Source: Mesotoga infera (GTDB lineage: Bacteria; Thermotogota; Thermotogae; Petrotogales; Kosmotogaceae). Taken from it: 64,000 nucleotides of DNA. The translations under genes and the position numbers were made by a program. Below are positions 1-64,000 of the stretch, one piece after another. The notes under the pieces are model-generated. The model was not told the DNA's origin, ran no database searches, and saw nothing but the letters and a program-made list of their open reading frames with translations. Position 1 is the stretch's first letter, and every line of letters starts with the position of its first letter. The DNA lies in NCBI RefSeq assembly GCF_900157305.1, contig NZ_LS974202.1, forward strand, positions 2,294,001 to 2,358,000. Direction: 5' to 3'.

Positions 1-2
1 TT

Positions 3-1655
3 GCCTTGCCATCGTTAACTTTAGGAAAGGGCGAGATGGTTTCCATAAACCTGGATAATTATGCGAAAGATCTAGATCTCGATACTCTGACTTACTCGGT
101 AGAATCGGGTGGTGGTCAGATAATAGGAAGTAGTTATACTTACAGACCGTCCTTTTCAGATTCCAGAGAAGAAACTGTAAGTATAAAGGTGTCCGACGGA
201 AAGGGTGGGGTTGTTACCTCGGTACTCAAGCTTTCTGAAAGGGATTTCATAGCTTCCATCGATCAGCAATCGCAGCGTGCTACCGATACAACGGCTCAGG
301 GAACGGTTTCAACCGTAGCGGATACGCAGATACAAACACCGATAACTTCCAACAATCCACCGGTGATATCTATTCCAGATCAGAGAATGAATCAGGGTGA
401 AACTCTTGCGATAGATCTGAAAGGTTTTATAACCGACAAAGACAACGATGCGATCACGATAAGGAAAATATCGGGACCTGGAATTTTGGAGCGAACGCTT
501 TTCTCATATTCGAGTCCCACAAACGATAGTGGTCAGAAGTTGATAGAAATTGAAGTCTCCGACGGTAAGACTGCTGTGCGATCAAGTTTCAAAATTGATG
601 TGGTGGCTCAGAACAGATCACCCATTGCCATAGATATTCCCCAGAATTCTGTAGTTCAGGGCCAGACTTTTTCAATTACCCTCAACAACTATTTCAGCGA
701 CCCCGATGGCGACGCCCTATCATATCAGATCCTGAGTGGACCGGGAAACATTCAAAATGGCCTTTTCACTTTCCAGTCGCAAACCACAGGTTCCTTTTCA
801 ACTTCAATCAGAGCTTCCGATGGCAAAGGTGGAACCATTGACAGAACTTTAACAATAAATGTTCAGGCATCCAACAGACCTCCCGTTATTTCGATAACTC
901 CTAGAAGAATCGTCGAGGGAGAAGTCCTGACAATCGACCTGGCGTCCAATTCCTCCGATCCCGACAACGACAGGTTGAGCTATACCCTTGCATCGGGACC
1001 GGGAACCGTTCAGGGCAACATCTACACACTTAGGACGGACTTCAACTCGGCTGGTAACTATACGGTTGTCATCAGAGCCGACGATGGAAAGGGAGGCAGT
1101 ACAAGTGGCTCCTTTGCCGTAGAGGTCAGAGACGTCAACAGACCACCATCACTGGAGCTTTCGGGTATAACCGTTCCGGAAGGTTCTACATACTCTATAG
1201 ATCTTACAAAAGCCTCTTCGGACCCCGACGGAGATACTCTCACTTACTCGATAATTCAGGGTATCGGGAGGATCGAGAACAACAATTACATTGTGGAACC
1301 CAATTACGACGATTATGGTTTCTACACTGTGGTTATAAGTGCCTCAGACGGTAAGGGAGGCCAGGTTTCGTCTAATTTCGATCTTTTGGTAACCGACACT
1401 AACAGGGCACCACAATTTACGATACCCGATCAGACGACAATGTCCACCAGAACATTAAGGCTTGATCTGAGGGAGTTCAGCAGCGATCCGGACGGAGATT
1501 ATCTTAGATACGAACTGATTTATGGACCGGGTCTTCTGACTGGAAGTATCTACTCCTTTATTCCCGAGGGACTCGGCACCAGCACGGTAATGTTGAAAGC
1601 CAGTGACCTGAAAGGTGGAGAAACGACTACCACATTTACAATTACGGTCAGGTAA
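3..1655 (+). CDS. Tandem Ig/cadherin-like repeat surface protein (5' end outside window)
   Basis: The reading frame is open to the left edge, so this is the C-terminal part of a longer protein. At least six repeats of about 85-90 residues are visible. Five begin with an N-x-x-P motif (NNPP, NRSP, NRPP, NRPP, NRAP), and most carry a DPDGD-type acidic loop and an ASDGKGG-type strand end. This pattern is typical of Ca2+-binding cadherin-like/Ig-fold modules (CADG, VCBS-like) in bacterial exported proteins. Between the first and second visible repeats lies a Ser/Thr/Gln-rich linker. No C-terminal anchor or sorting signal is seen, because the last repeat ends at the stop codon. The likely role is an extracellular adhesive or structural protein, possibly part of the toga. 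The fold is confident; the function is inference. Confidence 0.8.
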   Translation, partial: ALPSLTLGKGEMVSINLDNYAKDLDLDTLTYSVESGGGQIIGSSYTYRPSFSDSREETVSIKVSDGKGGVVTSVLKLSERDFIASIDQQSQRATDTTAQGTVSTVADTQIQTPITSNNPPVISIPDQRMNQGETLAIDLKGFITDKDNDAITIRKISGPGILERTLFSYSSPTNDSGQKLIEIEVSDGKTAVRSSFKIDVVAQNRSPIAIDIPQNSVVQGQTFSITLNNYFSDPDGDALSYQILSGPGNIQNGLFTFQSQTTGSFSTSIRASDGKGGTIDRTLTINVQASNRPPVISITPRRIVEGEVLTIDLASNSSDPDNDRLSYTLASGPGTVQGNIYTLRTDFNSAGNYTVVIRADDGKGGSTSGSFAVEVRDVNRPPSLELSGITVPEGSTYSIDLTKASSDPDGDTLTYSIIQGIGRIENNNYIVEPNYDDYGFYTVVISASDGKGGQVSSNFDLLVTDTNRAPQFTIPDQTTMSTRTLRLDLREFSSDPDGDYLRYELIYGPGLLTGSIYSFIPEGLGTSTVMLKASDLKGGETTTTFTITVR

Positions 1656-1804
1656 TTGAGGATCGAAATGAAACATCTATCAAAAAAAGCGATCGTGCAA
1701 ATGAAAAACATACCATAACTTCTTCCTGATTAGTAATCTCGAAGGGTGAGCAACTACAAAGCCATAGGAAGCATTAATCGAGTCCCAAGGAGGGAATTCG
1801 GCTG

Positions 1805-1834
1805 TTTACGCCCTCAAAGACTCTATTGTATAAT
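1805..1834 (+). promoter_or_regulatory. Probable sigma-70 promoter of the pnt operon
   Basis: A TATAAT -10 lies at 1829-1834, preceded by a TTTACG -35-like hexamer at 1805-1810 with an 18 bp spacer. It sits about 40 bp upstream of pntAA. The region 1656-1876 holds no other gene. Confidence 0.6.
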
Positions 1835-1876
1835 GAGGCTGTGCTTTTAATAATCACTGCTGAGGAGGAATTTTGA

Positions 1877-3058
1877 ATGAAGTTTTCAGGACTAACGATC
1901 GGTGTTCCAAAGGAGATTCTGGCGCGCGAGAAGCGTGTCGCAGTCACTCCGGATGTTGCCAAGAAATTCGTGGATAATGGTGCAAAGTTTCTCATCGAAA
2001 GCCATGCAGGAGAAGGTGCCTTCTTTTTCGACGAAGATTACGCCGCAGTCGGAGCCGAGGTTGTTTCCAGTGCACGTGAAATCTACTCGAGAGCCAATCT
2101 CATTCTCAAAGTTAAGGAACCACAGTTCAATAATGATCTGGGAAAGCATGAAGCCGAACTGATTAAAGAAGGTGGGACGATTGTAGCCTTCCTTCATCCA
2201 GCCCACGATGTCAACCATAAGTCTATCAAAATACTTGCCGAAAGAGGTATCACGAGTTTCACTCTCGATAGTATACCGAGAATTTCAAAGGCTCAACCCA
2301 TGGATGCTCTTACTTCTATGAGTACCATAGCAGGCTACAAATCTGTAATCTTTGGTGCCAATCGCATCAAGAAGTTCATTCCCATGATGCCGACATCGGC
2401 CGGTATGATACCACCATCCGAGGTGATCGTCGTCGGTGCAGGAGTTGCCGGTCTTCAGGCTATCGCAACGGCCAAAAGGCTAGGAGCGAAGGTCAAGGCT
2501 CTCGATATAAGGCCGGAAGCGGCGGCCCAGGCCAAATCTTTGGGTGTTGAAGTGATACCGTTCGATGTTCCTCAAGATCTTGCAGTTGGCAAGGGGGGCT
2601 ATGCAAAGAGACTGCCTAAAGAGTGGTATGAAAAGGAGCGTGAAGTTCTCGCCAAACACCTTGCTACATGCGATATCCTAATACTCTCTGCCCTGATACC
2701 TGGTGAGGTAGCACCTACGTTGGTTACCAAAGAGATGGTCGATACTATGAAGAAGGGATCCGTCATAGTCGATATAGCAATCGACCAGGGTGGTAACTGT
2801 GAGGTTACGCACGAAGGTGAGGAATACGATTACAACTCCGTATGGATAATCGGAATATTGAACATTCCGGCAACACTTTCCATAGATTCGACCAGAATGT
2901 TCTCCAGCAATATCTGGTATTTCGTCGATAATCTTGTTAAGGATGGAAAAGTCAATGTCGATATGGACGACCAGATAATACGTGAGACTCTGGTGACTCG
3001 CGGAGGTTCAATTGTTCACCACGGAACGCTTCTTTCGATGGGCCTTATAAACGATTAG
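1877..3058 (+). CDS. pntAA: NAD(P) transhydrogenase, NAD-binding alpha subunit 1
   Basis: This is the soluble NAD(H)-binding domain I of proton-translocating transhydrogenase, which transfers hydride between NADH and NADP+ coupled to proton movement. The N-terminus (GVPKE at residues 9-13, then REKRVAVTP) is diagnostic of the alanine dehydrogenase/PNT family. The conserved loop R135-Q140-D143 and the NAD-binding GAGVAG at 187-192 with the ribose-binding D210 are all present. The ATG start follows a good GAGGAGG site at about 1862-1868. The 393-residue protein lacks the membrane part, which is encoded separately by the next gene, as in other organisms with split alpha subunits. It is first in the pntAA-pntAB-pntB operon, with 28 bp to the next gene. 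Confidence 0.93.
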   Translation: MKFSGLTIGVPKEILAREKRVAVTPDVAKKFVDNGAKFLIESHAGEGAFFFDEDYAAVGAEVVSSAREIYSRANLILKVKEPQFNNDLGKHEAELIKEGGTIVAFLHPAHDVNHKSIKILAERGITSFTLDSIPRISKAQPMDALTSMSTIAGYKSVIFGANRIKKFIPMMPTSAGMIPPSEVIVVGAGVAGLQAIATAKRLGAKVKALDIRPEAAAQAKSLGVEVIPFDVPQDLAVGKGGYAKRLPKEWYEKEREVLAKHLATCDILILSALIPGEVAPTLVTKEMVDTMKKGSVIVDIAIDQGGNCEVTHEGEEYDYNSVWIIGILNIPATLSIDSTRMFSSNIWYFVDNLVKDGKVNVDMDDQIIRETLVTRGGSIVHHGTLLSMGLIND

Positions 3059-3086
3059 TCATAAAGTAACAGGAAGGAGGATTTCT

Positions 3087-3377
3087 ATGCTCGTTGCTTT
3101 GTTGATTTTTCTACTCGCCTGTGCAATCCTTGGATACAGGATTATATCGTCGGTGCCTTCGCTGTTGCACACACCCCTTATGTCGGGTATGAATGCTCTT
3201 TCTGGCATTACGGTTCTGGGTGCCATTGCGGTCTTTGCGACCATTGACTCCGGGATTGTACGTTTCTTGAGTGGTGCAGCTCTTTTTATGGCCATGATAA
3301 ACGTTGTAGGAGGTTTCTGGGTGACGGACCGGATGTTAAAAATGTTCAACACCAGCGGCAGGAGAAAGGGCGAATGA
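3087..3377 (+). CDS. pntAB: NAD(P) transhydrogenase, membrane alpha subunit 2
   Basis: This 96-residue, almost entirely hydrophobic protein has three to four membrane segments (about 2-17, 31-54, 58-80). It contains the HTPLMSGMNALSGI motif at about residues 29-42, which is characteristic of the first membrane portion of domain II in transhydrogenase. With PntB it forms the proton channel. An AGGAAGGAGG ribosome site precedes the ATG. Its stop overlaps the pntB start by four bases (ATGA), indicating translational coupling. Confidence 0.9.
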   Translation: MLVALLIFLLACAILGYRIISSVPSLLHTPLMSGMNALSGITVLGAIAVFATIDSGIVRFLSGAALFMAMINVVGGFWVTDRMLKMFNTSGRRKGE

Positions 3378-5302
3378 GTGTAATAATTATTTCCGCAATC
3401 ATAATAGTCGGGTTCATCATTCAAATAAGATTGATGCAATCTCCTGAAACCGCGCTACTTGGGAACCGCATCGGCGCTATCTTTATGGCCGTGGCAGTAT
3501 TGTACACGATAATCGCCTACGGCGGCATAGGAAATCCTTCTTTGTGGCTATGGTTGATCGTCGGTGGTGCGGCTGGAGTGTGGCTAGGGCAGGTAGTCAA
3601 GATGATACAGATGCCCCAGATGGTAGGTATATTGAACGGTTTCGGAGGTGCAGCCTCCGCTCTGGTGGCCGTAGCGGGAAGCGTTCAGTATCCCGAAAAT
3701 GCTGTCTGGTATCTCTGGTTAACAGCCTCTTTGGCTTTTACGGTAGGTACGCTGACTTTTACGGGAAGTCTTGTGGCTGCGATGAAGCTACAGGGAATGA
3801 TATCTGGAAGGCCGGTTCGCGTAGATAAAAATGGTCAATCGCAAAAGGGATTGCTTATTGCCGGAGCGGTAATAATTCTTCTTAGCGTGATTTTCACCGG
3901 TATATTTAACCTCTGGATTGTTTTACTGACTATCGTATCGGGTATCTACGGAGTGATAATGGCCTTGAGAGTGGGGGGCGCCGATATGCCGGTCGTTATC
4001 TCCCTGCTTAACTCCTTCTCGGGAGTCGCCGCCTCAATCACGGGTTTCGCTGTGGAAGACCCTCTTTTGGTTGGTGTCGGAGCGATTGTCGGGGTCTCAG
4101 GACTTATACTCACAAGAATAATGTGCAAAGCCATGAACAGGAGTCTTTCAGCCGTTCTCACGGGAATTACGACGGTAGTGACTTCAAATCGTAGTGGAAC
4201 CCCCGTACAGCAACAATCTTCCTCAATTGATGTGCCCAAGATCACCGAAAAGAAGACGGGACTCGCTCAGGTAGTAAAAACTGCCAGGAAGGTAATAATA
4301 GTTCCCGGTTATGGTATGGCGGTAGCGCAGGCTCAGGACAAAGTAAAGGAGCTCATGGATAAACTCGAGCAATCGGGAAAAGAAGTAAAGATCGGTATTC
4401 ACCCGGTTGCAGGGCGAATGCCGGGTCATATGAATGTTTTGCTGGCCGAGGTTGGTATCGATTACGATAAACTGTATGATATGGAGACTATAAACCCGGA
4501 ATTCGAGAAAACCGACCTGACGATCGTTGTGGGCGCCTGCGATGTGGTAAATCCTTCCGCCAACACGGCTGAAGGTACACCGATATATGGAATGCCCATA
4601 CTGGAGGTTGACAAGTCCAGACACATAATCGTGTGCAATCTCGACGAAAAGCCAGGTTATTCAGGTGTGGAGAACTCTCTATACTCTATGGAAAACGTGA
4701 CGACTATCTGGGGCAACGCCTCCGAAACCGTTCCCACCTTAACAAAGTTGCTGGAAAAGACTCCAGATGGGGAAGCAAAAATCGAAAAGACCGGGTCAAA
4801 AATGCTAGATTCGATTGTAAAAACTGCCAGGAAGGTAATAATAGTTCCCGGTTATGGTATGGCGGTAGCGCAGGCTCAGGACAAAGTAAAGGAGCTCATG
4901 GATAAACTCGAGCAATCGGGAAAAGAAGTAAAGATCGGTATTCACCCGGTTGCAGGGCGAATGCCGGGTCATATGAATGTTTTGCTGGCCGAGGTTGGTA
5001 TCGATTACGATAAACTGTATGATATGGAGACTATAAACCCGGAATTCGAGAAAACCGACCTGACGATCGTTGTGGGCGCCTGCGATGTGGTAAATCCTTC
5101 CGCCAACACGGCTGAAGGTACACCGATATATGGAATGCCCATACTGGAGGTTGACAAGTCCAGACACATAATCGTGTGCAATCTCGACGAAAAGCCAGGT
5201 TATTCAGGTGTGGAGAACTCTCTATACTCTATGGAAAACGTGACGACTATCTGGGGCAATGCCTCCGAAACCGTTCCCATAATCACACAGGCCTGTAACT
5301 GA
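3374..5302 (+). CDS. pntB: NAD(P) transhydrogenase beta subunit with duplicated NADP-binding domain
   Basis: PntB carries the rest of membrane domain II (about residues 1-270, multiple membrane helices) and the NADP(H)-binding domain III. Family members usually have about 460 residues and one domain III. This protein has 642 residues and two domain III copies, at about 301-454 and 482-635, each with an intact G-Y-G-M-A-V-A-type NADP loop (G312, G314, A318 in copy 1). At DNA level the copies match over 463 bp with one mismatch, while the 27-residue linker between them is unique. The frame is intact throughout, so the product should be a real double-domain subunit unless the duplication is an assembly error. 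It is last in the operon and followed by a strong terminator. Confidence 0.92.
   Translation: MSVIIISAIIIVGFIIQIRLMQSPETALLGNRIGAIFMAVAVLYTIIAYGGIGNPSLWLWLIVGGAAGVWLGQVVKMIQMPQMVGILNGFGGAASALVAVAGSVQYPENAVWYLWLTASLAFTVGTLTFTGSLVAAMKLQGMISGRPVRVDKNGQSQKGLLIAGAVIILLSVIFTGIFNLWIVLLTIVSGIYGVIMALRVGGADMPVVISLLNSFSGVAASITGFAVEDPLLVGVGAIVGVSGLILTRIMCKAMNRSLSAVLTGITTVVTSNRSGTPVQQQSSSIDVPKITEKKTGLAQVVKTARKVIIVPGYGMAVAQAQDKVKELMDKLEQSGKEVKIGIHPVAGRMPGHMNVLLAEVGIDYDKLYDMETINPEFEKTDLTIVVGACDVVNPSANTAEGTPIYGMPILEVDKSRHIIVCNLDEKPGYSGVENSLYSMENVTTIWGNASETVPTLTKLLEKTPDGEAKIEKTGSKMLDSIVKTARKVIIVPGYGMAVAQAQDKVKELMDKLEQSGKEVKIGIHPVAGRMPGHMNVLLAEVGIDYDKLYDMETINPEFEKTDLTIVVGACDVVNPSANTAEGTPIYGMPILEVDKSRHIIVCNLDEKPGYSGVENSLYSMENVTTIWGNASETVPIITQACN
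4274..4736 (+). repeat. pntB domain III repeat, copy 1
   Basis: This 463 bp direct repeat pairs with 4817-5279 at an offset of 543 bp (181 codons). My base-by-base reading finds one difference, C4717 versus T5260, which is synonymous (Asn). It encodes the NADP-binding domain III of PntB. Confidence 0.97.
4817..5279 (+). repeat. pntB domain III repeat, copy 2
   Basis: Second copy of the 463 bp repeat of 4274-4736, in the same frame. The 80 bp between the copies is not repeated, so the present structure is not a simple head-to-tail sequence collapse. Confidence 0.97.
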
Positions 5303-5318
5303 AGAAGTTATTGTAGAA

Positions 5319-5348
5319 ACAGACGCCGCCAGTGGCGTCTGTTTTTTT
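5319..5348 (+). terminator. Rho-independent terminator of the pnt operon
   Basis: A 9 bp GC-rich stem (5319-5327 pairing with 5334-5342) with a 6 nt loop is followed directly by a run of seven T at 5342-5348. It lies 17 bp after the pntB stop. Confidence 0.9.
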
Positions 5349-5376
5349 GCAACCGACTGTTATTGGGTGATATGAT
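5347..5376 (+). promoter_or_regulatory. Possible promoter of the PPi-phosphofructokinase gene
   Basis: A TTGCAA at 5347-5352 and TATGAT at 5371-5376 are separated by 18 bp and lie just downstream of the pnt terminator, 25 bp before the start codon. A second overlapping -10-like GATAAT lies at 5374-5379. Confidence 0.45.
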
Positions 5377-5401
5377 AATATTCTATCCAGGGGGTGGAAA
5401 A

Positions 5402-6625
5402 ATGAAGAACGCTGTTTACGCACAATCGGGAGGAGTTACGGCCGTAATCAATGCTTCTGCTTATGGCGCAATCGTAGCTGCGCTTGAGAGCCGCGATATT
5501 GGGAGAGTTTTCGCAGGAGTCAACGGGATCAAAGGAATACTGAATGAAGAACTCTTCGACTTGACCGACGAAAAGCGGAGCGAGATAGAAAGAATCCCTT
5601 ACACTCCTGGCGCGGTCTTTGGTTCTTGTAGGACGAAGCTGGAGAAGGAAGAGGATTTTGAAAGGCTTTTCAAAGTCTTCGACGCTCATTCGGTAGGTTA
5701 TTTTTTCTACAACGGTGGTAACGATTCTATGGATACGGCTTACAAGATACATAGAAAGGCTTTGGAAATGAACTTTCCGTTGAGAGTTGCGGGTGTACCC
5801 AAAACTGTTGACAACGATTTGCTTCTCACCGATCATTGCCCTGGTTACGGTTCGGCAGCCAAGTTCACGGCCATCTCGATACGTGAAGCCACCAGAGACC
5901 TGAAATCTATGTACAGCGATTCAACAAAGGTGTTCATAATGGAGTCGATGGGTCGTCATGCAGGATGGTTGACGGCATCGGCCGCTCTGGCCGGCATAGA
6001 TCAACTTCAGGGACCGCAAATAATCTTGCTCCCTGAGGTGGCCTTTAATCAGGAAACCTTCCTGAGAAGGGTAGAAGAGGTTATCAAAGCCGATGGATAC
6101 TGCTCCATAGTTGCATCTGAAGCCCTCAAGGGGAGCGATGGAAATTATTTATCCACGGCCGGTTATTATGACGCCTTCGGAAATATTCAGCTCGGCAATA
6201 TCGGCCAGTATTTGGAGAGGCTAGTGAGAGAAAACTTAAAATGTAAAGTTCATGTCGCTCTTCCCGACTATCTCCAGAGATCTTCCAGACATATAGCCAG
6301 TCTCATCGATTGGCAGGAGGCGATTGAAGTTGGAGCTTTCGCCGTTAAGGAAGTGTTGCGTGGAAAGAGTGGTTTCATGGTTTCCATAGATCGGACTTGT
6401 GACAGGCCCTATCTCAAAGAACTAAAATGCGTCGATCTTTCTCAAGTAGCCAATGGAACGAAACCTCTTCCGGAAGACTTCATTTCCGAAGATGGTTTCT
6501 ATGTGAGCGACAGTTTTCTGTCGTATGCGCGTCCATTGATCCAGGGAGAGGCTCCGAACCTCTTCCTTCATGGACTGCCTATCTATGAAAACATGGCCAA
6601 GGTCAAAGTCAGAAAGAGATTGTGA
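5402..6625 (+). CDS. pfp: Pyrophosphate-dependent 6-phosphofructokinase
   Basis: The enzyme phosphorylates fructose 6-phosphate to fructose 1,6-bisphosphate, reversibly and with PPi as donor. The start is the ATG at 5402, preceded by a GGGGTGG ribosome site; the frame is open further upstream, but only into the promoter. The 407-residue protein begins with the family AQSGGVTAVINAS. It has GGND at 105-108 and PKTVDND at 133-139. In this family Asp in place of the GGDGS glycine and Lys in PKT are the residues associated with PPi rather than ATP use. The MGRHAGW motif (substrate site) is also present. It is monocistronic, between two terminator-like hairpins. Confidence 0.9.
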   Translation: MKNAVYAQSGGVTAVINASAYGAIVAALESRDIGRVFAGVNGIKGILNEELFDLTDEKRSEIERIPYTPGAVFGSCRTKLEKEEDFERLFKVFDAHSVGYFFYNGGNDSMDTAYKIHRKALEMNFPLRVAGVPKTVDNDLLLTDHCPGYGSAAKFTAISIREATRDLKSMYSDSTKVFIMESMGRHAGWLTASAALAGIDQLQGPQIILLPEVAFNQETFLRRVEEVIKADGYCSIVASEALKGSDGNYLSTAGYYDAFGNIQLGNIGQYLERLVRENLKCKVHVALPDYLQRSSRHIASLIDWQEAIEVGAFAVKEVLRGKSGFMVSIDRTCDRPYLKELKCVDLSQVANGTKPLPEDFISEDGFYVSDSFLSYARPLIQGEAPNLFLHGLPIYENMAKVKVRKRL

Positions 6626-6631
6626 GAAAAC

Positions 6632-6664
6632 ATCCCCGATCGGCCGCACTGGAAGATCGGGGAT
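6632..6664. terminator. Hairpin between convergent pfp and treT
   Basis: A perfect 10 bp inverted repeat (6632-6641 with 6655-6664) with a 13 nt loop fills the gap between the two convergent stop codons. There is no long T run on either side, so it is a weak or bidirectional terminator candidate. Confidence 0.5.
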
Positions 6665-6668
6665 AAAT

Positions 6669-7904
6669 CTATACAATAAGGTCCGAAAATAGTTGCAAAT
6701 ACTGGTAGAGATGTCTGGTGCTGAGAAAGTTCCTCCGGACAATTTCGTAACCTTTGTTGCCCATCTCTTCTGCCATTATGGGGTTTTCGAGTATTTTCCC
6801 GGTATATTCGATAGTCTCATCGATACTGTTTACTAGATAGCCGTTGACACCGTGATGTATCTGTAGCGGAATACCTCCAACGTTTCCTCCGACGACAGGT
6901 GTCCTCTTCCACATCGCTTCGCTCATGGTCAATGCAAAGCCCTCTCTGAGAGATTTTTGAATCACAACATCACTCAATCTCTGAGAAGCGTTGACTTCGA
7001 TATCCCCGATTCCCTGGAAATTCGACAGAATTTTCACATCGTAGTCCATACCTGTGTACCTGAGGAGGTCTTCGTAAATCTTCCAGCCTTCAGGGTCATC
7101 GGAGGCCATAGACCCTATCATGAGTAATTGGAGACCTTCGAATCTCTTTTTCAATCCTCTATAGACATCCACAACTCCCATCGGGTCTTTCCAGGGATCA
7201 AACCTGGAGACCTGTGTGATGATGGGTCTGCGTATATCCACACCCAGTTTCTTCACCGCGTTGGTCAATTCAACATTTGAAAGATCTCTGTTTTTATTGC
7301 TGAGCGGGTCTATGGAGGGGGCTATTTCGTAAATCTCCCCGATGGAGATCCCCTCTTTTGCGTAACTCTTCAGGGTAAAGATTCCAGCGTTGTATGAAGC
7401 AAGAAACGAATTGAGGTATTCCCAGAAGGCCGGGTTGGGAGAGGATGTGTCGATATGGCATCTCCAGACAAGTTTTGAGCTGCCAAAGTTTGCGAAGACA
7501 GGAAGTCCAACAGGCTGTGGGTCGTGTATCACTACGACATCGTACTTACTGGCCTCAATGAAACGGGCATTCTCCTTGGTCACACTTTCGAAAAGACTAC
7601 GATCTTCCTTCGAAAGGACGTCTTCTTTTCCCTGAAGGGCGTTATGCATACGTTTGGTCAGATCGAAAAACTCCGATGGAGCTTCGATAACTTTCCAGTC
7701 AACCTCGAGGCCACAATCATTCATGAGAGGGATCAAAGTGTGTAGAATCTCGGCCACACCCCCACCGAAGGCCGTGGCGTTTATGTGTAGTATCCGTGCT
7801 CCTTTAAGCTGCTCTGAAAGTCTTTCGATATCTTCCAGGACAGAGCTTTCGCAGAATGAACCGTATTTTCGAAGGTTTTTTTTCACTGTCTGAACTGTTT
7901 TCAC
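6669..7904 (-). CDS. treT: Trehalose glycosyltransferring synthase-type GT4 enzyme
   Basis: The protein is a GT-B fold, GT4-family glycosyltransferase of 411 residues. The N-terminal part contains the TreT-type signature INATAFGGGVAEILHTLIPL (about 41-60). The C-terminal half has the nucleotide-sugar motif with a conserved E-G-F-x-L segment (REGFALTMSEA) and a GG(N)VGGIPLQI loop. TreT enzymes convert NDP-glucose plus glucose to trehalose and the reverse, so with the adjoining transporter it could convert imported trehalose into NDP-glucose and glucose. It is last in the operon, 72 bp after the binding-protein gene and separated from it by a perfect hairpin. A trehalose phosphorylase-like activity cannot be excluded from sequence alone. 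Confidence 0.82.
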   Translation of the reverse strand: MKTVQTVKKNLRKYGSFCESSVLEDIERLSEQLKGARILHINATAFGGGVAEILHTLIPLMNDCGLEVDWKVIEAPSEFFDLTKRMHNALQGKEDVLSKEDRSLFESVTKENARFIEASKYDVVVIHDPQPVGLPVFANFGSSKLVWRCHIDTSSPNPAFWEYLNSFLASYNAGIFTLKSYAKEGISIGEIYEIAPSIDPLSNKNRDLSNVELTNAVKKLGVDIRRPIITQVSRFDPWKDPMGVVDVYRGLKKRFEGLQLLMIGSMASDDPEGWKIYEDLLRYTGMDYDVKILSNFQGIGDIEVNASQRLSDVVIQKSLREGFALTMSEAMWKRTPVVGGNVGGIPLQIHHGVNGYLVNSIDETIEYTGKILENPIMAEEMGNKGYEIVRRNFLSTRHLYQYLQLFSDLIV

Positions 7905-7934
7905 CGCTTCACCTCTTTAGATTCTTCATAACAA

Positions 7935-7960
7935 ATACTGGCCCCTTCCGGGGCCAGTAT
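7935..7960 (-). terminator. Intra-operon hairpin between binding-protein gene and treT
   Basis: A perfect 11 bp stem with a 4 nt loop (7935-7945 with 7950-7960) follows the binding-protein stop codon. On the transcribed strand it is followed only by a short TTTGTT. This suggests partial termination or 3' end protection, a common way to keep binding-protein mRNA above that of downstream genes. Confidence 0.7.
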
Positions 7961-7976
7961 CCCGAGCGCAATTGTA

Positions 7977-9245
7977 TCAGAATCCCCAGACTATTTCAAA
8001 GCCAGTTATGTCTTGTAGATCCAGTGCCAGCTCTTCAAGGGCGGTCTGGGCATTTGAAGTTCCCGATAGAATACTGTGAACTGCCTTGAAGAATAGGGTG
8101 GACACTTCGTTGTATCTGGGAGCCGTTGCCGTAGATGGTCTTGCAACAGCGTTTATAAAGACATCAAAGAGTGATCCAAAGAACGGATTGGCCTTGAGAA
8201 CTTCATAGTCTGCATAGAGAGCCTGTATGGTCGGGTTCATTGAGCCTTCGACGGCTCTGAGCTTCTGAATTTCGTAACCGGCCATGAATAAAGCCAGATC
8301 TGCCGCTTCTTTTGGATTTTTACTGTACTTGCTGACAGAGAGCTGCCAGCCTCCAAGCGTCGCTGCTCCATTTCCACTCTTGCCAGCCGGAAGCGGCGAA
8401 ACGTCGAACTTACCAGCGACATTGCTATCCGGGCCTTTACTAAGACTGTAGCAATATGGCCAGTTCCTCATGAAGGCTGCATTTCCCGTTTGCCATACTG
8501 CCCTCGCATCTTCCTCGGCAAAGGTCAGAACTCCTGATGGTGATATTGTGCCGATCCAGCCGGCGACTTTTTCGAGTATCTCGACGGCGTTTGCATTGGC
8601 GATAGTTATCTTCTTATCGGGGCTGATAATTGTGCCTGCGTCGTTGGATGCCAGCCACTCGAGAGCATCACATGTTAGTCCTTCGTAGGCGTTACCCTGC
8701 CAGACGAAGCCCCAGAAGTCGGGGTTGGTTTTTCTTTCGCCTTCCTGTATGATCTTTGCTGCATTCTCAAGTTCATCCCAGGTGGTGGGTGGTTTAAGTC
8801 CGTACTTCTCAAGCAGGTCGGTTCTGTAATAGAGTAATCCAGCATCGGTGAACCAGGGAATGGCAACGAGCCTGCCATCGACTGTGTTATTCTCAACTAT
8901 TGCCGGGAAGTGCATCGAGACTACTTTATCAGCGTTGTATTCGTAGAGGTCTATGAAATGCTGCGCCAGATCGCCGGGCCATATTACGTCGATCTGATAG
9001 ACATCGATCTCAGGGCTCTTTGCTTCTAAAAACTGCAGGTAAAGCCCGAGCCTGTCTTGGACCATATCAGGAGTGTCAAGAACCTTAACCGTGATATCGG
9101 GATGGATCTTCATATAAGCTTCGGCCGCTCGTTTTGTGAGTTCAAGTTCCTGTCCGACAGCTCCGGCCGCCACGGTTAGAACGATCTGCGAAAACGCCAC
9201 CAATGCTACAAGTACTAACATTAGAGTAAGCAGTAACTTTCTCAT
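7977..9245 (-). CDS. Sugar ABC transporter substrate-binding protein (trehalose/maltose type)
   Basis: An extracytoplasmic binding protein of 422 residues in the MalE/TMBP family (SBP bacterial 1). It starts with a classical signal peptide (basic MRK, then a hydrophobic segment to about residue 18) and has no lipobox cysteine. The mature part shows the family layout: TKRAAEAYMKIHPDITVKV near the N-terminus, then IDVYQIDVIWPGDLAQHFIDL and AIPWFTDAGLLYYRTDLLEKYG. The start is supported by AAGGAGG just upstream. It works with the two permeases encoded upstream. Trehalose is inferred as substrate from the adjoining treT; maltose or another alpha-glucoside is possible. No ATPase gene lies in the operon, so a shared MsmK/MalK-like ATPase elsewhere is expected. 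Confidence 0.85.
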   Translation of the reverse strand: MRKLLLTLMLVLVALVAFSQIVLTVAAGAVGQELELTKRAAEAYMKIHPDITVKVLDTPDMVQDRLGLYLQFLEAKSPEIDVYQIDVIWPGDLAQHFIDLYEYNADKVVSMHFPAIVENNTVDGRLVAIPWFTDAGLLYYRTDLLEKYGLKPPTTWDELENAAKIIQEGERKTNPDFWGFVWQGNAYEGLTCDALEWLASNDAGTIISPDKKITIANANAVEILEKVAGWIGTISPSGVLTFAEEDARAVWQTGNAAFMRNWPYCYSLSKGPDSNVAGKFDVSPLPAGKSGNGAATLGGWQLSVSKYSKNPKEAADLALFMAGYEIQKLRAVEGSMNPTIQALYADYEVLKANPFFGSLFDVFINAVARPSTATAPRYNEVSTLFFKAVHSILSGTSNAQTALEELALDLQDITGFEIVWGF

Positions 9246-9383
9246 AGAAATACCTCCTTGAAATTGATTTTAAAAAGATCCTTTCTGATTTTCGTACCAT
9301 GTTTCACTTTCGTTCTCGAATCTTCCGGGATCACCCCCCTGTTTCCCATCAGACCATGTGCGATTCGAAAACAAGAATTGTTG

Positions 9384-10253
9384 TTAACCTTTCACCGCCC
9401 CTGCCGTGAGACCCTGAACTATCCTTCTCTGGAATATGAAGACTAGAACTACTATTGGAACGGTGACCACTACGGCACCGGCCATGATTTCTCCAAAGGG
9501 AACCTGTCTAGAAACGCTTCCGGTGAAAAGCGAGATAGCCACCGGGATAGTTCTCGCTCCGGGTGCTATCGTTGTAAAGGTTAGTGCGAAGATGTACTCG
9601 TTCCAGGCTGCTATGAAGGCCAGCAAACCTGATGTTACCATCGCCGGGGCAGTGAGTGGCAATAAAATCATACGAAATGTCTGGAAGGGAGTAGCTCCAT
9701 CTACCCGTGCCGATTGCATTATTTCCGAAGGTAACTCTTTGAAAAAGGCCGTCAATACCCATGTTGTGAAGGGTAGTGTGAAGATCATGTATGAGAGTAT
9801 TAAGCTGAGACGGGTGCTGAGATTCAACGTTGTGATAACGGCGTAAAGTCCCGACAGGACTGTTATCTGAGGAAACATTGTCAGGGAAAGTATCAAGTAC
9901 AGGGTAGCCTTTTTCCCTTTGAACCTCAGCTTGCCCATGGCATAAGCCGCGAAAGAGCCCACACAGAGCGCCAGTATTGTTGTCAGTCCGGCCACGATTG
10001 TGCTATTCCAGAGCGCCCGGACGAAAGTTCCATCTTTGAAGATGGCCACATAATTCTGAAGTGTAGGCGAGAACCTTCCCTGACTATCTACCGGAAGGAA
10101 GGTTGCAGGTGTCATCTGTAGTTGTGCCTCGGATTTCAATGAAGAGTTGACTGCCCAGTAGAAGGGAAAGAGCATATAGAAAAATATAAAAATCACAAGT
10201 ATCCAGAAACCAATTTTTCCCAGTAACCAGAGGGTTCTCTTATTTCCAGTCAT
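9384..10253 (-). CDS. Sugar ABC transporter permease (MalG-like)
   Basis: A 289-residue inner membrane protein with six predicted helices and the EAA cytoplasmic loop (SARVDGATPFQTFRMILLP) of binding-protein-dependent permeases. The C-terminus ends in a short basic tail (QRRIVQGLTAGAVKG) seen in MalG-type subunits. Its start overlaps the stop of the upstream permease by four bases. It pairs with that permease to form the channel. A 138 bp gap to the binding-protein gene holds that gene's ribosome site and no clear promoter. Confidence 0.88.
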   Translation of the reverse strand: MTGNKRTLWLLGKIGFWILVIFIFFYMLFPFYWAVNSSLKSEAQLQMTPATFLPVDSQGRFSPTLQNYVAIFKDGTFVRALWNSTIVAGLTTILALCVGSFAAYAMGKLRFKGKKATLYLILSLTMFPQITVLSGLYAVITTLNLSTRLSLILSYMIFTLPFTTWVLTAFFKELPSEIMQSARVDGATPFQTFRMILLPLTAPAMVTSGLLAFIAAWNEYIFALTFTTIAPGARTIPVAISLFTGSVSRQVPFGEIMAGAVVVTVPIVVLVFIFQRRIVQGLTAGAVKG

Positions 10254-11326
10254 TCTTTATCAACTCCCATCAACCGCATATATATGACCGCGAAGATGGC
10301 TATGAAAATGAAGATGATCACCCCAATAGCCGAGGCCAGTCCCATATTCCTGTTTCCGATGAGCTGATAGTAATTGTAGGTGGCCATCGAATACATCCTG
10401 TTTCCCATTAAGACCTGAAAAACATCGAAAACTCTCAAAGCGTCGAGCGTTCTGAATATCAGCGCAACGGCTAGAGTCGGTTTGAGAAGTGGTAGTGTGA
10501 TAGAAAAGAACTGTCTGAACTTATTGGCACCGTCGACTCTTCCGGCTTCATAGAGTTCCCTGGGTATCAACTGGAGTCCGGCCAGAAGTAAAAGAGCCAT
10601 AAAGGGTGTCGTCTTCCAGACATCAACAGCTATCAACGTTGGCATTTGAAGTGCAGGCGAGCTTAGGAAAGAGAGGCTTCCGTCTCCCAGTCCAAGCCTG
10701 TTCAGGACCATGTTGAATAGTCCAGCTCTTGTTGGCTGTAACATCCACTCCCATATTCTCGCCGAGACTACGGTGATAACGGCCCATGGAACCAGCATGG
10801 TCGCCCTCATGATCCCTCTGCCTTTGAAGTTGCTGTTCACAACAAGTGCCACACCAAGACCAAGAATTGTTTCTAGAAATACGGAAATTACTGTGAATAC
10901 CAGCGTGTTCCAGATTGCTTTCATGAATTCCGGATCTCTTGCACCTACTACGTAGCGTTTGCCGAAAAAGGAGAACTGGAACCATTCCCTGTATCTGACG
11001 GGTGTTCTTGGAAGTATCCTGACGGCCCTTTCGTAAACTATTTTGCCCGAAGTATCGACCTGGGGTTGCCCTGTTTCTGGATCGATCACCGGGGGCAACT
11101 CTTGAATCGTTAAACCTAAAAGGCTTTTGTAGTTTTCTATACCTATGAAGTCAGGCGCTTTATCAGTTCCGGAGGCGAAAACCCTGTTTGTGAAACTCGT
11201 GTAAAAGACCTCGAATAATGGGTAAAAGGCTACGGCTGCCAAAATTATCAATGCCGGTATTAGAAGTTTGTAGGCGGTTCTCTGTTCTTTCTGCGCAAGA
11301 GTAAGCTTACTTTCTTTCCTGGCCAT
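10250..11326 (-). CDS. Sugar ABC transporter permease (MalF-like)
   Basis: A 358-residue permease partner. It has one N-terminal helix (about 21-45), then a periplasmic stretch of roughly 90 residues (IENYKSLLGL and onward) that resembles the periplasmic P2 domain of MalF-type subunits. The core of five helices follows, with the EAA loop EAGRVDGANKFRQFFSITLP. It lies 27 bp downstream of the LacI-type regulator gene and overlaps the MalG-like gene by four bases. Confidence 0.87.
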   Translation of the reverse strand: MARKESKLTLAQKEQRTAYKLLIPALIILAAVAFYPLFEVFYTSFTNRVFASGTDKAPDFIGIENYKSLLGLTIQELPPVIDPETGQPQVDTSGKIVYERAVRILPRTPVRYREWFQFSFFGKRYVVGARDPEFMKAIWNTLVFTVISVFLETILGLGVALVVNSNFKGRGIMRATMLVPWAVITVVSARIWEWMLQPTRAGLFNMVLNRLGLGDGSLSFLSSPALQMPTLIAVDVWKTTPFMALLLLAGLQLIPRELYEAGRVDGANKFRQFFSITLPLLKPTLAVALIFRTLDALRVFDVFQVLMGNRMYSMATYNYYQLIGNRNMGLASAIGVIIFIFIAIFAVIYMRLMGVDKE

Positions 11327-11353
11327 AAATCCTCCTCAAATTCGCTTACCGGT

Positions 11354-12343
11354 TCAGGCCGTCTTTCTGCGCACCACAAATGGTAGAAACTTGACCGGTT
11401 GAATATAGCCAACCGGTTCTTCGATTCTGTTTATGATGAGCTCGGCCGCTTTTCTTCCCATCTCCTCCATCGGTTGCTGTATAGTTGTAAGTCCGGCTCT
11501 CTCAGTCCAACTCTGGTTATCGTAACCGACCAGGAAGAAGTCCTTCCCTGGAATCTTCTTGACTGCCGAAGCCGTTTGGAGAACTTCGAGCGCGAAGTTG
11601 TCGGCAAGTGCAAATATGCCTGGTTTTTCGTAATTGAGAAGAATGTCGGCTATCTTTTCGTGAGCCGTATCGAAGAAGAAAGAAGTATATACAGCATGGT
11701 CCTTTCCAAATCTGTAGCCGGAAGTTTCGAGCGTTTTCGAAAAACCAAGTAACCTCTTTTCGAAGTTCTCCGTTGCCAGTATGTTGTTGCTCTCCTCAAA
11801 AGTAACGGTAAAGAACTCCTTTGCACCGTTGTCTAGTAGTAATTGGGCGGCGTATTTTCCTCCGAGAAAATTGTCCAGATAGACGCAGTCGTAATCCTCC
11901 GACTGCGATTCGAGAAGCACGATATTTTTTCCAAAATCGATCTTGCGCTTCAGAAGAAACTCCATGTTCATTGTACAGAAAACCGCCCCATCTGAATCTC
12001 TGAGAAGAGTGGTGTCGTTGTGCAGTCTTTCTAATCTCCGGCCGGAGAAGAGAGGGTATATCACCATTTCATAATTCATTGAGTCGAGTGCATCATCGAA
12101 TGCTTTCATCACACGCCAGTGAAACTCGGTTCTCACTTCAGGCATGAAAAAGAGCACCCTCCTGGTTCGCCCGCCTGCCAGTCGTCGGGCAACTGAGCTG
12201 GGTCGATAACCAAGCTTGGCGATAGCCTTTGTCACTTTTTCTTTCGTCGAAGGCTTAACAGAACCGCCATTCAAGACTCTGGAAACGGTACCGATTCCAA
12301 CACCTGAAAGTCTCGCAACATCTCTAATAGTTGGCTTTCTCAA
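11354..12343 (-). CDS. LacI/GalR-family transcriptional regulator
   Basis: A 329-residue regulator. The N-terminal LacI helix-turn-helix lies at about residues 4-25 (TIRDVARLSGVGIGTVSRVL), with the hinge PSSVARRLAGG after it. A periplasmic-binding-protein-like effector domain follows, ending with the family motif TTIQQPMEEMGRKAAELI. It is the first gene of the transporter/treT operon, and a palindromic operator lies at its own promoter. It therefore probably represses the whole operon including itself, released by the transported sugar or a derivative. Confidence 0.9.
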   Translation of the reverse strand: MRKPTIRDVARLSGVGIGTVSRVLNGGSVKPSTKEKVTKAIAKLGYRPSSVARRLAGGRTRRVLFFMPEVRTEFHWRVMKAFDDALDSMNYEMVIYPLFSGRRLERLHNDTTLLRDSDGAVFCTMNMEFLLKRKIDFGKNIVLLESQSEDYDCVYLDNFLGGKYAAQLLLDNGAKEFFTVTFEESNNILATENFEKRLLGFSKTLETSGYRFGKDHAVYTSFFFDTAHEKIADILLNYEKPGIFALADNFALEVLQTASAVKKIPGKDFFLVGYDNQSWTERAGLTTIQQPMEEMGRKAAELIINRIEEPVGYIQPVKFLPFVVRRKTA

Positions 12344-12372
12344 AAATATCTCTCCGTATTGTACAGTAATAT

Positions 12373-12386
12373 TGGAAACGATTCCA
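12373..12386. promoter_or_regulatory. LacI-type operator
   Basis: The 14 bp TGGAAACGATTCCA has TGGAA/TTCCA arms and a central ACGA, resembling the central CG palindrome bound by LacI-family proteins. It directly abuts the -10 box and would cover the transcription start, the expected position for repression. No second copy was found elsewhere in the operon. Confidence 0.7.
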
Positions 12387-12415
12387 TTATAACAATTGAA
12401 TTACATCAAATCTAA
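12386..12415 (-). promoter_or_regulatory. Promoter of the lacI-type/trehalose transporter operon
   Basis: On the minus strand a perfect TATAAT lies at 12391-12386, with a weak TTAGAT -35 at 12415-12410 (18 bp spacer). The start point would fall inside the operator, 40 bp before the regulator ATG. Confidence 0.6.
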
Positions 12416-12650
12416 ATCCTTATAACTAGCATTAAAGTCAATTATTGGCAATTAGAAGCAACGTAGATATAATAAAGATATTTTTCTTTTGATTCGACGG
12501 AATATCTTGCGATTGTCTAGCATAGCTATCTTTTTTGAAAACTTAGATGGAACCGCCCGAATAAATATACAATAAGAGGTGGGATGATAGAGATCCCGAG
12601 AAGTGAGGTATTTTTTTGGAAAAACGAGTTTCCAGCAGTAAAATTATCTT
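12416..12650. other. Non-coding gap between the two minus-strand genes
   Basis: Together with the promoter region this makes a 307 bp stretch without a gene. It is AT-rich and holds only a small stem (12582-12586 with 12594-12598) and a T run at 12612-12618. No terminator with good geometry for degV and no short ORF with a ribosome site were seen. Confidence 0.5.
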
Positions 12651-13511
12651 CTATCCAACCAGTGCGCCAATACCGATAATTCCGCTTCCTCCGTGTACAA
12701 GAATTCCGGCCGACAGTTCACCCGCAAAAAGCACCTTCGATAGACCGCTTATCTGTTCTTTTACCCAGGAAACCAGGGTCATAGTTTCGTCGTCGTCGCC
12801 GGAATGGTATAACGCGATGCAAAATATCTTTTTGCCATTGACCGCCGATTTTAGTTTTTCAACCATTTTCTCAACGGCTTTTCTCATTCCTCTGGTCCTC
12901 CCTACCTGGGAAAAAACTCCACTTCGATCGATGGTGACAATGGGCTTAACGTTGAGTATTTGTCCCAGAGCCGCTTCTAGTTTCCCGATTCTTCCGCTTT
13001 CTTTTAAGTATTTCAGGGTGGGAAGTACAAAGAAAACGATGTTATCTTTTCCGGCACGCTTTCTGAGATCGGAGGCAATCACTTTCAGAGAATCGCCCCG
13101 CTCTTTCATCATAAAGGCCCGATAGACAAGCATTGCAGCCCCGCCAGAGAGTGAGAGTGAATCGATACACTCGATGTGAACGTTAGGATTCTCGCTCATG
13201 AATTGTGCGGCCATAGTGACAAATAGATTGTGTGTACCACTCAAAGAACCCGAGAGATTTATAACAAGGAGTTCGTTGTAGCCACGTTCAACCATCGATC
13301 GGTACGATTCCAATACATCTGTAGGATTTGGCAGAGAAGTTTGAGCAAAATTCTTTTCCAAATGTTGCAGTATTGTCTTCTTTTCGATTTCCTGACCCTC
13401 ACGATAAGATTTACCATCCAAAATTACCATGACCGGTACCACAAAAACATCGTCCCGTCTGGCCAACTCTTCTGGAAGATCCACTACTGAGTCACAGATA
13501 AAACCTATCAA
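12651..13511 (-). CDS. DegV family fatty acid-binding protein
   Basis: A 286-residue DegV-family protein. The family binds a fatty acid between two domains, and members act as FakB subunits that present fatty acids to the kinase FakA. The N-terminal CDSVVDLPEE, the central NLSGSLSGTHN loop and the LKYLKESGRIGKLEA segment are typical. The start is TTG, chosen because an AGGAGGGG ribosome site lies about 10 bases upstream. It is a single gene, divergent from the RND exporter. No FakA homologue is present in the window. Confidence 0.85.
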   Translation of the reverse strand: MIGFICDSVVDLPEELARRDDVFVVPVMVILDGKSYREGQEIEKKTILQHLEKNFAQTSLPNPTDVLESYRSMVERGYNELLVINLSGSLSGTHNLFVTMAAQFMSENPNVHIECIDSLSLSGGAAMLVYRAFMMKERGDSLKVIASDLRKRAGKDNIVFFVLPTLKYLKESGRIGKLEAALGQILNVKPIVTIDRSGVFSQVGRTRGMRKAVEKMVEKLKSAVNGKKIFCIALYHSGDDDETMTLVSWVKEQISGLSKVLFAGELSAGILVHGGSGIIGIGALVG

Positions 13512-13604
13512 GACGGATCAACCCCTCCTGGATTCGACAAATTGGTGAACCAAAGAATCACTACTTTAGGAACACATGATTCAATAAAATCCTTGCTTAA
13601 AAAG

Positions 13605-13635
13605 ATTATACCCCGTCTCCTGGCCGATAGATGAA
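13605..13635 (-). promoter_or_regulatory. Possible degV promoter
   Basis: A perfect TATAAT lies on the minus strand at 13610-13605, with a poor -35 match (TTCATC at 13635-13630, 19 bp spacer). It is about 95 bp upstream of the TTG start. Confidence 0.4.
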
Positions 13636-13873
13636 CGATTTTCACAGTTTTAGATTTGAAGTATGAAGGGATCTATAAGCGGGAACTTCAATTTTGGATT
13701 CTAGATGGTACAGATAGTAAAATATACTGTTGATAAGAAAATATGATGCTTAAGACTTTTTTGAAGTATAATATTCGGTCTTTTTGTGCCCTACCTTTAT
13801 TTATTGGACGGGTTTCGAATATTGACCGGATTTGACCTGATCTATGTTTAGAGAATAATTAAGGGTGAATTCA
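13636..13873. other. Remainder of the divergent degV/RND intergenic region
   Basis: With the degV leader this is a gap of about 360 bp. A TATAAT at 13767-13772 on the plus strand could be the -10 of the RND operon, but no convincing -35 accompanies it. No gene or strong hairpin is seen. Confidence 0.4.
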
Positions 13874-16800
13874 ATGTGGAGAAGATTACTTGGTGAACTA
13901 TCCAGAAGACCTGTCGCAATTTTTCTATTGATGGGGACACTGATATTCCTGGGACTTTTTTCGTGGCAGAAACTGCCGGTTGATCTTCTACCTAATCTTA
14001 ACGTTCCATATGCTCTGATCGTGACTCCATACATAGGAGCAACCCCGGAGGAGGTTGAAAGAGATATAACCGATCCTTTAGAGAGCGCCGTTTCCTTTAC
14101 CAGTGGCGTGAAGAGTATCTCGTCGCAATCACGTGATGGGTACTCGATACTTACGGTCGAGTTCGAAGGAGATACAGATATGGCATTCGCGATATCGAGA
14201 TTGAGAGATTCCATAGATACGTTTTCATTCGAACTGGCAAGCGATGTAGATCCTATAATAGTCGAATTCAACCCTTCGCTATTACCGGTGTATATACTGG
14301 GAATATCTTCCAGAGAGGCAAATGATCTCATAGCTCAGACCAACAAACTCATGGGAGCACTTTCGAGGATAGACGGAGTTGCCAACGTGATGCTTGCCGG
14401 TATCCCCGAACAGCAGGTTGTCGTTACTCTAGATAGGGAGAGAATGGAGGAGCTGGAAATACCTCTGGAAATAGTAAAAACCGTTCTAGAAGAAGGTGTA
14501 CGCTATCCCATGGGTTTTCTGGAAAAAGATGGCCTAGTATATACCTTATCGGTCCGATGCGAATTCACATCGCTTGAAGAACTTTCGAACACTGTTGTGG
14601 GGTTCAGAGGCATGGGAAGTTCGATATCGGCACTGACACTGGAGACGGGCAGGACTTTCCAGTTGAGTGGAATCCCTATTCCAGTTAGGCTGAACCAGAT
14701 AGCAACTGTGGAGTTATTAGATCAAGAGATCAGGGGTGCGATCTCAGTTAACGGTCTAAATGCAGCAGTAATTACAGTTCAGAAGCAATCTGGAGCCAAC
14801 ACTGTGAATGTCGCCGCCGAAATTTCGAAGTTACTGAAAGAGTGGGAGAAGTCGGAGATACAATCGGAAGTGATCACGATCAGTGATACGAGCCAATTCA
14901 CTAACATGGCTATCAAGGGACTCTTCAAGAATCTGCTTATTGGAGCGTTCGTGGCCACCCTGGTGATCTTTGCCTTCTTGAGGAACTTTGTTGCGACTCT
15001 AGCCATAGCGGTTTCGATGCCCCTCTCTCTCTTGACTGCAATATTGATACTCTATTTTTCCGGCTTTGGGCTCGACTTAATGACCTTGGGAGGCCTCACC
15101 ATGGCCGTAGGAATGATAGTTGATAACAGTATAGTCGTGCTCGAGGCCATATACAGATACCTCGAAGCCAGAAAGAAACCTTACGAGGCGGCAGGTCAAG
15201 GCTCCGAAGTTGTTGGCGCTATCTTCGCCTCGACACTGACAACTGTGGCCGTCTTCGTGCCTTTCGCTTTCATAAGTGGTCTGGCCGCCCAGATCTTCAG
15301 ATACTTTGCGTTTGCGCTGGCCTTTTCTCTGGGTGCTTCGCTTTTCATAGCTATAATCATGATCCCTGCTTTCACTGGATTTATACGGGTAAGGCGGCCC
15401 AGGGAAAGTAACTATGTAAGATACAAAGCTTTTTTGAAAAAGCTACTCGAGCGGAGATTACTAACCATACTGGTATTTGTCGTGATATTTGCCCTCAGTC
15501 TCTTCGCCTTTTTTTTAAAGAGCACCGAGTTTATACCAAGCTTTGACAACGGAATCGTTACCATTGATCTCACTTTACCAAAAAACACCGATTACCGTAC
15601 TACAGTAAAGGCAGCAAAAGAGATAGAAGACGCCATAATGGAGAATTCAGAGGAAATCGCTCTTAAGACAGTCTATACAATGGCCGGTGTTACCGGGGAT
15701 ATAATTACTCTTCTCACAGGTTATTCGGAGAACATGGCCACAATCCAGGTTTATCTAAATGATCTTGGTGAGAGGAGAATTTCCACAGACGATGCTTTGA
15801 GAAGTCTCGCCAAAATTACTGATGGAATTGTCGAAAAATATGGCGGAGAGATCAGTATCGGCACGAGCGGGTTGGAACTGGAAGCTGTTTTCGGCAGGGA
15901 TATAGAAATAGCAGTTTTCGACGGCGATCTCGATAGTATGAGGGCCAAAGTCGAGAGCCTTGCTGCTGAACTGGCGGGTGTAGTAGGAATCGAGAACATA
16001 CAGACTAGTTTCGACAACAGACAGGATGTGATCGAGTTAACGATAGATAGAAGTAAGGCTACATTGGCCGGTCTTTACCACTTACAGGTTCTGGGAGCCA
16101 TTCAACCCTATACAGTGGGTATAGACCTCGGAATGATCAGTCTGAATGGCAAGAGCTTGCCAGTTAAACTTCAACAGACAAAGGGAGAGGGATACGAGTG
16201 GATCAAATCCCTCCCTATCGATTCTTTGCTTGGAAATAAAACCTATATCGGTATAGTTTCCAACATGGAGATAAGGGAAAGCCCCTCTACAATAGAACAT
16301 CTAGACAACCAGAGGGTTGGCTATGTGAAAGCCGATGTACTGGGTAGACCACTCGGACAGGTAGTAGAAGAGGTGAGAGAAATCATAGAGGGTCGGGATG
16401 GCCTGACCAATTGTCAGCTGAAAGGTCAAGGAGACCTAATCCAACAGATAATAGAGCAATTCGGTTTTGCCTTGTTGGCGGGAATAATCTTCATGTATCT
16501 TATAATCGGTGCCCAGTTCGAGTCGCTGGTTTATCCGCTTGTCATCTTCTGTACCCTTCCGATGGCCCTTGTCGGTGTGGTCGTTGTATCTTATCTTTTC
16601 AATCTCACCATAAATATAAGCAGCCTAGTTGGAGTACTCACGCTAGCAGGCGTAATAGTTAACAATGGAATAGTAATGATAACTCAGATAAATCAGTTGA
16701 GGGAGAGCGGAATGGAAAAGAGAGAAGCTATCTTAGAAGGTGCAGGCAGACGTGCCAGGCCAATACTTATGACATCGCTGACAACTGTTGTCGCATTACT

Positions 16801-16972
16801 CCCTACGGCCTTAATAAAGGCAGAAGGCTCGGAATTGGAGAGTCCCCTCGCTCTTGTAATTGCCGGAGGGTTGCTTGTGGGAACTATCTTTACTCTTTTA
16901 CTGACTCCAGTTCTTTACGATTTGATAGATAATCTCTCTGTGAGATTCAAAAAGAAAAACTCTATACAATGA
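13874..16972 (+). CDS. RND-family efflux transporter
   Basis: A 1032-residue RND (HAE1/AcrB superfamily) protein with the usual two-fold layout: one N-terminal helix, a large extracytoplasmic porter loop, six helices, a second large loop and five more helices. Helix 4 contains VGMIVDNSIVVLEAIYR, which keeps the first Asp of the AcrB D-D proton relay and has Asn at the second place, as in SwrC-like Gram-positive members. The start is taken as ATG 13874, spaced from AAGGGTG; an in-frame GTG at 13865 is too close to that site. No membrane-fusion or outer-membrane partner gene is adjacent. The substrate is unknown. Two small genes follow in the operon. Confidence 0.9.
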   Translation: MWRRLLGELSRRPVAIFLLMGTLIFLGLFSWQKLPVDLLPNLNVPYALIVTPYIGATPEEVERDITDPLESAVSFTSGVKSISSQSRDGYSILTVEFEGDTDMAFAISRLRDSIDTFSFELASDVDPIIVEFNPSLLPVYILGISSREANDLIAQTNKLMGALSRIDGVANVMLAGIPEQQVVVTLDRERMEELEIPLEIVKTVLEEGVRYPMGFLEKDGLVYTLSVRCEFTSLEELSNTVVGFRGMGSSISALTLETGRTFQLSGIPIPVRLNQIATVELLDQEIRGAISVNGLNAAVITVQKQSGANTVNVAAEISKLLKEWEKSEIQSEVITISDTSQFTNMAIKGLFKNLLIGAFVATLVIFAFLRNFVATLAIAVSMPLSLLTAILILYFSGFGLDLMTLGGLTMAVGMIVDNSIVVLEAIYRYLEARKKPYEAAGQGSEVVGAIFASTLTTVAVFVPFAFISGLAAQIFRYFAFALAFSLGASLFIAIIMIPAFTGFIRVRRPRESNYVRYKAFLKKLLERRLLTILVFVVIFALSLFAFFLKSTEFIPSFDNGIVTIDLTLPKNTDYRTTVKAAKEIEDAIMENSEEIALKTVYTMAGVTGDIITLLTGYSENMATIQVYLNDLGERRISTDDALRSLAKITDGIVEKYGGEISIGTSGLELEAVFGRDIEIAVFDGDLDSMRAKVESLAAELAGVVGIENIQTSFDNRQDVIELTIDRSKATLAGLYHLQVLGAIQPYTVGIDLGMISLNGKSLPVKLQQTKGEGYEWIKSLPIDSLLGNKTYIGIVSNMEIRESPSTIEHLDNQRVGYVKADVLGRPLGQVVEEVREIIEGRDGLTNCQLKGQGDLIQQIIEQFGFALLAGIIFMYLIIGAQFESLVYPLVIFCTLPMALVGVVVVSYLFNLTINISSLVGVLTLAGVIVNNGIVMITQINQLRESGMEKREAILEGAGRRARPILMTSLTTVVALLPTALIKAEGSELESPLALVIAGGLLVGTIFTLLLTPVLYDLIDNLSVRFKKKNSIQ

Positions 16973-16982
16973 GGTGTTTGTA

Positions 16983-17372
16983 GTGAATCGAGAATCGAGT
17001 ATCTTGGTTTGGTGTGACCAGGTAGCATTGGATATTTTGAGAGAGGGGATTCCAGGAATCGAAATAATTGATTGTCGCGGATTTGAACAATACTCAGTTG
17101 AGTCCATTCTAAAAGGTGAAGAAATTGAGAAAGAACTATCTTTCGGAAGAGAAAGCACGGACGGAAACGAAGTGTATTGCTTTGTCATCTTTGATGGTCT
17201 TAAAAACGAGCTCATAGGTCGTACTGTGAGTTTCATCAAAAAAGCTGTCTGGAGACGATGGATCTTTGCCACCACTACGGAGAACAATCTATCATGGAAG
17301 CTGAGGGATCTTCAGAAGGAATTGATAGAGGAACATAATTACTTCGAAACGAGAGGCGATAAAAGTGATTGA
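16983..17372 (+). CDS. Small DUF3783-like protein
   Basis: A 129-residue soluble protein. The start is placed at GTG 16983 because GAGGTG overlapping the RND stop codon is well spaced to it; a GTG at 16974 is inside that site. The C-terminal WRRWIFATTTENNLSWKLR, followed by an acidic QKELIEEH helix, resembles DUF3783 proteins (a phrase like FATVTxxNxxWxLxELLEEL). The family has no known activity. It is tightly packed between the exporter and the acetyltransferase, overlapping the latter by eight bases. Confidence 0.55.
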   Translation: MNRESSILVWCDQVALDILREGIPGIEIIDCRGFEQYSVESILKGEEIEKELSFGRESTDGNEVYCFVIFDGLKNELIGRTVSFIKKAVWRRWIFATTTENNLSWKLRDLQKELIEEHNYFETRGDKSD

Positions 17373-18207
17373 AAGTGTTTTTAGAAAACTTGATGAACTC
17401 TCAAAGGTCGATGTGGTAAATCTCCTCAACGTTATTTTCGAAGATTATGCGCTGCGAATGCAGTGGAACCTTGAGAGCTTCGATCGCGATGTCCACGAGA
17501 ACAGTATCTCCATGTCCGATTCTTTCGTCATGGAAATGAAGGGTGAACCAGTCGGGATAGTTCTGCTCAGTTTTAGAGACAAGCGGGCCAGAATCGATCT
17601 CATGGGCGTTATACCCTCGTTCAGAAGAAGCGGCATCGGTTTTCAGATGGTAGATGAGTCGGTGAAGATCTGTAAATGGAAGGGCAGCGATAGTGTGGTG
17701 CTGGAGGTTCTCAAAAAGGATTCGAGAGCCATGGGCTTTTACAGGAAGTTCGGTTTTCGTGAGAGGAGGGACCTGATAACTTTCTTTCTCAGAAAATGCG
17801 GCAAAAACGGTTATACTCTTAAGAAAACCACGCCCGATGTAGTAATGGAAAAGGCTCTCTGTACTATGGGCAAATACGGAAGACAGCCTGAATGGCAGCG
17901 TGAGCCATCGAATTTTTCTCGCTTGGATTTATACAACTTCGACAGAATAGTTGATGAGAGCGAAAGAGAAATCGGATACTGTGTCTGGGGTCAGAAAGAG
18001 GATGTTATGTATATAGTTGACTGCGGTCCGTCGGAACGTGCCGATTTCCATGAAGTGCTTCAGGCTATCTGTGGCATAGCAAAAGGTAACGAACATCTTC
18101 TATTGTTCCCAACAGTTCCTGAAGAAGACGCGCTTTTCAAAGCCGCCGAAGAATTCGAACCGGAAATACTACTTGTTCAGACTGAGATGATTTATAAGCT
18201 TCATTAA
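17365..18207 (+). CDS. GNAT-family N-acetyltransferase
   Basis: A 280-residue protein. An N-terminal GNAT domain (about 1-150) shows motif A with the acetyl-CoA pyrophosphate loop RRSGIG (about 93-98) and the motif B helix RAMGFYRKFGFRERR. The remaining 130 residues (KKTTPDVVMEKALCTMGKYG and on) are a second, weaker GNAT-like half without a clear CoA loop, suggesting a tandem or two-domain member. The GTG start overlaps the upstream stop. The acyl acceptor cannot be inferred. Confidence 0.82.
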   Translation: MIESVFRKLDELSKVDVVNLLNVIFEDYALRMQWNLESFDRDVHENSISMSDSFVMEMKGEPVGIVLLSFRDKRARIDLMGVIPSFRRSGIGFQMVDESVKICKWKGSDSVVLEVLKKDSRAMGFYRKFGFRERRDLITFFLRKCGKNGYTLKKTTPDVVMEKALCTMGKYGRQPEWQREPSNFSRLDLYNFDRIVDESEREIGYCVWGQKEDVMYIVDCGPSERADFHEVLQAICGIAKGNEHLLLFPTVPEEDALFKAAEEFEPEILLVQTEMIYKLH

Positions 18208-18229
18208 AAACGGGGCTCAAAAGCCCCGT
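18205..18229 (-). terminator. Rho-independent terminator overlapping a stop codon
   Basis: An 8 bp GC-rich stem (18210-18217 with 18222-18229, loop of 4) is followed, on the minus strand, by a run of T (18209-18205). The stop codon of the minus-strand cNMP gene (18219-18217) lies inside the hairpin. On the plus strand the same stem follows the acetyltransferase stop, so it may serve both genes. Confidence 0.85.
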
Positions 18230-19296
18230 ATCGCTCTAAAATAGCCGAGCAGATATTCGAGTAATCTGAACCCCTCCTGGGGAAATTTGTCAATTAGGAT
18301 GTCTAAGAACTCTTCATCACTGAGAACCGCGAACCTTGAATTATCGCTGGCAACTACCGTGGTGTCCCAACTTCCTCCGGTGAATGCGTGGATCTCTCCA
18401 ACAGAATTGGGAGCGTCAATTGTGAAGAGTAGCGATGTCCTGCTTCGGTTTGTTTTTAGGAATTTTAGGCTACCTTCCAGAAGGAAGACCACGTTATTAG
18501 ACTTGTTGCCTTCTTCAAATATGACTGTATCGCCTCTCGCCCTGGAGGATCTGTCCAATAGGAGATCGGTAAAATGATTGAAGAAATCCTTACTATAACC
18601 CGGCCCTTTAGTTATAAGTCTGTAGGCGGTCTCGAAAAGTTCTAGATAACACACCATTTTTCGTGCAAGATTAGATAATTCGCTGCTGGATCCGCCCATA
18701 ATCTGAACGATGGCCTTGAGTGAGATTTCGACTTTCCGATTGCAGATACAGCTCACCGCATAAAAAATCGTCGCCGGCAAGGTTAGTGGTGAATTCTCGT
18801 AATGAGAAAGGTAGAATTTGAGAACCTCTTCGGCCTCCGCAAATTCACCCCTCTCTATGAGCTTTACTCCTTTACGATAAAGCGACTTTTCGCCGAAGAG
18901 AAGCGGAGGAAACTCGTCGAGCCATCTTTGTTTAGCCTCTATGAGCCCTTTCATGAAATCTTCGAAATCCATATCACTACAACTTTCACACGAAAATATT
19001 TCTTGGCGAACACTGTCGAAGACTCTTTTCAATCTTTCAGGTTTGGCTACCAGATATTCACCCAGTTCTTCCTTGTTTCCGACTAATACTGATGAATAAC
19101 CTATTGTGAAGAGGTCTCCACTGTGGCTACAACCTGATATAGTTATAGGATCGGCGAGTTCACCGGCCATGTATATCCTGTCGTTTACTCCTTCACTTCT
19201 AAGCAAAAGGCCGCCAGAAGAGACTATATAAAATTGATCAGGCTCTCGGCCGCTTTCGACGAGTCTGAGATCTCCCTCGAAAATCCTCTCTCTAAT
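18217..19296 (-). CDS. Double cyclic-nucleotide-binding-domain protein, unusual start
   Basis: The C-terminal part is a clear CNBD (RARGDTVIFEEGNKSNNVVF, then SVGEIHAFTGGSWDTTVVAS). A helical, TPR-like middle (about YRKGVKLIERGEFAEAEEVLKF) separates it from an N-terminal CNBD-like domain. The only standard start, TTG at 19206, has no ribosome site and cuts through that N-terminal domain. The same frame continues upstream as FEGDLRLVESGREPDQFYI, typical CNBD strand sequence, until a TGA at 19304-19302. No ATG, GTG or TTG lies in this extension. I therefore place the start at ATT 19296, about 10 bases from AAAGGTG, giving about 359 residues; a frameshift is the alternative. There is no DNA-binding domain. 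It lies 19 bp downstream of ackA. Confidence 0.7.
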   Translation of the reverse strand: MRERIFEGDLRLVESGREPDQFYIVSSGGLLLRSEGVNDRIYMAGELADPITISGCSHSGDLFTIGYSSVLVGNKEELGEYLVAKPERLKRVFDSVRQEIFSCESCSDMDFEDFMKGLIEAKQRWLDEFPPLLFGEKSLYRKGVKLIERGEFAEAEEVLKFYLSHYENSPLTLPATIFYAVSCICNRKVEISLKAIVQIMGGSSSELSNLARKMVCYLELFETAYRLITKGPGYSKDFFNHFTDLLLDRSSRARGDTVIFEEGNKSNNVVFLLEGSLKFLKTNRSRTSLLFTIDAPNSVGEIHAFTGGSWDTTVVASDNSRFAVLSDEEFLDILIDKFPQEGFRLLEYLLGYFRAIRGF

Positions 19297-19315
19297 TTCC
19301 CTTCAGCACCTTTCC

Positions 19316-20545
19316 TCAGTCTTCCCAGAGCTTCAGCTCTTTCAGACCTTTTTTCACTATCTCGCTAGTGTCTCTTGCTATGACCAGTTCTTCGTTGGTA
19401 GGTACCACCAGTACCTTGACCTTAGATTGAGGCGTGGAGATAATGATTTCACATCCTTTGCAGTTATTCTTCTCTCTGTCGAGTTCTATACCTAAGTAGT
19501 TGAGATATTTATTCACCACATTTTCTCTAAGGAAGGGGCTGTTTTCTCCGACTCCGGCGGTGAAGGCTATAGCATCGACGCCGTTCATCGCAGCGGCGTA
19601 TGCACCTATGTATTTTGCCAATCTGTACTCATAGATATTGTGTGCACGCATACAAAGGGGATCTTTTTTTGCCGCTCTCTCTTCGATATCCCTCATATCT
19701 ACGAACTGATGATCAGTAAGACCGAACATGCCGCTCTCTTTGTTTAGAAGATTGTTAACCTCTCCGGCCGTAAAGCCCTCCTGTTCTTGCAAAAAAGGAA
19801 CGATGGCCGGATCGACATCGCCCGAGCGCGTCCCCATAACAAGACCCTCAAGAGGTGTAAAACCCATAGATGTATCAACCGATCTTCCATACTTAACGGC
19901 TGCGACCGATGCGCCATTACCTATGTGAGCTGTGATTATCTTCAATTCTTTTATTGGTTTTCCGAGTATATTCGCCACCCGGTTGGCAACATACCTGTGG
20001 CTGGTTCCATGGAAGCCGTATCTGCGAATTTTGTATTTTCTATAAAGCGAGTAGGGAATAGCGTACAAGTAAGCTGTTTCCGTCATCGACTGGTGGAAGG
20101 CCGTATCGAAGACACCTACATGCGGAACCGAAGGTAGAATCTTCTTGGCGGCTATTATTCCTTCGATGTTAGCCGGATTGTGGAGAGGAGCCAGAAAGTT
20201 ATTGGCCTCTACCTCTCGTATAACTTCATCGTCGAGAAGAACCGAAGAAGCAAACCTTTCTCCTCCATGAACGACTCTGTGGCCTACGGCCTCGATTTCG
20301 TTGATATTTTTAACAACGCCTGTCTTTTCATCCTGAAGAGCATCGATAATCAACGCCAACCCTTCGGTATGATCGGCGATATCTTTAGTGAATTCAAACT
20401 TCTCTTCGCCTCTTTTATGTGTGAGCTTCGAGCCGGAAATTCCTATTCTCTCTAGTAAACCCTTTGCAAGAACACTCTCACTGTCGGCATCAAGCAACTG
20501 GTACTTGATAGAAGAAGAACCGCAGTTGATAACAAGAATCTTCAT
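19316..20545 (-). CDS. ackA: Acetate kinase
   Basis: The enzyme makes ATP from acetyl phosphate and ADP, the last step of acetate fermentation. The start is ATG 20545, with GGAGGTG upstream, giving 409 residues (family about 400); an in-frame upstream ATG lacks a site and lies in the previous gene. Conserved segments are NCGSSSIKY (7-15), RYGFHGTSHRYV, AHIGNGAS, DTSMGFTPLEGLVMGTRSGD and FTAGVGENS, plus the C-terminal PTNEELVIA. It lies 14 bp after fba, so glycolysis and acetate formation genes are co-transcribed. Confidence 0.96.
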   Translation of the reverse strand: MKILVINCGSSSIKYQLLDADSESVLAKGLLERIGISGSKLTHKRGEEKFEFTKDIADHTEGLALIIDALQDEKTGVVKNINEIEAVGHRVVHGGERFASSVLLDDEVIREVEANNFLAPLHNPANIEGIIAAKKILPSVPHVGVFDTAFHQSMTETAYLYAIPYSLYRKYKIRRYGFHGTSHRYVANRVANILGKPIKELKIITAHIGNGASVAAVKYGRSVDTSMGFTPLEGLVMGTRSGDVDPAIVPFLQEQEGFTAGEVNNLLNKESGMFGLTDHQFVDMRDIEERAAKKDPLCMRAHNIYEYRLAKYIGAYAAAMNGVDAIAFTAGVGENSPFLRENVVNKYLNYLGIELDREKNNCKGCEIIISTPQSKVKVLVVPTNEELVIARDTSEIVKKGLKELKLWED

Positions 20546-20559
20546 CCAGACACCTCCAT

Positions 20560-21504
20560 CTATGCTTTGTTTGAACAACCAAGAAGTCTAAGTCTTTCTC
20601 TGATTATGTTCTTAACTAGCTCCTTTGGTGTCTTGAAGTATTTTCTCGGATCGAACTCTCCAGGATTGTTGGCCAGGTACTCCCTCAAGGAGGCTATGAA
20701 GGCCATTCTGAGATCGGTATCTGTATTGACTTTGTTTATACCGTACTTGACCGACTCAGTAAGGATGTCCGAAGGCACGCCTTTGGCTCCCCTGAAATCG
20801 GCTCCGTACTTTTCAGCGAGCTTCTTGACCTCTTCAGGAACACTAGAGGCACCATGAAGAACCAGCGGAAGCCCGGTGAGTTCTTTGACTTTTTTAAGTC
20901 TATTGAAATCCAGTTTCGCTTCTCCCTTAAACTTGAAGGCTCCATGGCTAGTACCTATCGCAGGGGCGAGGAAATCCACTCCAGTTTCCTCAACGAACTG
21001 TTTTGCCTCGTTCGGGTCAACTAGAGCCGCTTCGTGCGATTGGACCATCACATTGTCCTCTATTCCCACTAGTCTTCCGAGTTCAGCTTCTACGGATACT
21101 CCTACACTGTGAGCTATCTCGACCATTTTTTTCGTTTCTTCTATATTTTTCTCGAACGGATATTCAGAAGCATCTATCATTATCGAAGAGTAACCAGCCT
21201 TGATGGCTGCCATAAGTATTTTGAAGCTCTTACCGTGGTCTACGTGTAGAGAAACCGGGATATCTGTATTGTCTGCGAAGGCCCTCACCATTGAAACGAA
21301 AAGGCTTGCTCCACGCTGTACATCGCCATCGCCTGCGTACTTAATTGCCCCTTCGGACGTCTCTATTATTACCGGGGAGTTCTCTTCTACTCCAGCCTCT
21401 ATGATGGCCTGAAGGAATTCAAGATTGTTGATGTTCAACGCCGGTACGGCGTAGTAACCTTTGTTCGCCTTGTCAAGAATATCCTTTGTGTTAACGTATG
21501 GCAT
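20560..21504 (-). CDS. fba: Class II fructose-bisphosphate aldolase
   Basis: A zinc-dependent aldolase that splits fructose 1,6-bisphosphate. The start is ATG 21504 after GGAGGGAG, giving 314 residues. The catalytic Asp89 and zinc ligand His90 lie in HVDHGK. Further ligands His187 (GTSHG) and His217 (LVLHGAS) and the phosphate-binding GAS and NVNTD-type segments (INKVNTDTDLR) are present. The gene appears to be the first of the fba-ackA-cNMP operon, with a -10 box inside the end of dprA. Confidence 0.95.
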   Translation of the reverse strand: MPYVNTKDILDKANKGYYAVPALNINNLEFLQAIIEAGVEENSPVIIETSEGAIKYAGDGDVQRGASLFVSMVRAFADNTDIPVSLHVDHGKSFKILMAAIKAGYSSIMIDASEYPFEKNIEETKKMVEIAHSVGVSVEAELGRLVGIEDNVMVQSHEAALVDPNEAKQFVEETGVDFLAPAIGTSHGAFKFKGEAKLDFNRLKKVKELTGLPLVLHGASSVPEEVKKLAEKYGADFRGAKGVPSDILTESVKYGINKVNTDTDLRMAFIASLREYLANNPGEFDPRKYFKTPKELVKNIIRERLRLLGCSNKA

Positions 21505-21547
21505 TAACTCTCCCTCCAATCCTTTTGTTTAAGTGCTTTTCGAAACG

Positions 21548-21553
21548 ATTATA
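21548..21553 (-). promoter_or_regulatory. Likely -10 box of the fba-ackA operon
   Basis: A perfect TATAAT lies on the minus strand 44 bp before the fba start. The -35 region (TGAATG at 21576-21571, 17 bp spacer) is weak. Confidence 0.5.
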
Positions 21554-21583
21554 CCACCACATCAACCGACCATTCAGAGGTTT

Positions 21584-22612
21584 TTAGCTTCTGTTCCAGC
21601 GCCCGTTTTCTTCGTAAACAAGCCCTTCAAGCTGTAGTTGAGTTAGCTCAACCATCAGCTCGTTGCTCGACTTGCCGCTTGCCAGAAGGATCTCTCCGAA
21701 AGTCATCGGACCGTTCCCCAGACATTCGTAAACGGGCGAGTCGATCTTTCGCTTTTCGCTTTCTCTTCGTCCTTCTCTCGTGAGCCAGGGAAACTCCTCG
21801 AGTATATCTTCGTATTCAGTGATCAACTTCGCTCCGTTCTTGAGAAGCCAGTTGGTACCCTTCGAATTCTCTCTGTAGATATCTCCCGGCAACGCGAAGA
21901 CATCTCTCCCGTTTTCCAGGGCTAGGCGGGCAGTTATCAGCGAGCCACTCCTCAATCCGGCCTGGACTACGAAAACGGCCTTTGAAAGACCGGCGATAAT
22001 TCTGTTCCGTCTGGGGAAATTCTGTTTAAGCGGGGGAGTTCCTGGCAGGAACTCCGATACGATACAGCCACAGGCGCGCACCTTATCTATCAAAGTTCTA
22101 TTAGATGCTGGATAGACGATATCTATCCCGGTACCCTGTACTCCTATCGTAACACCGCCAGCTTCCAGGGCACCTTCGTGTGCCTGGGCATCTATTCCAA
22201 CAGCCAGACCGCTTACGATGGCTACTCCAGAATCAGAGAGCGATCTGGAAAAGTCTCTGGCGACTCTCAAACCATAGCCATCGGCTTTTCTTGAGCCCAC
22301 AACCGCCAATGTTGATTCGTTTTTAAGCATTTCTTTGTCTCCATGGTAGAAGATAACCGGTGGTGGGTCATACAGATTTCTAAGGCTTTCTGGGTACTCT
22401 TCGTCTTTATAGATAAGAAAAGCCTTATGAGAAGAAAGAACCTTCACAATCTCCGCAAAGGTTCTCCTTATACGTTTCAAAGCCAACGGGTTTAGCGGCG
22501 CCTCCGAAATCATTAGCGAAGTCGATGAATAACCCTCCTCGCACAAAATTCGCATCTGCTCTACTGAAAGATCTCCCGAAAGGGCGATGGCCGCGTACTC
22601 TATCCTGTCCAT
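21584..22612 (-). CDS. dprA: DNA processing protein DprA
   Basis: DprA loads RecA onto incoming single-stranded DNA during natural transformation. The 342-residue protein has a helical N-terminal domain and a Rossmann-like core with GSRKADGYG, SGLAVGIDAQAHEGAL, QGTGIDIVYP, FPRRNRIIAGLS and GSLITARLALENGRDVFALPG, all signature DprA blocks. A small C-terminal winged-helix-like domain (about 285-342) follows. It lies 6 bp after hslU, at the end of the minus-strand housekeeping run. Confidence 0.95.
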   Translation of the reverse strand: MDRIEYAAIALSGDLSVEQMRILCEEGYSSTSLMISEAPLNPLALKRIRRTFAEIVKVLSSHKAFLIYKDEEYPESLRNLYDPPPVIFYHGDKEMLKNESTLAVVGSRKADGYGLRVARDFSRSLSDSGVAIVSGLAVGIDAQAHEGALEAGGVTIGVQGTGIDIVYPASNRTLIDKVRACGCIVSEFLPGTPPLKQNFPRRNRIIAGLSKAVFVVQAGLRSGSLITARLALENGRDVFALPGDIYRENSKGTNWLLKNGAKLITEYEDILEEFPWLTREGRRESEKRKIDSPVYECLGNGPMTFGEILLASGKSSNELMVELTQLQLEGLVYEENGRWNRS

Positions 22613-22618
22613 TTTCGA

Positions 22619-24007
22619 TCAGAGTATAAATGCGCTGAGGTCTTCATCGGCCGCTATACTGCCGATTTTGGAATCTACATAATTCCTGTCGATGACTATA
22701 TCGACCGCAATCTCGGGTGCCTGGAAGGAAACCTCTTCGAGGACCTTCTCGACGACCGTGTATAGCCTTCTCGCACCTATGTTTTCTATCCTCTCGTTAA
22801 GGTTGTGCGAAACTCTAGCCAGCTCTTTCAAGCCGTCCTCGCTGAAAGTGATCTTCACACCTTCGGTATCGAGCAGTGCTGCGTACTGTCTGGTTATAGC
22901 GTTCTTGGGTTCGGTGAGTATCCTCAAAAAATCCTCCTCGGTCAGAGGACTCAATTCTACCCTTATGGGAAACCTTCCCTGAAACTCGGGTATTAGATCC
23001 GAGGGTTTAGCCATGTGGAAGGCACCGGCAGCAATGAAGAGAATGTAATCCGTCCTGACCTGACCGTATTTGGTCGTAACGGTCGTTCCTTCGATTATCG
23101 GAAGAAGATCTCTCTGTACACCCTCTCTGGACACATCTGGACCATGGCTGCCGCTTCTGAAAGAGATCTTATCTATCTCATCTATGAAGACTATACCGCG
23201 ATTTTGAACTCTCTCAATCGCTTCGGACACAACTTTATCCATGTCCAGCAGCTTTTCCGATTCAACCGGGAGCAAGGCTCTTCTAGCGTCGCCTATCCTC
23301 ATTTTCTTCCTCTTCACTTTCTTTGGAACCATGCCCCCCAGGACGCCTGACATATCTATACCCATATCCTCCATTCCGGGTATCATTATCATTGGCTGGC
23401 TGTGGTCCTCCAATTCGATCTCAATATCTAAGTCTTCCAGATCGCCGGAACGAAGGCGCTCTCTGTACTCCTCTCTCCTGTTTCTTATTCTTTCGATCTC
23501 TTCCTGACTGGGTCTGCTCTGCTGCGTACCTTGGAAAAGCTCGAAGATGTTCTTCGGGCCGTTGGCTTTAGACTGACCTCCAAGCACCAGTGATTCCAGT
23601 ATTCTCTCTTCTACCTGGAAGGAGGCTTTCCCTTCGACTTCCTGTATCTTCTCCTGCTTCACCATATTTATACCGACATCGACCAGTTCGCGTATTATCG
23701 ATTCAACGTTTTTACCTACGTATCCAACCTCGGTGAATCTAGTGGCTTCGACCTTAACGAAGGGTGATCCCGTTAGCTCTGCCAGTCTTCTTGCTATTTC
23801 AGTCTTTCCAACACCGGTAGGCCCCATCATCAGTATGTTTTTGGGTATGACGTCTTTCTTCATCTCCTCGGGCAATCGCTGACGACGTATTCTGTTGCGC
23901 ATGGCCACTGCCACAGCCCTCTTGGCCACTTGCTGTCCTATTATGTATTTATCCAGTTCTTCAACTATCCTTCTCGGTGTAAGGAGGTCGAGTTCCTCTC
24001 TTGTCAC
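22619..24007 (-). CDS. hslU: HslU ATPase subunit of the HslUV protease
   Basis: This AAA+ unfoldase feeds substrates into HslV. In 462 residues it has the N-terminal [17 protein letters not shown], Walker A GPTGVGKT at 62-69, an inserted I-domain (about 110-240, with [17 protein letters not shown]), Walker B FIDEIDK, sensor [18 protein letters not shown] and a C-terminal [10 protein letters not shown] block. The GTG start overlaps the hslV stop by four bases (GTGA), the usual coupled arrangement. Confidence 0.96.
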
Positions 24008-24552
24008 TTACCATCACCTCCGAGAGTTTCTACTGTGAAATTAGAGTTGGTGTATATGCATATCTCACTTGCGATAGTCATTGCCTGAACGGCTATCATC
24101 TCTGCATCGAGGTTAGTATTTCGCATAAGAGCGCGGGCGGCGGAGAGTGCGTAAGAGCCGCCCGAACCTATCGCCAGAATCTCTTCGTCGGGCTCGATGA
24201 CTTCGCCGTTACCCGAAACCAGAAGAATCGTTTCGTTATCTGCAACAAGGAGAAGCGCCTGCAGGTTTCTAAGGATCTTGTTGGTCCGCCATTCTTTGGC
24301 TAGATTTACCGCCGCTCTCCTCAGGCTTGAGTTGCTCTCCTTGAACTTCTCTTCAAATTTCTCGAAGAGTGTCATAGCATCGGCGACAGAACCGGCAAAG
24401 CCTGCGAGAACTCTTCCATCTCCCAACTTACGAACCTTACGGGCTGTACCTTTCATGATGGTTTCACCCAGAGTGATCTGTCCATCACCTGCCATTACAG
24501 TTTTACCGTTCTTTCTAAGTACCAGTATAGTCGTTCCATGCATTTCAATCAT
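24004..24552 (-). CDS. hslV: HslV peptidase subunit of the HslUV protease
   Basis: A threonine protease of the proteasome beta-subunit fold. The start is ATG 24552, eight bases after GGAGG; a GTG at 24561 is part of that site. The predicted precursor begins MIEMHG-TT, so autocatalytic removal of six residues exposes Thr7 as nucleophile, as in the MxFHG-TT N-terminus I recall for Thermotoga Hsl[15 protein letters not shown] and [14 protein letters not shown] are conserved. It overlaps hslU and lies 5 bp after ddl. Confidence 0.95.
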
Positions 24553-24557
24553 CTCTA

Positions 24558-25472
24558 TCACCTCCGGTTCCTACGGCCAGCCGCCTCAACGATCGCACCT
24601 ATAGTCTTATCGAAAGAGAGGCCCATGGCCCTGGCCGACATCGGAAGATCGCTCAGATCGGTGAGCCCGGGTATAGTGTTCACCTCTAAAAAGTAGAACC
24701 TGTCCCCTTTCACGATTCCATCTATCCGGGCCATATCCCTACAGCCCAGAGAACGGTATATATTCAAGGCATCGCTTTTTATCTGTGATTCGATTGTGAT
24801 ATCCAGAGGAGCAGGAACTATAAAATCGGTCATCCCCGCCGTGTATTTGGCTTCATAGTCGTAGAATCTCTTCTTCGGCCTTATCTCAAGTATTGGAAGA
24901 ACCACAGGTCCTGTCTCAAAGTCGATTATCGAGACCGTCACTTCCCGGCCTGCTATATACTCTTCAATGAGAATCGCGTCGTACTCCTCAATCAAGCGGG
25001 AAGCTTCCCCCATGAGTGCTTGCAAGTCGTCACAAATCATCACACCAATGCTTGAACCTTCGCGCGTTGGCTTAAGAACACAGGGAAAGATTTCCCAGCC
25101 TGCGATATCCTCTAGAGTGGTTATCTTTTTCCACTCGGGAAGATACACTATTCCCTGCATCAATCTATAGGTCATCTCCTTGTCGAAACAGATGGCACTT
25201 GCTTCGGAGTCTGAACCGGTGTAAGTAAATCCGGCCAGTTCCAGCAGACCCTGTACCGTTCCGTCCTCTCCGAACTTTCCGTGGAGTGCCAGAAAGAAAA
25301 GATCAGCGTCAATATTCAGCAGTTTTTCGATGTTCGATCTTTTAAGGTCTAAAGGAACGACTTCGCTGCCTCTCTTTTCGAGAGAAGCGATTACGTTATA
25401 ACCGCTCTTTATCGAAATCTCTCGTTCGTGAGAAAGACCCCCGTAAACCACAGCTATCCTTTCTCTCTCCAT
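24558..25472 (-). CDS. ddl: D-alanine--D-alanine ligase
   Basis: An ATP-grasp ligase that forms D-Ala-D-Ala for peptidoglycan. In 304 residues it has [14 protein letters not shown] (about 11-24), [18 protein letters not shown], the ATP-grasp segment [29 protein letters not shown] and the Mg2+ site [11 protein letters not shown]. The ATG start follows AGGAG. It is in the same run as alr, which supplies D-alanine. Confidence 0.95.
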
Positions 25473-25478
25473 GTTCGA

Positions 25479-27695
25479 CTACTCCTCTATAGGGTACTCC
25501 TTTTTACACTTTTCACAGTAATAAACCTTCTTTCCGCCACGTTTAACTTTTATGAAGAGCGTAGAGTCGCATGCTACACACTTCATGTTGGTCGGCTCGC
25601 TCCAGTAAAGTTCTCCGCACGAAGAGCACTTGAAGTAATTCTTTCCTTTTTTGCTACGCAGTTTCCCGATCGTCCCTCCACATTTAGGACATGGAGCCGG
25701 AATCTCCATATTCCTGGTGTATTTGCATTTGGGATAAGCCGAGCAGGCGATGAATTCGCCAAACCTACCCTTCCTAAGCAGGAGCGGAGAACCGCACTGG
25801 GGACATTTCTCATCTATCTCCCTTTCTTTTTTTTGCTCTTGCAGAATATCTTTCAGGATAACCTTACCATCTATGACACCTGAAAAGATCGTCATATCGA
25901 TCGACTCATTCTTGTCGCATTCCGGACATTTCAGATAACCGCCGTATCTTCCGAACACCACTTTGAAATGGCTACCGCATTCACATTCTCTATCTGTTGG
26001 GAACTCGATCTTAAACTCTCCATTCTTTATCTTTCTGTCTATCTGGTCTAGATCGGTCTTGAATTCGTCATAGAAGCTCTCTATTACTTCTTTCCACTTT
26101 TTCGACCCGCCTTCAACCTCGTCCAGTTCATTTTCCATATTCGCAGTGAAATTTGTATCGACCACATCGGGAAAGTGATCGGTGAGAAATTCATTGACTA
26201 TGGCTCCCAGAAGCGTCGGCCGTAACTCCTTTGACTGACGGAGTACATACTTTCTGTCGAGTAGAGTCGAAATGATCGTGGCGTAAGTTGAAGGCCTGCC
26301 GATCCCTCTTTTCTCCAGTTCCTTGACCAGTGAAGCCTCGGTGAATCTTGAGGGAGGCTTGGTAGTTTCCTTTTCCCAGATGAAGTCATCAGGCTTGATC
26401 TCCTGTCCTTGACCGTACTCATGATTGAGTTCATCCTTGCTGGATCTGGTTAAAACCCTTTCAAAACCGTCGAAGACTCTTTTTTCGCCAACGAGGGTAA
26501 ATGCGAAACGATCACTTTTATCAATTACGGTCACTTCAGTCACTTCATACTCAGCGCCGGCCATCTGCGAAGCCAGAAATCTATTCCATATCAAGGCATA
26601 AAGTTTGAGAAAATCTCCCGAAATCAGTTTCTTTGCAGCCTCCATGTCGATCTCAGGATAAGTCGGTCTAATCGCTTCGTGGGCATCTTGTATCTTTTTT
26701 CCGCCCTTAGATGCTTTTATAGGCCCGATGTATCTTTCACCAAAATTGTTCTTGATTATCTCGACGGCCTTCTCTCTCGCCTGTGAAGAAATCCTGGTCG
26801 AGTCGGTTCTCATGTAAGTTATGAAGGCTATCTGCCCCTTCTCCGTTTCAATCCCTTCGTACAGCTGCTGGGCAACCTTCATCGTCCGGCTGGCGCTCCA
26901 GCCGAGTTCGCTTATGGCACTCTGCTGAAGGGTAGAAGTTATAAATGGCATGGGGGAAGCCCTCTTTGAAAGTCTTTTCTTAACTTCTTTTACGAAGAAT
27001 AGAGAGGCTTTAAGTCCTTTCAAGACTGTGTCCAGTTCCTCTTGCGTAGTGATCGACCTGTTTCCGAATTTTTTACCTTGAAGTTCGGTTAGTGTGAACC
27101 TATCATTGCCCACAAGCATGAAGATCTTAAAGAAATCGTGGGGCACGAAGACCATGATCTTCTTCTCAAGTTCTACCATGAACTTCAAAGCTACCGATTG
27201 CACTCTTCCCGCGCTCAATCCTTTGGTCATCGTTCTCCACAGAAGAGGGCTGAGTTTGTACCCGACTATTCTATCGAGAATGCGGCGGGCAACCTGTGCT
27301 TCGACTTTGGACATGTCTATCGTCCTGGGCTTTTCAACTGCCTCTTTTATGGCAGATTCTGTTATTTCGTTGAAGACGATCCTGTTTGTATCCTTGCTTG
27401 ACAGTCCCAGAAGCTGTGCAATGTGCCAGGCTATCGCCTCACCTTCGCGGTCCAGGTCCGACGCGAGAAGAACTTTCTTGCCCTTCGCCTTCATAGTGAG
27501 TTCTGCGACGATCTTTTCCTTCCCCTTGAGAATTTCGTAAGTCGGCTCGAAGGTCTCTGTGTCTATACCGAGAGTGGATTCAGGAAGATCTCTTATGTGA
27601 CCCTTCGAAGCCGTAACTTCGTAGCCTTTCCCCAGATACCTCTCGATGGTTTTCGCTTTTGCCGGGGATTCTACGATAACTAATTTGTCTGGCAA
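25479..27695 (-). CDS. topA: DNA topoisomerase I
   Basis: A type IA topoisomerase of 738 residues that relaxes negative supercoils. The TOPRIM domain has Glu9 and D80-x-D82-x-E84. The catalytic Tyr294 lies in FITYMRTDST. Four C-terminal cysteine clusters follow (CxC..CPEC, CPQC..CxxxxKC, CPKC..CSSC, CVAC..CEKC), so it has several zinc ribbons. The start is TTG 27695 with GGAG eight bases upstream; no ATG fits. It lies 6 bp before ddl and 22 bp after the yhaM-like gene. Confidence 0.95.
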   Translation of the reverse strand: MPDKLVIVESPAKAKTIERYLGKGYEVTASKGHIRDLPESTLGIDTETFEPTYEILKGKEKIVAELTMKAKGKKVLLASDLDREGEAIAWHIAQLLGLSSKDTNRIVFNEITESAIKEAVEKPRTIDMSKVEAQVARRILDRIVGYKLSPLLWRTMTKGLSAGRVQSVALKFMVELEKKIMVFVPHDFFKIFMLVGNDRFTLTELQGKKFGNRSITTQEELDTVLKGLKASLFFVKEVKKRLSKRASPMPFITSTLQQSAISELGWSASRTMKVAQQLYEGIETEKGQIAFITYMRTDSTRISSQAREKAVEIIKNNFGERYIGPIKASKGGKKIQDAHEAIRPTYPEIDMEAAKKLISGDFLKLYALIWNRFLASQMAGAEYEVTEVTVIDKSDRFAFTLVGEKRVFDGFERVLTRSSKDELNHEYGQGQEIKPDDFIWEKETTKPPSRFTEASLVKELEKRGIGRPSTYATIISTLLDRKYVLRQSKELRPTLLGAIVNEFLTDHFPDVVDTNFTANMENELDEVEGGSKKWKEVIESFYDEFKTDLDQIDRKIKNGEFKIEFPTDRECECGSHFKVVFGRYGGYLKCPECDKNESIDMTIFSGVIDGKVILKDILQEQKKEREIDEKCPQCGSPLLLRKGRFGEFIACSAYPKCKYTRNMEIPAPCPKCGGTIGKLRSKKGKNYFKCSSCGELYWSEPTNMKCVACDSTLFIKVKRGGKKVYYCEKCKKEYPIEE

Positions 27696-27717
27696 GATAT
27701 CACTCCATTTCAGAATT

Positions 27718-28770
27718 TCAATCGCTGGATTTCCTATTTCTCATGAAGACCCTTCTATTTAGGAAGCGGTCGTAATTACTCCAAGAAGCCGAAGCTCCGT
27801 TGAATTCGCGATCCTCTATCTCCCTGAACTGCGCAACTTTTGAATCGAGATCGTCGGCCATGTGAAGTACTATCGCTTCTGTGGTCTTGGGAACAACTGG
27901 TGAACCCCACTCCATTTCCCCGTGGTGCGAAAGCAACAAATGCTTGATCTCGGTTTGAAGATACCTTGGGAAGCCCGTTAACTTGGAAATAACCTTATTG
28001 ATTATCTCGATACCCATGGCGATATGTCCTACCAGTTCACCCTCGTTGGTTCTATCTATTCCCGTCTGCGTAATCGCGTATTCATAAACCTTGCCTATGT
28101 CGTGCAACAACGCACCCGCGATGAGGAGTTCACCGTTCAGTGAATCGCTGTACTTGCGCGCGAAAAACTGGCAGAGCTCAACGACAGACATAGTATGTTC
28201 AAGAAGCCCCCCTTTATATGCGTGGTGAACCTTTGCCGCCGCAGGAGAAACTATGAACTTCTCTACGAACTTCCTGTCATTTTGGAAAATCTCGAGCAGC
28301 AGTGTCTTTATGTTCTCGTTGACGATTCCATTTATTGTTCCAAGTAGCTCGTCGTACATTTTAGAAATATCTTTGGATGTTATAGCCAAAAACCTCTCGG
28401 GGTCGTACTGTCCAGCTTCGAGTATCTGTATACCGTCGGGATCGATGTTGAGTTGGATTCTGTCTTCATAAAGTACCAACTTGCCCGACACCCTTACTGC
28501 CGTACCCTGATCGAGTCTAGCGTCGTTCGCTTCAGCGTTGAACCAGTCTATAGCCCTTATAGCACCGGTTTTGTCGGATAGAGTGAGAAGCAGGAATTTT
28601 TTCCCGTCGCGGGCTTCCTGAATTCTCTTGGAGTACACTTTGAAAACTGACAAGAGAGTACTGCCCGGTCTCAGATCCGAGACGAAAGGGTAGCCGTCCT
28701 TGTTGGCTTTGTCGTGTTCGGGGTTTATCTGATTGAGTATGTCGTTTCCGATAATATCGCGGAGTTTCAT
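27718..28770 (-). CDS. YhaM-like 3'-5' exoribonuclease (OB-fold plus HD domain)
   Basis: A 350-residue protein. The N-terminal OB-fold (about 33-115, TLLSVFKVYSKRIQEARDGKKFL, then GKLVLYEDRIQLNID) binds nucleic acid. An HD-domain hydrolase (about 165-320) follows, with H-H-A-Y-K-GG-LLEHT, LLHDIGKVYEY and SHHGEMEWGSP metal-binding motifs. This layout matches YhaM, a Mn2+-dependent 3'-5' exonuclease of RNA and DNA. Its start overlaps the alr stop by four bases. Confidence 0.88.
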   Translation of the reverse strand: MKLRDIIGNDILNQINPEHDKANKDGYPFVSDLRPGSTLLSVFKVYSKRIQEARDGKKFLLLTLSDKTGAIRAIDWFNAEANDARLDQGTAVRVSGKLVLYEDRIQLNIDPDGIQILEAGQYDPERFLAITSKDISKMYDELLGTINGIVNENIKTLLLEIFQNDRKFVEKFIVSPAAAKVHHAYKGGLLEHTMSVVELCQFFARKYSDSLNGELLIAGALLHDIGKVYEYAITQTGIDRTNEGELVGHIAMGIEIINKVISKLTGFPRYLQTEIKHLLLSHHGEMEWGSPVVPKTTEAIVLHMADDLDSKVAQFREIEDREFNGASASWSNYDRFLNRRVFMRNRKSSD

Positions 28771-29891
28771 ATATTTTCTCCTTTCATGTAGAGTCTGGGC
28801 ACTCTGGACGAAATAGCACAGGTTACCTCATAATTAATGGTACCATTCCACTCAGCCATTTCCTCTGCCGATATACTCTCATTTCCCTGACTTCCAATTA
28901 ATACAACCTCGTCTCCCACTTTTGGCGAGTGGTCCAGATGCGTGACATCTACCACAAACTGGTCCATGCAAACTCTACCAAGTACAGGACATCTCCTTCC
29001 AGAGATAATTACAAACCCTCTGTTGGAAAGATGCCTGTTGTAGCCGTCGGCGTAGCCGACAGGAATGGTGGCGACCGTCATTTCACGATCTGCGACAAAA
29101 GTCTGGCCGTAGCCAACACCGTAGCCTGGATAGATCTTCTTCACAAAAGAAATACATGTCTTCCACTGAAGCACTGGCCTAAGGTTTTCGTCGCGCTGTG
29201 AAGAAGGCTGGAGACCGTAACTGGCGATACCGGCTCTGACGTAATCGAAATAGCTGTTGTCGATGTACATGATACCGGCACTGTTGGAAATATGTTTTAA
29301 AAGAGTCTTTTTCGTTATCCTCTCGGCTTGATTGAGAAACGACAGAAAAGCCTTCAGCTGTTCGGCAACGAAGCCACTTCCCTTCTCGTCGGCTGTGGCG
29401 AAATGCGTATAGGCTCCTTCGACATTCAGTCCTATGTCAATGGACGCTTTCAACAGATTCAACGACTCTCTCCACTCAAGACCGAGCCTTCTCATCCCGG
29501 TATCGACGACGATGTGAAAGGCTGAATTCATGGCAGTTCCAGATTTCATGGATGCTTCGATAGCTTTCAGTTGCTCGTGAGATACGATAGTAAGTGTAAG
29601 ATTATTCTCAAAAGCCGCTTCAAAAGAGCTGGGTTCAACGTAATTTAACACAAGTATAGGAATCTTTATTCCAGCCTCCCTAAGCCTGAGACCTTCCTCA
29701 AGAAAGGCAACGGCTAGATATTCAACTCCTTCCTCCTGGGCGACTCTAGCCAGTTGTACAGCACCATGGCCGTAACCATCGGCCTTTACCACCGCCATGA
29801 CCTTTGCCGGACAAGCTTTCGAGGTCAGATATCGTAAGTTGTATCTATAAGCTTCCAAATCTATTGCGGCGAAGGTTTTCCTGCTATTCAT
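28767..29891 (-). CDS. alr: Alanine racemase
   Basis: A PLP enzyme that interconverts L- and D-alanine for the cell wall. The PLP-binding Lys36 lies in AVVKADGYGHG. The C-terminal half has the GYGVGYGQTF region with the catalytic tyrosine, PVGYADGYNR and RVCMDQFVVDVT. At 374 residues it has the usual length. It lies just downstream of the rpmB terminator, so it may depend on read-through, or on a promoter not recognised here. Confidence 0.95.
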   Translation of the reverse strand: MNSRKTFAAIDLEAYRYNLRYLTSKACPAKVMAVVKADGYGHGAVQLARVAQEEGVEYLAVAFLEEGLRLREAGIKIPILVLNYVEPSSFEAAFENNLTLTIVSHEQLKAIEASMKSGTAMNSAFHIVVDTGMRRLGLEWRESLNLLKASIDIGLNVEGAYTHFATADEKGSGFVAEQLKAFLSFLNQAERITKKTLLKHISNSAGIMYIDNSYFDYVRAGIASYGLQPSSQRDENLRPVLQWKTCISFVKKIYPGYGVGYGQTFVADREMTVATIPVGYADGYNRHLSNRGFVIISGRRCPVLGRVCMDQFVVDVTHLDHSPKVGDEVVLIGSQGNESISAEEMAEWNGTINYEVTCAISSRVPRLYMKGENI

Positions 29892-29910
29892 AACGCCTTC
29901 CCATATTCTA

Positions 29911-29934
29911 AAAGAAAAGCGCGCATAGCGCGCT
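29911..29934 (-). terminator. Terminator after rpmB
   Basis: On the minus strand a 7 bp all-GC-type stem (29934-29928 with 29924-29918, 3 nt loop) is followed by a T-rich run at 29917-29911. It lies 6 bp past the rpmB stop and before alr. Confidence 0.8.
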
Positions 29935-29939
29935 CTGCA

Positions 29940-30131
29940 TTAGACTGCTCTCTGTATCTTTCCTGCCTTAAGACACTTGCTGCAAATCTTCACTCTTTTT
30001 ACTTCACCATTAACCATAGCCCTTACATTGTGTACATTGGGCTTCCACCATCTCTTGCCCTTCTTGTTCGAGTGGGAAACCATGTTTCCTGTAGTGGGGC
30101 TTTTCCCACAGATCTCGCAAACCTTGGACAT
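29940..30131 (-). CDS. rpmB: Ribosomal protein L28
   Basis: A 63-residue large-subunit ribosomal protein. Four cysteines in two CxxC pairs (C5/C8 and C50/C53) make it the zinc-binding form. The conserved GNMVSHSNKKGKRWWKPN block is present. It has a GAGGAGG ribosome site and a near-consensus promoter upstream. Confidence 0.97.
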   Translation of the reverse strand: MSKVCEICGKSPTTGNMVSHSNKKGKRWWKPNVHNVRAMVNGEVKRVKICSKCLKAGKIQRAV

Positions 30132-30164
30132 GTATTGTCCTCCTCTCCAATTACATTACACTTC

Positions 30165-30193
30165 ATTATATTAAAGATGTATCAGCTTTTCAA
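30165..30193 (-). promoter_or_regulatory. Strong promoter of rpmB
   Basis: On the minus strand TTGAAA (30193-30188) and TATAAT (30170-30165) are separated by exactly 17 bp, 34 bp before the rpmB start. It is the best sigma-70-like promoter in the window, and its -35 overlaps the region needed by the divergent VanZ-like gene. Confidence 0.8.
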
Positions 30194-30210
30194 CTCATCG
30201 TTGTGAGGTA

Positions 30211-30216
30211 TATAAT
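30211..30216 (+). promoter_or_regulatory. Likely -10 box of the VanZ-like gene
   Basis: A perfect TATAAT ends only three bases before the first possible start (ATG 30220) and six before a second in-frame ATG at 30223. Transcription would begin at or near the start codon, implying a leaderless message. A weak TTCAAC -35 at 30189-30194 overlaps the rpmB -35. Confidence 0.45.
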
Positions 30217-30219
30217 TCC

Positions 30220-30624
30220 ATGATGAGGAAATTGATAGTACCATTTACGACTACACTGTATCTGATAGTAATAATATACTTTTATCTCGCGCCTGCAAGA
30301 TCGAGCCTCATGGTTAGCAACGATAAATTAATGCACTTTTCGGGTTTCTTCGCCGGGGGCCTATGGTTATCGTTGATCCATTTTCTCAGAACACACAGAA
30401 TGAATCTTCTGGTAGCTTCCTTCTTTCTTGTAACCGGTCCAATTGTTCTTGAAATGCTCCAGAAGTTCTCTCCAGGTCGATCGGTGGATCTGCTGGACAT
30501 TTTGGCCAATTATCTAGGTTGGCTTGTACCGGTGGCTCTTTATGTTTTTATGAAACTGATACGTTCGCAGGTTTTCAAGTCTTACAAGGACCATGGAACA
30601 GACGATGGGGAGAGCTCAAAGTAG
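30220..30624 (+). CDS. VanZ-like membrane protein
   Basis: A 134-residue protein with four predicted helices (about 6-23, 38-54, 64-80, 98-118). It has the VanZ-family motifs SNDKLMHFSGFFAGGL and EMLQKFSPGRSVDLLDILANYLG. VanZ-like proteins are linked to low-level teicoplanin resistance in one system but are otherwise of unknown role. The start may be ATG 30220 or 30223 on a leaderless message, or TTG 30232 behind GATGAGG. It leads the plus-strand run to pulA. Confidence 0.78.
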   Translation: MMRKLIVPFTTTLYLIVIIYFYLAPARSSLMVSNDKLMHFSGFFAGGLWLSLIHFLRTHRMNLLVASFFLVTGPIVLEMLQKFSPGRSVDLLDILANYLGWLVPVALYVFMKLIRSQVFKSYKDHGTDDGESSK

Positions 30625-30696
30625 CTAAAAGCAGTTTGTTTTTTTCTCCCAGTAGAGTATCACGGATGTTATACTTTCCTCAGTTGAGCCGAAACC

Positions 30697-31674
30697 TTGT
30701 GGGGGGTGTATTCTTTTTTGAGAAGTATAATTTTCAATCCTCTTGGTTTGGTCCTGGTAATTCTTCTCTTGCTGCCGGATTTGATTCTCGGTAACTCGGG
30801 TGTAGTTTCTTCCCTTTTAGGAGAGCTGGAGTACGTTGCGCCAGATGCCACTCCGAACGGCCGAGAAGTTCTAATTGTCGGTTCTAATAACGGTTCCTCA
30901 TTATTGATACTCGATGGAGACTCTCCCTATACCATTACACTGCTGGGTGTCGATTTCCCGAAGTTGAACCCTTATGACGGGATAAACCTCTCCATAATCA
31001 GAATTATGCGCAATATCGTTGGTCTTAAGGCTATTGTCGAAAGTAGTAAGAAATTCAACCTCGACGGGCCGGCTTACCTGTGGATTAAGGATGGAGAGAA
31101 AACCGTGCTTCTTCAGTCGCTGATCCTGTCCAACGGTCTAGGAAACTTCAACGGACAGGGTTATATTAATTTTTACGAAGCCCAGCAGCATGCCAAAGAC
31201 AAGGGATTGGGAATCTGGGAAGAGAACAGAGAAACCCTCATCAGAACAACAGCATCCAGTGTGCCGGATAAGCAAACTATAACCACATCGGAACATATGT
31301 CAAGCTGGGTGGAGTTGATCGACGTGCGCATCTTCGACAACGGTTTATTCGGGCTAATAACACTGGTAACAAGAGAAGCTGGCAGTCTGGCTGGAACGGT
31401 AGTATCGATAGTCTCAAACACAGATATTATGAAAGATGAAGATTCCTTTACAATAAGCGACCAGAGAGAACTCAAAGTGGGCGAGAACTATGTGGTGCTG
31501 GTGACAATAGACAGAGCACAGATCCCTTCCTTCAACTACAACACAATATGGGTTACCTATCTCGACCCGAACGGCGGTTTCCTGAGTTTGAAAAACCTCA
31601 ACGGAGCCAGACTTCTATACGAATATGAATACAGCAGAAAGATAAATGGCTATGTTGTAACCCCACTTAATTGA
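30697..31674 (+). CDS. Exported SNase-like (thermonuclease-fold) protein, probably inactive
   Basis: After an N-terminal hydrophobic segment (about residues 8-32 of the long form, signal peptide or anchor) comes a staphylococcal-nuclease-like domain. ILDGD, TLLGVDFPKL, YLWIKDGEKTVLLQSLILSNGLGNF and AQQHAKDKGLGIWEEN align with the DGDT, RLLLVDTPE and AKKxxxGIW blocks of the family. The Arg and Glu of RLLxVDTPE are Thr and Lys here, so catalysis is doubtful. About 120 further residues form a beta-rich tail of unknown type. The start is uncertain: TTG 30697, GTG 30706 or TTG 30718, the last best spaced from the G-rich ribosome site. It lies 13 bp before pulA. Confidence 0.6.
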   Translation: MWGVYSFLRSIIFNPLGLVLVILLLLPDLILGNSGVVSSLLGELEYVAPDATPNGREVLIVGSNNGSSLLILDGDSPYTITLLGVDFPKLNPYDGINLSIIRIMRNIVGLKAIVESSKKFNLDGPAYLWIKDGEKTVLLQSLILSNGLGNFNGQGYINFYEAQQHAKDKGLGIWEENRETLIRTTASSVPDKQTITTSEHMSSWVELIDVRIFDNGLFGLITLVTREAGSLAGTVVSIVSNTDIMKDEDSFTISDQRELKVGENYVVLVTIDRAQIPSFNYNTIWVTYLDPNGGFLSLKNLNGARLLYEYEYSRKINGYVVTPLN

Positions 31675-31687
31675 GGGAGGCATTATA

Positions 31688-34240
31688 ATGAGAAGAGTGT
31701 TGTTCATTTTGGCGATTCTTCTTGGTACTACAATAATGGCTTTTACAGGAGAAAGCATGGGAAAAACGGCAGCCGATTACGGTGCAGAAACAGTGCTCAT
31801 AATACATTACCACAGATACAGCGGCAACTACGATGGATGGAATCTATGGGTCTGGCCAAATATGCCTACCAGCATGGACGGCAAATCCTATATTTTCGAC
31901 AGGAGCGACGAATTTGGAGTCGTCTCGACTGTCAAGTTTTCCAATAAACATACCAGGCTCGGCTACATAGTCAGATTGAATGACTGGCAGGCCAAAGATG
32001 TAAATGCAGATAGATTTGTGGATATTCCCGAATCAGGAGTGGCCGAAATCTGGTTAATAGAAGGTGAGTATGACCATGTAACCGATCCAGCTTCCATAGA
32101 CCTCAGGCCAAGAATAAAGGCAGCTTTCCTCGACAGCCTGAACGAGATATACGTTTCTCTGTCGGCTCCAGTCGATACTAAGGTGGCCGAAGCGAAGGTG
32201 CTGATCAAAAACGAACAACGGCCGGTAAAATCAATCGAGAAGGCAGATCCAACAGATATCTCATTTACAAATTACGTGAAGGTAACATTGGCCGGGACCA
32301 TAGAACCGGAAGAAATCAGCGATCCAATAGAATTGGTGATTGAAGGCTTTCTACCAGATGAAGTGATTGTGAGAAGTGCGCTGGACGATCCTTCTTTCTA
32401 CTACGAAGGACAGCTCGGAGCTATATATGAAAGAGATTTCACGACTTTCAGAGTCTGGTCACCGGTCTCATCTTCGGCCACCTTGTTGTTGTATGATGAT
32501 TATGACTCTCAAAAATGCAAACAGATATCTATGGCAAAAACTTCGCAGGGCGTCTGGGAAGCTACAGTTGAAGGTGATCTTCACCTCAAGTCATACAGAT
32601 ACTCGCTCTTTTCTTACGGTAAGTTTCGTGAAACTGTGGATATATATTCGAAAGCCGTAACGCGTAACAGCTTGAGGTCAGTTGTGATCGATCCGGCAAG
32701 AACGGTTTTCGATGAATGGGAGATGGATGTCAGACCGTCGATGGAAAAGTTTGAGGATGCCATAATCTATGAGATTCATATAAGCGATATAACGGCCGAT
32801 ACAAAGACAAACGTAGTCAATCGGGGCAAATATCTCGGTCTTACAGAAAGGGATAGAACCGGTCCCGAAGGGGTGAAGGCAGGCCTGGATCATTTGATCG
32901 AGCTAGGTGTAACTCATGTTCATATCCTCCCCTTTAACGATATTCATTACATTGACGAGGGCATCGATGGACAGTACGGCTGGGGGTATGACCCATATCT
33001 ATACATGGTTCCTGAAGGTCACTACAGTACGGACCCCTCCAATCCACTCAGCAGGATAATAGAGGCCAAAATGATGATAAAGGCTCTTCATGACAGTGGT
33101 ATTCGCGTTATCCTCGATACTGTTTATAACCATACCGCTTCAACCGGTGAAGGTTCGCCTTTCGATCAGACCGTTCCTTATTATTATTACAGGACCGACA
33201 GGACGGGGGCTTATACTAATGGTAGCGGTGTTGGAAATGAAATAGCTACAGAGAGGCCTATGATGAGGAAGCACATTATAGACTCTCTCAAGATGTGGGT
33301 AAACGATTACCACATCGACGGTTTCAGATTCGACTTGCTGGGCCTTTTCGATAGGGAAACCGTGCTAGCCATAGATAGAGAGCTTCATGAACTGGAGCCC
33401 ACTCTACTGCTTTATGGTGAACCCTGGGGTGGCTGGGGAGCCAACGTGACCTTTTCCAAGGGCGATCAAAAGGGAACACAGGTCGCCGTCTTCAATGACA
33501 ACCTGAGAGATGCGATCCGCGGAAGCGTTTTCGATCCAAAGGTAAAGGGTTTTTCGCTCGGAAGCAGAGCCAAGGAGCGTAGAATCATGCGTGGTATAAG
33601 CGGCAGCATAGAGTATAGCTACGATATACGTGACTTCACCGATGATCCGGCAGAAACAATTAACTATGTTTCTGCACACGATAATCAGACTCTATGGGAT
33701 AAAAATAGTGCAGCGATGCCTGATGCATCACAAGAACTGCTACTTAACGCACAGAAACTCTCGAATGCGATTGTTTTGCTCTCGCAGGGTATTCCCTTCC
33801 TCCACGGCGGAGTTGATTTTGCCAGGACCAAGAACGGCAACGACAACAGCTATAACGCAGGTGTTGAACTCAACAAGATGGACTATTCAAGGAAGGCGCA
33901 ATTTATAGACCTCTTCAACTACTACAAAGGAATGATTGAACTTCGGAAGTCTCATCCGGCCTTTAGAATGGCCACTGCTCAGGAGATAAAAGAGAACCTT
34001 GTCTTTCTAGACACGCCGAGGAATATCGTTGCTTTTATTCTTAACGGTGAAGCGACTGGCGATACATGGAAGGAGATACTGGTCATATTCAATGGAAACA
34101 TTGAAGATGCAAAGATAACACTTCCCAATGGTTCTTGGAACCTGGCTATGGATGAAGCGAGAGTATCGAAAGAGTCACTGGGAGAAATAAAGGGTGAAGT
34201 CATTCTTAGGGCCGCTTCGGCTTATGTGCTTTACAAATGA
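31688..34240 (+). CDS. pulA: Type I pullulanase, secreted
   Basis: This GH13 enzyme hydrolyses alpha-1,6 linkages in pullulan and branched glucans. A signal peptide (residues 1-18) is followed by a CBM41 starch-binding domain (about 33-135, with HYHRYSGNYDGWNLWVW), an Ig-like linker, a CBM48-type domain (about 245-335) and the catalytic barrel (about 360-760). Key residues are Y480-N481-H482, nucleophile Asp549 (DGFRFD), acid Glu578 (GEPWGG) and Asp665 (SAHDNQT). GGGAGG precedes the ATG. It likely feeds maltodextrins to transport systems such as the one at 7-12 kb. Confidence 0.95.
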   Translation: MRRVLFILAILLGTTIMAFTGESMGKTAADYGAETVLIIHYHRYSGNYDGWNLWVWPNMPTSMDGKSYIFDRSDEFGVVSTVKFSNKHTRLGYIVRLNDWQAKDVNADRFVDIPESGVAEIWLIEGEYDHVTDPASIDLRPRIKAAFLDSLNEIYVSLSAPVDTKVAEAKVLIKNEQRPVKSIEKADPTDISFTNYVKVTLAGTIEPEEISDPIELVIEGFLPDEVIVRSALDDPSFYYEGQLGAIYERDFTTFRVWSPVSSSATLLLYDDYDSQKCKQISMAKTSQGVWEATVEGDLHLKSYRYSLFSYGKFRETVDIYSKAVTRNSLRSVVIDPARTVFDEWEMDVRPSMEKFEDAIIYEIHISDITADTKTNVVNRGKYLGLTERDRTGPEGVKAGLDHLIELGVTHVHILPFNDIHYIDEGIDGQYGWGYDPYLYMVPEGHYSTDPSNPLSRIIEAKMMIKALHDSGIRVILDTVYNHTASTGEGSPFDQTVPYYYYRTDRTGAYTNGSGVGNEIATERPMMRKHIIDSLKMWVNDYHIDGFRFDLLGLFDRETVLAIDRELHELEPTLLLYGEPWGGWGANVTFSKGDQKGTQVAVFNDNLRDAIRGSVFDPKVKGFSLGSRAKERRIMRGISGSIEYSYDIRDFTDDPAETINYVSAHDNQTLWDKNSAAMPDASQELLLNAQKLSNAIVLLSQGIPFLHGGVDFARTKNGNDNSYNAGVELNKMDYSRKAQFIDLFNYYKGMIELRKSHPAFRMATAQEIKENLVFLDTPRNIVAFILNGEATGDTWKEILVIFNGNIEDAKITLPNGSWNLAMDEARVSKESLGEIKGEVILRAASAYVLYK

Positions 34241-34255
34241 TATCTGGAGGTAGAG

Positions 34256-34744
34256 ATGTACAGGTGTAAGATCATAAGGATCCTCGAATCAGGTTTTTTT
34301 GACGAAACATCCAAATCGATAGAAATCTGTGAAAGGATGCTCAAAGAACACGGTTACCATTTTGCCGGTTATTTCGATGTCCAACCAGTAATGAGCGATC
34401 TAAAAGAATGTATTTATGCCGCTTCCAGGTCAAACGACATGGTAATTATACTCGGAGGGACCGGCCTTTATAAAGAGGATATTGGTCCCGAGGCCGTTCT
34501 CTCTCTGGTAGATAAGAGGGCGACCGGCATTGAGACGGCTATGATGCGACACGCGATAGTGGCCGATTCTTCGCTCTGCCTCTATAGAGTTGCGGCTGGA
34601 ACTATCAGGGAATCTTTGATACTCTGTATTCCCGGTTACCACGAATCGGTCTCCAACTACCTAGATCCGGTCATAGACGTTTTAAAGCCGCTATTTGATG
34701 GCTGGAAAGAAAGGGCCGAAGCTTCAGGAGAGGAGAACGCCTGA
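34256..34744 (+). CDS. Molybdopterin-binding (MoCF/MogA-like) domain protein
   Basis: A 162-residue stand-alone MoCF-type domain. SNDMVIILGGTGLYKEDIGPEAVLSL (about 60-85) matches the GGTG-x5-D-x-TPEA loop of MogA/MoaB and CinA-type domains, with some divergence (DIGPEA for DxTPEA). The IPGYHESV segment near the end matches the LPG-P motif region, also changed. It may bind a pterin or another nucleotide-like ligand rather than act in molybdenum cofactor synthesis. GGAGG precedes the ATG, and it lies 15 bp after pulA. Confidence 0.7.
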   Translation: MYRCKIIRILESGFFDETSKSIEICERMLKEHGYHFAGYFDVQPVMSDLKECIYAASRSNDMVIILGGTGLYKEDIGPEAVLSLVDKRATGIETAMMRHAIVADSSLCLYRVAAGTIRESLILCIPGYHESVSNYLDPVIDVLKPLFDGWKERAEASGEENA

Positions 34745-34863
34745 ACTTGATTTAATGGGTTACAACATCTGAATCCGGTCTGAGTCTTCAATACAACTAT
34801 GAAAGGAGAAGCGCCATTTGCTTCCCGGAGACTTTCCGGAAGTGTTGTGCGTGTAATCATAAT

Positions 34864-35478
34864 ATGTTTTCAATCATTAGCGGGAAGTACATCGCCGTTG
34901 AAGGTGTAATCGGTGTTGGAAAGACGACTCTTGTCAGAAACCTCTCTTTGAAATACTCGATACCGACTGTCCTGGAGGTAGTAGAGGAGAATCCTTTCTT
35001 GCCTAGCTTCTACGAAGACATGGACAGATGGGCCTTCCAGACACAGCTCTTTTTTCTTGTCAGTAGATTTGATCAACAATCCGCAGTGAAAAAGACGGCT
35101 GCCCAGGGGCAGGGAGTAGTTTCGGACTATACTTTTTATAAGGATCACCTCTTCGCTTCGCTTACTTTAAAAGGCGATCAGCTAGAGTTGTACGAAAAGA
35201 TCTTCAAAGTTTTACAGGATCAGGTACCGACTCCGGATCTGGTGGTCTATCTCTATGCAGATGTCAACGTTCTAATGAACCGTATAGCTCTAAGGGACAG
35301 ACCCTTCGAGAGGAGTATGGACCGGAACTATATCTCTATGCTCAGCGAGGCCTATGAGAAACACATGTGTTCTGAAAGAAACTTTCCGGTGTTGAGGATA
35401 GATACCTCCTCTATGGATTTCGTGAGGAATCAGAAAGACTTATATGAAATTTTCGAAAGAATCGAGGCGAGCTTATGA
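34864..35478 (+). CDS. Deoxynucleoside kinase, first of a pair
   Basis: A 204-residue kinase of the dNK/dGK-dAK family that phosphorylates deoxynucleosides. The P-loop GVIGVGKT lies at 14-21. EENPFLPSFYEDMDRWAFQTQLFFL is the family substrate-site block, and the lid region is RIALRDRPFERSMD. The DR(S/T) motif after the second strand is replaced by D-Y-T (VVSDYTFYKD). There is no clear ribosome site before ATG 34864. It overlaps the second kinase by four bases. Confidence 0.85.
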   Translation: MFSIISGKYIAVEGVIGVGKTTLVRNLSLKYSIPTVLEVVEENPFLPSFYEDMDRWAFQTQLFFLVSRFDQQSAVKKTAAQGQGVVSDYTFYKDHLFASLTLKGDQLELYEKIFKVLQDQVPTPDLVVYLYADVNVLMNRIALRDRPFERSMDRNYISMLSEAYEKHMCSERNFPVLRIDTSSMDFVRNQKDLYEIFERIEASL

Positions 35479-36119
35479 TACTGGGAATTTGCGGAAACAT
35501 CGGTGCTGGAAAGTCTTCGCTAACGGCTCTTCTAGAAGAGAGACTCGGTTTCAGGGGAGTGTACGAAGCGGTGGATGAAAACCCTTTTCTGAAAGACTTC
35601 TATTCCGATATGGGTCGCTGGGCCTTCCATTCCCAGCTATTCTTTCTTATAAAACGTTTCGACTTTCTCAAGAGGGTTAATACAGAAGGAGCTGTTGTCC
35701 TTCAGGATAGAACCATATACGAAGATGTGGAGATATTTGCAAGAAACCTTCACTTGATGGGCTATATAGACAACCGAGACTGGAAACTGTACCTGGATAC
35801 TTTCAAGACGCTCTCAGACCACCTCAGCACTCCTACAGGACTAGTTTACATCAAGTGCTCAACTTCTGTGCTTATGAAGAGGATCAAGAAACGCGGCAGA
35901 GGCTTCGAAAGTGATATAAAAGAAGAGTACATAGAAAGGCTTAACAGACTGTACGACGAATGGATTAAAGGTGCCGAATTCTGCAGAAAACTGATTATAG
36001 ACGGCGATAAATACGACTTTATGGAGAGCGATCAGGACAGGGAAGATGTTCTTCATCTAATTTCCAGATTCAACGCCGAGCTGGTGGCCGGCGTCCAGTC
36101 GAGACTCTTCTCTAGATAG
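35475..36119 (+). CDS. Deoxynucleoside kinase, second of a pair
   Basis: A 214-residue homologue of the upstream kinase. The P-loop GNIGAGKS is at 7-14, DENPFLKDFYSDMGRWAFHSQLFFL forms the substrate block, and the canonical LQDRTIYED is present. The lid is RIKKRGRGFESD. Adjacent, coupled kinases of this family form heterodimers with different nucleoside preferences in lactobacilli, and the same is a reasonable inference here. Confidence 0.87.
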   Translation: MILGICGNIGAGKSSLTALLEERLGFRGVYEAVDENPFLKDFYSDMGRWAFHSQLFFLIKRFDFLKRVNTEGAVVLQDRTIYEDVEIFARNLHLMGYIDNRDWKLYLDTFKTLSDHLSTPTGLVYIKCSTSVLMKRIKKRGRGFESDIKEEYIERLNRLYDEWIKGAEFCRKLIIDGDKYDFMESDQDREDVLHLISRFNAELVAGVQSRLFSR

Positions 36120-36183
36120 AGAGAGGAGCTCGCTGCAATTTAATTGGTTGTAAACTTAAATTTCGTATGATCGGGAGGTTCAC

Positions 36184-37533
36184 ATGGAGTTTCTATCTGT
36201 TCCTTTGCCAGAGAAGATAGTGTCGTATGAGAGTGAAGGCGCTTTTGAAAAGGCAACACGCGAGATAGACTTTCAACTCTCCTTAAGCCTTCCTTCAATG
36301 CTCCGCGAAAGACTGCTCTGGGAAAGAGAGAGGTTGAGACGGATACGTGATAATTACATTTTCACCGTTGATAGAGCTTTCGAGATACTTGATTCGGAAC
36401 TGTCAGACTTCACTCGCGGGGAGTTCGATGAATTGAAGAAAGGTGGCTATCTCGATTTCATGGTTATCGACGGCGAGGAGTTCTACGAAAAGAGGTTCGA
36501 TAAAAATATGCTCTTTGCCAGAAATGAGTATGAAAAACGCTTGAAAGAGAAAGACACCGATCGTGACAAAAAAAAGGAACTGCTGCAGACTCAGATAGAC
36601 CGTCTGATATCCGAGAGAGTACCGGCCACCTTCAGAATAAGAGCCCGTTCTTCCATCAATGCCAGGGTTCCGGTAGGAGACAAGGGCGAATACCTAAAAT
36701 GTTGGCTGCCAATTGCACGGCCTGGCGATCAGGTCGCAAATGTAAAGATACTCGGTACCAGCCAGAAAAAGTACTTTCTAGCACCTTCCGATGCTCCGCA
36801 GAGAACTATATACATGGAAGCGCCTGTGGGGGAAGTCAATTTCTCGGTTGAGTTCGAGTACGAAATCTCGGAAATCTCGACCTCTATCGACCCCTTTTCG
36901 ATCCGACCGGTTGATAGTGCCCGTTTCCATAACTATCTCTGTGAGCAAGCCCCACACATACTTTTCACACCCTTTCTCAAGAATCTGGCAAGCGAGATCG
37001 CAGGCAACGAGAGGAACCCTTACTACATCGCAAAAAGCTTTTACGACTGGATATGTGACAACATCAGATACTCCTTTATGAGCGAATACGCTCTCTATGG
37101 TAACTTGTCGGAATTCGCCGCCAGCAACATGAGAGGCGACTGTGGGCTGAAAGCCCTCCTCTTTATGACGCTGTGCAGGATCAAGGGGATACCTTCCAGG
37201 TGGCAATCGGGCTGGTATGCAACCCCGGTCGGAGCCAGTCCTCATGACTGGGCTTTCTTCTGGATCGAGCCTTATGGGTGGGTTCCAGTGGATGGCTCTT
37301 TCGGAGGCGCCCGAAAGGATATACCGGCTTACAGGGAGTTCTACTTCGGAAATCTGGACGCTTACAGAATGGTTGCCAACTCGGCCTTCATGGCTCCTCT
37401 AACACCGCCAAAGAGATTTTACAGGTTTGATCCATACGATAACCAAACCGGTGAGATAGAAACCAACTTGAGGCCGATCCGGAGCGGTGAAAAAGAGCAC
37501 GCACTAGAGATACTGGACTTCGAAAGAATATAA
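36184..37533 (+). CDS. Transglutaminase-fold protein
   Basis: A 449-residue protein without signal peptide. The N-terminal half (about 1-260) is charged and includes a helical part and a beta-rich part. A transglutaminase-like domain follows, with the catalytic triad Cys320 (MRGDCGLKA), His354 (SPHDWAFF) and Asp370 (PVDGSFGG). Such bacterial domains usually act as cysteine proteases or peptidases rather than cross-linkers. GGGAGG is seven bases before the ATG. The substrate is unknown. It lies 25 bp before aroH. Confidence 0.82.
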   Translation: MEFLSVPLPEKIVSYESEGAFEKATREIDFQLSLSLPSMLRERLLWERERLRRIRDNYIFTVDRAFEILDSELSDFTRGEFDELKKGGYLDFMVIDGEEFYEKRFDKNMLFARNEYEKRLKEKDTDRDKKKELLQTQIDRLISERVPATFRIRARSSINARVPVGDKGEYLKCWLPIARPGDQVANVKILGTSQKKYFLAPSDAPQRTIYMEAPVGEVNFSVEFEYEISEISTSIDPFSIRPVDSARFHNYLCEQAPHILFTPFLKNLASEIAGNERNPYYIAKSFYDWICDNIRYSFMSEYALYGNLSEFAASNMRGDCGLKALLFMTLCRIKGIPSRWQSGWYATPVGASPHDWAFFWIEPYGWVPVDGSFGGARKDIPAYREFYFGNLDAYRMVANSAFMAPLTPPKRFYRFDPYDNQTGEIETNLRPIRSGEKEHALEILDFERI

Positions 37534-37558
37534 ACTTCATCGCGGGGATAAGAGGGAT

Positions 37559-37918
37559 ATGAAAGCAATAAGAGGAGCTACTTCAGTTGAGAAGAACGAA
37601 CGCGAAGAGATCGCTGCAAGGACGATCGAATTGATCGAAAAGATTCTCACCAATAACGATATTTGGGAAATACACTCGGTGATCTTCACCGTAACCCGAG
37701 ACATCACCGCCTTCAACCCGGCCACGGCCTTTAGGGAGAGATTTGATTATAACAATGTTGCACTGTTGTGTATCAATGAGGCGGACTTTCAGGGATCACC
37801 GAATGGAATTATAAGGGTTCTCATCCATTGTGAATCGACCTCGAAGAACTTCGTATACCTTCACAGGGCACGTAATCTCAGGCCCGATCTTGTTTTTAAT
37901 GGTGAGGACAACCCATGA
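37559..37918 (+). CDS. aroH: Monofunctional chorismate mutase (AroH type)
   Basis: The enzyme rearranges chorismate to prephenate. It is 119 residues of the trimeric AroH class, not the all-helical AroQ class. Conserved parts are the N-terminal IRGATSVEKNE, FNPATAFRE, INEADFQGS, IIRVLIHC and the C-terminal VYLHRARNLRPDL, which carry the arginines and tyrosine of the active site. Its stop overlaps the tyrA start (ATGA), so the two steps to tyrosine are coupled. Confidence 0.9.
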   Translation: MKAIRGATSVEKNEREEIAARTIELIEKILTNNDIWEIHSVIFTVTRDITAFNPATAFRERFDYNNVALLCINEADFQGSPNGIIRVLIHCESTSKNFVYLHRARNLRPDLVFNGEDNP

Positions 37919-38688
37919 AGATTCTTATAATCGGTGGCGGATCGATCGGTGGGTCGATAGCTCTCAGACTTTGCGAAAAGGGTTACCGGGTCTCTGTCTT
38001 CGATACTTGCGAAAGTGTACTTTTAACGCTCTTTTACAGTGGAATTGAAACTGGCCCGCTTGATCTTCTAATATCAGGCAATGAAATAACCGTGATCGCG
38101 ACTCCCATGAGTGCGGAACTGGAACTGCTCGAAAGTATGGAATTTAATGGTCCTGTAATGGATGTGGCAAGTGTCATGAGGCCCTTCCATGAAGTGGCTT
38201 CAAGAAGGAAAATGCGCTTCATAAACGGCCATCCGATGGCTGGCAATGAACGTTCTGGATCGGCTGGCTGGGATAGAAGAATGTTCGAAGGTCGCCTATT
38301 TTTCCTCTCTCCGTGCGAAACGGCCAGAAATGCAGACGTCAGCGCCGCCTTGAAGATAGTGAACGATCTGGGAGCCAAACCTGAGTTCATAGAACCAGCC
38401 GAACACGATGAGATACTTTCACGTATAAGCCAGGGAATTTTCTATCTGTCACGAGCCGCAATGAAACTGGGGAAGAATCATGAGAAATATGCCGGTCCGG
38501 GTTTTGCTTCTACAACAAGGCTTGGCAGGCAAAACATAGAAATGGCACTGGATATGGCCCGATTCAATGGAGATAATATCGCCGAAGCCCTTGAAAGAAC
38601 CGAAGAGTACCTTCACAAAGTCAAAGAGGCAATAAGATCTAAAGATACGGTGAGGCTCGCCGAACTTATGGACCTTGAAGAGATATAG
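37915..38688 (+). CDS. tyrA: Prephenate dehydrogenase
   Basis: The enzyme oxidises prephenate to 4-hydroxyphenylpyruvate in tyrosine synthesis. In 257 residues it has the dinucleotide loop GGGSIG (7-12), DVASVMRPF and the catalytic GHPMAGNERSG block (family GHPMAG-E-SG). The C-terminal helical dimerisation domain is present, and there is no ACT domain. It overlaps aroH by four bases. Confidence 0.9.
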   Translation: MKILIIGGGSIGGSIALRLCEKGYRVSVFDTCESVLLTLFYSGIETGPLDLLISGNEITVIATPMSAELELLESMEFNGPVMDVASVMRPFHEVASRRKMRFINGHPMAGNERSGSAGWDRRMFEGRLFFLSPCETARNADVSAALKIVNDLGAKPEFIEPAEHDEILSRISQGIFYLSRAAMKLGKNHEKYAGPGFASTTRLGRQNIEMALDMARFNGDNIAEALERTEEYLHKVKEAIRSKDTVRLAELMDLEEI

Positions 38689-38777
38689 AAAAATACGCAT
38701 ATTGCAGACGGCACTACAGATAGTACCATGAAGCAGCCCAATTTGAGATTGTGACTGATTTATGTTTAAACATTCTG

Positions 38778-38795
38778 TAGTTCTCTAAAGAACTA
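38778..38795. terminator. Small hairpin between convergent genes
   Basis: A perfect 7 bp AT-rich stem with a 4 nt loop overlaps the stop codon of the minus-strand channel gene. There is no T tract, so it is at most a weak terminator. Confidence 0.3.
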
Positions 38796-39653
38796 GGTGA
38801 TGCTTTTATCACCCTTTGCTTTCCCTTCTCGCAGATATACGAACCAGTAGATCGTAGCGACGAACAGCGCGCCACCTACGATGTTGCCGAGAGTCACAGG
38901 AATAAGGTTTTTTGTGAAGAGAGTTCCCCAATTCAAATTTGCGATCTGATCGCTCTTGACGCCCAGCGAGATGGCTGCCTGAACGAACCCTTCATTGGCT
39001 TTGGCGAGAATCCCTGCGGGGATATAATACATGTTTGCCACGCTGTGCTCAAAACCAGATGCTATGAACAACCAGATCGGAAAGAAAATGGCCAAAATCT
39101 TTCCGGCGATATCTCTGGCTGTGGAAGCCATCCACACAGCAATACAAACCAGCCAGTTACATAATATACCCATGTAGAAGGCATTTTCAAAGTTAAGCCC
39201 TGTCTTATAGACGGCAGTCTTGATAGTGAATCCACCCAGTAAATTCCCAGAAAAACCCAGCTGACCGGAATGCAGTATAAAATATACGACTAGAAGAGAC
39301 CCTACAAAGTTTCCCGTATATACGAAAAACCAGTTCTTCAACATAGCCAGCCATCTTGACTTATTCTTCAAACACGAAATAACGATCAGACTGTTTCCCG
39401 TGAACAATTCGGCACCGGCAATAATCACCATCATCAAACCCGTGGTGAATATCACTCCAGCGAGGGCCTTTGCCAATCCGACAGAGCCTATTGTATGAAT
39501 TGCAACATTGGATCCCTCCGCAGCAAAGGCAATGAATGCACCGCCCAAAATACCAAGTACAAATTCCTTTAAGGCCGTATAACTGGTTTTTTTGCACCCA
39601 GTTTCAATGAAACTCGCAGCGTTTTCTGAAGGACTCAGAAAAGACTTTTCCAT
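38793..39653 (-). CDS. Formate/nitrite transporter (FNT) family channel
   Basis: A 286-residue membrane protein with six helices. It has FNT features: FVLGILGGAFIAFA in helix 1, the GAELFTGNS loop (omega-loop region), GNFVGSLLVV, GILCNWLVCIAVWMA and the ASGFEHSVANMY block. Family members conduct formate, nitrite or hydrosulfide, and the substrate cannot be fixed here. The start is ATG 39653, five bases after GGGGGAG; a GTG two codons earlier is part of the site. A TATAAA at 39676-39671 could be its -10. The gene is isolated. Confidence 0.88.
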   Translation of the reverse strand: MEKSFLSPSENAASFIETGCKKTSYTALKEFVLGILGGAFIAFAAEGSNVAIHTIGSVGLAKALAGVIFTTGLMMVIIAGAELFTGNSLIVISCLKNKSRWLAMLKNWFFVYTGNFVGSLLVVYFILHSGQLGFSGNLLGGFTIKTAVYKTGLNFENAFYMGILCNWLVCIAVWMASTARDIAGKILAIFFPIWLFIASGFEHSVANMYYIPAGILAKANEGFVQAAISLGVKSDQIANLNWGTLFTKNLIPVTLGNIVGGALFVATIYWFVYLREGKAKGDKSIT

Positions 39654-39942
39654 ATACACTCCCCCTGCGATTTATACGATAGGAATTTTCCAGCAAAACA
39701 GGTGACTTTGCAGATCGAAATTCATTTAGCAAACCTGACCAAATGTTACCACATTCTACGAAGAAAGGGTAGTCACAAATAGCTCAATTTGAATCTCCAA
39801 GGAGAAGAGTCAGGTCGTTCAAAAGAATAAATCCTTTATGAGTGAGGAAGATTATCCTTTGCCATATAATCTATTTACCCTTTCGCGGTTGCATATTTCT
39901 TGTTTCCCATATATCTACACTAAGTCAAGAAAGCCCAATCTC

Positions 39943-40311
39943 TTAAACTTCTTTCAATTGCGGATCATTTTCTTCTTTAATCAGTGTGCCTATGCGGTTG
40001 CCTTCCGCGTCAAGGATTGCATATCTGCCATCGGGAAGTACCTTGAATTGAGCTGCCCTTCTTTCAATTTCGGTTAGTTTTCCGGATTGTTTTTTTCTGT
40101 TTGTGTAAGATTCTTCCGTTTCCTCACCACCTTTAGCATTCCAGTCCAGCTTTTTCTGGATTGTCCATTCGTCGACGAAGTACCTTTTCCCTAGCTTAAT
40201 GGCCTTCAAAGTCCCGTCGTTTATCCATTTCCGAATAGTCCAGGACGTACAATCCAAGATTTCTGCCACTTCCTTTGTGTCGTAGTATTTGTTACCCTTG
40301 ATTTCTATCAT
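39943..40311 (-). CDS. Excisionase-like HTH protein
   Basis: A 122-residue protein with an N-terminal winged helix-turn-helix of the MerR/Xis (HTH_17) type: YYDTKEVAEILDCTSWTIRKWINDGTLKAIKLGKRYFVDEWTI (about 9-51, quoted in two parts by position 9-28 and 29-51 of the protein). A charged linker is followed by a short beta module (FKVLPDGRYAILDAEG). Good GAGGAGGGG site and near-consensus promoter. No integrase or phage gene is nearby, so it is probably a small chromosomal regulator or a mobile-element remnant. Confidence 0.75.
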   Translation of the reverse strand: MIEIKGNKYYDTKEVAEILDCTSWTIRKWINDGTLKAIKLGKRYFVDEWTIQKKLDWNAKGGEETEESYTNRKKQSGKLTEIERRAAQFKVLPDGRYAILDAEGNRIGTLIKEENDPQLKEV

Positions 40312-40331
40312 TATTTCCCCTCCTCTTTAAC

Positions 40332-40360
40332 ATATTACCATGTTTTCTAATATATATCAA
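40332..40360 (-). promoter_or_regulatory. Promoter of the excisionase-like gene
   Basis: On the minus strand TTGATA (40360-40355) and TAATAT (40337-40332) with a 17 bp spacer, 20 bp upstream of the ATG. Confidence 0.65.
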
Positions 40361-40504
40361 TCTTATCTAATCCAAACATATTTATGATATTCTTCTTATT
40401 ATCGGGCGAACAAGTTGAGTTCTCAGAGTGGTGATGCCTAAAAGCCTGTTTCGTCCTAAGGACAATCGCGATATATAATACAGCTAGCGATCTCCAGATA
40501 CAGT

Positions 40505-40515
40505 GGAGGTGATCC
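40505..40515 (+). promoter_or_regulatory. Extended ribosome binding site
   Basis: GGAGGTGATCC, an 11-base full complement to the 16S rRNA 3' end, lies two bases before GTG 40517 (seven from GGAGG) and decides that start. A TATAAT at 40474-40479 may be the -10 box of the same gene. Confidence 0.75.
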
Positions 40516-40516
40516 G

Positions 40517-41302
40517 GTGAGGCAGATCAGGTCTATAATGGGAGTTTTAAGCGTCTATTTGCGCAGCTTTGTGGATACAATGTCCGATAGGAGCCTAATG
40601 AACAGATCGTTGTTTTCCAGCAATCTAAATGTTTACAGAGCGCTGAAATGGTTCAACATCGTCTTTTCATTTCTCCTATTCATACCGGTTTTTGCATCAC
40701 TGGCGAGTTTCAACCTTCCGCACCTGCTAGGCTATTTGATCATGGCCTTTTTAGGTTATGCGACGTGGATCTTTCAAGGAATAACCGGCGTCCCAATCTT
40801 CGAAGAGATAAGGTTTCTGGTACTGTTACACCTAAATCTCCACAGTGTGTTCGGTATGTGGCTGGAATTCTACAACAGATTTGTTATATACGACGATATA
40901 CTACACATTCACGGTGGTTTCCTGGGTGCAGTTGCTATCTTTCCCTTCGTTCTGGGATCATCTCTAGCCTGGTCGAATTTGCCCAAACGTGCCGTCAAGT
41001 GGAAGGTTTGGTTCTCAGCTCTTTCGATCGTGAATATGTTCGGCGTTTTCTGGGAGATCTTCGAATTCGTTTCGGACAAGATATTCGGAAGCTATCCGGG
41101 CTACAGGATGGCCCAAGAAAACAGTCTAAACGATACCATGCTTGATTTGATCTACAACAACGTTGGCGCATCGATAGGTATTCTGGTCTTCTGGTGGTAT
41201 TTAAGGAAATCTAGAGACTTGAACGCCTTCATGGAGAAGATGGGTCGCAAGCTTGGAGAGTTCCTGGTTACAGGTAGAAAGAGAGCGAAGACGGGGAACT
41301 GA
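40517..41302 (+). CDS. Multi-pass membrane protein (DUF2238/YjdF-like)
   Basis: A 261-residue protein. A polar N-terminal stretch precedes about five helices (about 45-65, 71-91, 100-114, 131-150, 170-187, with another at 225-242). IYDDILHIHGGFLGAVAIF, FGVFWEIFEFVSDK and NDTMLDLIYNNVGASIG recall the YDRLGHF, YELLEW and DTxxDMxxNxxGA blocks of DUF2238 membrane proteins. Function unknown. It precedes the hydrolase gene by 35 bp and may be co-transcribed. Confidence 0.6.
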   Translation: MRQIRSIMGVLSVYLRSFVDTMSDRSLMNRSLFSSNLNVYRALKWFNIVFSFLLFIPVFASLASFNLPHLLGYLIMAFLGYATWIFQGITGVPIFEEIRFLVLLHLNLHSVFGMWLEFYNRFVIYDDILHIHGGFLGAVAIFPFVLGSSLAWSNLPKRAVKWKVWFSALSIVNMFGVFWEIFEFVSDKIFGSYPGYRMAQENSLNDTMLDLIYNNVGASIGILVFWWYLRKSRDLNAFMEKMGRKLGEFLVTGRKRAKTGN

Positions 41303-41337
41303 AAGCGAATTCCTGGTACGATTTGGAGGTGTTCTTT

Positions 41338-42153
41338 GTGGCATATATGACGGTAAACGGAGTGAATATCTACTACGAATTGGCAGGGAAAAAAGACGCA
41401 AAAGAGACAGTTGCATTTTTCAATGGCGTTATGGCATCAACTAACAGCTGGACATCGCAGAGAAAGTTGTTCGAAAAATTCGGCTTCAAGATTCTGCTCC
41501 ACGACTTCAAAGGACAACTCCTTTCAGAGAAACCGGCCGGACCTTACTCCTTCTCCCAGCATGCATTAGAAGCCAAACTTCTGATGAAAGAGCTTGGGAT
41601 TGAAAGGGTTCACATAATCGGCACCTCTTACGGCGGTGAGGTGGCTTTGAAATTCGCGATTGATTATCCCGAAATGGTTAATTCCATCTCGGTAATAGAT
41701 TCAGTCAGCGAAATAGATGAAGTTTTAAAACTCTTTGTGAGAGGCTGGAGAGAAGCCGCAGGTCAAAGGGATGCAAAAAAGTTTTTCTGGAGTATGGTAC
41801 CGACTATCTATCACAGTTCTTTCATAAGTGAAAACAAGAAAATGCTAGAGGAAAGAGCCCGTGTTCTAGAAAAAGTTCCAGAAGATTACTACGAAGGACA
41901 AATAGCTCTCTACGATACTTTCGTGAGCGATGTTCACATGACTGATGATCTACGCAAGATAAAAGCTCCAGCTCTGGTCGTTTGCGGGGAGGACGATATT
42001 CTCAAACCGCGTAAATTTTCAAAGATAATAGCCGACGCAATAACACGTTCCGAGTTCGCCGTTATTCCCGATTGCGGGCATGTCACCATTTTTGAAAAAC
42101 CAGAAGTTCTAAACAGTCTTCTGCTTGGCTTTGTTATAAAAAATTCGAATTGA
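41338..42153 (+). CDS. Alpha/beta hydrolase
   Basis: A 271-residue alpha/beta-hydrolase-fold enzyme. Nucleophile Ser97 is in GTSYGGE, the acid in CGEDDILKP, and the His in PDCGHVTIFEKP. The oxyanion region is FFNGVMAS. A helical cap (about 125-205) lies between strands. The start is GTG 41338, eight bases after GGAGG; a TTG at 41323 lies within that site. It resembles esterase/lactonase-type members, but the substrate is unknown. Confidence 0.85.
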   Translation: MAYMTVNGVNIYYELAGKKDAKETVAFFNGVMASTNSWTSQRKLFEKFGFKILLHDFKGQLLSEKPAGPYSFSQHALEAKLLMKELGIERVHIIGTSYGGEVALKFAIDYPEMVNSISVIDSVSEIDEVLKLFVRGWREAAGQRDAKKFFWSMVPTIYHSSFISENKKMLEERARVLEKVPEDYYEGQIALYDTFVSDVHMTDDLRKIKAPALVVCGEDDILKPRKFSKIIADAITRSEFAVIPDCGHVTIFEKPEVLNSLLLGFVIKNSN

Positions 42154-42171
42154 TTTCATAGTTCTCGTATT

Positions 42172-42867
42172 TCAAGCTTCCAAGCCTTCAAGAACCGCCT
42201 TAAGTTCAATGAAATCTCTGGCTATCATGAAAGGGCCCTTACCGGGTTCAGCTTCGGGATTGATCCATATGAAGTCGATTCCTGCCTTCTGAGCGCCCGA
42301 AAAATCTGACTCCAGACTGTCTCCTATGTACACTGCTTCATCCTTTTGGACACCCGCTTTTTCCAGCGCAACCGCAAAGATCCGGGGGTCTGGTTTAGCG
42401 TAACCGGCCTCCTCCGAGGATAGTGAAAACTCGAAGAACCTATGCAGACTGGCAATGCGGAACTTATTGAGCTGCACACGATAAACACCGTTTGTTATTA
42501 TCGCCATGCGCCTACCGGCATTTTTAAACTGGTGTAGAAACTCTTCGGCGCCTGGAAGGAAGTAAGCTCTATTGGAGAGTCCCATTAGGTACTCCTCGTT
42601 CAGATCATTTGCATCGAAGTTAATATCAATAAGTCTGCAGAACTCTTCGAATCTCTCCACAACAACCCTTTCCTTTGAGACAGCTCCTTTTTCCAGCATT
42701 GACCACCACTTCCTGTTTATCTGCCGGTAGCTTTCGACCTGAGAGGAACTCAGAGTTACTCCCCTGGATTTGAAAACCTCAATCAGGGCTTCGCTCTCGC
42801 TCCTTTCGAAATCGAGTATCGTGTGGTCTAGATCGAAGAAGTACATACGGTAGCGCGAGTCACTCAT
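42172..42867 (-). CDS. HAD-superfamily phosphatase (YjjG-like)
   Basis: A 231-residue HAD hydrolase with motif I DLDHTILDF (nucleophile Asp about residue 12), motif II ITNGVY, motif III Lys in EEAGYAKPDPRIF and motif IV IGDSLESDF. The helical cap lies between motifs I and II. The YjjG/YfnB subgroup acts on nucleoside monophosphates such as non-canonical pyrimidine nucleotides. It starts eight bases inside the end of the upstream PLP-enzyme gene, so the two are coupled. Confidence 0.85.
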   Translation of the reverse strand: MSDSRYRMYFFDLDHTILDFERSESEALIEVFKSRGVTLSSSQVESYRQINRKWWSMLEKGAVSKERVVVERFEEFCRLIDINFDANDLNEEYLMGLSNRAYFLPGAEEFLHQFKNAGRRMAIITNGVYRVQLNKFRIASLHRFFEFSLSSEEAGYAKPDPRIFAVALEKAGVQKDEAVYIGDSLESDFSGAQKAGIDFIWINPEAEPGKGPFMIARDFIELKAVLEGLEA

Positions 42868-44053
42868 ATACACTATCCAGCGATTCCCCGATATCCTGAA
42901 TCAAATCTTCGGGATGTTCAAGGCCGGCCGAAATCCTCACCGTCCTTCCTGAGAATCCAAACCTGTGGAGCTTTTCTTCTGGATAATCCCTGTGCGTCAT
43001 CATTGCCGGTACTTCTACCAGACTCTCAGCGTCTCCCAATGACACGGCCAGTTTTATAAGGCTAAGATGCTTCACGAACTCTTCGGCCATCGAGCGATCG
43101 CCTTTCAACTCGAAGCTCACGATTCCTCCGAAACCTTTCATCTGTTGTTTCGCAAGTTCGTGTCCTGGGTGTTCTTCGAGTTCGGGATAAAGGACTTTTT
43201 CAACTCCTCTATGATTTTTTAGAAATCTGGCGATCTTCGAAGCGTTCGAACAGTGACGTTCCATCCTAAGACCTAGAGTTTTCATACCCCTAATGAGGAG
43301 CCACGCGTTGAAGGGACTCATAACCCCTCCCAACTCACACATATAACTGAACTTTAGCCTCTGAACGTAATCGAAATCCCTCGATGTTGCAACACCTCCT
43401 ACCACATCGCCATGGCCGGAGATATACTTAGTGACACTGTGGAGAACTACATCTGCGCCAAGTTCAAGCGGTCTTTGAAGAACGGGTGTAGCAAAAGTGT
43501 TGTCCACCACCACTTTTATTCCACGCTCGTGAGCCATTCTGGAAATGCCTGCGATATCTATTATCTCCAGGGATGGATTGGTAGGTGTTTCGAGGTACAA
43601 AATCCTAGTATCCGGAAGTATCGATTCCTCTACTCGATTCAGATCTGTCATATCTATGAAGTCGGTACGGACACCGTAATTCTCCAAGAGATTATTGAGA
43701 AAGCCGAAGGTAGATCCATAGAGGTTCCGGTGTGCCAGAACGTGATCGCCCGATTTCGTGAGTGACATCACCACAGAACTTATGGCAGCCATCCCGGAGG
43801 AGAAAGCCACACCATCCACTCCACCCTCTAAAGTGGAGAGTCTCTGTTCGAAGAGATTAACCGTGGGATTACCACCGCGCGTGTAAACGTATGCCCTTCT
43901 TTTAAAGGAAAAAGTGTCCTCGGCCTGCTGGAGATCCCTGAAAGTGAACGTAGAGGTCATATAAATGGGTGAGTTCAACGCCTGGTTTTGATCTTCCTGT
44001 TCGGCGGCGTGGATAGACAGCGTATCGAAACGATACTTTCTTTCTTCGTGCAA
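42860..44053 (-). CDS. Cys/Met metabolism PLP enzyme (methionine gamma-lyase / cystathionine lyase type)
   Basis: A PLP-dependent gamma-family enzyme. Conserved features are YTRGGNPTVNLFEQRL, FSSGMAAISS, YLETPTNPSLEI, VVDNTFATP and the PLP lysine in HSVTKYISGHGDVVGG. The region around the methionine gamma-lyase cysteine reads LYGSTFGF, with Ser in place of Cys. The exact activity (methionine gamma-lyase, cystathionine lyase or sulfhydrylase) is therefore open. I choose TTG 44053 as start (397 residues): GAGGTGATTCC lies just before it, and the alternative ATG 44080 overlaps a -10 box, so it is unlikely to be within the message. Confidence 0.85.
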   Translation of the reverse strand: MHEERKYRFDTLSIHAAEQEDQNQALNSPIYMTSTFTFRDLQQAEDTFSFKRRAYVYTRGGNPTVNLFEQRLSTLEGGVDGVAFSSGMAAISSVVMSLTKSGDHVLAHRNLYGSTFGFLNNLLENYGVRTDFIDMTDLNRVEESILPDTRILYLETPTNPSLEIIDIAGISRMAHERGIKVVVDNTFATPVLQRPLELGADVVLHSVTKYISGHGDVVGGVATSRDFDYVQRLKFSYMCELGGVMSPFNAWLLIRGMKTLGLRMERHCSNASKIARFLKNHRGVEKVLYPELEEHPGHELAKQQMKGFGGIVSFELKGDRSMAEEFVKHLSLIKLAVSLGDAESLVEVPAMMTHRDYPEEKLHRFGFSGRTVRISAGLEHPEDLIQDIGESLDSVYE

Positions 44054-44078
44054 AGGAATCACCTCGCTTATTTTGCCC

Positions 44079-44084
44079 ATTATA
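44079..44084 (-). promoter_or_regulatory. Probable -10 box of the Cys/Met PLP enzyme gene
   Basis: TATAAT on the minus strand, about 30 bp before TTG 44053. The -35 is not clear. It places the transcription start near 44072, downstream of ATG 44080. Confidence 0.5.
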
Positions 44085-44627
44085 GAACATCAACGGAATT
44101 ATTGCTGGTTGCATGGGTTTCGACGTTGTCTAGTTAATGTTAATATAGTTCTATAAAGCTCTTCAGATATATTCGAATTAACAAATAACCTGGAATTATA
44201 AGGCGATAAGAAATTCTAAAAATCGTGTTCGGAGCATGAATTAAAAAGCAAGTATCTCAACATGATCTTGAGCATATCAAGAGACAGGCAAAAAAACCAT
44301 CCCGCGATGTTCTTATTCATGACCGGTTCTTATAAGCTCTTGCTTGATTCTTCTTCACATTTTCTATTGTTGTTTTCTTATTTTACTTTGAAATCTATAG
44401 CTTTAAGACTAAGAAGTACCACTGGCTGCTACCTCTACAATAATTCCATACTCTCTAACTCATCCCTCATATTTGACAATCCTTTGTTGCTGACATGCTT
44501 ATGGCAAGGATCTTGGGATTTACGATCAGACCCTAGCCGATCATCGAAGATCATAAACCTGTTCTTCGAGTGATAGTAGCTAGATAATTCATACGATCGA
44601 CTCGCAATTTTCATTACGAATTAGTTC
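44085..44627. other. Non-coding region before the protease gene
   Basis: An AT-rich stretch of more than 500 bp without a supportable gene. An open frame at 44262-44573 has no ribosome site, and its Ser/Leu-rich composition is unlike neighbouring proteins. No strong hairpin or recognisable mobile-element end was found. Confidence 0.5.
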
Positions 44628-44657
44628 TTGTAAGTTGTATACTTTCCAAGATACAAT
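44628..44657 (+). promoter_or_regulatory. Possible promoter of the subtilisin-like gene
   Basis: TTGTAA (44628-44633) and TACAAT (44652-44657) with an 18 bp spacer. TTGTAT at 44635-44640 and ATACAA at 44651-44656 form an inverted repeat over the spacer and -10, a possible operator. Confidence 0.4.
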
Positions 44658-44672
44658 GGTGGGGGTGAGCAT

Positions 44673-46178
44673 ATGAAGAGAAAGATTACCTTAGCTATCA
44701 GTTTGATTGTCTTAGTCATGGTTTTAATGGTTTCCGGGTGCGTAAAGAACATAGATGTGCCGGGTTCGACTCCGGTTGATTGGTCATTGCAGGCTGTGGA
44801 TGGTCAAGCGAGAGTGATCATAGGGTTCTCCGGTTTGCCCGACAAGGCTCTTATCAAGGCGTTCGGCGGTGAGATTTATGCTGAATTCGGCTTTATAAAG
44901 GCTTTATCTGCGAAGATACCCGTTGAGGCGATTGATGGGCTACTCAGAAATCCTCATATTTTGTATATTGAACCAAACATAGAACTTTATGCTCTTGAAG
45001 AGCAGTATCTGTGGGGAATGGACAGGGTCTTTGGAGACGAGTCCTTCGTGTTCTCAACATGGGACATATCGACTGGGGAAGGGGTTAAGGTAGCTATTCT
45101 GGACACGGGAATCGATGAAAGTCATCCAGACCTGGCGGGTAGAGTAGCTGGTGGGGAGGACTTCACCGGGATCGGTCCGTATTCCGATGACAATGGACAC
45201 GGAACGCATGTATCGGGTACTGTTGCAGCGATTTACTCCAACAATATCGGAGTATACGGTGTCGCGCCCTCAGCATCTCTTTATGCAGTCAAGGTTCTAA
45301 GTTCTTCCGGAAGCGGGACTCTAGACTGGATTATCGCTGGAATTCAATGGGCAATAGATAACGATATTGACATCATCAACATGAGCCTGGGAACATCAAG
45401 CAATATGCAATCTCTTGAGGACGCCTGCAATGCTGCGTACGAGGCGGGTATATTGATCGTGGCTGCGGCAGGGAACAGCGGTAACAAACCTGGAAATAGA
45501 AATACCGTTGAGTATCCTGGAGGATATGCCTCTGTTATTGCTGTTGCGGCTTCTGATTCAAACGATGCACGAGCTACTTTCTCCAGCACCGGTCCGGATG
45601 TGGAACTGATCGCCCCCGGTGTGAGCATTCTGAGCACTGTTCCCGGCGGTGGTTATGCCTATTACAGCGGAACCTCAATGGCCTCGCCTCATGTCGCTGG
45701 AGTGGCAGCTCTTGTTCTTTCTGCAAACTCTACACTTACCAATGTTCAGGTAAGATCAATACTTCAGGGAACCGCTGAAAATCTCGGTTTGAAAATGGAG
45801 CATCAGGGATACGGACTGGTCAGAGCTGATCTAGCAGTTCAAGCGGCCTCTGGGAGTACTCCACCCGATCCGGATCCAGATCCCGAACCCGGTAAAATAA
45901 CAGTCTCGAGTATAAGCTATTCATTGAGCAGAAATGCAAAGCATATTTATATTTCAGTCCAACTGGAGCCGGTTGTTGCTTCGGCTAGTGTGGCGATAGA
46001 GGTTTATAACGGTAGTTCCCCGTATTTCACCGGAACAGTAACTACAGATACTATCGGAGTTGCTAAGTTCACAGTTGTAAATGCACCCTCGGGGACTTAT
46101 TCAACTGTGGTCACGGGTGTCACAGCAAGTGGTTATGAATGGGATGGTAAGTATCCAGAAAATAGTTTTGAGAAATAG
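44673..46178 (+). CDS. Subtilisin-like serine protease lipoprotein (S8)
   Basis: A 501-residue exported protease. A lipoprotein signal peptide ends at VSGC with lipidated Cys23. An I9-type propeptide follows (about 45-107), then the S8 domain with Asp144 (LDTGID), His176 (GHGTHVSG), oxyanion Asn268 (AAGNSG) and Ser335 (GTSMASP). A Pro-Asp repeat linker near 395-405 leads to a C-terminal Ig-like domain of about 95 residues that may bind polymer or cell surface. GGGGGTGAG precedes the ATG. It is a single gene, probably for protein utilisation on the cell surface. Confidence 0.95.
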   Translation: MKRKITLAISLIVLVMVLMVSGCVKNIDVPGSTPVDWSLQAVDGQARVIIGFSGLPDKALIKAFGGEIYAEFGFIKALSAKIPVEAIDGLLRNPHILYIEPNIELYALEEQYLWGMDRVFGDESFVFSTWDISTGEGVKVAILDTGIDESHPDLAGRVAGGEDFTGIGPYSDDNGHGTHVSGTVAAIYSNNIGVYGVAPSASLYAVKVLSSSGSGTLDWIIAGIQWAIDNDIDIINMSLGTSSNMQSLEDACNAAYEAGILIVAAAGNSGNKPGNRNTVEYPGGYASVIAVAASDSNDARATFSSTGPDVELIAPGVSILSTVPGGGYAYYSGTSMASPHVAGVAALVLSANSTLTNVQVRSILQGTAENLGLKMEHQGYGLVRADLAVQAASGSTPPDPDPDPEPGKITVSSISYSLSRNAKHIYISVQLEPVVASASVAIEVYNGSSPYFTGTVTTDTIGVAKFTVVNAPSGTYSTVVTGVTASGYEWDGKYPENSFEK

Positions 46179-47057
46179 AGAATGAAGCAATTCGAATTAT
46201 AACAATGTACTTTTAAGGTGAAAACAAGTCCAATGAAAACTATGCTGAATGATCGATATTCAGATTAATAACAGATCGCACAGAAAGCCTCGCAATAAGA
46301 AGTGGCCGGATGGGGCGTGTAAAGTCCACAATAAGAGCTTTTCTGCTTTCTAGAAAGCGAGGTCCCCCTCAGGAGACAATTCAACTTACGTGAAAATTAA
46401 CGTATTTCCACCAAATAGTCTCTGCTAAAGCGATTCTCCAAAACATAAAGCTGTTCATGTGGTAACGTTCGTGCGTCTTTTGATTTGCTAATCCAGCAGT
46501 GAAGTTAATTCCTGCATAAGTCAAACTTCATAGCTCACACTCACCGCAAATACTTGCTTTGTTTCTTAAAGCATAATACATAATAATGGAGAAGTCCAAC
46601 TCAATCTTGTTATAAAACTATGGGTGATTCCAAACGAACTGGGAAGGCTTCAAGAAATAGCCTAAGGCTCTAGCATGTCTTCCACAGAAACCGGTTTCTT
46701 GAAGAATACCTTGAGTTGCTTCGGCAGAAAGGTTTAGACAGAATTCGGAGCGATTGAAAATGGTCTTGTAAAGAATTATGTCTTCAATTTCTCTTCTGAT
46801 TTCTGCGGATTTTCAAGATTAAGAGAGACAAGAAATATCGATAGAGTATACTGATAATGAGTTAGCCGCGAGGTTTAATTGAACATTTCTGATATATGGA
46901 TAGAGAATTCGAAGGCTGGACGTGTCTTACGGGATTTGCGTTCTTGCTGATCTTCGAAAGTAACTTATGCACGCACTGTTCTAAAGGAGTCGTTAATCCA
47001 GTTATTTTGATAGTAAAATTTGCTTTTTCAAACTTACCTGGATAGGAGGCGTAAATC
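46179..47057. other. Long non-coding region, probably decayed sequence
   Basis: 879 bp with stops in all frames. A 26-codon open piece near 46675-46760 reads like the amphipathic end of a protein (RFLEEYLELLRQKGLDRIR), suggesting a decayed gene. The last 30 bp hold the ribosome site of the next gene. No IS end, repeat or RNA gene was recognised. It marks the boundary of the polysaccharide locus. Confidence 0.45.
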
Positions 47058-48305
47058 TTGAAAATACTGCTGAACCATATTCCAAATACTTTGAATTATG
47101 GGTCTTCTATGATGGCGGAAAACCTTGTTTATTATCTTTCGAAAGAGCTTGGAGAAAACACAGCCTTTGTTTGTGATTCAAAGTCAGATGAGGATTTGCA
47201 GAGAATCAAAGAATCTACGAATATCAAAGAACTAAGTGTTGATAGACTCGCCGGGACCGAAATACCAGGAAGATCGGCACTTTCAAAGCTAGTTAACTAC
47301 AGACGCTTTCTTGTTGAGAAGGTAAGAAAATATGAAAACATGGGAATTGTAGGAATGATTGTACTGGGTGGAGATGATCTATCAGAGTATTATGCGGGAT
47401 CAAGAATTGCTTTGGAGCTTGTTAGGCTTAGGGTCTTTTCGAAGTACATGAGAGTATTCCTTGCAGGACAAACAGTTGGGCCATTTTCTTCTTGGCGTGT
47501 ACCTTTGGCAAGACGGATGTTACGTGATTGCATAGTGTACACTCGTGATACTTTGACCAAGCACTATTTACTCAAAGATTTGAGACTTAAGAAAGTGTAC
47601 GAATCTCGAGATCTCGCGTGGCTTGATTTGCCTATGCAGAATGACAAGAATATTGAAGATTCGATCTTAGCTAAATATGATCTTCGTCCGAATGAATACA
47701 TCGTTCTTGTACCTTCAGGCTTTGCCGGCCAATTTACGAAAAACTGGGCTCGATACAACTTGCGATGGCTAGACATTGTAAATGGTCTAGGCACACTGGA
47801 ATCATTGGCCAAGAAGAAAATCATTTTACTCGGTCATGTTGTTCAGTCAGATATCAACGATGATAGGAATGTTATTAGGCATATCGTCAATCAAAGTGAA
47901 GTTTCATCTAGACAAAGAATTATCCCGATATTTGACGAGATGCTTCCGGTTGAGGCAAGAATGATTCTTGGAAATGGATACTTTACTATTACTGGCAGAA
48001 TGCACGCTGCAGTTTCCACTTCTCAGATGGGAAAGCCAGCGATTTCACTTTCATATAGTGTGAAGTACAAGGGAGTACTTGGTGAGGGTCTTGGTATGAA
48101 GGATCTCATCATTGAAGCTAGAGGAGACGATCTTTGGGAGTCAGGAAAGATTGTCATTCTAGTGATGGACAAGGTCGAGTATGTTCTAAGCAACTACGAT
48201 TCTCTCGTTTCAAGGATAAGACCTGCAGTTGAGGAGAACAAGAAGCTTACTATGACGCAGATTGAGGACATAGCCAACAAACTCAAGGAAAAGTCTTATA
48301 GATGA
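47058..48305 (+). CDS. Polysaccharide pyruvyl transferase family protein
   Basis: A 415-residue protein of the CsaB/WcaK family, which adds ketal-linked pyruvate to surface sugars or acts in related transfers. NYGSSMMAENLVYYL near the N-terminus, the VLGGDDLSEYY block, FLAGQTVGPF, YTRDTLTKHYL and the C-terminal TGRMHAAVSTSQMGKPAISL (family R-x-H) are typical. The start is TTG 47058 with GGAGG upstream. Its stop overlaps the flippase start (ATGA). Confidence 0.85.
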   Translation: MKILLNHIPNTLNYGSSMMAENLVYYLSKELGENTAFVCDSKSDEDLQRIKESTNIKELSVDRLAGTEIPGRSALSKLVNYRRFLVEKVRKYENMGIVGMIVLGGDDLSEYYAGSRIALELVRLRVFSKYMRVFLAGQTVGPFSSWRVPLARRMLRDCIVYTRDTLTKHYLLKDLRLKKVYESRDLAWLDLPMQNDKNIEDSILAKYDLRPNEYIVLVPSGFAGQFTKNWARYNLRWLDIVNGLGTLESLAKKKIILLGHVVQSDINDDRNVIRHIVNQSEVSSRQRIIPIFDEMLPVEARMILGNGYFTITGRMHAAVSTSQMGKPAISLSYSVKYKGVLGEGLGMKDLIIEARGDDLWESGKIVILVMDKVEYVLSNYDSLVSRIRPAVEENKKLTMTQIEDIANKLKEKSYR

Positions 48306-49724
48306 GTTCCAGTCCTTACAGATCTCTTGGAAAGAACACATCAATATTCGCTATCGGAACATTTGGATCGAAGGTAATCTCTTTCTTCATGCTGCCTATT
48401 TTCACTCGTGTCCTGACGCAGGCTGACTACGGAAAGATAGATATAATAACGACCTCGATATCTCTACTACTCCCTTTATTGATCCTGAATATTGTTGAAG
48501 CTGTATTTCGTTTTACTCTCGACAAAGGAAGTCTAGAAGAGAAGCAAGCAATCTTCACCTCGGCACTAACTGTAGGAACCGTCGGATTCTTATTCCTTCT
48601 TTTCTTCATACCGATTTGCATCCCTTTTGGTCTATCGGGGCAACTTCTCGCGGCCTTCCCGGCTTTATTCTTGGTTGACATAATTCATGGAATAACCAAG
48701 GTCCTTATTCGTGCTGAACAAAGGTTAAGACTATATGCAGTGAGCGATATTATTAATATTGCCGTATTCGTAGTAATGGGTATTCTTTTGGTAGCATTCT
48801 TCAGGATGGGAGTCATCGGTTATTTGATCTCTCAAATGATAGGAGTAACAGTTTCTACAGCAGCTCTTTTCCTCTTCGGATCTGTCGGGAAGTACATTTT
48901 ACCCTCAGCCTTAACGGTCGTACAGATCAAGGTAATGATCAAATATTCCCTCCCCTTAGTTCCGAATGCACTTGCATGGTGGATAATTACCGCTTCAGAC
49001 AGGTATATGTTGGCCTTCTTCTTGGGTTTCTCTTCTACTGGGATCTACTCAGTTGCCCACAAGTTTCCCATGCTGCCAGTACTAAGGTGCATTTTATCAG
49101 GCATGGAAAATATCCTCGATAGATCGTTCAATAGCCCTGAGAGAAAGCAATTCTATTCGAACATCTTCAGAGTACTTTGTGTTCTAATGTTTCTAGGAAC
49201 AATTGCCTTCGCAATAATACTAAGGCTTTTTATAATCATAATGACAGGAGAAGGTTTTCAGGAAGCCTGGAGGTTTGTTCCTTTTCTGATATTAGGCACT
49301 GTATTTCACTCGTTCTCACAGTTTCTTTGGTGTAGGTTATCTTACCGCAAAGAAGACTGGTGGGGCCTTCAGAACATCTGGTATTGGTGCAGCAGCAAAT
49401 ATTACTGTGAATCTTCTCTTGATTCCGTTAATCGGAATTCAAGCAGCCTCGATTTCTACTGCAATCGCATTTTTCTTAATGTGGATTGCCAGGCTGATTG
49501 AGACAAGAAAATACTTTTCAGTATTTATTGATTGGGTAAAAGTGTCTATTGAGATTTCCTTGGTTCTAGTTTCTCTTATACTGGTCAATTTTGGCCCAAT
49601 AGGAACTCTGATTCAGATTGTTTGCCTGATCGTATTCATCACACTTGAAAGTAGATTAATAGGAGCCGTGTTGAAGAAAGTGCGGATTTCATTTTGTGGA
49701 AGACGGAAGAATAAGAAGGATTAG
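48302..49724 (+). pseudogene. Wzx-type polysaccharide flippase, single-base frameshift
   Basis: A MATE/MOP-superfamily flippase that would move lipid-linked oligosaccharide across the membrane. The first frame (48302-49501) reads as a normal flippase from NTSIFAIGTFGSKVISFFML to about FHSFSQF. After 49321 it loses similarity. The +1 frame then continues as FFGVGYLTAKKTGGAFRTSG and NLLLIPLIGIQAASISTA, the normal flippase C-terminus, ending at 49724. Removing one T at 49322-49324 restores a 473-residue protein of normal length. It may be a true mutation, a sequencing error in a T-rich stretch, or recoding. Confidence 0.85.
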
Positions 49725-49734
49725 AGGTGATAGA

Positions 49735-51123
49735 ATGAACATGCACTCCTACAGAGATCTGAAAGAAAAGGTAATTGATAACGGTTATTGCATCGGCTGC
49801 GGGGCTTGTTTATCGGCAGACGGTGTCAATGGTACGAATGAGCTTGACTCTTATGGTATGTTTAAGCCATCCTTCAATGACTTGGATGCTCCAATAAGCG
49901 ATGTTTGTCCTTTCTTCACTTCACGAAATGAATCGGAATTGGGGGAAATGCTTTTCAGTGGTTTTGAGGGCATAAAACAGAATGAATTCCTTGGATATTA
50001 CATTGAAACATATGCTGGCTATGTTCGAAAGGATGACTTTAGAAAGCGTGGTAGTTCTGGTGGATTCGTTACATGGATTCTTTCACGATTGCTCGAAGAG
50101 CGTCTAATCGATGCTGTTATTCATGTAAAGCCCTCAGGCAAGAAAGGAATTCTCTTTGAATATGGTATTTCAAGCGATCTTGAAGAACTGAGAAAAGGGG
50201 CGAAATCGAAATACTATCCAGTTGAATTCTCAGAAGTTCTTGCCGAAGTGAGAAAGACTCGAAAGAAATATGCTTTTGTAGGAGTTCCTTGCTTTGTGAA
50301 AGCGATGCGTCTTCTATGTATAAATGACAAGGAATTTGCGGATAGAGTATCTTCTTTTGTGGGTTTGGTTTGTGGTCATTTGAAATCATCGCGCTTCTCG
50401 GAAATGCTTGCCTGGCAAAAGGGCGTCAAACCTGAAGATCTTCGTGGCATTGATTTCAGGTGGAAATACCCATCAGGGCCCGCCAGTGAATACGGGATTA
50501 AGATTTCAGGAGAGAAGAATGGAGAGATGGTTACTATAACGGAAAAAGCCAATAGCTTCTATGGATATAATTGGGGCTATGGTTTCTTCAAGTACAAAGC
50601 ATGTGACTACTGCGATGATGTGGTGAGTGAGACTGCCGACGTTTCAGTTGGTGATGCATGGCTGCCTGAATATTTGAATGATTCAGGCGGAACGAATGTT
50701 GTCATAGTACGTAACCCAGTCATTAAGAAGATTGTCGATCTAGGCATCAAGGAAAGTACTTTGAAGCTCGATGTTCTTGACCCGGAAGAGATTGTTAAAT
50801 CTCAGGAGGGCGGCTTCAGACACCGTAAAGATTTACTTGTCTACAGAATTGCACTTCTGAAAAACCATGGAATTTGGTTTCCTCAAAAGAGAGTAGAACC
50901 TTCTCTAGATAACTTGGATATAAGATACAGAAAAATCACTTTTCTGAGAACACAGTTGGCAGAAAAGTCGCATCTGGCATTCAAAGAAGCGCTTAGGACG
51001 GATGATTTTGAAGTCTTCCAGGAGCAGATGCAGTCCTTAGTAGAAAAGTATGACTCTTTATACAAGAGATCTTTTGCCTCGAAAGCATTATCCAAGATCA
51101 AGCGGTTCTTTAGAAGCGAGTAG
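49735..51123 (+). CDS. FrhB-like (coenzyme F420 hydrogenase beta-type) protein of polysaccharide loci
   Basis: A 462-residue iron-sulfur flavoprotein-like protein. An N-terminal ferredoxin-like cluster has Cys19, Cys22 and Cys25 (YCIGCGACL). The FrhB N-domain segment is RGSSGGFVTWILSRLLEE, the C-domain has VGVPCFVKAMRLL, GLVCGH and the CDYCDD cysteine pair, then ADVSVGDAWLPEY. Homologues often lie beside polysaccharide pyruvyl transferases, as here, and may reduce a sugar or donor; the role is not established. The start is ATG 49735 after GAGGTGAT. Confidence 0.82.
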   Translation: MNMHSYRDLKEKVIDNGYCIGCGACLSADGVNGTNELDSYGMFKPSFNDLDAPISDVCPFFTSRNESELGEMLFSGFEGIKQNEFLGYYIETYAGYVRKDDFRKRGSSGGFVTWILSRLLEERLIDAVIHVKPSGKKGILFEYGISSDLEELRKGAKSKYYPVEFSEVLAEVRKTRKKYAFVGVPCFVKAMRLLCINDKEFADRVSSFVGLVCGHLKSSRFSEMLAWQKGVKPEDLRGIDFRWKYPSGPASEYGIKISGEKNGEMVTITEKANSFYGYNWGYGFFKYKACDYCDDVVSETADVSVGDAWLPEYLNDSGGTNVVIVRNPVIKKIVDLGIKESTLKLDVLDPEEIVKSQEGGFRHRKDLLVYRIALLKNHGIWFPQKRVEPSLDNLDIRYRKITFLRTQLAEKSHLAFKEALRTDDFEVFQEQMQSLVEKYDSLYKRSFASKALSKIKRFFRSE

Positions 51124-51163
51124 CAAGTTCTAGTTGAAGAAGAGTATTCTCGCGCGAAGTACT

Positions 51164-52225
51164 TCAAGTTCCTAGTGATGGCCATTTCACACACGCTGGT
51201 TTGCCCTTTTTGAGCTTCATTACGAGCAAAAACAGGTCAAAAGATATTAGAAGCAATCTGCATCTCAGCCACTCTTTGAATGAATTGGCCGCTCCACTCC
51301 CAAACCAAAAGTTTCTTAGTGAGCTTCTTATCGAAGAATTTCTTGAAATCTTTCGTAATGCTTTTTTATCATACCCATTGAACGCAAGATACTCAACTGT
51401 TGACGTAATTCGTGTAGGAATCACGTAATTCCTGACAATCCTGACCAACCGCCCATCAGGCAATTCTCTTTCCAAATATTTTGCAAGTCTGAAGTAAGTC
51501 GCAACATCTTCGAACCGTCTCAAATTTGCCACGTGAGATAGTGAACCTTCAACAATGATGTATCTAAACATCACATCACTTATTGAAGAAATTCTACGAG
51601 CCTTCGAGAACGCTTTGACAATGAACTCTCTGTCTTCCCCATGATTACATCCTGGAGTAAAACACAGATTACACTCAGTCAAGAACTCCTTCCTCAGTAT
51701 TATTGAACCGATGCCTAAAGGAAGTCTTGAGAACAGCACTTCCGCTATCAGATGAAGATTATTGGAGAAGTTGTCATCGCGATTGTCTTCAGGGAAACAG
51801 TTGAAAACAGCTTGCGGAGTCTCTCTACCATTGAGCACGATTTCTTGGCCACAAACAACTATGTCAGAATCGTTTGTTTGAGCTTCATTAAGCATCTTTT
51901 CAACGAATTCCTCACGGATTTCATCATCGCTGTCAAGGAAATGAATAAACCTTCCTTTAGACAGGCGGATGCCAGAATTTCTGGCATTGCTTACTCCACC
52001 ATTTTCCTGGCGATATACTCGCCATGGAAAATCCGCGCTTCTAAGCAACTCTCTTGCACGTGCCGCAGTTTCATCAGTTGAACCGTCATCTACAAGGAGC
52101 AGTTCAATGTTTCTGGATGTCTGTTTCAGAACAGAATTTATAGAGCGTGCCAGATGCTTTTCTGCGTTATACGCAGGAATAACTATGCTGAGTTCCGGAA
52201 AGGAGTTACTAATCATCAGGATCAT
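51164..52225 (-). CDS. GT2-family glycosyltransferase
   Basis: A 353-residue GT-A fold transferase. LSIVIPAYNAEKHLARSINS opens the domain, then VDDGSTDET, ENGGVSNARNSGI and the DXD-type FLDSDDE (about 95-101). It should be cytoplasmic, adding one sugar to the lipid-linked repeat unit. It overlaps the upstream gene by 17 bp and ends 40 bp from the convergent FrhB-like gene, with no clear terminator between. Confidence 0.9.
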   Translation of the reverse strand: MILMISNSFPELSIVIPAYNAEKHLARSINSVLKQTSRNIELLLVDDGSTDETAARARELLRSADFPWRVYRQENGGVSNARNSGIRLSKGRFIHFLDSDDEIREEFVEKMLNEAQTNDSDIVVCGQEIVLNGRETPQAVFNCFPEDNRDDNFSNNLHLIAEVLFSRLPLGIGSIILRKEFLTECNLCFTPGCNHGEDREFIVKAFSKARRISSISDVMFRYIIVEGSLSHVANLRRFEDVATYFRLAKYLERELPDGRLVRIVRNYVIPTRITSTVEYLAFNGYDKKALRKISRNSSIRSSLRNFWFGSGAANSFKEWLRCRLLLISFDLFLLVMKLKKGKPACVKWPSLGT

Positions 52226-53429
52226 ACTCTTTCAAAATCTGTTTATAGGTATCGACTTCATTAATGACTGTGCTTTGCCAGCTCCATTTCTTCTTGAATT
52301 CATTGGTCGAGCAACTATAGCATAAATTACTAAGAAGATTGATTGTAGCTCTTGCCAGTTCACGTTCTACATCTTCAGACTGCTGCACAATGATTCCCTC
52401 ATCTTCTACTGCTTCCGGTATCCCTCCCACATTGGTTCCTACTACTCTAGCTCCACAAGCTCTTGCTTCCAGAATTACCGTTCCAAGGCCCTCCTGCCTA
52501 CTGGGCACAACAAGGACATCTATTGCATTCATGACTATTGGCATGAGTTCATATTCTACTCTGCCAGCAAAATGCACGTTCTTCGTCGGCATTTTTTCCC
52601 TCAGAAGTTTCATTAAAGGACCATCACCTACAATGATGAAGAAGACGTCTGATCTGAGGTCAATCAGCTCCCGCGCGATTGCCGGAAGTCTGTGGGCCCC
52701 TTTCACTTCAATCAGGTTACCAACAAAACCAACGATCTTTTTATCAAGTGGCAGGCCTATCTTCTTTCTTGCCTCTTCTCTATCTATAGGTTTGAATACG
52801 TTGGTATCTACCCCATTTGGAATGACAATCCCATTGGACTTGTCGTAACCCAGTTTCTCACATGCATCTTTCATCAAAGCCTTGCTCACAAAGATTACCT
52901 TTGCTGCCTTTTCAAGAACCTCTCTGACAGCAGTCTTATTGTTGTTTGAAATGGAATGAATCTCGCCACCATGAGCAGTAACTAAGTAAGGTAAATCATG
53001 CTTCTTGGACAGTAGCATAGCGGCATATCCTTCAGGAAAGACTCTGTGGGCATGAAAAAGACCGAATTCTTTCATATTCTTTCGTCTCTCAATAGTTTGA
53101 GCCATTCTTTCGGCATATTTGACCCACGAATCAGTTTTCTGTCTTAACAACCCTATACGATCCTTCAATCTAAGGGAGATGCTTATGACCGGAAACTGCT
53201 TATCTTCAACCTGGACGATGTCTATTGGCGCTGATGGAGTGATGCCTTTGAGTCTCTTCAATAATCTTATCAATAGGTTATCGAATGTGGAAACCGGAGC
53301 AAAATCAAACTCTACACCAAAACGAAGCAGTACTCTTAATCTTTCGATTACGAACACACCGCTCGACGAATTCTTAGGCTTGGGAAACATCTCTGAAAAA
53401 ATAAGTACCTTTCTCCCTATGCCCTTCAT
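52209..53429 (-). CDS. GT4-family glycosyltransferase
   Basis: A GT-B fold transferase of about 406 residues. The N-domain starts KVLIFSEMFPKPKNSSSGVF. The C-domain has FVGNLIEVKGAHRLP, VGDGPLMKLLREK and the retaining-type E-x7-E motif PSRQEGLGTVILEARACG. The start is placed at ATG 53429, after GGTGGTG; a GTG three codons upstream is possible. It lies 45 bp after the ATP-grasp gene. Confidence 0.9.
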   Translation of the reverse strand: MKGIGRKVLIFSEMFPKPKNSSSGVFVIERLRVLLRFGVEFDFAPVSTFDNLLIRLLKRLKGITPSAPIDIVQVEDKQFPVISISLRLKDRIGLLRQKTDSWVKYAERMAQTIERRKNMKEFGLFHAHRVFPEGYAAMLLSKKHDLPYLVTAHGGEIHSISNNNKTAVREVLEKAAKVIFVSKALMKDACEKLGYDKSNGIVIPNGVDTNVFKPIDREEARKKIGLPLDKKIVGFVGNLIEVKGAHRLPAIARELIDLRSDVFFIIVGDGPLMKLLREKMPTKNVHFAGRVEYELMPIVMNAIDVLVVPSRQEGLGTVILEARACGARVVGTNVGGIPEAVEDEGIIVQQSEDVERELARATINLLSNLCYSCSTNEFKKKWSWQSTVINEVDTYKQILKEYDPDD

Positions 53430-53474
53430 AAACACCACCGTATTCTTAGTTATCCAATAAGACGATCAGCTTTT

Positions 53475-54626
53475 TTATATGGTAAAACGTTTCGCTAATC
53501 TTCCTGTGGACAATCCTGGAACAAGAAATATACTCTTCCACTCATCCAGTGTATAAAGATAATTTTGCTCAAGGAAAACTTTCAGAGCTAATTCCTGAGG
53601 CCAATATGACTCTCTTCTGAATTCAAGAGTTCCGTCGTTGAGAAGAAAGTACGAACCGGGTATATTATTGACCTTCAACTGAATGGGAGTTTTTACTCCG
53701 ATGAAGGGTGAGATCTCGATTATCCAGTATTTTCCATTAGTATCTTTCATCATATCGATACCCAGCATGGCTTTTCCAATCGATCGATAAGTTTTTATAG
53801 CCACTTCTATAGCTTCTACTGGAAGATCTTCCTTTATTACTATTCCGCTACCGGAAGCTCTGAAATCTTTGCCTTTCGACTTTCTGAAATAACCGGTGAT
53901 TACGTTCCCGGCAATATTCACCCTTGTGTCCAGCCTGTCTCCATCGATGAATTTCTGAAAGTAGACATAGTTTTTCTGGCGAAAATATGCATTGCTGGTT
54001 TTTTTCCCATAGAATGAGAAAACTCGTTTGGAAAAACTGGAGAGTCTTTTTGAATCTCTTAAGAGAGAAACTTCTCTTGAGCTTGCACCATGAAAACGCT
54101 TTGAAACGAGAGGATAGCTCAGGTTGTCTTTCATTGATTCAATTTCCCGGTAGTCGTTCGAAATGAATGTATCGGCTACAGGAAGGCCATTAAGTTTCAA
54201 CAAGTATGTAGAAGTAACTTTATCATCACACAACAGGAGCGTTTCATAGTCAGGGAAACACTGCTTCCCTAACTTCTGTTCCAGTATGTAGATCTTTCTC
54301 TTTACCTCATCCAGTTCAGCCGGACCACTGTTAGGTGACCAGATTATCAAGTCGTAATTCTTTGCCACTTCCAGCCAATCAGAGCGGTGGTATTCATATA
54401 TCTCAAATGGAAAATTGTTCTTATTTAGAAATCTCCTGTATTTAGTCCAGTGAGGATTTTCGTTTATATCACGCGTTAATCCGACAAGTGGTTTCTTTTT
54501 GTCTTGAGGCCAGTCCACTATTACATCGCCAGGGTTGTAAAGCTCAACATCATCTTCTTTTGGATTTCTTATATCGGGATTGCCCAGTATTCTTATCGAA
54601 GTGAACCTATTCAGTCTTTTAAGCAA
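53475..54626 (-). CDS. ATP-grasp enzyme in polysaccharide locus
   Basis: A 383-residue protein with an ATP-grasp domain (about 130-325). LCDDKVTSTYLLKLNGLPVADT opens it. YPLVSKRFHGASSREVSLLR is the phosphate-binding loop, VYFQKFIDGDRLDTRVNIAG follows, and the metal-site strand is AMLGIDMMKDTNGKYWIIEI. It resembles RimK/carboxylate-amine ligase types. It could attach an amino acid to a uronic acid sugar such as those predicted from wbpA-E. That is inference from context. The TTG start has AGAGGTG upstream. Confidence 0.8.
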   Translation of the reverse strand: MLKRLNRFTSIRILGNPDIRNPKEDDVELYNPGDVIVDWPQDKKKPLVGLTRDINENPHWTKYRRFLNKNNFPFEIYEYHRSDWLEVAKNYDLIIWSPNSGPAELDEVKRKIYILEQKLGKQCFPDYETLLLCDDKVTSTYLLKLNGLPVADTFISNDYREIESMKDNLSYPLVSKRFHGASSREVSLLRDSKRLSSFSKRVFSFYGKKTSNAYFRQKNYVYFQKFIDGDRLDTRVNIAGNVITGYFRKSKGKDFRASGSGIVIKEDLPVEAIEVAIKTYRSIGKAMLGIDMMKDTNGKYWIIEISPFIGVKTPIQLKVNNIPGSYFLLNDGTLEFRRESYWPQELALKVFLEQNYLYTLDEWKSIFLVPGLSTGRLAKRFTI

Positions 54627-54690
54627 CTCGCACCTCTTTGTACCTGTTAATTTTATAGCTTAAGACGAATTCTATAACTTTCCTCGCTAC

Positions 54691-55770
54691 TCAGCTATTC
54701 ATAATAGTAGCTATGAAATCTACGAAATAATCCTCCTTTGAGTTATCCCACACAAATTTATCATAATATCTTCCGAGATTTTTCAGATAGCTATCATATG
54801 AGCCTGAAGCGTTTAGAATAAGAGATAGATCCTTATAGGGTTCTTTGGAAAGATCAAGAATCAAGCCGGTATTGGTTTCTTCAATTATCTTTTTCATAGA
54901 TACAAATCTATTGTCAATAATAACAGGAGTTCCAGCTGCCAGAGAGTCGTAGAACTTGTTTGGCAATGAATAGATATCGTTTGGATACTGTGGATCGGAT
55001 CTACTTTGAAAGGCCAATAGAGTGTATTTTACCTTCGATATTCTGTCCATCATGAGTTCGTAGTCCATGAATGGCAACTCCTCATCGACAATATCACAGT
55101 TTGTTCCAATTGAAATCAGTTTGAAGTTTTTCTTGAGTTCTTTGAGTAAGTTGCCATTTATCGTAATCTTTCGACTGGTCCCGCCAACAATGGCGATTTC
55201 CGCGTTTTTTACATTACGTCCGATCTGCATACCGGTTACTGCATAATTTGGAATAATCAAGAAGGGCTTAGTGATCCCCGTCTTCTCAAACATCATTTTC
55301 ATAGCTTCATCTGATACTCCAATTACACCATCAACTAATGATAGTTGTGCTTTCAGTATTTGCCATAGAACTGGATTTAAAAAAGAGTATTTCTCAGGGA
55401 GGAATTGCACTGGCATTATTTCATGAAGATCATAAAGCAGTTTCTTTCCCCTTTTTTTTACTTCACGAAAGAGCTTAATAGGCTGAGAAGCTGGAAATGA
55501 GTGAAAATATGCCAGATCGTAATCAAGATCTTGTACCAGCCTCAGTATTTCCTGGTCTAGTCGGACTCGCTTGATAAGTCTGTGTCTTCCGGGCATTTCA
55601 TCTCTGCTAAGCGGAAAACACTGAATGTCTCCTTTGGACTGAGCAATGGATAAATCATTGCTACCAGAGAACTGATAATATACCTTGCCCAATTTGGAGA
55701 AAATCTCGATTGTTCTCATCACTCTCTTGTCTTTCCAAGAGTGATCGTAGCCAACTACAAGTGTCTTCAA
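54691..55770 (-). CDS. Glycosyltransferase, GT4-like
   Basis: A 359-residue GT-B-like transferase. Recognisable parts are DLAYFHSFPASQPIKLFREV, KLLYDLHEIMPVQF, VDGVIGVSDEAMKMM and the C-terminal NKFYDSLAAGTPVIIDNR. It is shorter and more divergent than the two neighbouring GT4 genes, but shares the YDLHE segment with the gene upstream. TTG start. The sugar is unknown. Confidence 0.75.
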   Translation of the reverse strand: MKTLVVGYDHSWKDKRVMRTIEIFSKLGKVYYQFSGSNDLSIAQSKGDIQCFPLSRDEMPGRHRLIKRVRLDQEILRLVQDLDYDLAYFHSFPASQPIKLFREVKKRGKKLLYDLHEIMPVQFLPEKYSFLNPVLWQILKAQLSLVDGVIGVSDEAMKMMFEKTGITKPFLIIPNYAVTGMQIGRNVKNAEIAIVGGTSRKITINGNLLKELKKNFKLISIGTNCDIVDEELPFMDYELMMDRISKVKYTLLAFQSRSDPQYPNDIYSLPNKFYDSLAAGTPVIIDNRFVSMKKIIEETNTGLILDLSKEPYKDLSLILNASGSYDSYLKNLGRYYDKFVWDNSKEDYFVDFIATIMNS

Positions 55771-55807
55771 AATCCTTCACCTTTCCCGATTTCTTGCAGG
55801 CTACCCG

Positions 55808-56908
55808 TCACAGTGACCTATACAGTGTTAATAAACGATTTTCTATAGACTTCCATGAATACTTACTGGAAATCTCGATTGCATTTTCCCTCATATTGTT
55901 TCTGAGCTTTTTGTCTTTGATGAGGATCTCCATCTTTTCGGCTATATCAGAAGGTGAGTCGGGATCCACGAAAAGAGCACAAGGTTTTTCATCGAGTATT
56001 TCACGCCATTTTCTAAAGTCTGACGCAATTATCGGTAATCCAAGGCCCAGATACTCATACATCTTTAAAGGCGATGACATCTCTTTGCTCCGTCCTCTGT
56101 GCATTACCATCAGCCCAACATCGCTTTCTGAAACGATTTCCAGTGCATCGTTGTGAGCTAGAGTTCCACGATAGGCCAGTCCGTCTGTCTGGCTTTCTTT
56201 TTCAGTTATGTAGTTTCTCAGAGATTTGTCATGAATCGGTCCAAGCAAATCAAATCTTATGTGATATTTTTTTCGAAGCATAACGAAAGCCTCGATCATT
56301 TCGACAATAGATCTATCTATGTCAATAGAACCTGAATACACGAATTTGACATCTTCTCCATCCTTCTTCTTGTTTCGTATAGATTCAAGAAGCTGTGTGT
56401 CAGGAAAGTTGGGTAATATAGCGAATTTCTCTTTTCCAGAGAATCTTTCAAGCTGCTCAGGAACTACGACAACTATACCATCCATCAAATAAACAGCTCT
56501 TCGTTCGTAAGAATCAACCAGCCTAGCAACTACTTTTCTTAAATATCGCGGAACCCAGTTTTTCGAGAGAATCACCGACGGATATTCCTCATGAATGTCA
56601 TATACCACTTTCTTTCCGCGTCGCTTTAGCTTTTTCCCTAGGCCTATCAATTCAGGATCGTGAAAGTGGTATATGTCCGCATTAACTTCTAGTGCTTGTT
56701 CAAGGGCTTCTCTTGAACCCTTGACTAACCTTATGATCCGTCCATGATATCTGGTTATCGGCCTGTATTCGACCTTATCTTTCCCGAACTTTCCTTTCTG
56801 TGCAATGTAGACAACATTGTAGCCAGCTTTAACCAGAGTCTCTAGTTCTTTGGATATTCTAATGTCATCTGGAGGATGTACGGTTGTTATTACGCATACT
56901 TTCATCAT
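55808..56908 (-). CDS. GT4-family glycosyltransferase
   Basis: A 366-residue GT-B transferase. HPPDDIRISKELETLVKAGY opens the N-domain, IYHFHDPELIGLG and YDIHEEYP follow. The C-domain has FVYSGSIDIDRSIVEMIEAF, GLMVMHRGRSKEMSSPLKMYEYLGLGLPIIA with the retaining-family glutamate region, and FVDPDSPSDIAEKM. Start overlaps the upstream GT2 stop by four bases. Confidence 0.88.
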   Translation of the reverse strand: MMKVCVITTVHPPDDIRISKELETLVKAGYNVVYIAQKGKFGKDKVEYRPITRYHGRIIRLVKGSREALEQALEVNADIYHFHDPELIGLGKKLKRRGKKVVYDIHEEYPSVILSKNWVPRYLRKVVARLVDSYERRAVYLMDGIVVVVPEQLERFSGKEKFAILPNFPDTQLLESIRNKKKDGEDVKFVYSGSIDIDRSIVEMIEAFVMLRKKYHIRFDLLGPIHDKSLRNYITEKESQTDGLAYRGTLAHNDALEIVSESDVGLMVMHRGRSKEMSSPLKMYEYLGLGLPIIASDFRKWREILDEKPCALFVDPDSPSDIAEKMEILIKDKKLRNNMRENAIEISSKYSWKSIENRLLTLYRSL

Positions 56909-57921
56909 TTCTTCTCTCCAGACAGAAGTGAGAACAAACCAAGCAGAGAACCAACTCCATACGAAATATGTAGCACGAGATAGCTGACTATTGCAGCAAA
57001 GAGTAAATTCAGCTTCTTAGCTTCCAATGCATGAGAAAAAGAGAAGATAATCACTGTAACAAAATAAGTGACTAACAAGGATATATAGACAAATAGAAAA
57101 TAAGTGACCACAAGAGAAATCAAAAAACCGAGTAGCAAGAAGAGAACGAACATTAGCGGAACCAGATGCCTTTTAGAGTAAGGCACTTCGGCATACTTCT
57201 TTGCGGCAATAACCCAGAAACCATTCTCAAAGTTGTTTTTCGACAGGTCCCTGCATGTTGATCTCGCATAGTAGGTTAGTTCTATATCGGGAAACAAAAT
57301 GATTTTCCCTCCGGCACGTTTTAGCCTTAAGTTGAATTCAATATCCTGATTTCTGACTAGCTTTTCATTGAAATAGCCAATTCTGTCAAAAACTTCTCTC
57401 TTATAGCATCCAAAGGGAACAGTATCTACTTCTATAGGCTTGGTGACGCCTGTTCGAAACTTGGCTCCCCCTACACCCAGTGGGCTAGAAAGAACCTTCG
57501 AAATCGCAATCCCGACGGTCGAACTGATTCTTGGTTCAGTTTTCATAATCCCACCGACATTGTCTGCGCCTGTCTCCAGTGCATGCCGTATGCATTTTGA
57601 GATGTAATCTGATCGCATCTCGCTGTGAGCTCCACTGAAAAAGATGTATTCACCTTTCGAAGCCTTTACACCGAGGTTCATTGCTACAGGTGTGATTTTT
57701 TTTTCGTTATTTACAAGCAGAACTCTTATGTCTCTTTCAGAGAGCTCTCTAACGATCTTTCTGGTTCCATCCTCGCTCATCCCATCTACTACAATAACCT
57801 CTATGAGTTCTTTGGGGTAGTCGCAAGTCAGGAATGACTCGATGCATTTCTCTATAAACTTCTCTTCGTTTCTCGCAGGTATAATTACCGAGACTTTCGG
57901 CAATTCCAAATTACTCACCAC
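56905..57921 (-). CDS. GT2-family glycosyltransferase with membrane helices
   Basis: A 338-residue ExoA-like transferase. Cytoplasmic GT-A domain with KVSVIIPARNEEKFIEKCIE, VDGMSEDGT, SKGEYIFFSGAHSEM (DXD region replaced by SGAH), and the acceptor-side VRNQDIEFNLRLKRAGG. Three to four C-terminal helices (about 250-330) anchor it to the membrane. The first Asp of the usual DXD is absent, so metal binding may differ. GTG start. Confidence 0.85.
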   Translation of the reverse strand: MVSNLELPKVSVIIPARNEEKFIEKCIESFLTCDYPKELIEVIVVDGMSEDGTRKIVRELSERDIRVLLVNNEKKITPVAMNLGVKASKGEYIFFSGAHSEMRSDYISKCIRHALETGADNVGGIMKTEPRISSTVGIAISKVLSSPLGVGGAKFRTGVTKPIEVDTVPFGCYKREVFDRIGYFNEKLVRNQDIEFNLRLKRAGGKIILFPDIELTYYARSTCRDLSKNNFENGFWVIAAKKYAEVPYSKRHLVPLMFVLFLLLGFLISLVVTYFLFVYISLLVTYFVTVIIFSFSHALEAKKLNLLFAAIVSYLVLHISYGVGSLLGLFSLLSGEKK

Positions 57922-57991
57922 ATTTCAGCATCCTGGAGAAAAGGCTGCATTCTTTGAACTCGAAAGATCACACAGAATAAAAAACCTGTTC

Positions 57992-59131
57992 CTAGAACTT
58001 CACAAGAATGCCTTCTTTGGCTGACTTATATATTCCCAGGATGATCTCTACGGACTTCTTTCCTTCTTCTCCGTTGACGAAAGGTTCGCGATCTTCGATT
58101 ATCGCCCTGGCGAAGTCTTCAAAGGCTGCGATATGACCAGAGCCATAAACCGTTTCCGGATCTGGAAGATTCATGAATGGGTGTGAGTCCTCCCCTTCGA
58201 ACCTCCATGTCTGGATTTTATTTACTGCCAGGCCTCCCAGAACGACGGTTCCTTTCTCACCGAAAACGGAGAGAGTCTCTTCGAGATTCCTCGGATATAC
58301 GTTAGCCGTCCCTTCGATTATACCAATCGAACCGTTCTTGAATCTAACAATCGCGGCTCCGAAGTCCTCGGTTTCTATATAAGGGTGATTGTAGTTTTCT
58401 GTCATTGCAAATACTTCCTGCACTTTTCCTCCAAGCATCCATTGAAGTAGATCGATATTGTGAGCACACTGGTTCATGATCGTACCGCCGTCCATCGCCC
58501 ATGTTCCTCGCCAGCTAGCCTGTTTATAATACTCTTCGTTTCTGTTCCATAGAATTCGTGCAGTTGCTGTAAAGACTCTTCCAAATTTACCGGAATCGAT
58601 CGCCTTTCTCAGTTCCTGAACGGGAGGATTGAACCTGTTCTGAACGCAGACAGCAAGTTTCAAGCTATTCTTTCTTGAAAGGGCTATCATCTCATCCATG
58701 TGATCTGTGGACAGAGCCATCGGTTTTTCGACGAGGACGTGTTTGCCAGAAGAGAGAAAGTCGATCGTGTTCCTGTAATGGTTCCCGCTCTCGGTGGCGA
58801 TTGTGACGAAATCGATCTGAGACGAGAAGAGCTCTCTATAGTCGGAGATTACGCGTGGACGCTGGAGATTAGGCTCGGGCGCCTGAGAGGAAGAGAAGCT
58901 GTTCTGGTCATTCTCGGTCTCGTTTTTCTCTCTTATTCTCTCTTTTTCTCCGCTAGCAAGCGATATCTCTCTTCTCCTCATGTATTCTTCTGCAGCTCTC
59001 TCTGCCTTTTCATGTACGAGGTCGCAGACTGCAACGAGATCGATCAAATCACTGTTGGCGGCAAAAGCCTCTATATGTTTCTTCGTTCCTATTCTTCCGC
59101 AACCTATAAGTGCGGCTGTCAGTTTTTTCAT
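57992..59131 (-). CDS. wbpB: WbpB-like UDP-sugar 3-dehydrogenase (Gfo/Idh/MocA) with internal insert
   Basis: A 379-residue NAD-dependent oxidoreductase, probably oxidising C3 of UDP-GlcNAcA in UDP-diNAcGlcA synthesis. The Rossmann start is ALIGCGRIGTKKHIEAF, the catalytic strand is KHVLVEKPMAL (Lys in EKP), and GTWAMDGGTIMNQCAHNIDLLQWMLG is the substrate-site block. Between AAEEY and ISDYRELF, where relatives have about 10 residues, there are almost 50 low-complexity residues rich in E, R, S and N (DNA about 58855-58980). The frame stays open. The assignment to WbpB rests on the neighbouring wbpA-, wbpD- and wbpE-like genes. Confidence 0.85.
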   Translation of the reverse strand: MKKLTAALIGCGRIGTKKHIEAFAANSDLIDLVAVCDLVHEKAERAAEEYMRRREISLASGEKERIREKNETENDQNSFSSSQAPEPNLQRPRVISDYRELFSSQIDFVTIATESGNHYRNTIDFLSSGKHVLVEKPMALSTDHMDEMIALSRKNSLKLAVCVQNRFNPPVQELRKAIDSGKFGRVFTATARILWNRNEEYYKQASWRGTWAMDGGTIMNQCAHNIDLLQWMLGGKVQEVFAMTENYNHPYIETEDFGAAIVRFKNGSIGIIEGTANVYPRNLEETLSVFGEKGTVVLGGLAVNKIQTWRFEGEDSHPFMNLPDPETVYGSGHIAAFEDFARAIIEDREPFVNGEEGKKSVEIILGIYKSAKEGILVKF

Positions 59132-59153
59132 GTGGTCACTCCTATCGTTGTGA

Positions 59154-59186
59154 GGTCTAGGGTATAGGGTTTGGGGTCTAGGGTAT
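59154..59186 (+). repeat. G-rich repeat A
   Basis: Contains GGTCTAGGGTAT twice (59154-59165 and 59175-59186). G runs at 59160-59162, 59167-59169, 59173-59176 and 59181-59183 are separated by 3-4 nt loops, a canonical quadruplex motif. Confidence 0.85.
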
Positions 59187-59207
59187 GGTACGACCTTATA
59201 CCTGAGG

Positions 59208-59570
59208 TCATCGGACTCTATCTTTCTTGATAGCTCTTATTAATGCTCTAAGCATCTTGTTTATTGTTGTGCATTTCTCTGTTATCAACAAACTCTGTTC
59301 GCTGCTTATATAGTCCAGTCTTCTTGCCAGTTCAGTTTGGGTTATCAGTTCTAGAAGAGACCCGAGGGCGATATATAGGAAGTTTATGTACTCTCTTGAG
59401 TGCTGTCTGCCATTTCCTTCTGCAATATTTGACGGAATGGAAATCGATGCTCTTCTCATTTGATCTATAAGCCCAAACATCTCTGATTTGGGAAGTGCCT
59501 TCGTGACTTTATACACGTCTTCAACCAAATCCATGCTGAGATTCCACACATCCAGATCGCGAAAATCCAT
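59208..59570 (-). CDS. Four-helix-bundle protein (S23 / 23S rRNA IVP family)
   Basis: A 120-residue all-helical protein. MDFRDLDVWNLSMDLVEDVY, LIDQMRRASISIPSNIAEGN and REYINFLYIALGSLLELITQ are signature blocks of the family first seen in 23S rRNA intervening sequences and structurally related to Avd of diversity-generating retroelements. The start is ATG 59570 with AGAGG upstream. No rRNA is present. It interrupts the wbpA-wbpB order and is bracketed by inverted G-rich repeats. The family function is unknown; a nucleic-acid-binding role is a reasonable guess from its positively charged relatives. Confidence 0.9.
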   Translation of the reverse strand: MDFRDLDVWNLSMDLVEDVYKVTKALPKSEMFGLIDQMRRASISIPSNIAEGNGRQHSREYINFLYIALGSLLELITQTELARRLDYISSEQSLLITEKCTTINKMLRALIRAIKKDRVR

Positions 59571-59630
59571 TGAAGTCACCTCTCGAACACTGAATATCGT
59601 GTGTTAGTTGGAACAAAGATCAGTGCATCC

Positions 59631-59657
59631 ATACCCCAGACCCCACACTCTATACCC
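59631..59657 (-). repeat. G-rich repeat B
   Basis: On the minus strand it matches repeat A at 24 of 27 positions. It lies between the four-helix-bundle start and the wbpA stop. Two of the G runs are imperfect, so quadruplex spacing is weaker. Confidence 0.8.
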
Positions 59658-59669
59658 AGCGCTTCCCCT

Positions 59670-60974
59670 TCAAAGTACTTCAACATTTTCGCCTGCGATG
59701 CCCATTTTGCTGAGGACGTTCTTGGCGTCGAAGATGTATTTCGCGTTCTCGACTATCATTTTGTAGTCTATGTTTTTCTTGTGAGCGGTCGTGATTATTA
59801 CTGCATCGGCCTGCTTTATGAGGTCTTCCGTGAGAGGGGCTGTTTTCATTTTCTCTCCTTCCCACATAAACTCTCGAACGTATGGATCGACGACCGAAAC
59901 ATGCGCCAGGTTCTTTTCCAGGTGTTCGAGCACTTTGAGCGCGGGCGACTCTCTCATATCTTCGATCTCTTCTTTGTAGGCTATTCCCAGCATGACTACT
60001 TTCGCTCCGTTCATGCATTTGCCCTGCTCGTTCAATGCTTTCATGACTCGGGTTACTACGTATTCTGGCATCGAGTCGTTTATCTCTCCCGAGAGTTCTA
60101 TCAGTCTTGTATGGTAGTCGTACTTTCTCGCTATGTATGTGAGATAGAAGGGATCGATAGGTATGCAGTGGCCGCCGACCCCCGGGCCGGGAAAGAAGGG
60201 CATGAAGCCGAACGGTTTGGTCGAGGCCGCGTTTATGACTTCCCAGATGTTTATGCCCATTTTGTCGGCAACGACTGCCATTTCGTTTATCAGGGCTATG
60301 TTGACTATCCTGAAGGTGTTCTCCAGTATCTTGGTCATCTCGGCCTCTTTCGGAGACGAGACGACGAAGACTTCGGCCTCGAGAACGGATTCATACAGGA
60401 GCTTTGCGACTTCAGTCGATTCCGGGCCAACTCCTCCGACGACTTTCGGTGTGTTTTTAGTCTTGAATCTCAAGTTTCCCGGATCGACTCTCTCGGGGCT
60501 GAATGCGAGATAGAAGTCTTTGCCACATACCAATCCCGTCTCCTCCAGTATCGGTTTCATAACGTCTTCCGTCGTTCCGGGATAAGTCGTCGATTCGAGT
60601 ACGACAAGCATGTCTTTGTGGAGTCTCTTTGCGACATCTTTTGTCGAGTTGATTACATAAGTCAAATCCGGTTGCTTGTATATGTCCAGCGGCGTGGGAA
60701 CACAGATGGCCACCACATCGCAATCGGATAGTTCATCGAAATCAGCTGTCGCCCTTAGATGACCGTCTGAAACGATCTTTTCCAGATCCGCGTTCACCAC
60801 ATCACCGATGTAGTTATGGCCTTCATTTACCATTTTCACTTTACTTTCCTGGATATCGAAACCTATCACTTTGAATCCGGCCTTGGCCTTCTCAACAGCT
60901 AGGGGCAGACCAACGTAGCCTAACCCAATGACTCCTATTATTGCCGACTTGTCTTGAATTCTCTCTTTGAGCAT
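59670..60974 (-). CDS. wbpA: UDP-N-acetylglucosamine 6-dehydrogenase-like nucleotide sugar dehydrogenase
   Basis: A 434-residue UDP-sugar 6-dehydrogenase, probably making UDP-GlcNAcA. The NAD site is VIGLGYVGLPLAVEKAKAG. CVPTPLDIYKQPDL and ESTTYPGTTE are conserved, and the catalytic Cys is in GPGVGGHCIPIDPFYLTY. The C-terminal domain has LGIAYKEEIEDMRESPA. The WbpA/WbpO-type GGHCIPIDP and the wbpB/D/E neighbours favour an N-acetylated substrate over UDP-glucose. Confidence 0.9.
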   Translation of the reverse strand: MLKERIQDKSAIIGVIGLGYVGLPLAVEKAKAGFKVIGFDIQESKVKMVNEGHNYIGDVVNADLEKIVSDGHLRATADFDELSDCDVVAICVPTPLDIYKQPDLTYVINSTKDVAKRLHKDMLVVLESTTYPGTTEDVMKPILEETGLVCGKDFYLAFSPERVDPGNLRFKTKNTPKVVGGVGPESTEVAKLLYESVLEAEVFVVSSPKEAEMTKILENTFRIVNIALINEMAVVADKMGINIWEVINAASTKPFGFMPFFPGPGVGGHCIPIDPFYLTYIARKYDYHTRLIELSGEINDSMPEYVVTRVMKALNEQGKCMNGAKVVMLGIAYKEEIEDMRESPALKVLEHLEKNLAHVSVVDPYVREFMWEGEKMKTAPLTEDLIKQADAVIITTAHKKNIDYKMIVENAKYIFDAKNVLSKMGIAGENVEVL

Positions 60975-61121
60975 GGAAACCTCCCGTATTTGAGACGAGA
61001 TAACGAAGGATCTTGGAGATGGACGAGATTACAGAATCAAATTGAGAAAGTGGGATCTAGAGAAGGATTCATCAGAACGTCCCTTGTTGTACTCTCTCTT
61101 CCTCTCGATGTTCTTCTCTCG
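60975..61121. other. Purine/pyrimidine-biased spacer between wbpD and wbpA
   Basis: 147 bp with no gene. Its minus strand is rich in GAGA-type sequence; 61110-61130 on that strand resembles part of the WbpB insert (58922-58942) at about 19 of 21 positions with one gap. Confidence 0.4.
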
Positions 61122-61853
61122 TTATTCTCGATTGTCAAAGTATTCCTGTTCTTCAATCAATTGCTCTTGTGGCACTTCTCTTATGTATCTTGCCGGGACT
61201 CCGGCGTAAATCTTTCTTGGAGCCAGGTCCCTTGTCACAACGCTCCCTGCTGCTACTAGCGCATCCTCACCAATAGTGATTCCGGGGAGAATCGTTGCAT
61301 TCGCTCCAATTCTTGCCCCTCTTTTCAATGTTGGACCTTTGAAATGCTTTTTTCTTTCTTCTGTTCTTCCTAGAAAGTTGTCGTTTGTGAATGTAACCTC
61401 AGGGGCGATAAAGCAGTAGTCTTCTATAGTTGAAAAGGCGGTTATGTATGCTCCGGTTTCAATCTTCACTCTCTTTCCGACTGAGGTTCCATTTTCGACA
61501 GTGGCTCCCTTTCCCACTATTGTCTTTTCTCCGATTTTCGTTTTCTCTCGAATAGTCGCGAGATCACCGACAAAGCACTTTTCTCCGAGTGATGCTCCCT
61601 TGTAGATGACACAAGAGGCGCCGATTGTAGTTCCATTGCCGACTGCTAAAGGCTGGAGCACTTCAGTGCTCGTGGTGGCGCTTGTGCTGGCTGCATATGG
61701 TTCCTTCCCAAGCACAGTGTTGTCACCTATTGTTACGTAGTCTCCAATGACTACTCCTTTGTGAATCACCACGTTGTGACCTATTACACAATTCTCGCCA
61801 ATCTCTGCGCCATCTTCGATTACTGTGTTTCTTCCTTTCTGGATGTCAGGCAT
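61122..61853 (-). CDS. wbpD: WbpD-like UDP-sugar N-acetyltransferase (left-handed beta helix)
   Basis: A 243-residue hexapeptide-repeat acyltransferase. Repeats such as [20 protein letters not shown] run through most of the chain. The block [21 protein letters not shown] and [20 protein letters not shown] contains the Asn-Asp-Asn loop typical of WbpD relatives. It would acetylate the 3-amino group made by the aminotransferase. The product ends EYFDNRE. Confidence 0.87.
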
Positions 61854-61871
61854 GGGAATACCTCCAGATGA

Positions 61872-61907
61872 GGTTGTTAGTTGTGGGTTGTTGGTTGTAG
61901 GTTATAA
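61872..61907 (+). repeat. G/T-rich short-period repeat
   Basis: Variations of GGTTGTTAGTTGT and GGTTGTTGGTTGTAGG follow one another with a period near 14. Distinct from the G-rich A-E repeats but in the same spacer class. Confidence 0.5.
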
Positions 61908-62169
61908 GACACGAGAAAGAGGTTGTCGAGAAGCTCGCAAAGGGAGCGATACGTATCTGCGATACGAGAGATTTGAGAGAACCAAAGAGACTATGTAGTA
62001 TTTCGCTCGCACCTTCTAGAAATGAATGCAAGAGCAAGAATCTCCAAAAAATGGCAAGTGCAGACATTCCAAGCTTCTTTACACAAATACCCAGTGCCTT
62101 CTCGTTCCCCAACAAGCCACAACACCTCGGTCATATTTTCAGAGTATTTTTGTTGTCAGTCTTTTTTCT

Positions 62170-62215
62170 AAAGATCATTTCTCCTGCGCGAAGCGCACTC
62201 TCGTCAATGATCTTT
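62170..62215. repeat. Nested palindrome after the wbpE stop
   Basis: A perfect 10 bp inverted repeat (AAAGATCATT at 62170-62179 with 62206-62215) encloses an inner hairpin TGCGC-GAA-GCGCA (62185-62197). It begins five bases from the wbpE stop codon. There is no T tract on the transcribed strand (AGAAAAAAG follows), so it is more like a REP-type or structured RNA element than a terminator. Confidence 0.8.
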
Positions 62216-62220
62216 CTCTC

Positions 62221-63444
62221 TTATCTCTCGTTCTTCACAAATTCACCGATCTTCTCGACTACGTACTCAATCTCTTCGTCCGTCATCTCAGGGAATATTG
62301 GCAAAGCAAGAGTCTCTTCACAGGCTTTTTCCGTTTCCGGAAGGCTGCCTGTGGGAACTCCTAAATACTCAAAGCACTTCTGCTGGTGAAGGCCCATTGG
62401 ATAGTAGATAGATGTGCCGATACCTCTACTGGCCAGATGATCTCTCAGTCTGTCTCTCTCTTCTCTGCTGAAGCCTTCAAATCTCACCACGTACTGATGG
62501 AAGACGTGAGGATAGTAACAGTCGTGGATATGGGGTATCGGGTATAGGGTTTGGCCGGGTTTCTTTACATCTTTCTCTTCAGAAACCAGACCCGAGACCC
62601 CAGACCCCAAACCCGCTCTTTCGAAGTGCTCCGCGTACTTCTCGGCTATTTCTCTTCTTCTTTTCTGGTATTCTTCAAGGTGCCTGAGCTTTATGTTCAG
62701 CACTATCGCCTGGAGTTCGTCGAGCCTTGAATTGATCCCTATCATATCGTGAATGTACTTGACGGGAGAACCATGGACTCTGTAGCTTCTGCAGAAGGCG
62801 GCTATTTCATCGTTATCCGTTGCGATCATTCCCCCGTCGCCGTATCCTCCGAGGTTCTTTGTCGGGAAGAATGAGAAGGTCGAAATATCTCCTATCGAGC
62901 CGGTCATTTTGACAGTTCCGTCGCTGTATTTCCAGTTTGCTCCTATCGATTGGGCGCAGTCTTCGATTATCTTTATCCCGTATTTCACTTTGATCTCTTC
63001 GAGTCTCTCGAGGTCGATGGCCTGACCGAAGAGATGAACGGGAATGAAGGCCTTTATCCTTTCTCTTTCCGGGTGGGTTCTGAGTATCTCTTCTACTTTG
63101 TCGAGGTCGATGTTGTAAGTTACCGGGTCGATATCTGCAAAGAGCGGCGTCGCTCCGTTTCTCGTTATGCAGCTGACTGTCGCGAAGAAGGTATAGGGAG
63201 TTGTGATCACATAGTCTCCCGGGCCTATTCCCAGAGCAGCCACTGCTATGAGAAGAGCGTCCGATCCGTTGGCGACACCGATAGCGTGTTTCACCTCTAC
63301 AAGCTCGGCAATGTTCTTCTCGAGTTCTCTGACTGCCTCTCCAAGGATTACTCTTCCACTAGATAGAGCCTCGTCTATCTTCTGGAGAACCTCTTCTCTT
63401 AACTCATCGTATTGCCTTGTCAGATCGAATAATGGAATCTTCAT
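62221..63444 (-). CDS. wbpE: WbpE-like DegT/DnrJ/EryC1 aminotransferase with in-frame repeat insert
   Basis: A 407-residue PLP aminotransferase, expected to convert UDP-3-keto-GlcNAcA to the 3-amino sugar. PLFDLTRQYDELREEVLQ opens it. IGVANGSDALLIAVAALGIG, DIDPVTYNIDLDKVEEIL, EDCAQSIGA and the PLP lysine in FSFFPTKNLGGYGDGGMI are conserved, as are RLDELQAIVLNIKL and HQYVVRF. Between YAEHFERAG and DCYYPHVFHQYVVRF lie about 25 extra residues (GSGVSGLVSEEKDVKKPG and TLYPIPHI). They are encoded by G-rich repeats C1 and C2 and absent from typical relatives. Confidence 0.9.
   Translation of the reverse strand: MKIPLFDLTRQYDELREEVLQKIDEALSSGRVILGEAVRELEKNIAELVEVKHAIGVANGSDALLIAVAALGIGPGDYVITTPYTFFATVSCITRNGATPLFADIDPVTYNIDLDKVEEILRTHPERERIKAFIPVHLFGQAIDLERLEEIKVKYGIKIIEDCAQSIGANWKYSDGTVKMTGSIGDISTFSFFPTKNLGGYGDGGMIATDNDEIAAFCRSYRVHGSPVKYIHDMIGINSRLDELQAIVLNIKLRHLEEYQKRRREIAEKYAEHFERAGLGSGVSGLVSEEKDVKKPGQTLYPIPHIHDCYYPHVFHQYVVRFEGFSREERDRLRDHLASRGIGTSIYYPMGLHQQKCFEYLGVPTGSLPETEKACEETLALPIFPEMTDEEIEYVVEKIGEFVKNER
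62532..62554 (+). repeat. G-rich repeat C1 inside wbpE
   Basis: Shares the 15-mer GGGTATAGGGTTTGG (62540-62554) exactly with repeat A. It lies antisense within the wbpE coding region and pairs as an inverted partner with C2. Confidence 0.85.
62586..62614 (-). repeat. G-rich repeat C2 inside wbpE
   Basis: On the minus strand, the sense strand of wbpE, it has four G runs with 3-4 nt loops, so the mRNA itself could form a quadruplex. Between C1 and C2 a 7 bp stem (62558-62564 with 62581-62587) adds a hairpin. Confidence 0.85.
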
Positions 63445-63463
63445 AAGACCTCCGGTTTTCCAA

Positions 63464-63491
63464 GGGTCTGGGGTTTGGGGTATAGGGTATA
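63464..63491 (+). repeat. G-rich repeat D
   Basis: G runs with TCT, TTT and TATA loops, of the same family as A and C. Lies 20 bp upstream of the wbpE start. Confidence 0.8.
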
Positions 63492-63547
63492 GAAATCAGG
63501 ATTAACGATTGTTAAAGATTTTCTGTAACTGTTTGATTATGTTTTGC

Positions 63548-63577
63548 CAGACCCTTAACCCTATGAACCACACCCTG
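63548..63577 (-). repeat. G-rich repeat E
   Basis: Inverted partner of D, more degenerate; ends 3 bp from the stop of the next gene. D and E enclose 56 bp with no gene. Confidence 0.65.
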
Positions 63578-63579
63578 CT

Positions 63580-63999
63580 CTAATCTACTTGCTCGAGTTC
63601 CACTTTTCCCGTTCGCGATATTGTGAATACCATGACGTTTTTCATTCCGTTTTCTCTTGCGTTTTTGACTATGTTTTCTGCGTGCCTGAACGAAGCGACG
63701 ATTACTGCCGTATCTTCATTGCACGTGACTTCTTCAGGAGAGAAGACGTGTAGATCGTGAAAAGTGCCGTTTTGTTTTGCTATCGAGTCGTCGATGAAGC
63801 CTATTATCTTCATTCCCTCGGTTCTCAATACATCTGCCAGGATACCACCGATTATGCCCGCTCCGTAAAGATAGAAACTCTGGTGCTCGCTCTCCTTTAG
63901 AGTGTCAAGGACCTCGCCGAATATCTCTCTAGATTCGGTGTACAGTTTTGCCGCCTCTTTAAGATAGAGAATCGTTAAATACTGGAGCCTGAACTTTCC
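63580..63999 (-). CDS. Sugar-related Rossmann-domain protein (N-terminus outside window)
   Basis: The frame is open to the right edge, so this is a C-terminal part of at least 139 residues. A helical stretch (LQYLTILYLKEAAKLYTESR) precedes YLYGAGIIGGILADVLRTEG, a nucleotide-binding GxGxxG-like loop, then KIIGFIDDSIAKQNGTFHD, VFSPEEV and AVIVASFRHAENIV. This resembles the PglD N-terminal domain and the C-terminal domain of sugar methyltransferases or NDP-sugar enzymes. Its place upstream of wbpE suggests a polysaccharide role. The exact function cannot be read from this part. Confidence 0.65.
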   Translation of the reverse strand, partial: GKFRLQYLTILYLKEAAKLYTESREIFGEVLDTLKESEHQSFYLYGAGIIGGILADVLRTEGMKIIGFIDDSIAKQNGTFHDLHVFSPEEVTCNEDTAVIVASFRHAENIVKNARENGMKNVMVFTISRTGKVELEQVD

Positions 64000-64000
64000 G

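What the first reader, a model, noticed from the sequence alone, without database searches (positions are those of the whole stretch)
59152..59657. Four-helix-bundle (S23/Avd-like) gene bracketed by inverted G-rich repeats: a candidate undescribed mobile element
Seen: a 27 bp G-rich core at 59160-59186 recurs on the other strand at 59631-59657 with three mismatches, one on each side of a 120-codon S23-type gene that interrupts the wbpA-wbpB order. Known: the S23/IVP family occurs inside 23S rRNA intervening sequences and is structurally related to Avd of diversity-generating retroelements, but has no settled function. Inference: the gene and its inverted repeats form a mobile unit, with the gene-free inverted pairs at 62.5 and 63.5 kb as its non-autonomous derivatives.
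Basis: partly seen in the sequence, partly recalled or inferred. Interest (0 to 1): 0.82.

Follow-up and report, generated by a model that had tools for sequence, protein, structure and literature searches.

The report
S23 mobile element with heptad-repeat ends
A small gene of a long-known family without known function (S23) sits between two mirror-image arrays of a degenerate 7-letter DNA repeat, and the same architecture, with a different repeat each time, surrounds most S23 genes sampled across many bacterial phyla and behaves like a mobile element, which could explain the widespread, unexplained 7-letter repeats in bacterial genomes.

Summary
The "27-bp G-rich core" is an array of degenerate heptads (GGGTNTR); an inverted array lies on the other side of the S23 gene (29 bp, 3 mismatches; score 21.5 against a shuffle maximum of 13.5). 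The second S23 gene of this genome has arms of another heptad (GAGGTNR). In 75 S23 genes from many phyla, inverted 7- or 8-nt arrays flank the gene far more often than other small genes (53% v 4.5%). Arm sequence follows S23 lineage. Gene-free pairs exist; one in the window sits in frame in wbpE, at a site empty in relatives without S23 and filled with other heptad families in relatives with S23. On Nostocales plasmids, arm-S23-arm units are present or absent at sites with 91-98% identical flanks; two of six show clean insertion with a 5-bp duplication. The mobile-unit reading is well supported; that S23 itself binds the arrays and drives mobility is inference. No recombinase is encoded, and several S23-bearing genomes lack any reverse transcriptase. 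Nearest known: S23-bearing 23S rRNA intervening sequences, cyanobacterial STRR heptads, Avd. No paper in the held library links S23 to heptad repeats.

The parts
59208..59579 (-). S23 / four helix bundle gene (123 aa from a GTG; an in-frame ATG nine bases further in is the likelier start)
   Evidence: PF05635 136 bits, TIGR02436 132 bits, weak bAvd and DGR-Avd matches; AlphaFold model pLDDT 93.7, Foldseek to 2gsc (TM 0.93), 2rld, Avd 4dwl
59153..59188 (+). arm: about 5 tandem GGGTNTR heptads, G-rich strand reading towards the gene
   Evidence: scan; unbiased detector; arm alignment
59623..59657 (-). opposite arm: 4-5 inverted GGGTNTR heptads (core 59629-59657)
   Evidence: 26 of 29 identity to the first arm
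62526..62553 (+). gene-free pair, arm 1 (GGGTNTR), inside the wbpE/DegT ORF
62580..62614 (-). gene-free pair, arm 2; arm-loop-arm is an in-frame insert in wbpE, absent from relatives without S23 and from G011
63464..63498 (+). second gene-free pair, arm 1 (GGGTNTR), upstream of wbpE
63548..63575 (-). second gene-free pair, arm 2 (degenerate, weak)
   Evidence: score 0.67 of maximum
61871..61909 (+). array of another heptad family (GTTGTNR), with a weak inverted partner at 62109-62123
   Evidence: the same family forms S23 arms in relatives
58862..58981 (-). in-frame hypervariable insert in wbpB at a site that holds GTTGTNG pairs in other members of the family and is absent from S23-less relatives

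Best explanation
The feature is one copy of a widespread mobile unit built of an S23 gene between two inverted arrays of a degenerate 7- or 8-nt repeat. Shown here: the unit's anatomy (arms of typically 4-5 units within about 100 bp of the gene, G-rich strand reading inward), its occurrence across phyla, the match between S23 lineage and arm sequence, discrete presence or absence at otherwise near-identical sites with 5-bp direct duplications in two of six cases, and gene-free arm pairs inserted in other genes. Inferred: the S23 pentamer recognises the repeat units, roughly one per protomer, and bridges the two arms; host enzymes or an unidentified partner then cut and join, because S23 has no recognisable nuclease; arm pairs that have lost the gene are mobilised in trans or are deletion remnants. 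The extension that this accounts for the scattered heptad repeats of many bacterial genomes is also inference.
For: Broad sample of 75 S23 genes with flanks: inverted-flank score >=12 in 77% against 6.4% of 1015 shifted windows (P=6e-34); >=15 in 53% against 4.5% of 44 other small intergenic-flanked genes (score distributions P=1.6e-9). 111 of 150 flanks carry a significant periodic array, 101 of them period 7 or 8; median 5.0 units; both arms share the period in 35 of 43. Arms have G over C inward in 50 of 52. Arm families map on the S23 tree with the minimum number of changes, 7 for 8 states; all nine S23s flanked by mini-hairpin arrays form one clade, support 99/93. Nostocales plasmids: insertion with 5-bp duplication GTAAT at about 98% flank identity, and TTCTA at a second site. 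Gene-free inserts in wbpE and wbpB filled by different families in different relatives and empty in S23-less ones. Array density 5.5 per 10 kb in the S23-bearing family against 0.2 in the same region of relatives without S23. Both solved S23 structures hold five chains.
Against: No binding, excision or transposition was observed. Only two of six filled/empty comparisons give a clean 5-bp duplication; one overlaps by 3 bp, the other three replace 11-42 bp of the empty sequence, and the two clean cases are the same element subfamily. S23 carries no known catalytic motif. 25 of 75 loci have a significant array on one side only and 7 on neither. Arm types were assigned by eye for the tree test, and close orthologues inflate it. 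In the window's own slot no clean empty site at high identity was found.
Confidence: 0.66

Rival explanations
1. RNA-level element of the 23S-IVS type: the arms pair in the transcript, the hairpin is cut out by RNase III, S23 binds the excised RNA, and spread occurs by reverse transcription with an RT supplied in trans.
For: The transcript folds with a stem closing the whole gene (z = -4.2); the Coxiella IVS is an S23 ORF closed by a 28-bp stem, with tandem heptads GACAGAT upstream of the ORF (PMC4990558); S23 resembles Avd, an RT partner; 122 of 146 nearest neighbour genes lie on the same strand as S23.
Against: RT (PF00078) is absent from S23-bearing genomes G005, G011 (one contig, 99% complete, 6 S23 matches), G013, G015 and G016. 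The order of variable units is not matched between the two arms (31 loci, Fisher P=0.48), so base pairing beyond the consensus is not conserved.
Confidence: 0.17
2. Regulatory system: arrays are binding sites through which S23 controls its own and neighbouring mRNAs; spread of sites is incidental.
For: Arrays lie close to start and stop codons inside operons; S23 is mostly co-directional with neighbours; Geobacter and Xanthomonas heptads were read as regulatory or G4 elements (PMC2700814, PMC4692102).
Against: Presence/absence of the whole unit at near-identical sites, S23 lineage replacement at one slot, and insertion into enzyme reading frames are behaviour of a spreading element. Binding and regulation could still be true in addition.
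Confidence: 0.1
3. Hitchhiking: heptad arrays arise by polymerase slippage in variable islands, and S23 genes merely lie in such islands.
For: Heptamers are the commonest intergenic tandem repeats in prokaryotes (PMC6344855); several S23 neighbours are polysaccharide genes, typical of variable regions.
Against: Other small genes in the same loci lack inverted arrays; arrays are 8 times denser within 350 bp of S23; arm polarity is fixed and boundaries coincide with arms in filled/empty pairs; arm type follows S23 lineage.
Confidence: 0.07

Closest known systems
S23-bearing intervening sequences (IVS) of 23S rRNA, e.g. Coxiella burnetii (PMC4990558)
   Same: S23 ORF enclosed by inverted repeats that can form a stem; tandem heptads next to the ORF; suggested there to be selfish or once mobile
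   Different: Those lie in rRNA genes and are removed by RNase III; this one lies between and inside protein genes, in units with period-7/8 arms, with gene-free derivatives and, at two sites, target duplications
STRR and other G-rich heptad repeats of Nostoc and Xanthomonas (Rehm 2015, PMC4692102)
   Same: Degenerate G-rich heptads, preference for about four units, 70-75 convergent pairs in Xanthomonas; both taxa carry S23 (2gsc is a Xanthomonas campestris protein)
   Different: Described as repeats alone, without a protein, mechanism or link to mobile elements
Avd of diversity-generating retroelements
   Same: Four-helix-bundle fold (Foldseek TM 0.77-0.90)
   Different: No RT, template repeat or variable repeat at this locus; no RT at all in several S23-bearing genomes; about 9% sequence identity
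Insertion sequences with MITEs
   Same: Gene between inverted ends, gene-free derivatives, short target duplication at two sites
   Different: No transposase; ends are tandem arrays whose sequence differs from element to element
Rickettsia palindromic elements (from memory)
   Same: Palindromic repeats tolerated in frame inside genes
   Different: No associated protein gene or heptad structure known to me

Membership tests
S23 / 23S_rRNA_IVP protein family (PF05635) | profile match over cut-off and four-helix-bundle fold | tested here: met
   136 bits against a cut-off of 33.8; model matches 2gsc and 2rld
23S rRNA intervening sequence | located inside an rRNA gene | tested here: not met
   lies between wbpB and wbpA; no Rfam match in 57500-64000
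23S rRNA intervening sequence | S23 ORF closed by complementary termini | tested here: met
   arm alignment 26 of 29; RNA fold z -4.2
23S rRNA intervening sequence | excision by RNase III | not testable with these tools
   needs RNA work
Diversity-generating retroelement | reverse transcriptase and template/variable repeat pair with the Avd | tested here: not met
   no RT in 57500-64000 of the window; S23-bearing G005, G011, G013, G015 and G016 have no PF00078 match; DGR-Avd model matched far below its cut-off (28 against 80 bits)
Insertion sequence / DNA transposon | encodes a transposase or recombinase | tested here: not met
   the only gene between the arms is S23
Insertion sequence / DNA transposon | inverted ends | tested here: met
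Insertion sequence / DNA transposon | target-site duplication | tested here: inconclusive
   5 bp at two of six plasmid sites; not testable in the window's own slot
STRR heptad repeats | tandem degenerate heptads in intergenic DNA | tested here: met
   GGGTNTR arrays; cyanobacterial S23 arms are GGGAGTA, GGGAACA and similar

The most novel reading that the evidence does not exclude
S23 proteins are the DNA- or RNA-recognising factors of a class of transposable units, spread over many phyla, that encode no recombinase; each lineage recognises its own 7-8-nt repeat, about one unit per protomer of the pentamer, and these units are the source of the abundant, unexplained heptad repeats of bacterial genomes and of the S23-type 23S rRNA intervening sequences.
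Probability: 0.45. Interest if true: 0.93.

Novelty: categorically new. Interest (0 to 1): 0.84.

Why it matters
Two old puzzles become one testable question. [quoted passage not shown] Here the repeats are shown to bracket the gene in inverted orientation across phyla, with repeat type following protein lineage and with filled and empty sites. If S23 binds its own repeat, this defines a mobile element class without a recombinase, a repeat-binding ring protein, and a likely origin of 23S intervening sequences and of STRR-type repeats.

Tried and rejected
Exact 27-mer as the element end: rejected, it is a heptad array. Heptads as mere intergenic background: rejected by ORF controls, by 18 distant stretches of the same genome and by S23-less relatives. 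RT-dependent spread: disfavoured, RT missing in five S23-bearing genomes. Perfect hairpin pairing as the conserved feature: unit order in the two arms is not matched. Phage cargo: no S23 match in INPHARED phages. Arm polarity as evidence of gene orientation: dropped, since an inverted pair reads G-rich inward on both strands, so it only fixes inside against outside. S23 in 23S rRNA among the fetched loci: a blastn of E. coli 23S against the loci printed no usable result (only program warnings were seen), so this is untested. Search for a clean empty site inside the genus: the nearest case (G004:C8) keeps part of an arm, a remnant and not an empty site.

Full report
What is there. The window lies in a complete 2.97-Mb genome (G000). 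Between wbpB (57992-59131) and wbpA (59670-60974) an S23 gene (59208-59579, minus) is bracketed by two arrays of a degenerate heptad, GGGTNTR: 59153-59188 on the plus strand and 59623-59657 on the minus strand. The best-matching 29 bp agree at 26 positions, score 21.5 against a shuffle maximum of 13.5. The protein matches PF05635 and TIGR02436 strongly, and its model superposes on the solved S23 proteins 2gsc and 2rld and, more loosely, on Avd. Both solved S23 entries hold five chains, in line with a pentamer.

Not chance, and concentrated around S23 genes in this genome. A detector that knows nothing of the sequence (period 7 or 8, then inverted partner within 700 bp) finds no inverted pair in 18 evenly spaced 20-kb stretches away from S23 genes, against 14 paired hits in the window and around the second S23 gene at 704 kb; shuffles give none. 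Exact GGGTNTRGGGTNTRGGG occurs seven times in the genome, five of them in the window within about 4.5 kb of the S23 gene. The second S23 gene has inverted arms of another heptad, GAGGTNR, with gene-free pairs of the same family beside it.

The same slot in relatives. All nine same-family relatives examined at the wbpB-wbpA slot carry an S23 gene there, but of different lineages and with different arms: GTTGTNG in G005, G008, G011, G015 and G016, CGAGAAGG-like in G001, G004 and G009, CGAGANNC in G012. The slot has thus been occupied repeatedly or the cassette replaced.

General across bacteria. One scan of bacterial genomes with an S23 alignment gave 80 loci from many phyla. In 75 with usable flanks, left flank against reverse complement of right flank scores >=12 in 77%, against 6.4% of shifted windows in the same loci (P=6e-34). 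Against 44 other small genes with intergenic flanks, scores >=15 occur in 53% against 4.5%. 111 of 150 flanks carry a significant periodic array, 65 with period 7 and 36 with period 8; median 5.0 units, mode 4-5.5; left and right periods agree in 35 of 43. Arms read G over C inward in 50 of 52. Arrays are eight times denser within 350 bp of S23 than elsewhere in the loci. The repeat sequence differs from locus to locus.

Protein lineage and arm type go together. On the tree of 43 S23 proteins of the window's family, eight arm types need seven changes, the minimum, and nine S23s flanked by arrays of small hairpins with a constant spacer form one clade with support 99/93. The labels were assigned by eye and some rows are close orthologues, so this is supporting evidence and not a clean test.

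Evidence for mobility. Of 29 public plasmid records with S23, 23 are cyanobacterial, most of them heterocystous, the group known for STRR heptads, and many have such heptads as arms. Six filled/empty comparisons with flanks of about 91-98% identity were read. Trichormus plasmid C against two Nostoc plasmids: a unit starting and ending with the arms, flanked by a duplicated GTAAT. Nostoc ATCC 53789 plasmid a against plasmid c: a duplicated TTCTA; this one was read from the alignment, because the automatic junction call jumped to a second insertion. A third overlaps by 3 bp, and three replace 11-42 bp of the empty sequence. One record has the pair without the gene (L230), one an S23 remnant (L226). 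So the unit inserts discretely; a 5-bp duplication is likely but rests on two cases of one subfamily.

Gene-free pairs. The pair at 62526-62614 lies in frame within wbpE. At that loop, relatives without S23 have 42-43 residues between fixed anchors and G011 has 44; other members of the family have 61-93, with GGGTNTR, GTTGTNG or CGAGAAC arms. wbpB has a comparable site. GTTGTNG arrays occur in 10 of 17 genomes of the family; the four family members without an S23 match have none, and outside the family only one genome rings, together with the reversed control.

Mechanism. Shown: a defined unit, arms alike only in their consensus unit, presence or absence at fixed sites, gene-free derivatives. 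Inferred: the S23 ring binds the repeat units, roughly one per protomer, joins the arms, and lets host or unknown enzymes complete insertion. The lack of matched unit order between arms favours recognition of units over perfect base pairing, although the RNA can fold with a closing stem. An RT is not needed in every host: five S23-bearing genomes have none, two of them incomplete assemblies. The RNA-level, regulatory and hitchhiking rivals are set out separately.

Relation to the known. S23-bearing 23S intervening sequences share the plan, and the Coxiella one even has heptads beside the ORF. G-rich heptads of Xanthomonas and Nostoc were described, partly in convergent pairs, without a protein partner, and a survey found heptamers the commonest intergenic tandem repeats with no known role. 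Searches of the held open-access library found no paper tying S23 to such repeats; subscription journals and preprints were not covered. The unit fails the defining tests of IVS, DGR and insertion sequences, so I rate the class as new while noting that its nearest relative, the IVS, has been suspected of past mobility.

Noticed in passing
L087, L031, L039, L016, L030, L036, L025 (S23 flanks in relatives): One S23 clade is flanked not by heptads but by tandem arrays of a constant 9-11-nt spacer (GGAAGTGATGC, GGACGCAAGGC, GAGCTGGCC) alternating with small hairpins whose stems differ in sequence but stay complementary.
   Followed up: partly
L216 and L217 (Anabaena sp. 90 and Pseudanabaena galeata plasmids): S23 gene between cas6 and cas4 of a CRISPR operon in two different cyanobacteria (annotated type I-D in the first).
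   Followed up: no
window 58862-58981: wbpB has an in-frame insert that varies wholly between relatives; in the window it is not a GGGTNTR pair, in others it is a GTTGTNG pair.
   Followed up: partly
G004:C8:8001-40000 (L086, L087): One relative has 20 S23 matches, many clustered within about 30 kb, with several arm families side by side.
   Followed up: partly
G000:C1:665000-723000 (L010, L012): Identical GGGTCTCGGGTTTCGGGTCTAGGGTCTAG arrays repeated at several places around the second S23 gene, some within what look like larger duplicated blocks.
   Followed up: no
G000 genome-wide: 18 matches to a reverse transcriptase family, many near-identical full-length copies, so retroelements abound in this genome but are absent from some S23-bearing relatives.
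   Followed up: no
L226 (Nostoc sp. C052 plasmid E): S23 remnant with the 3' part of the gene and the right arm missing at a site that is filled or empty in sister plasmids.
   Followed up: partly
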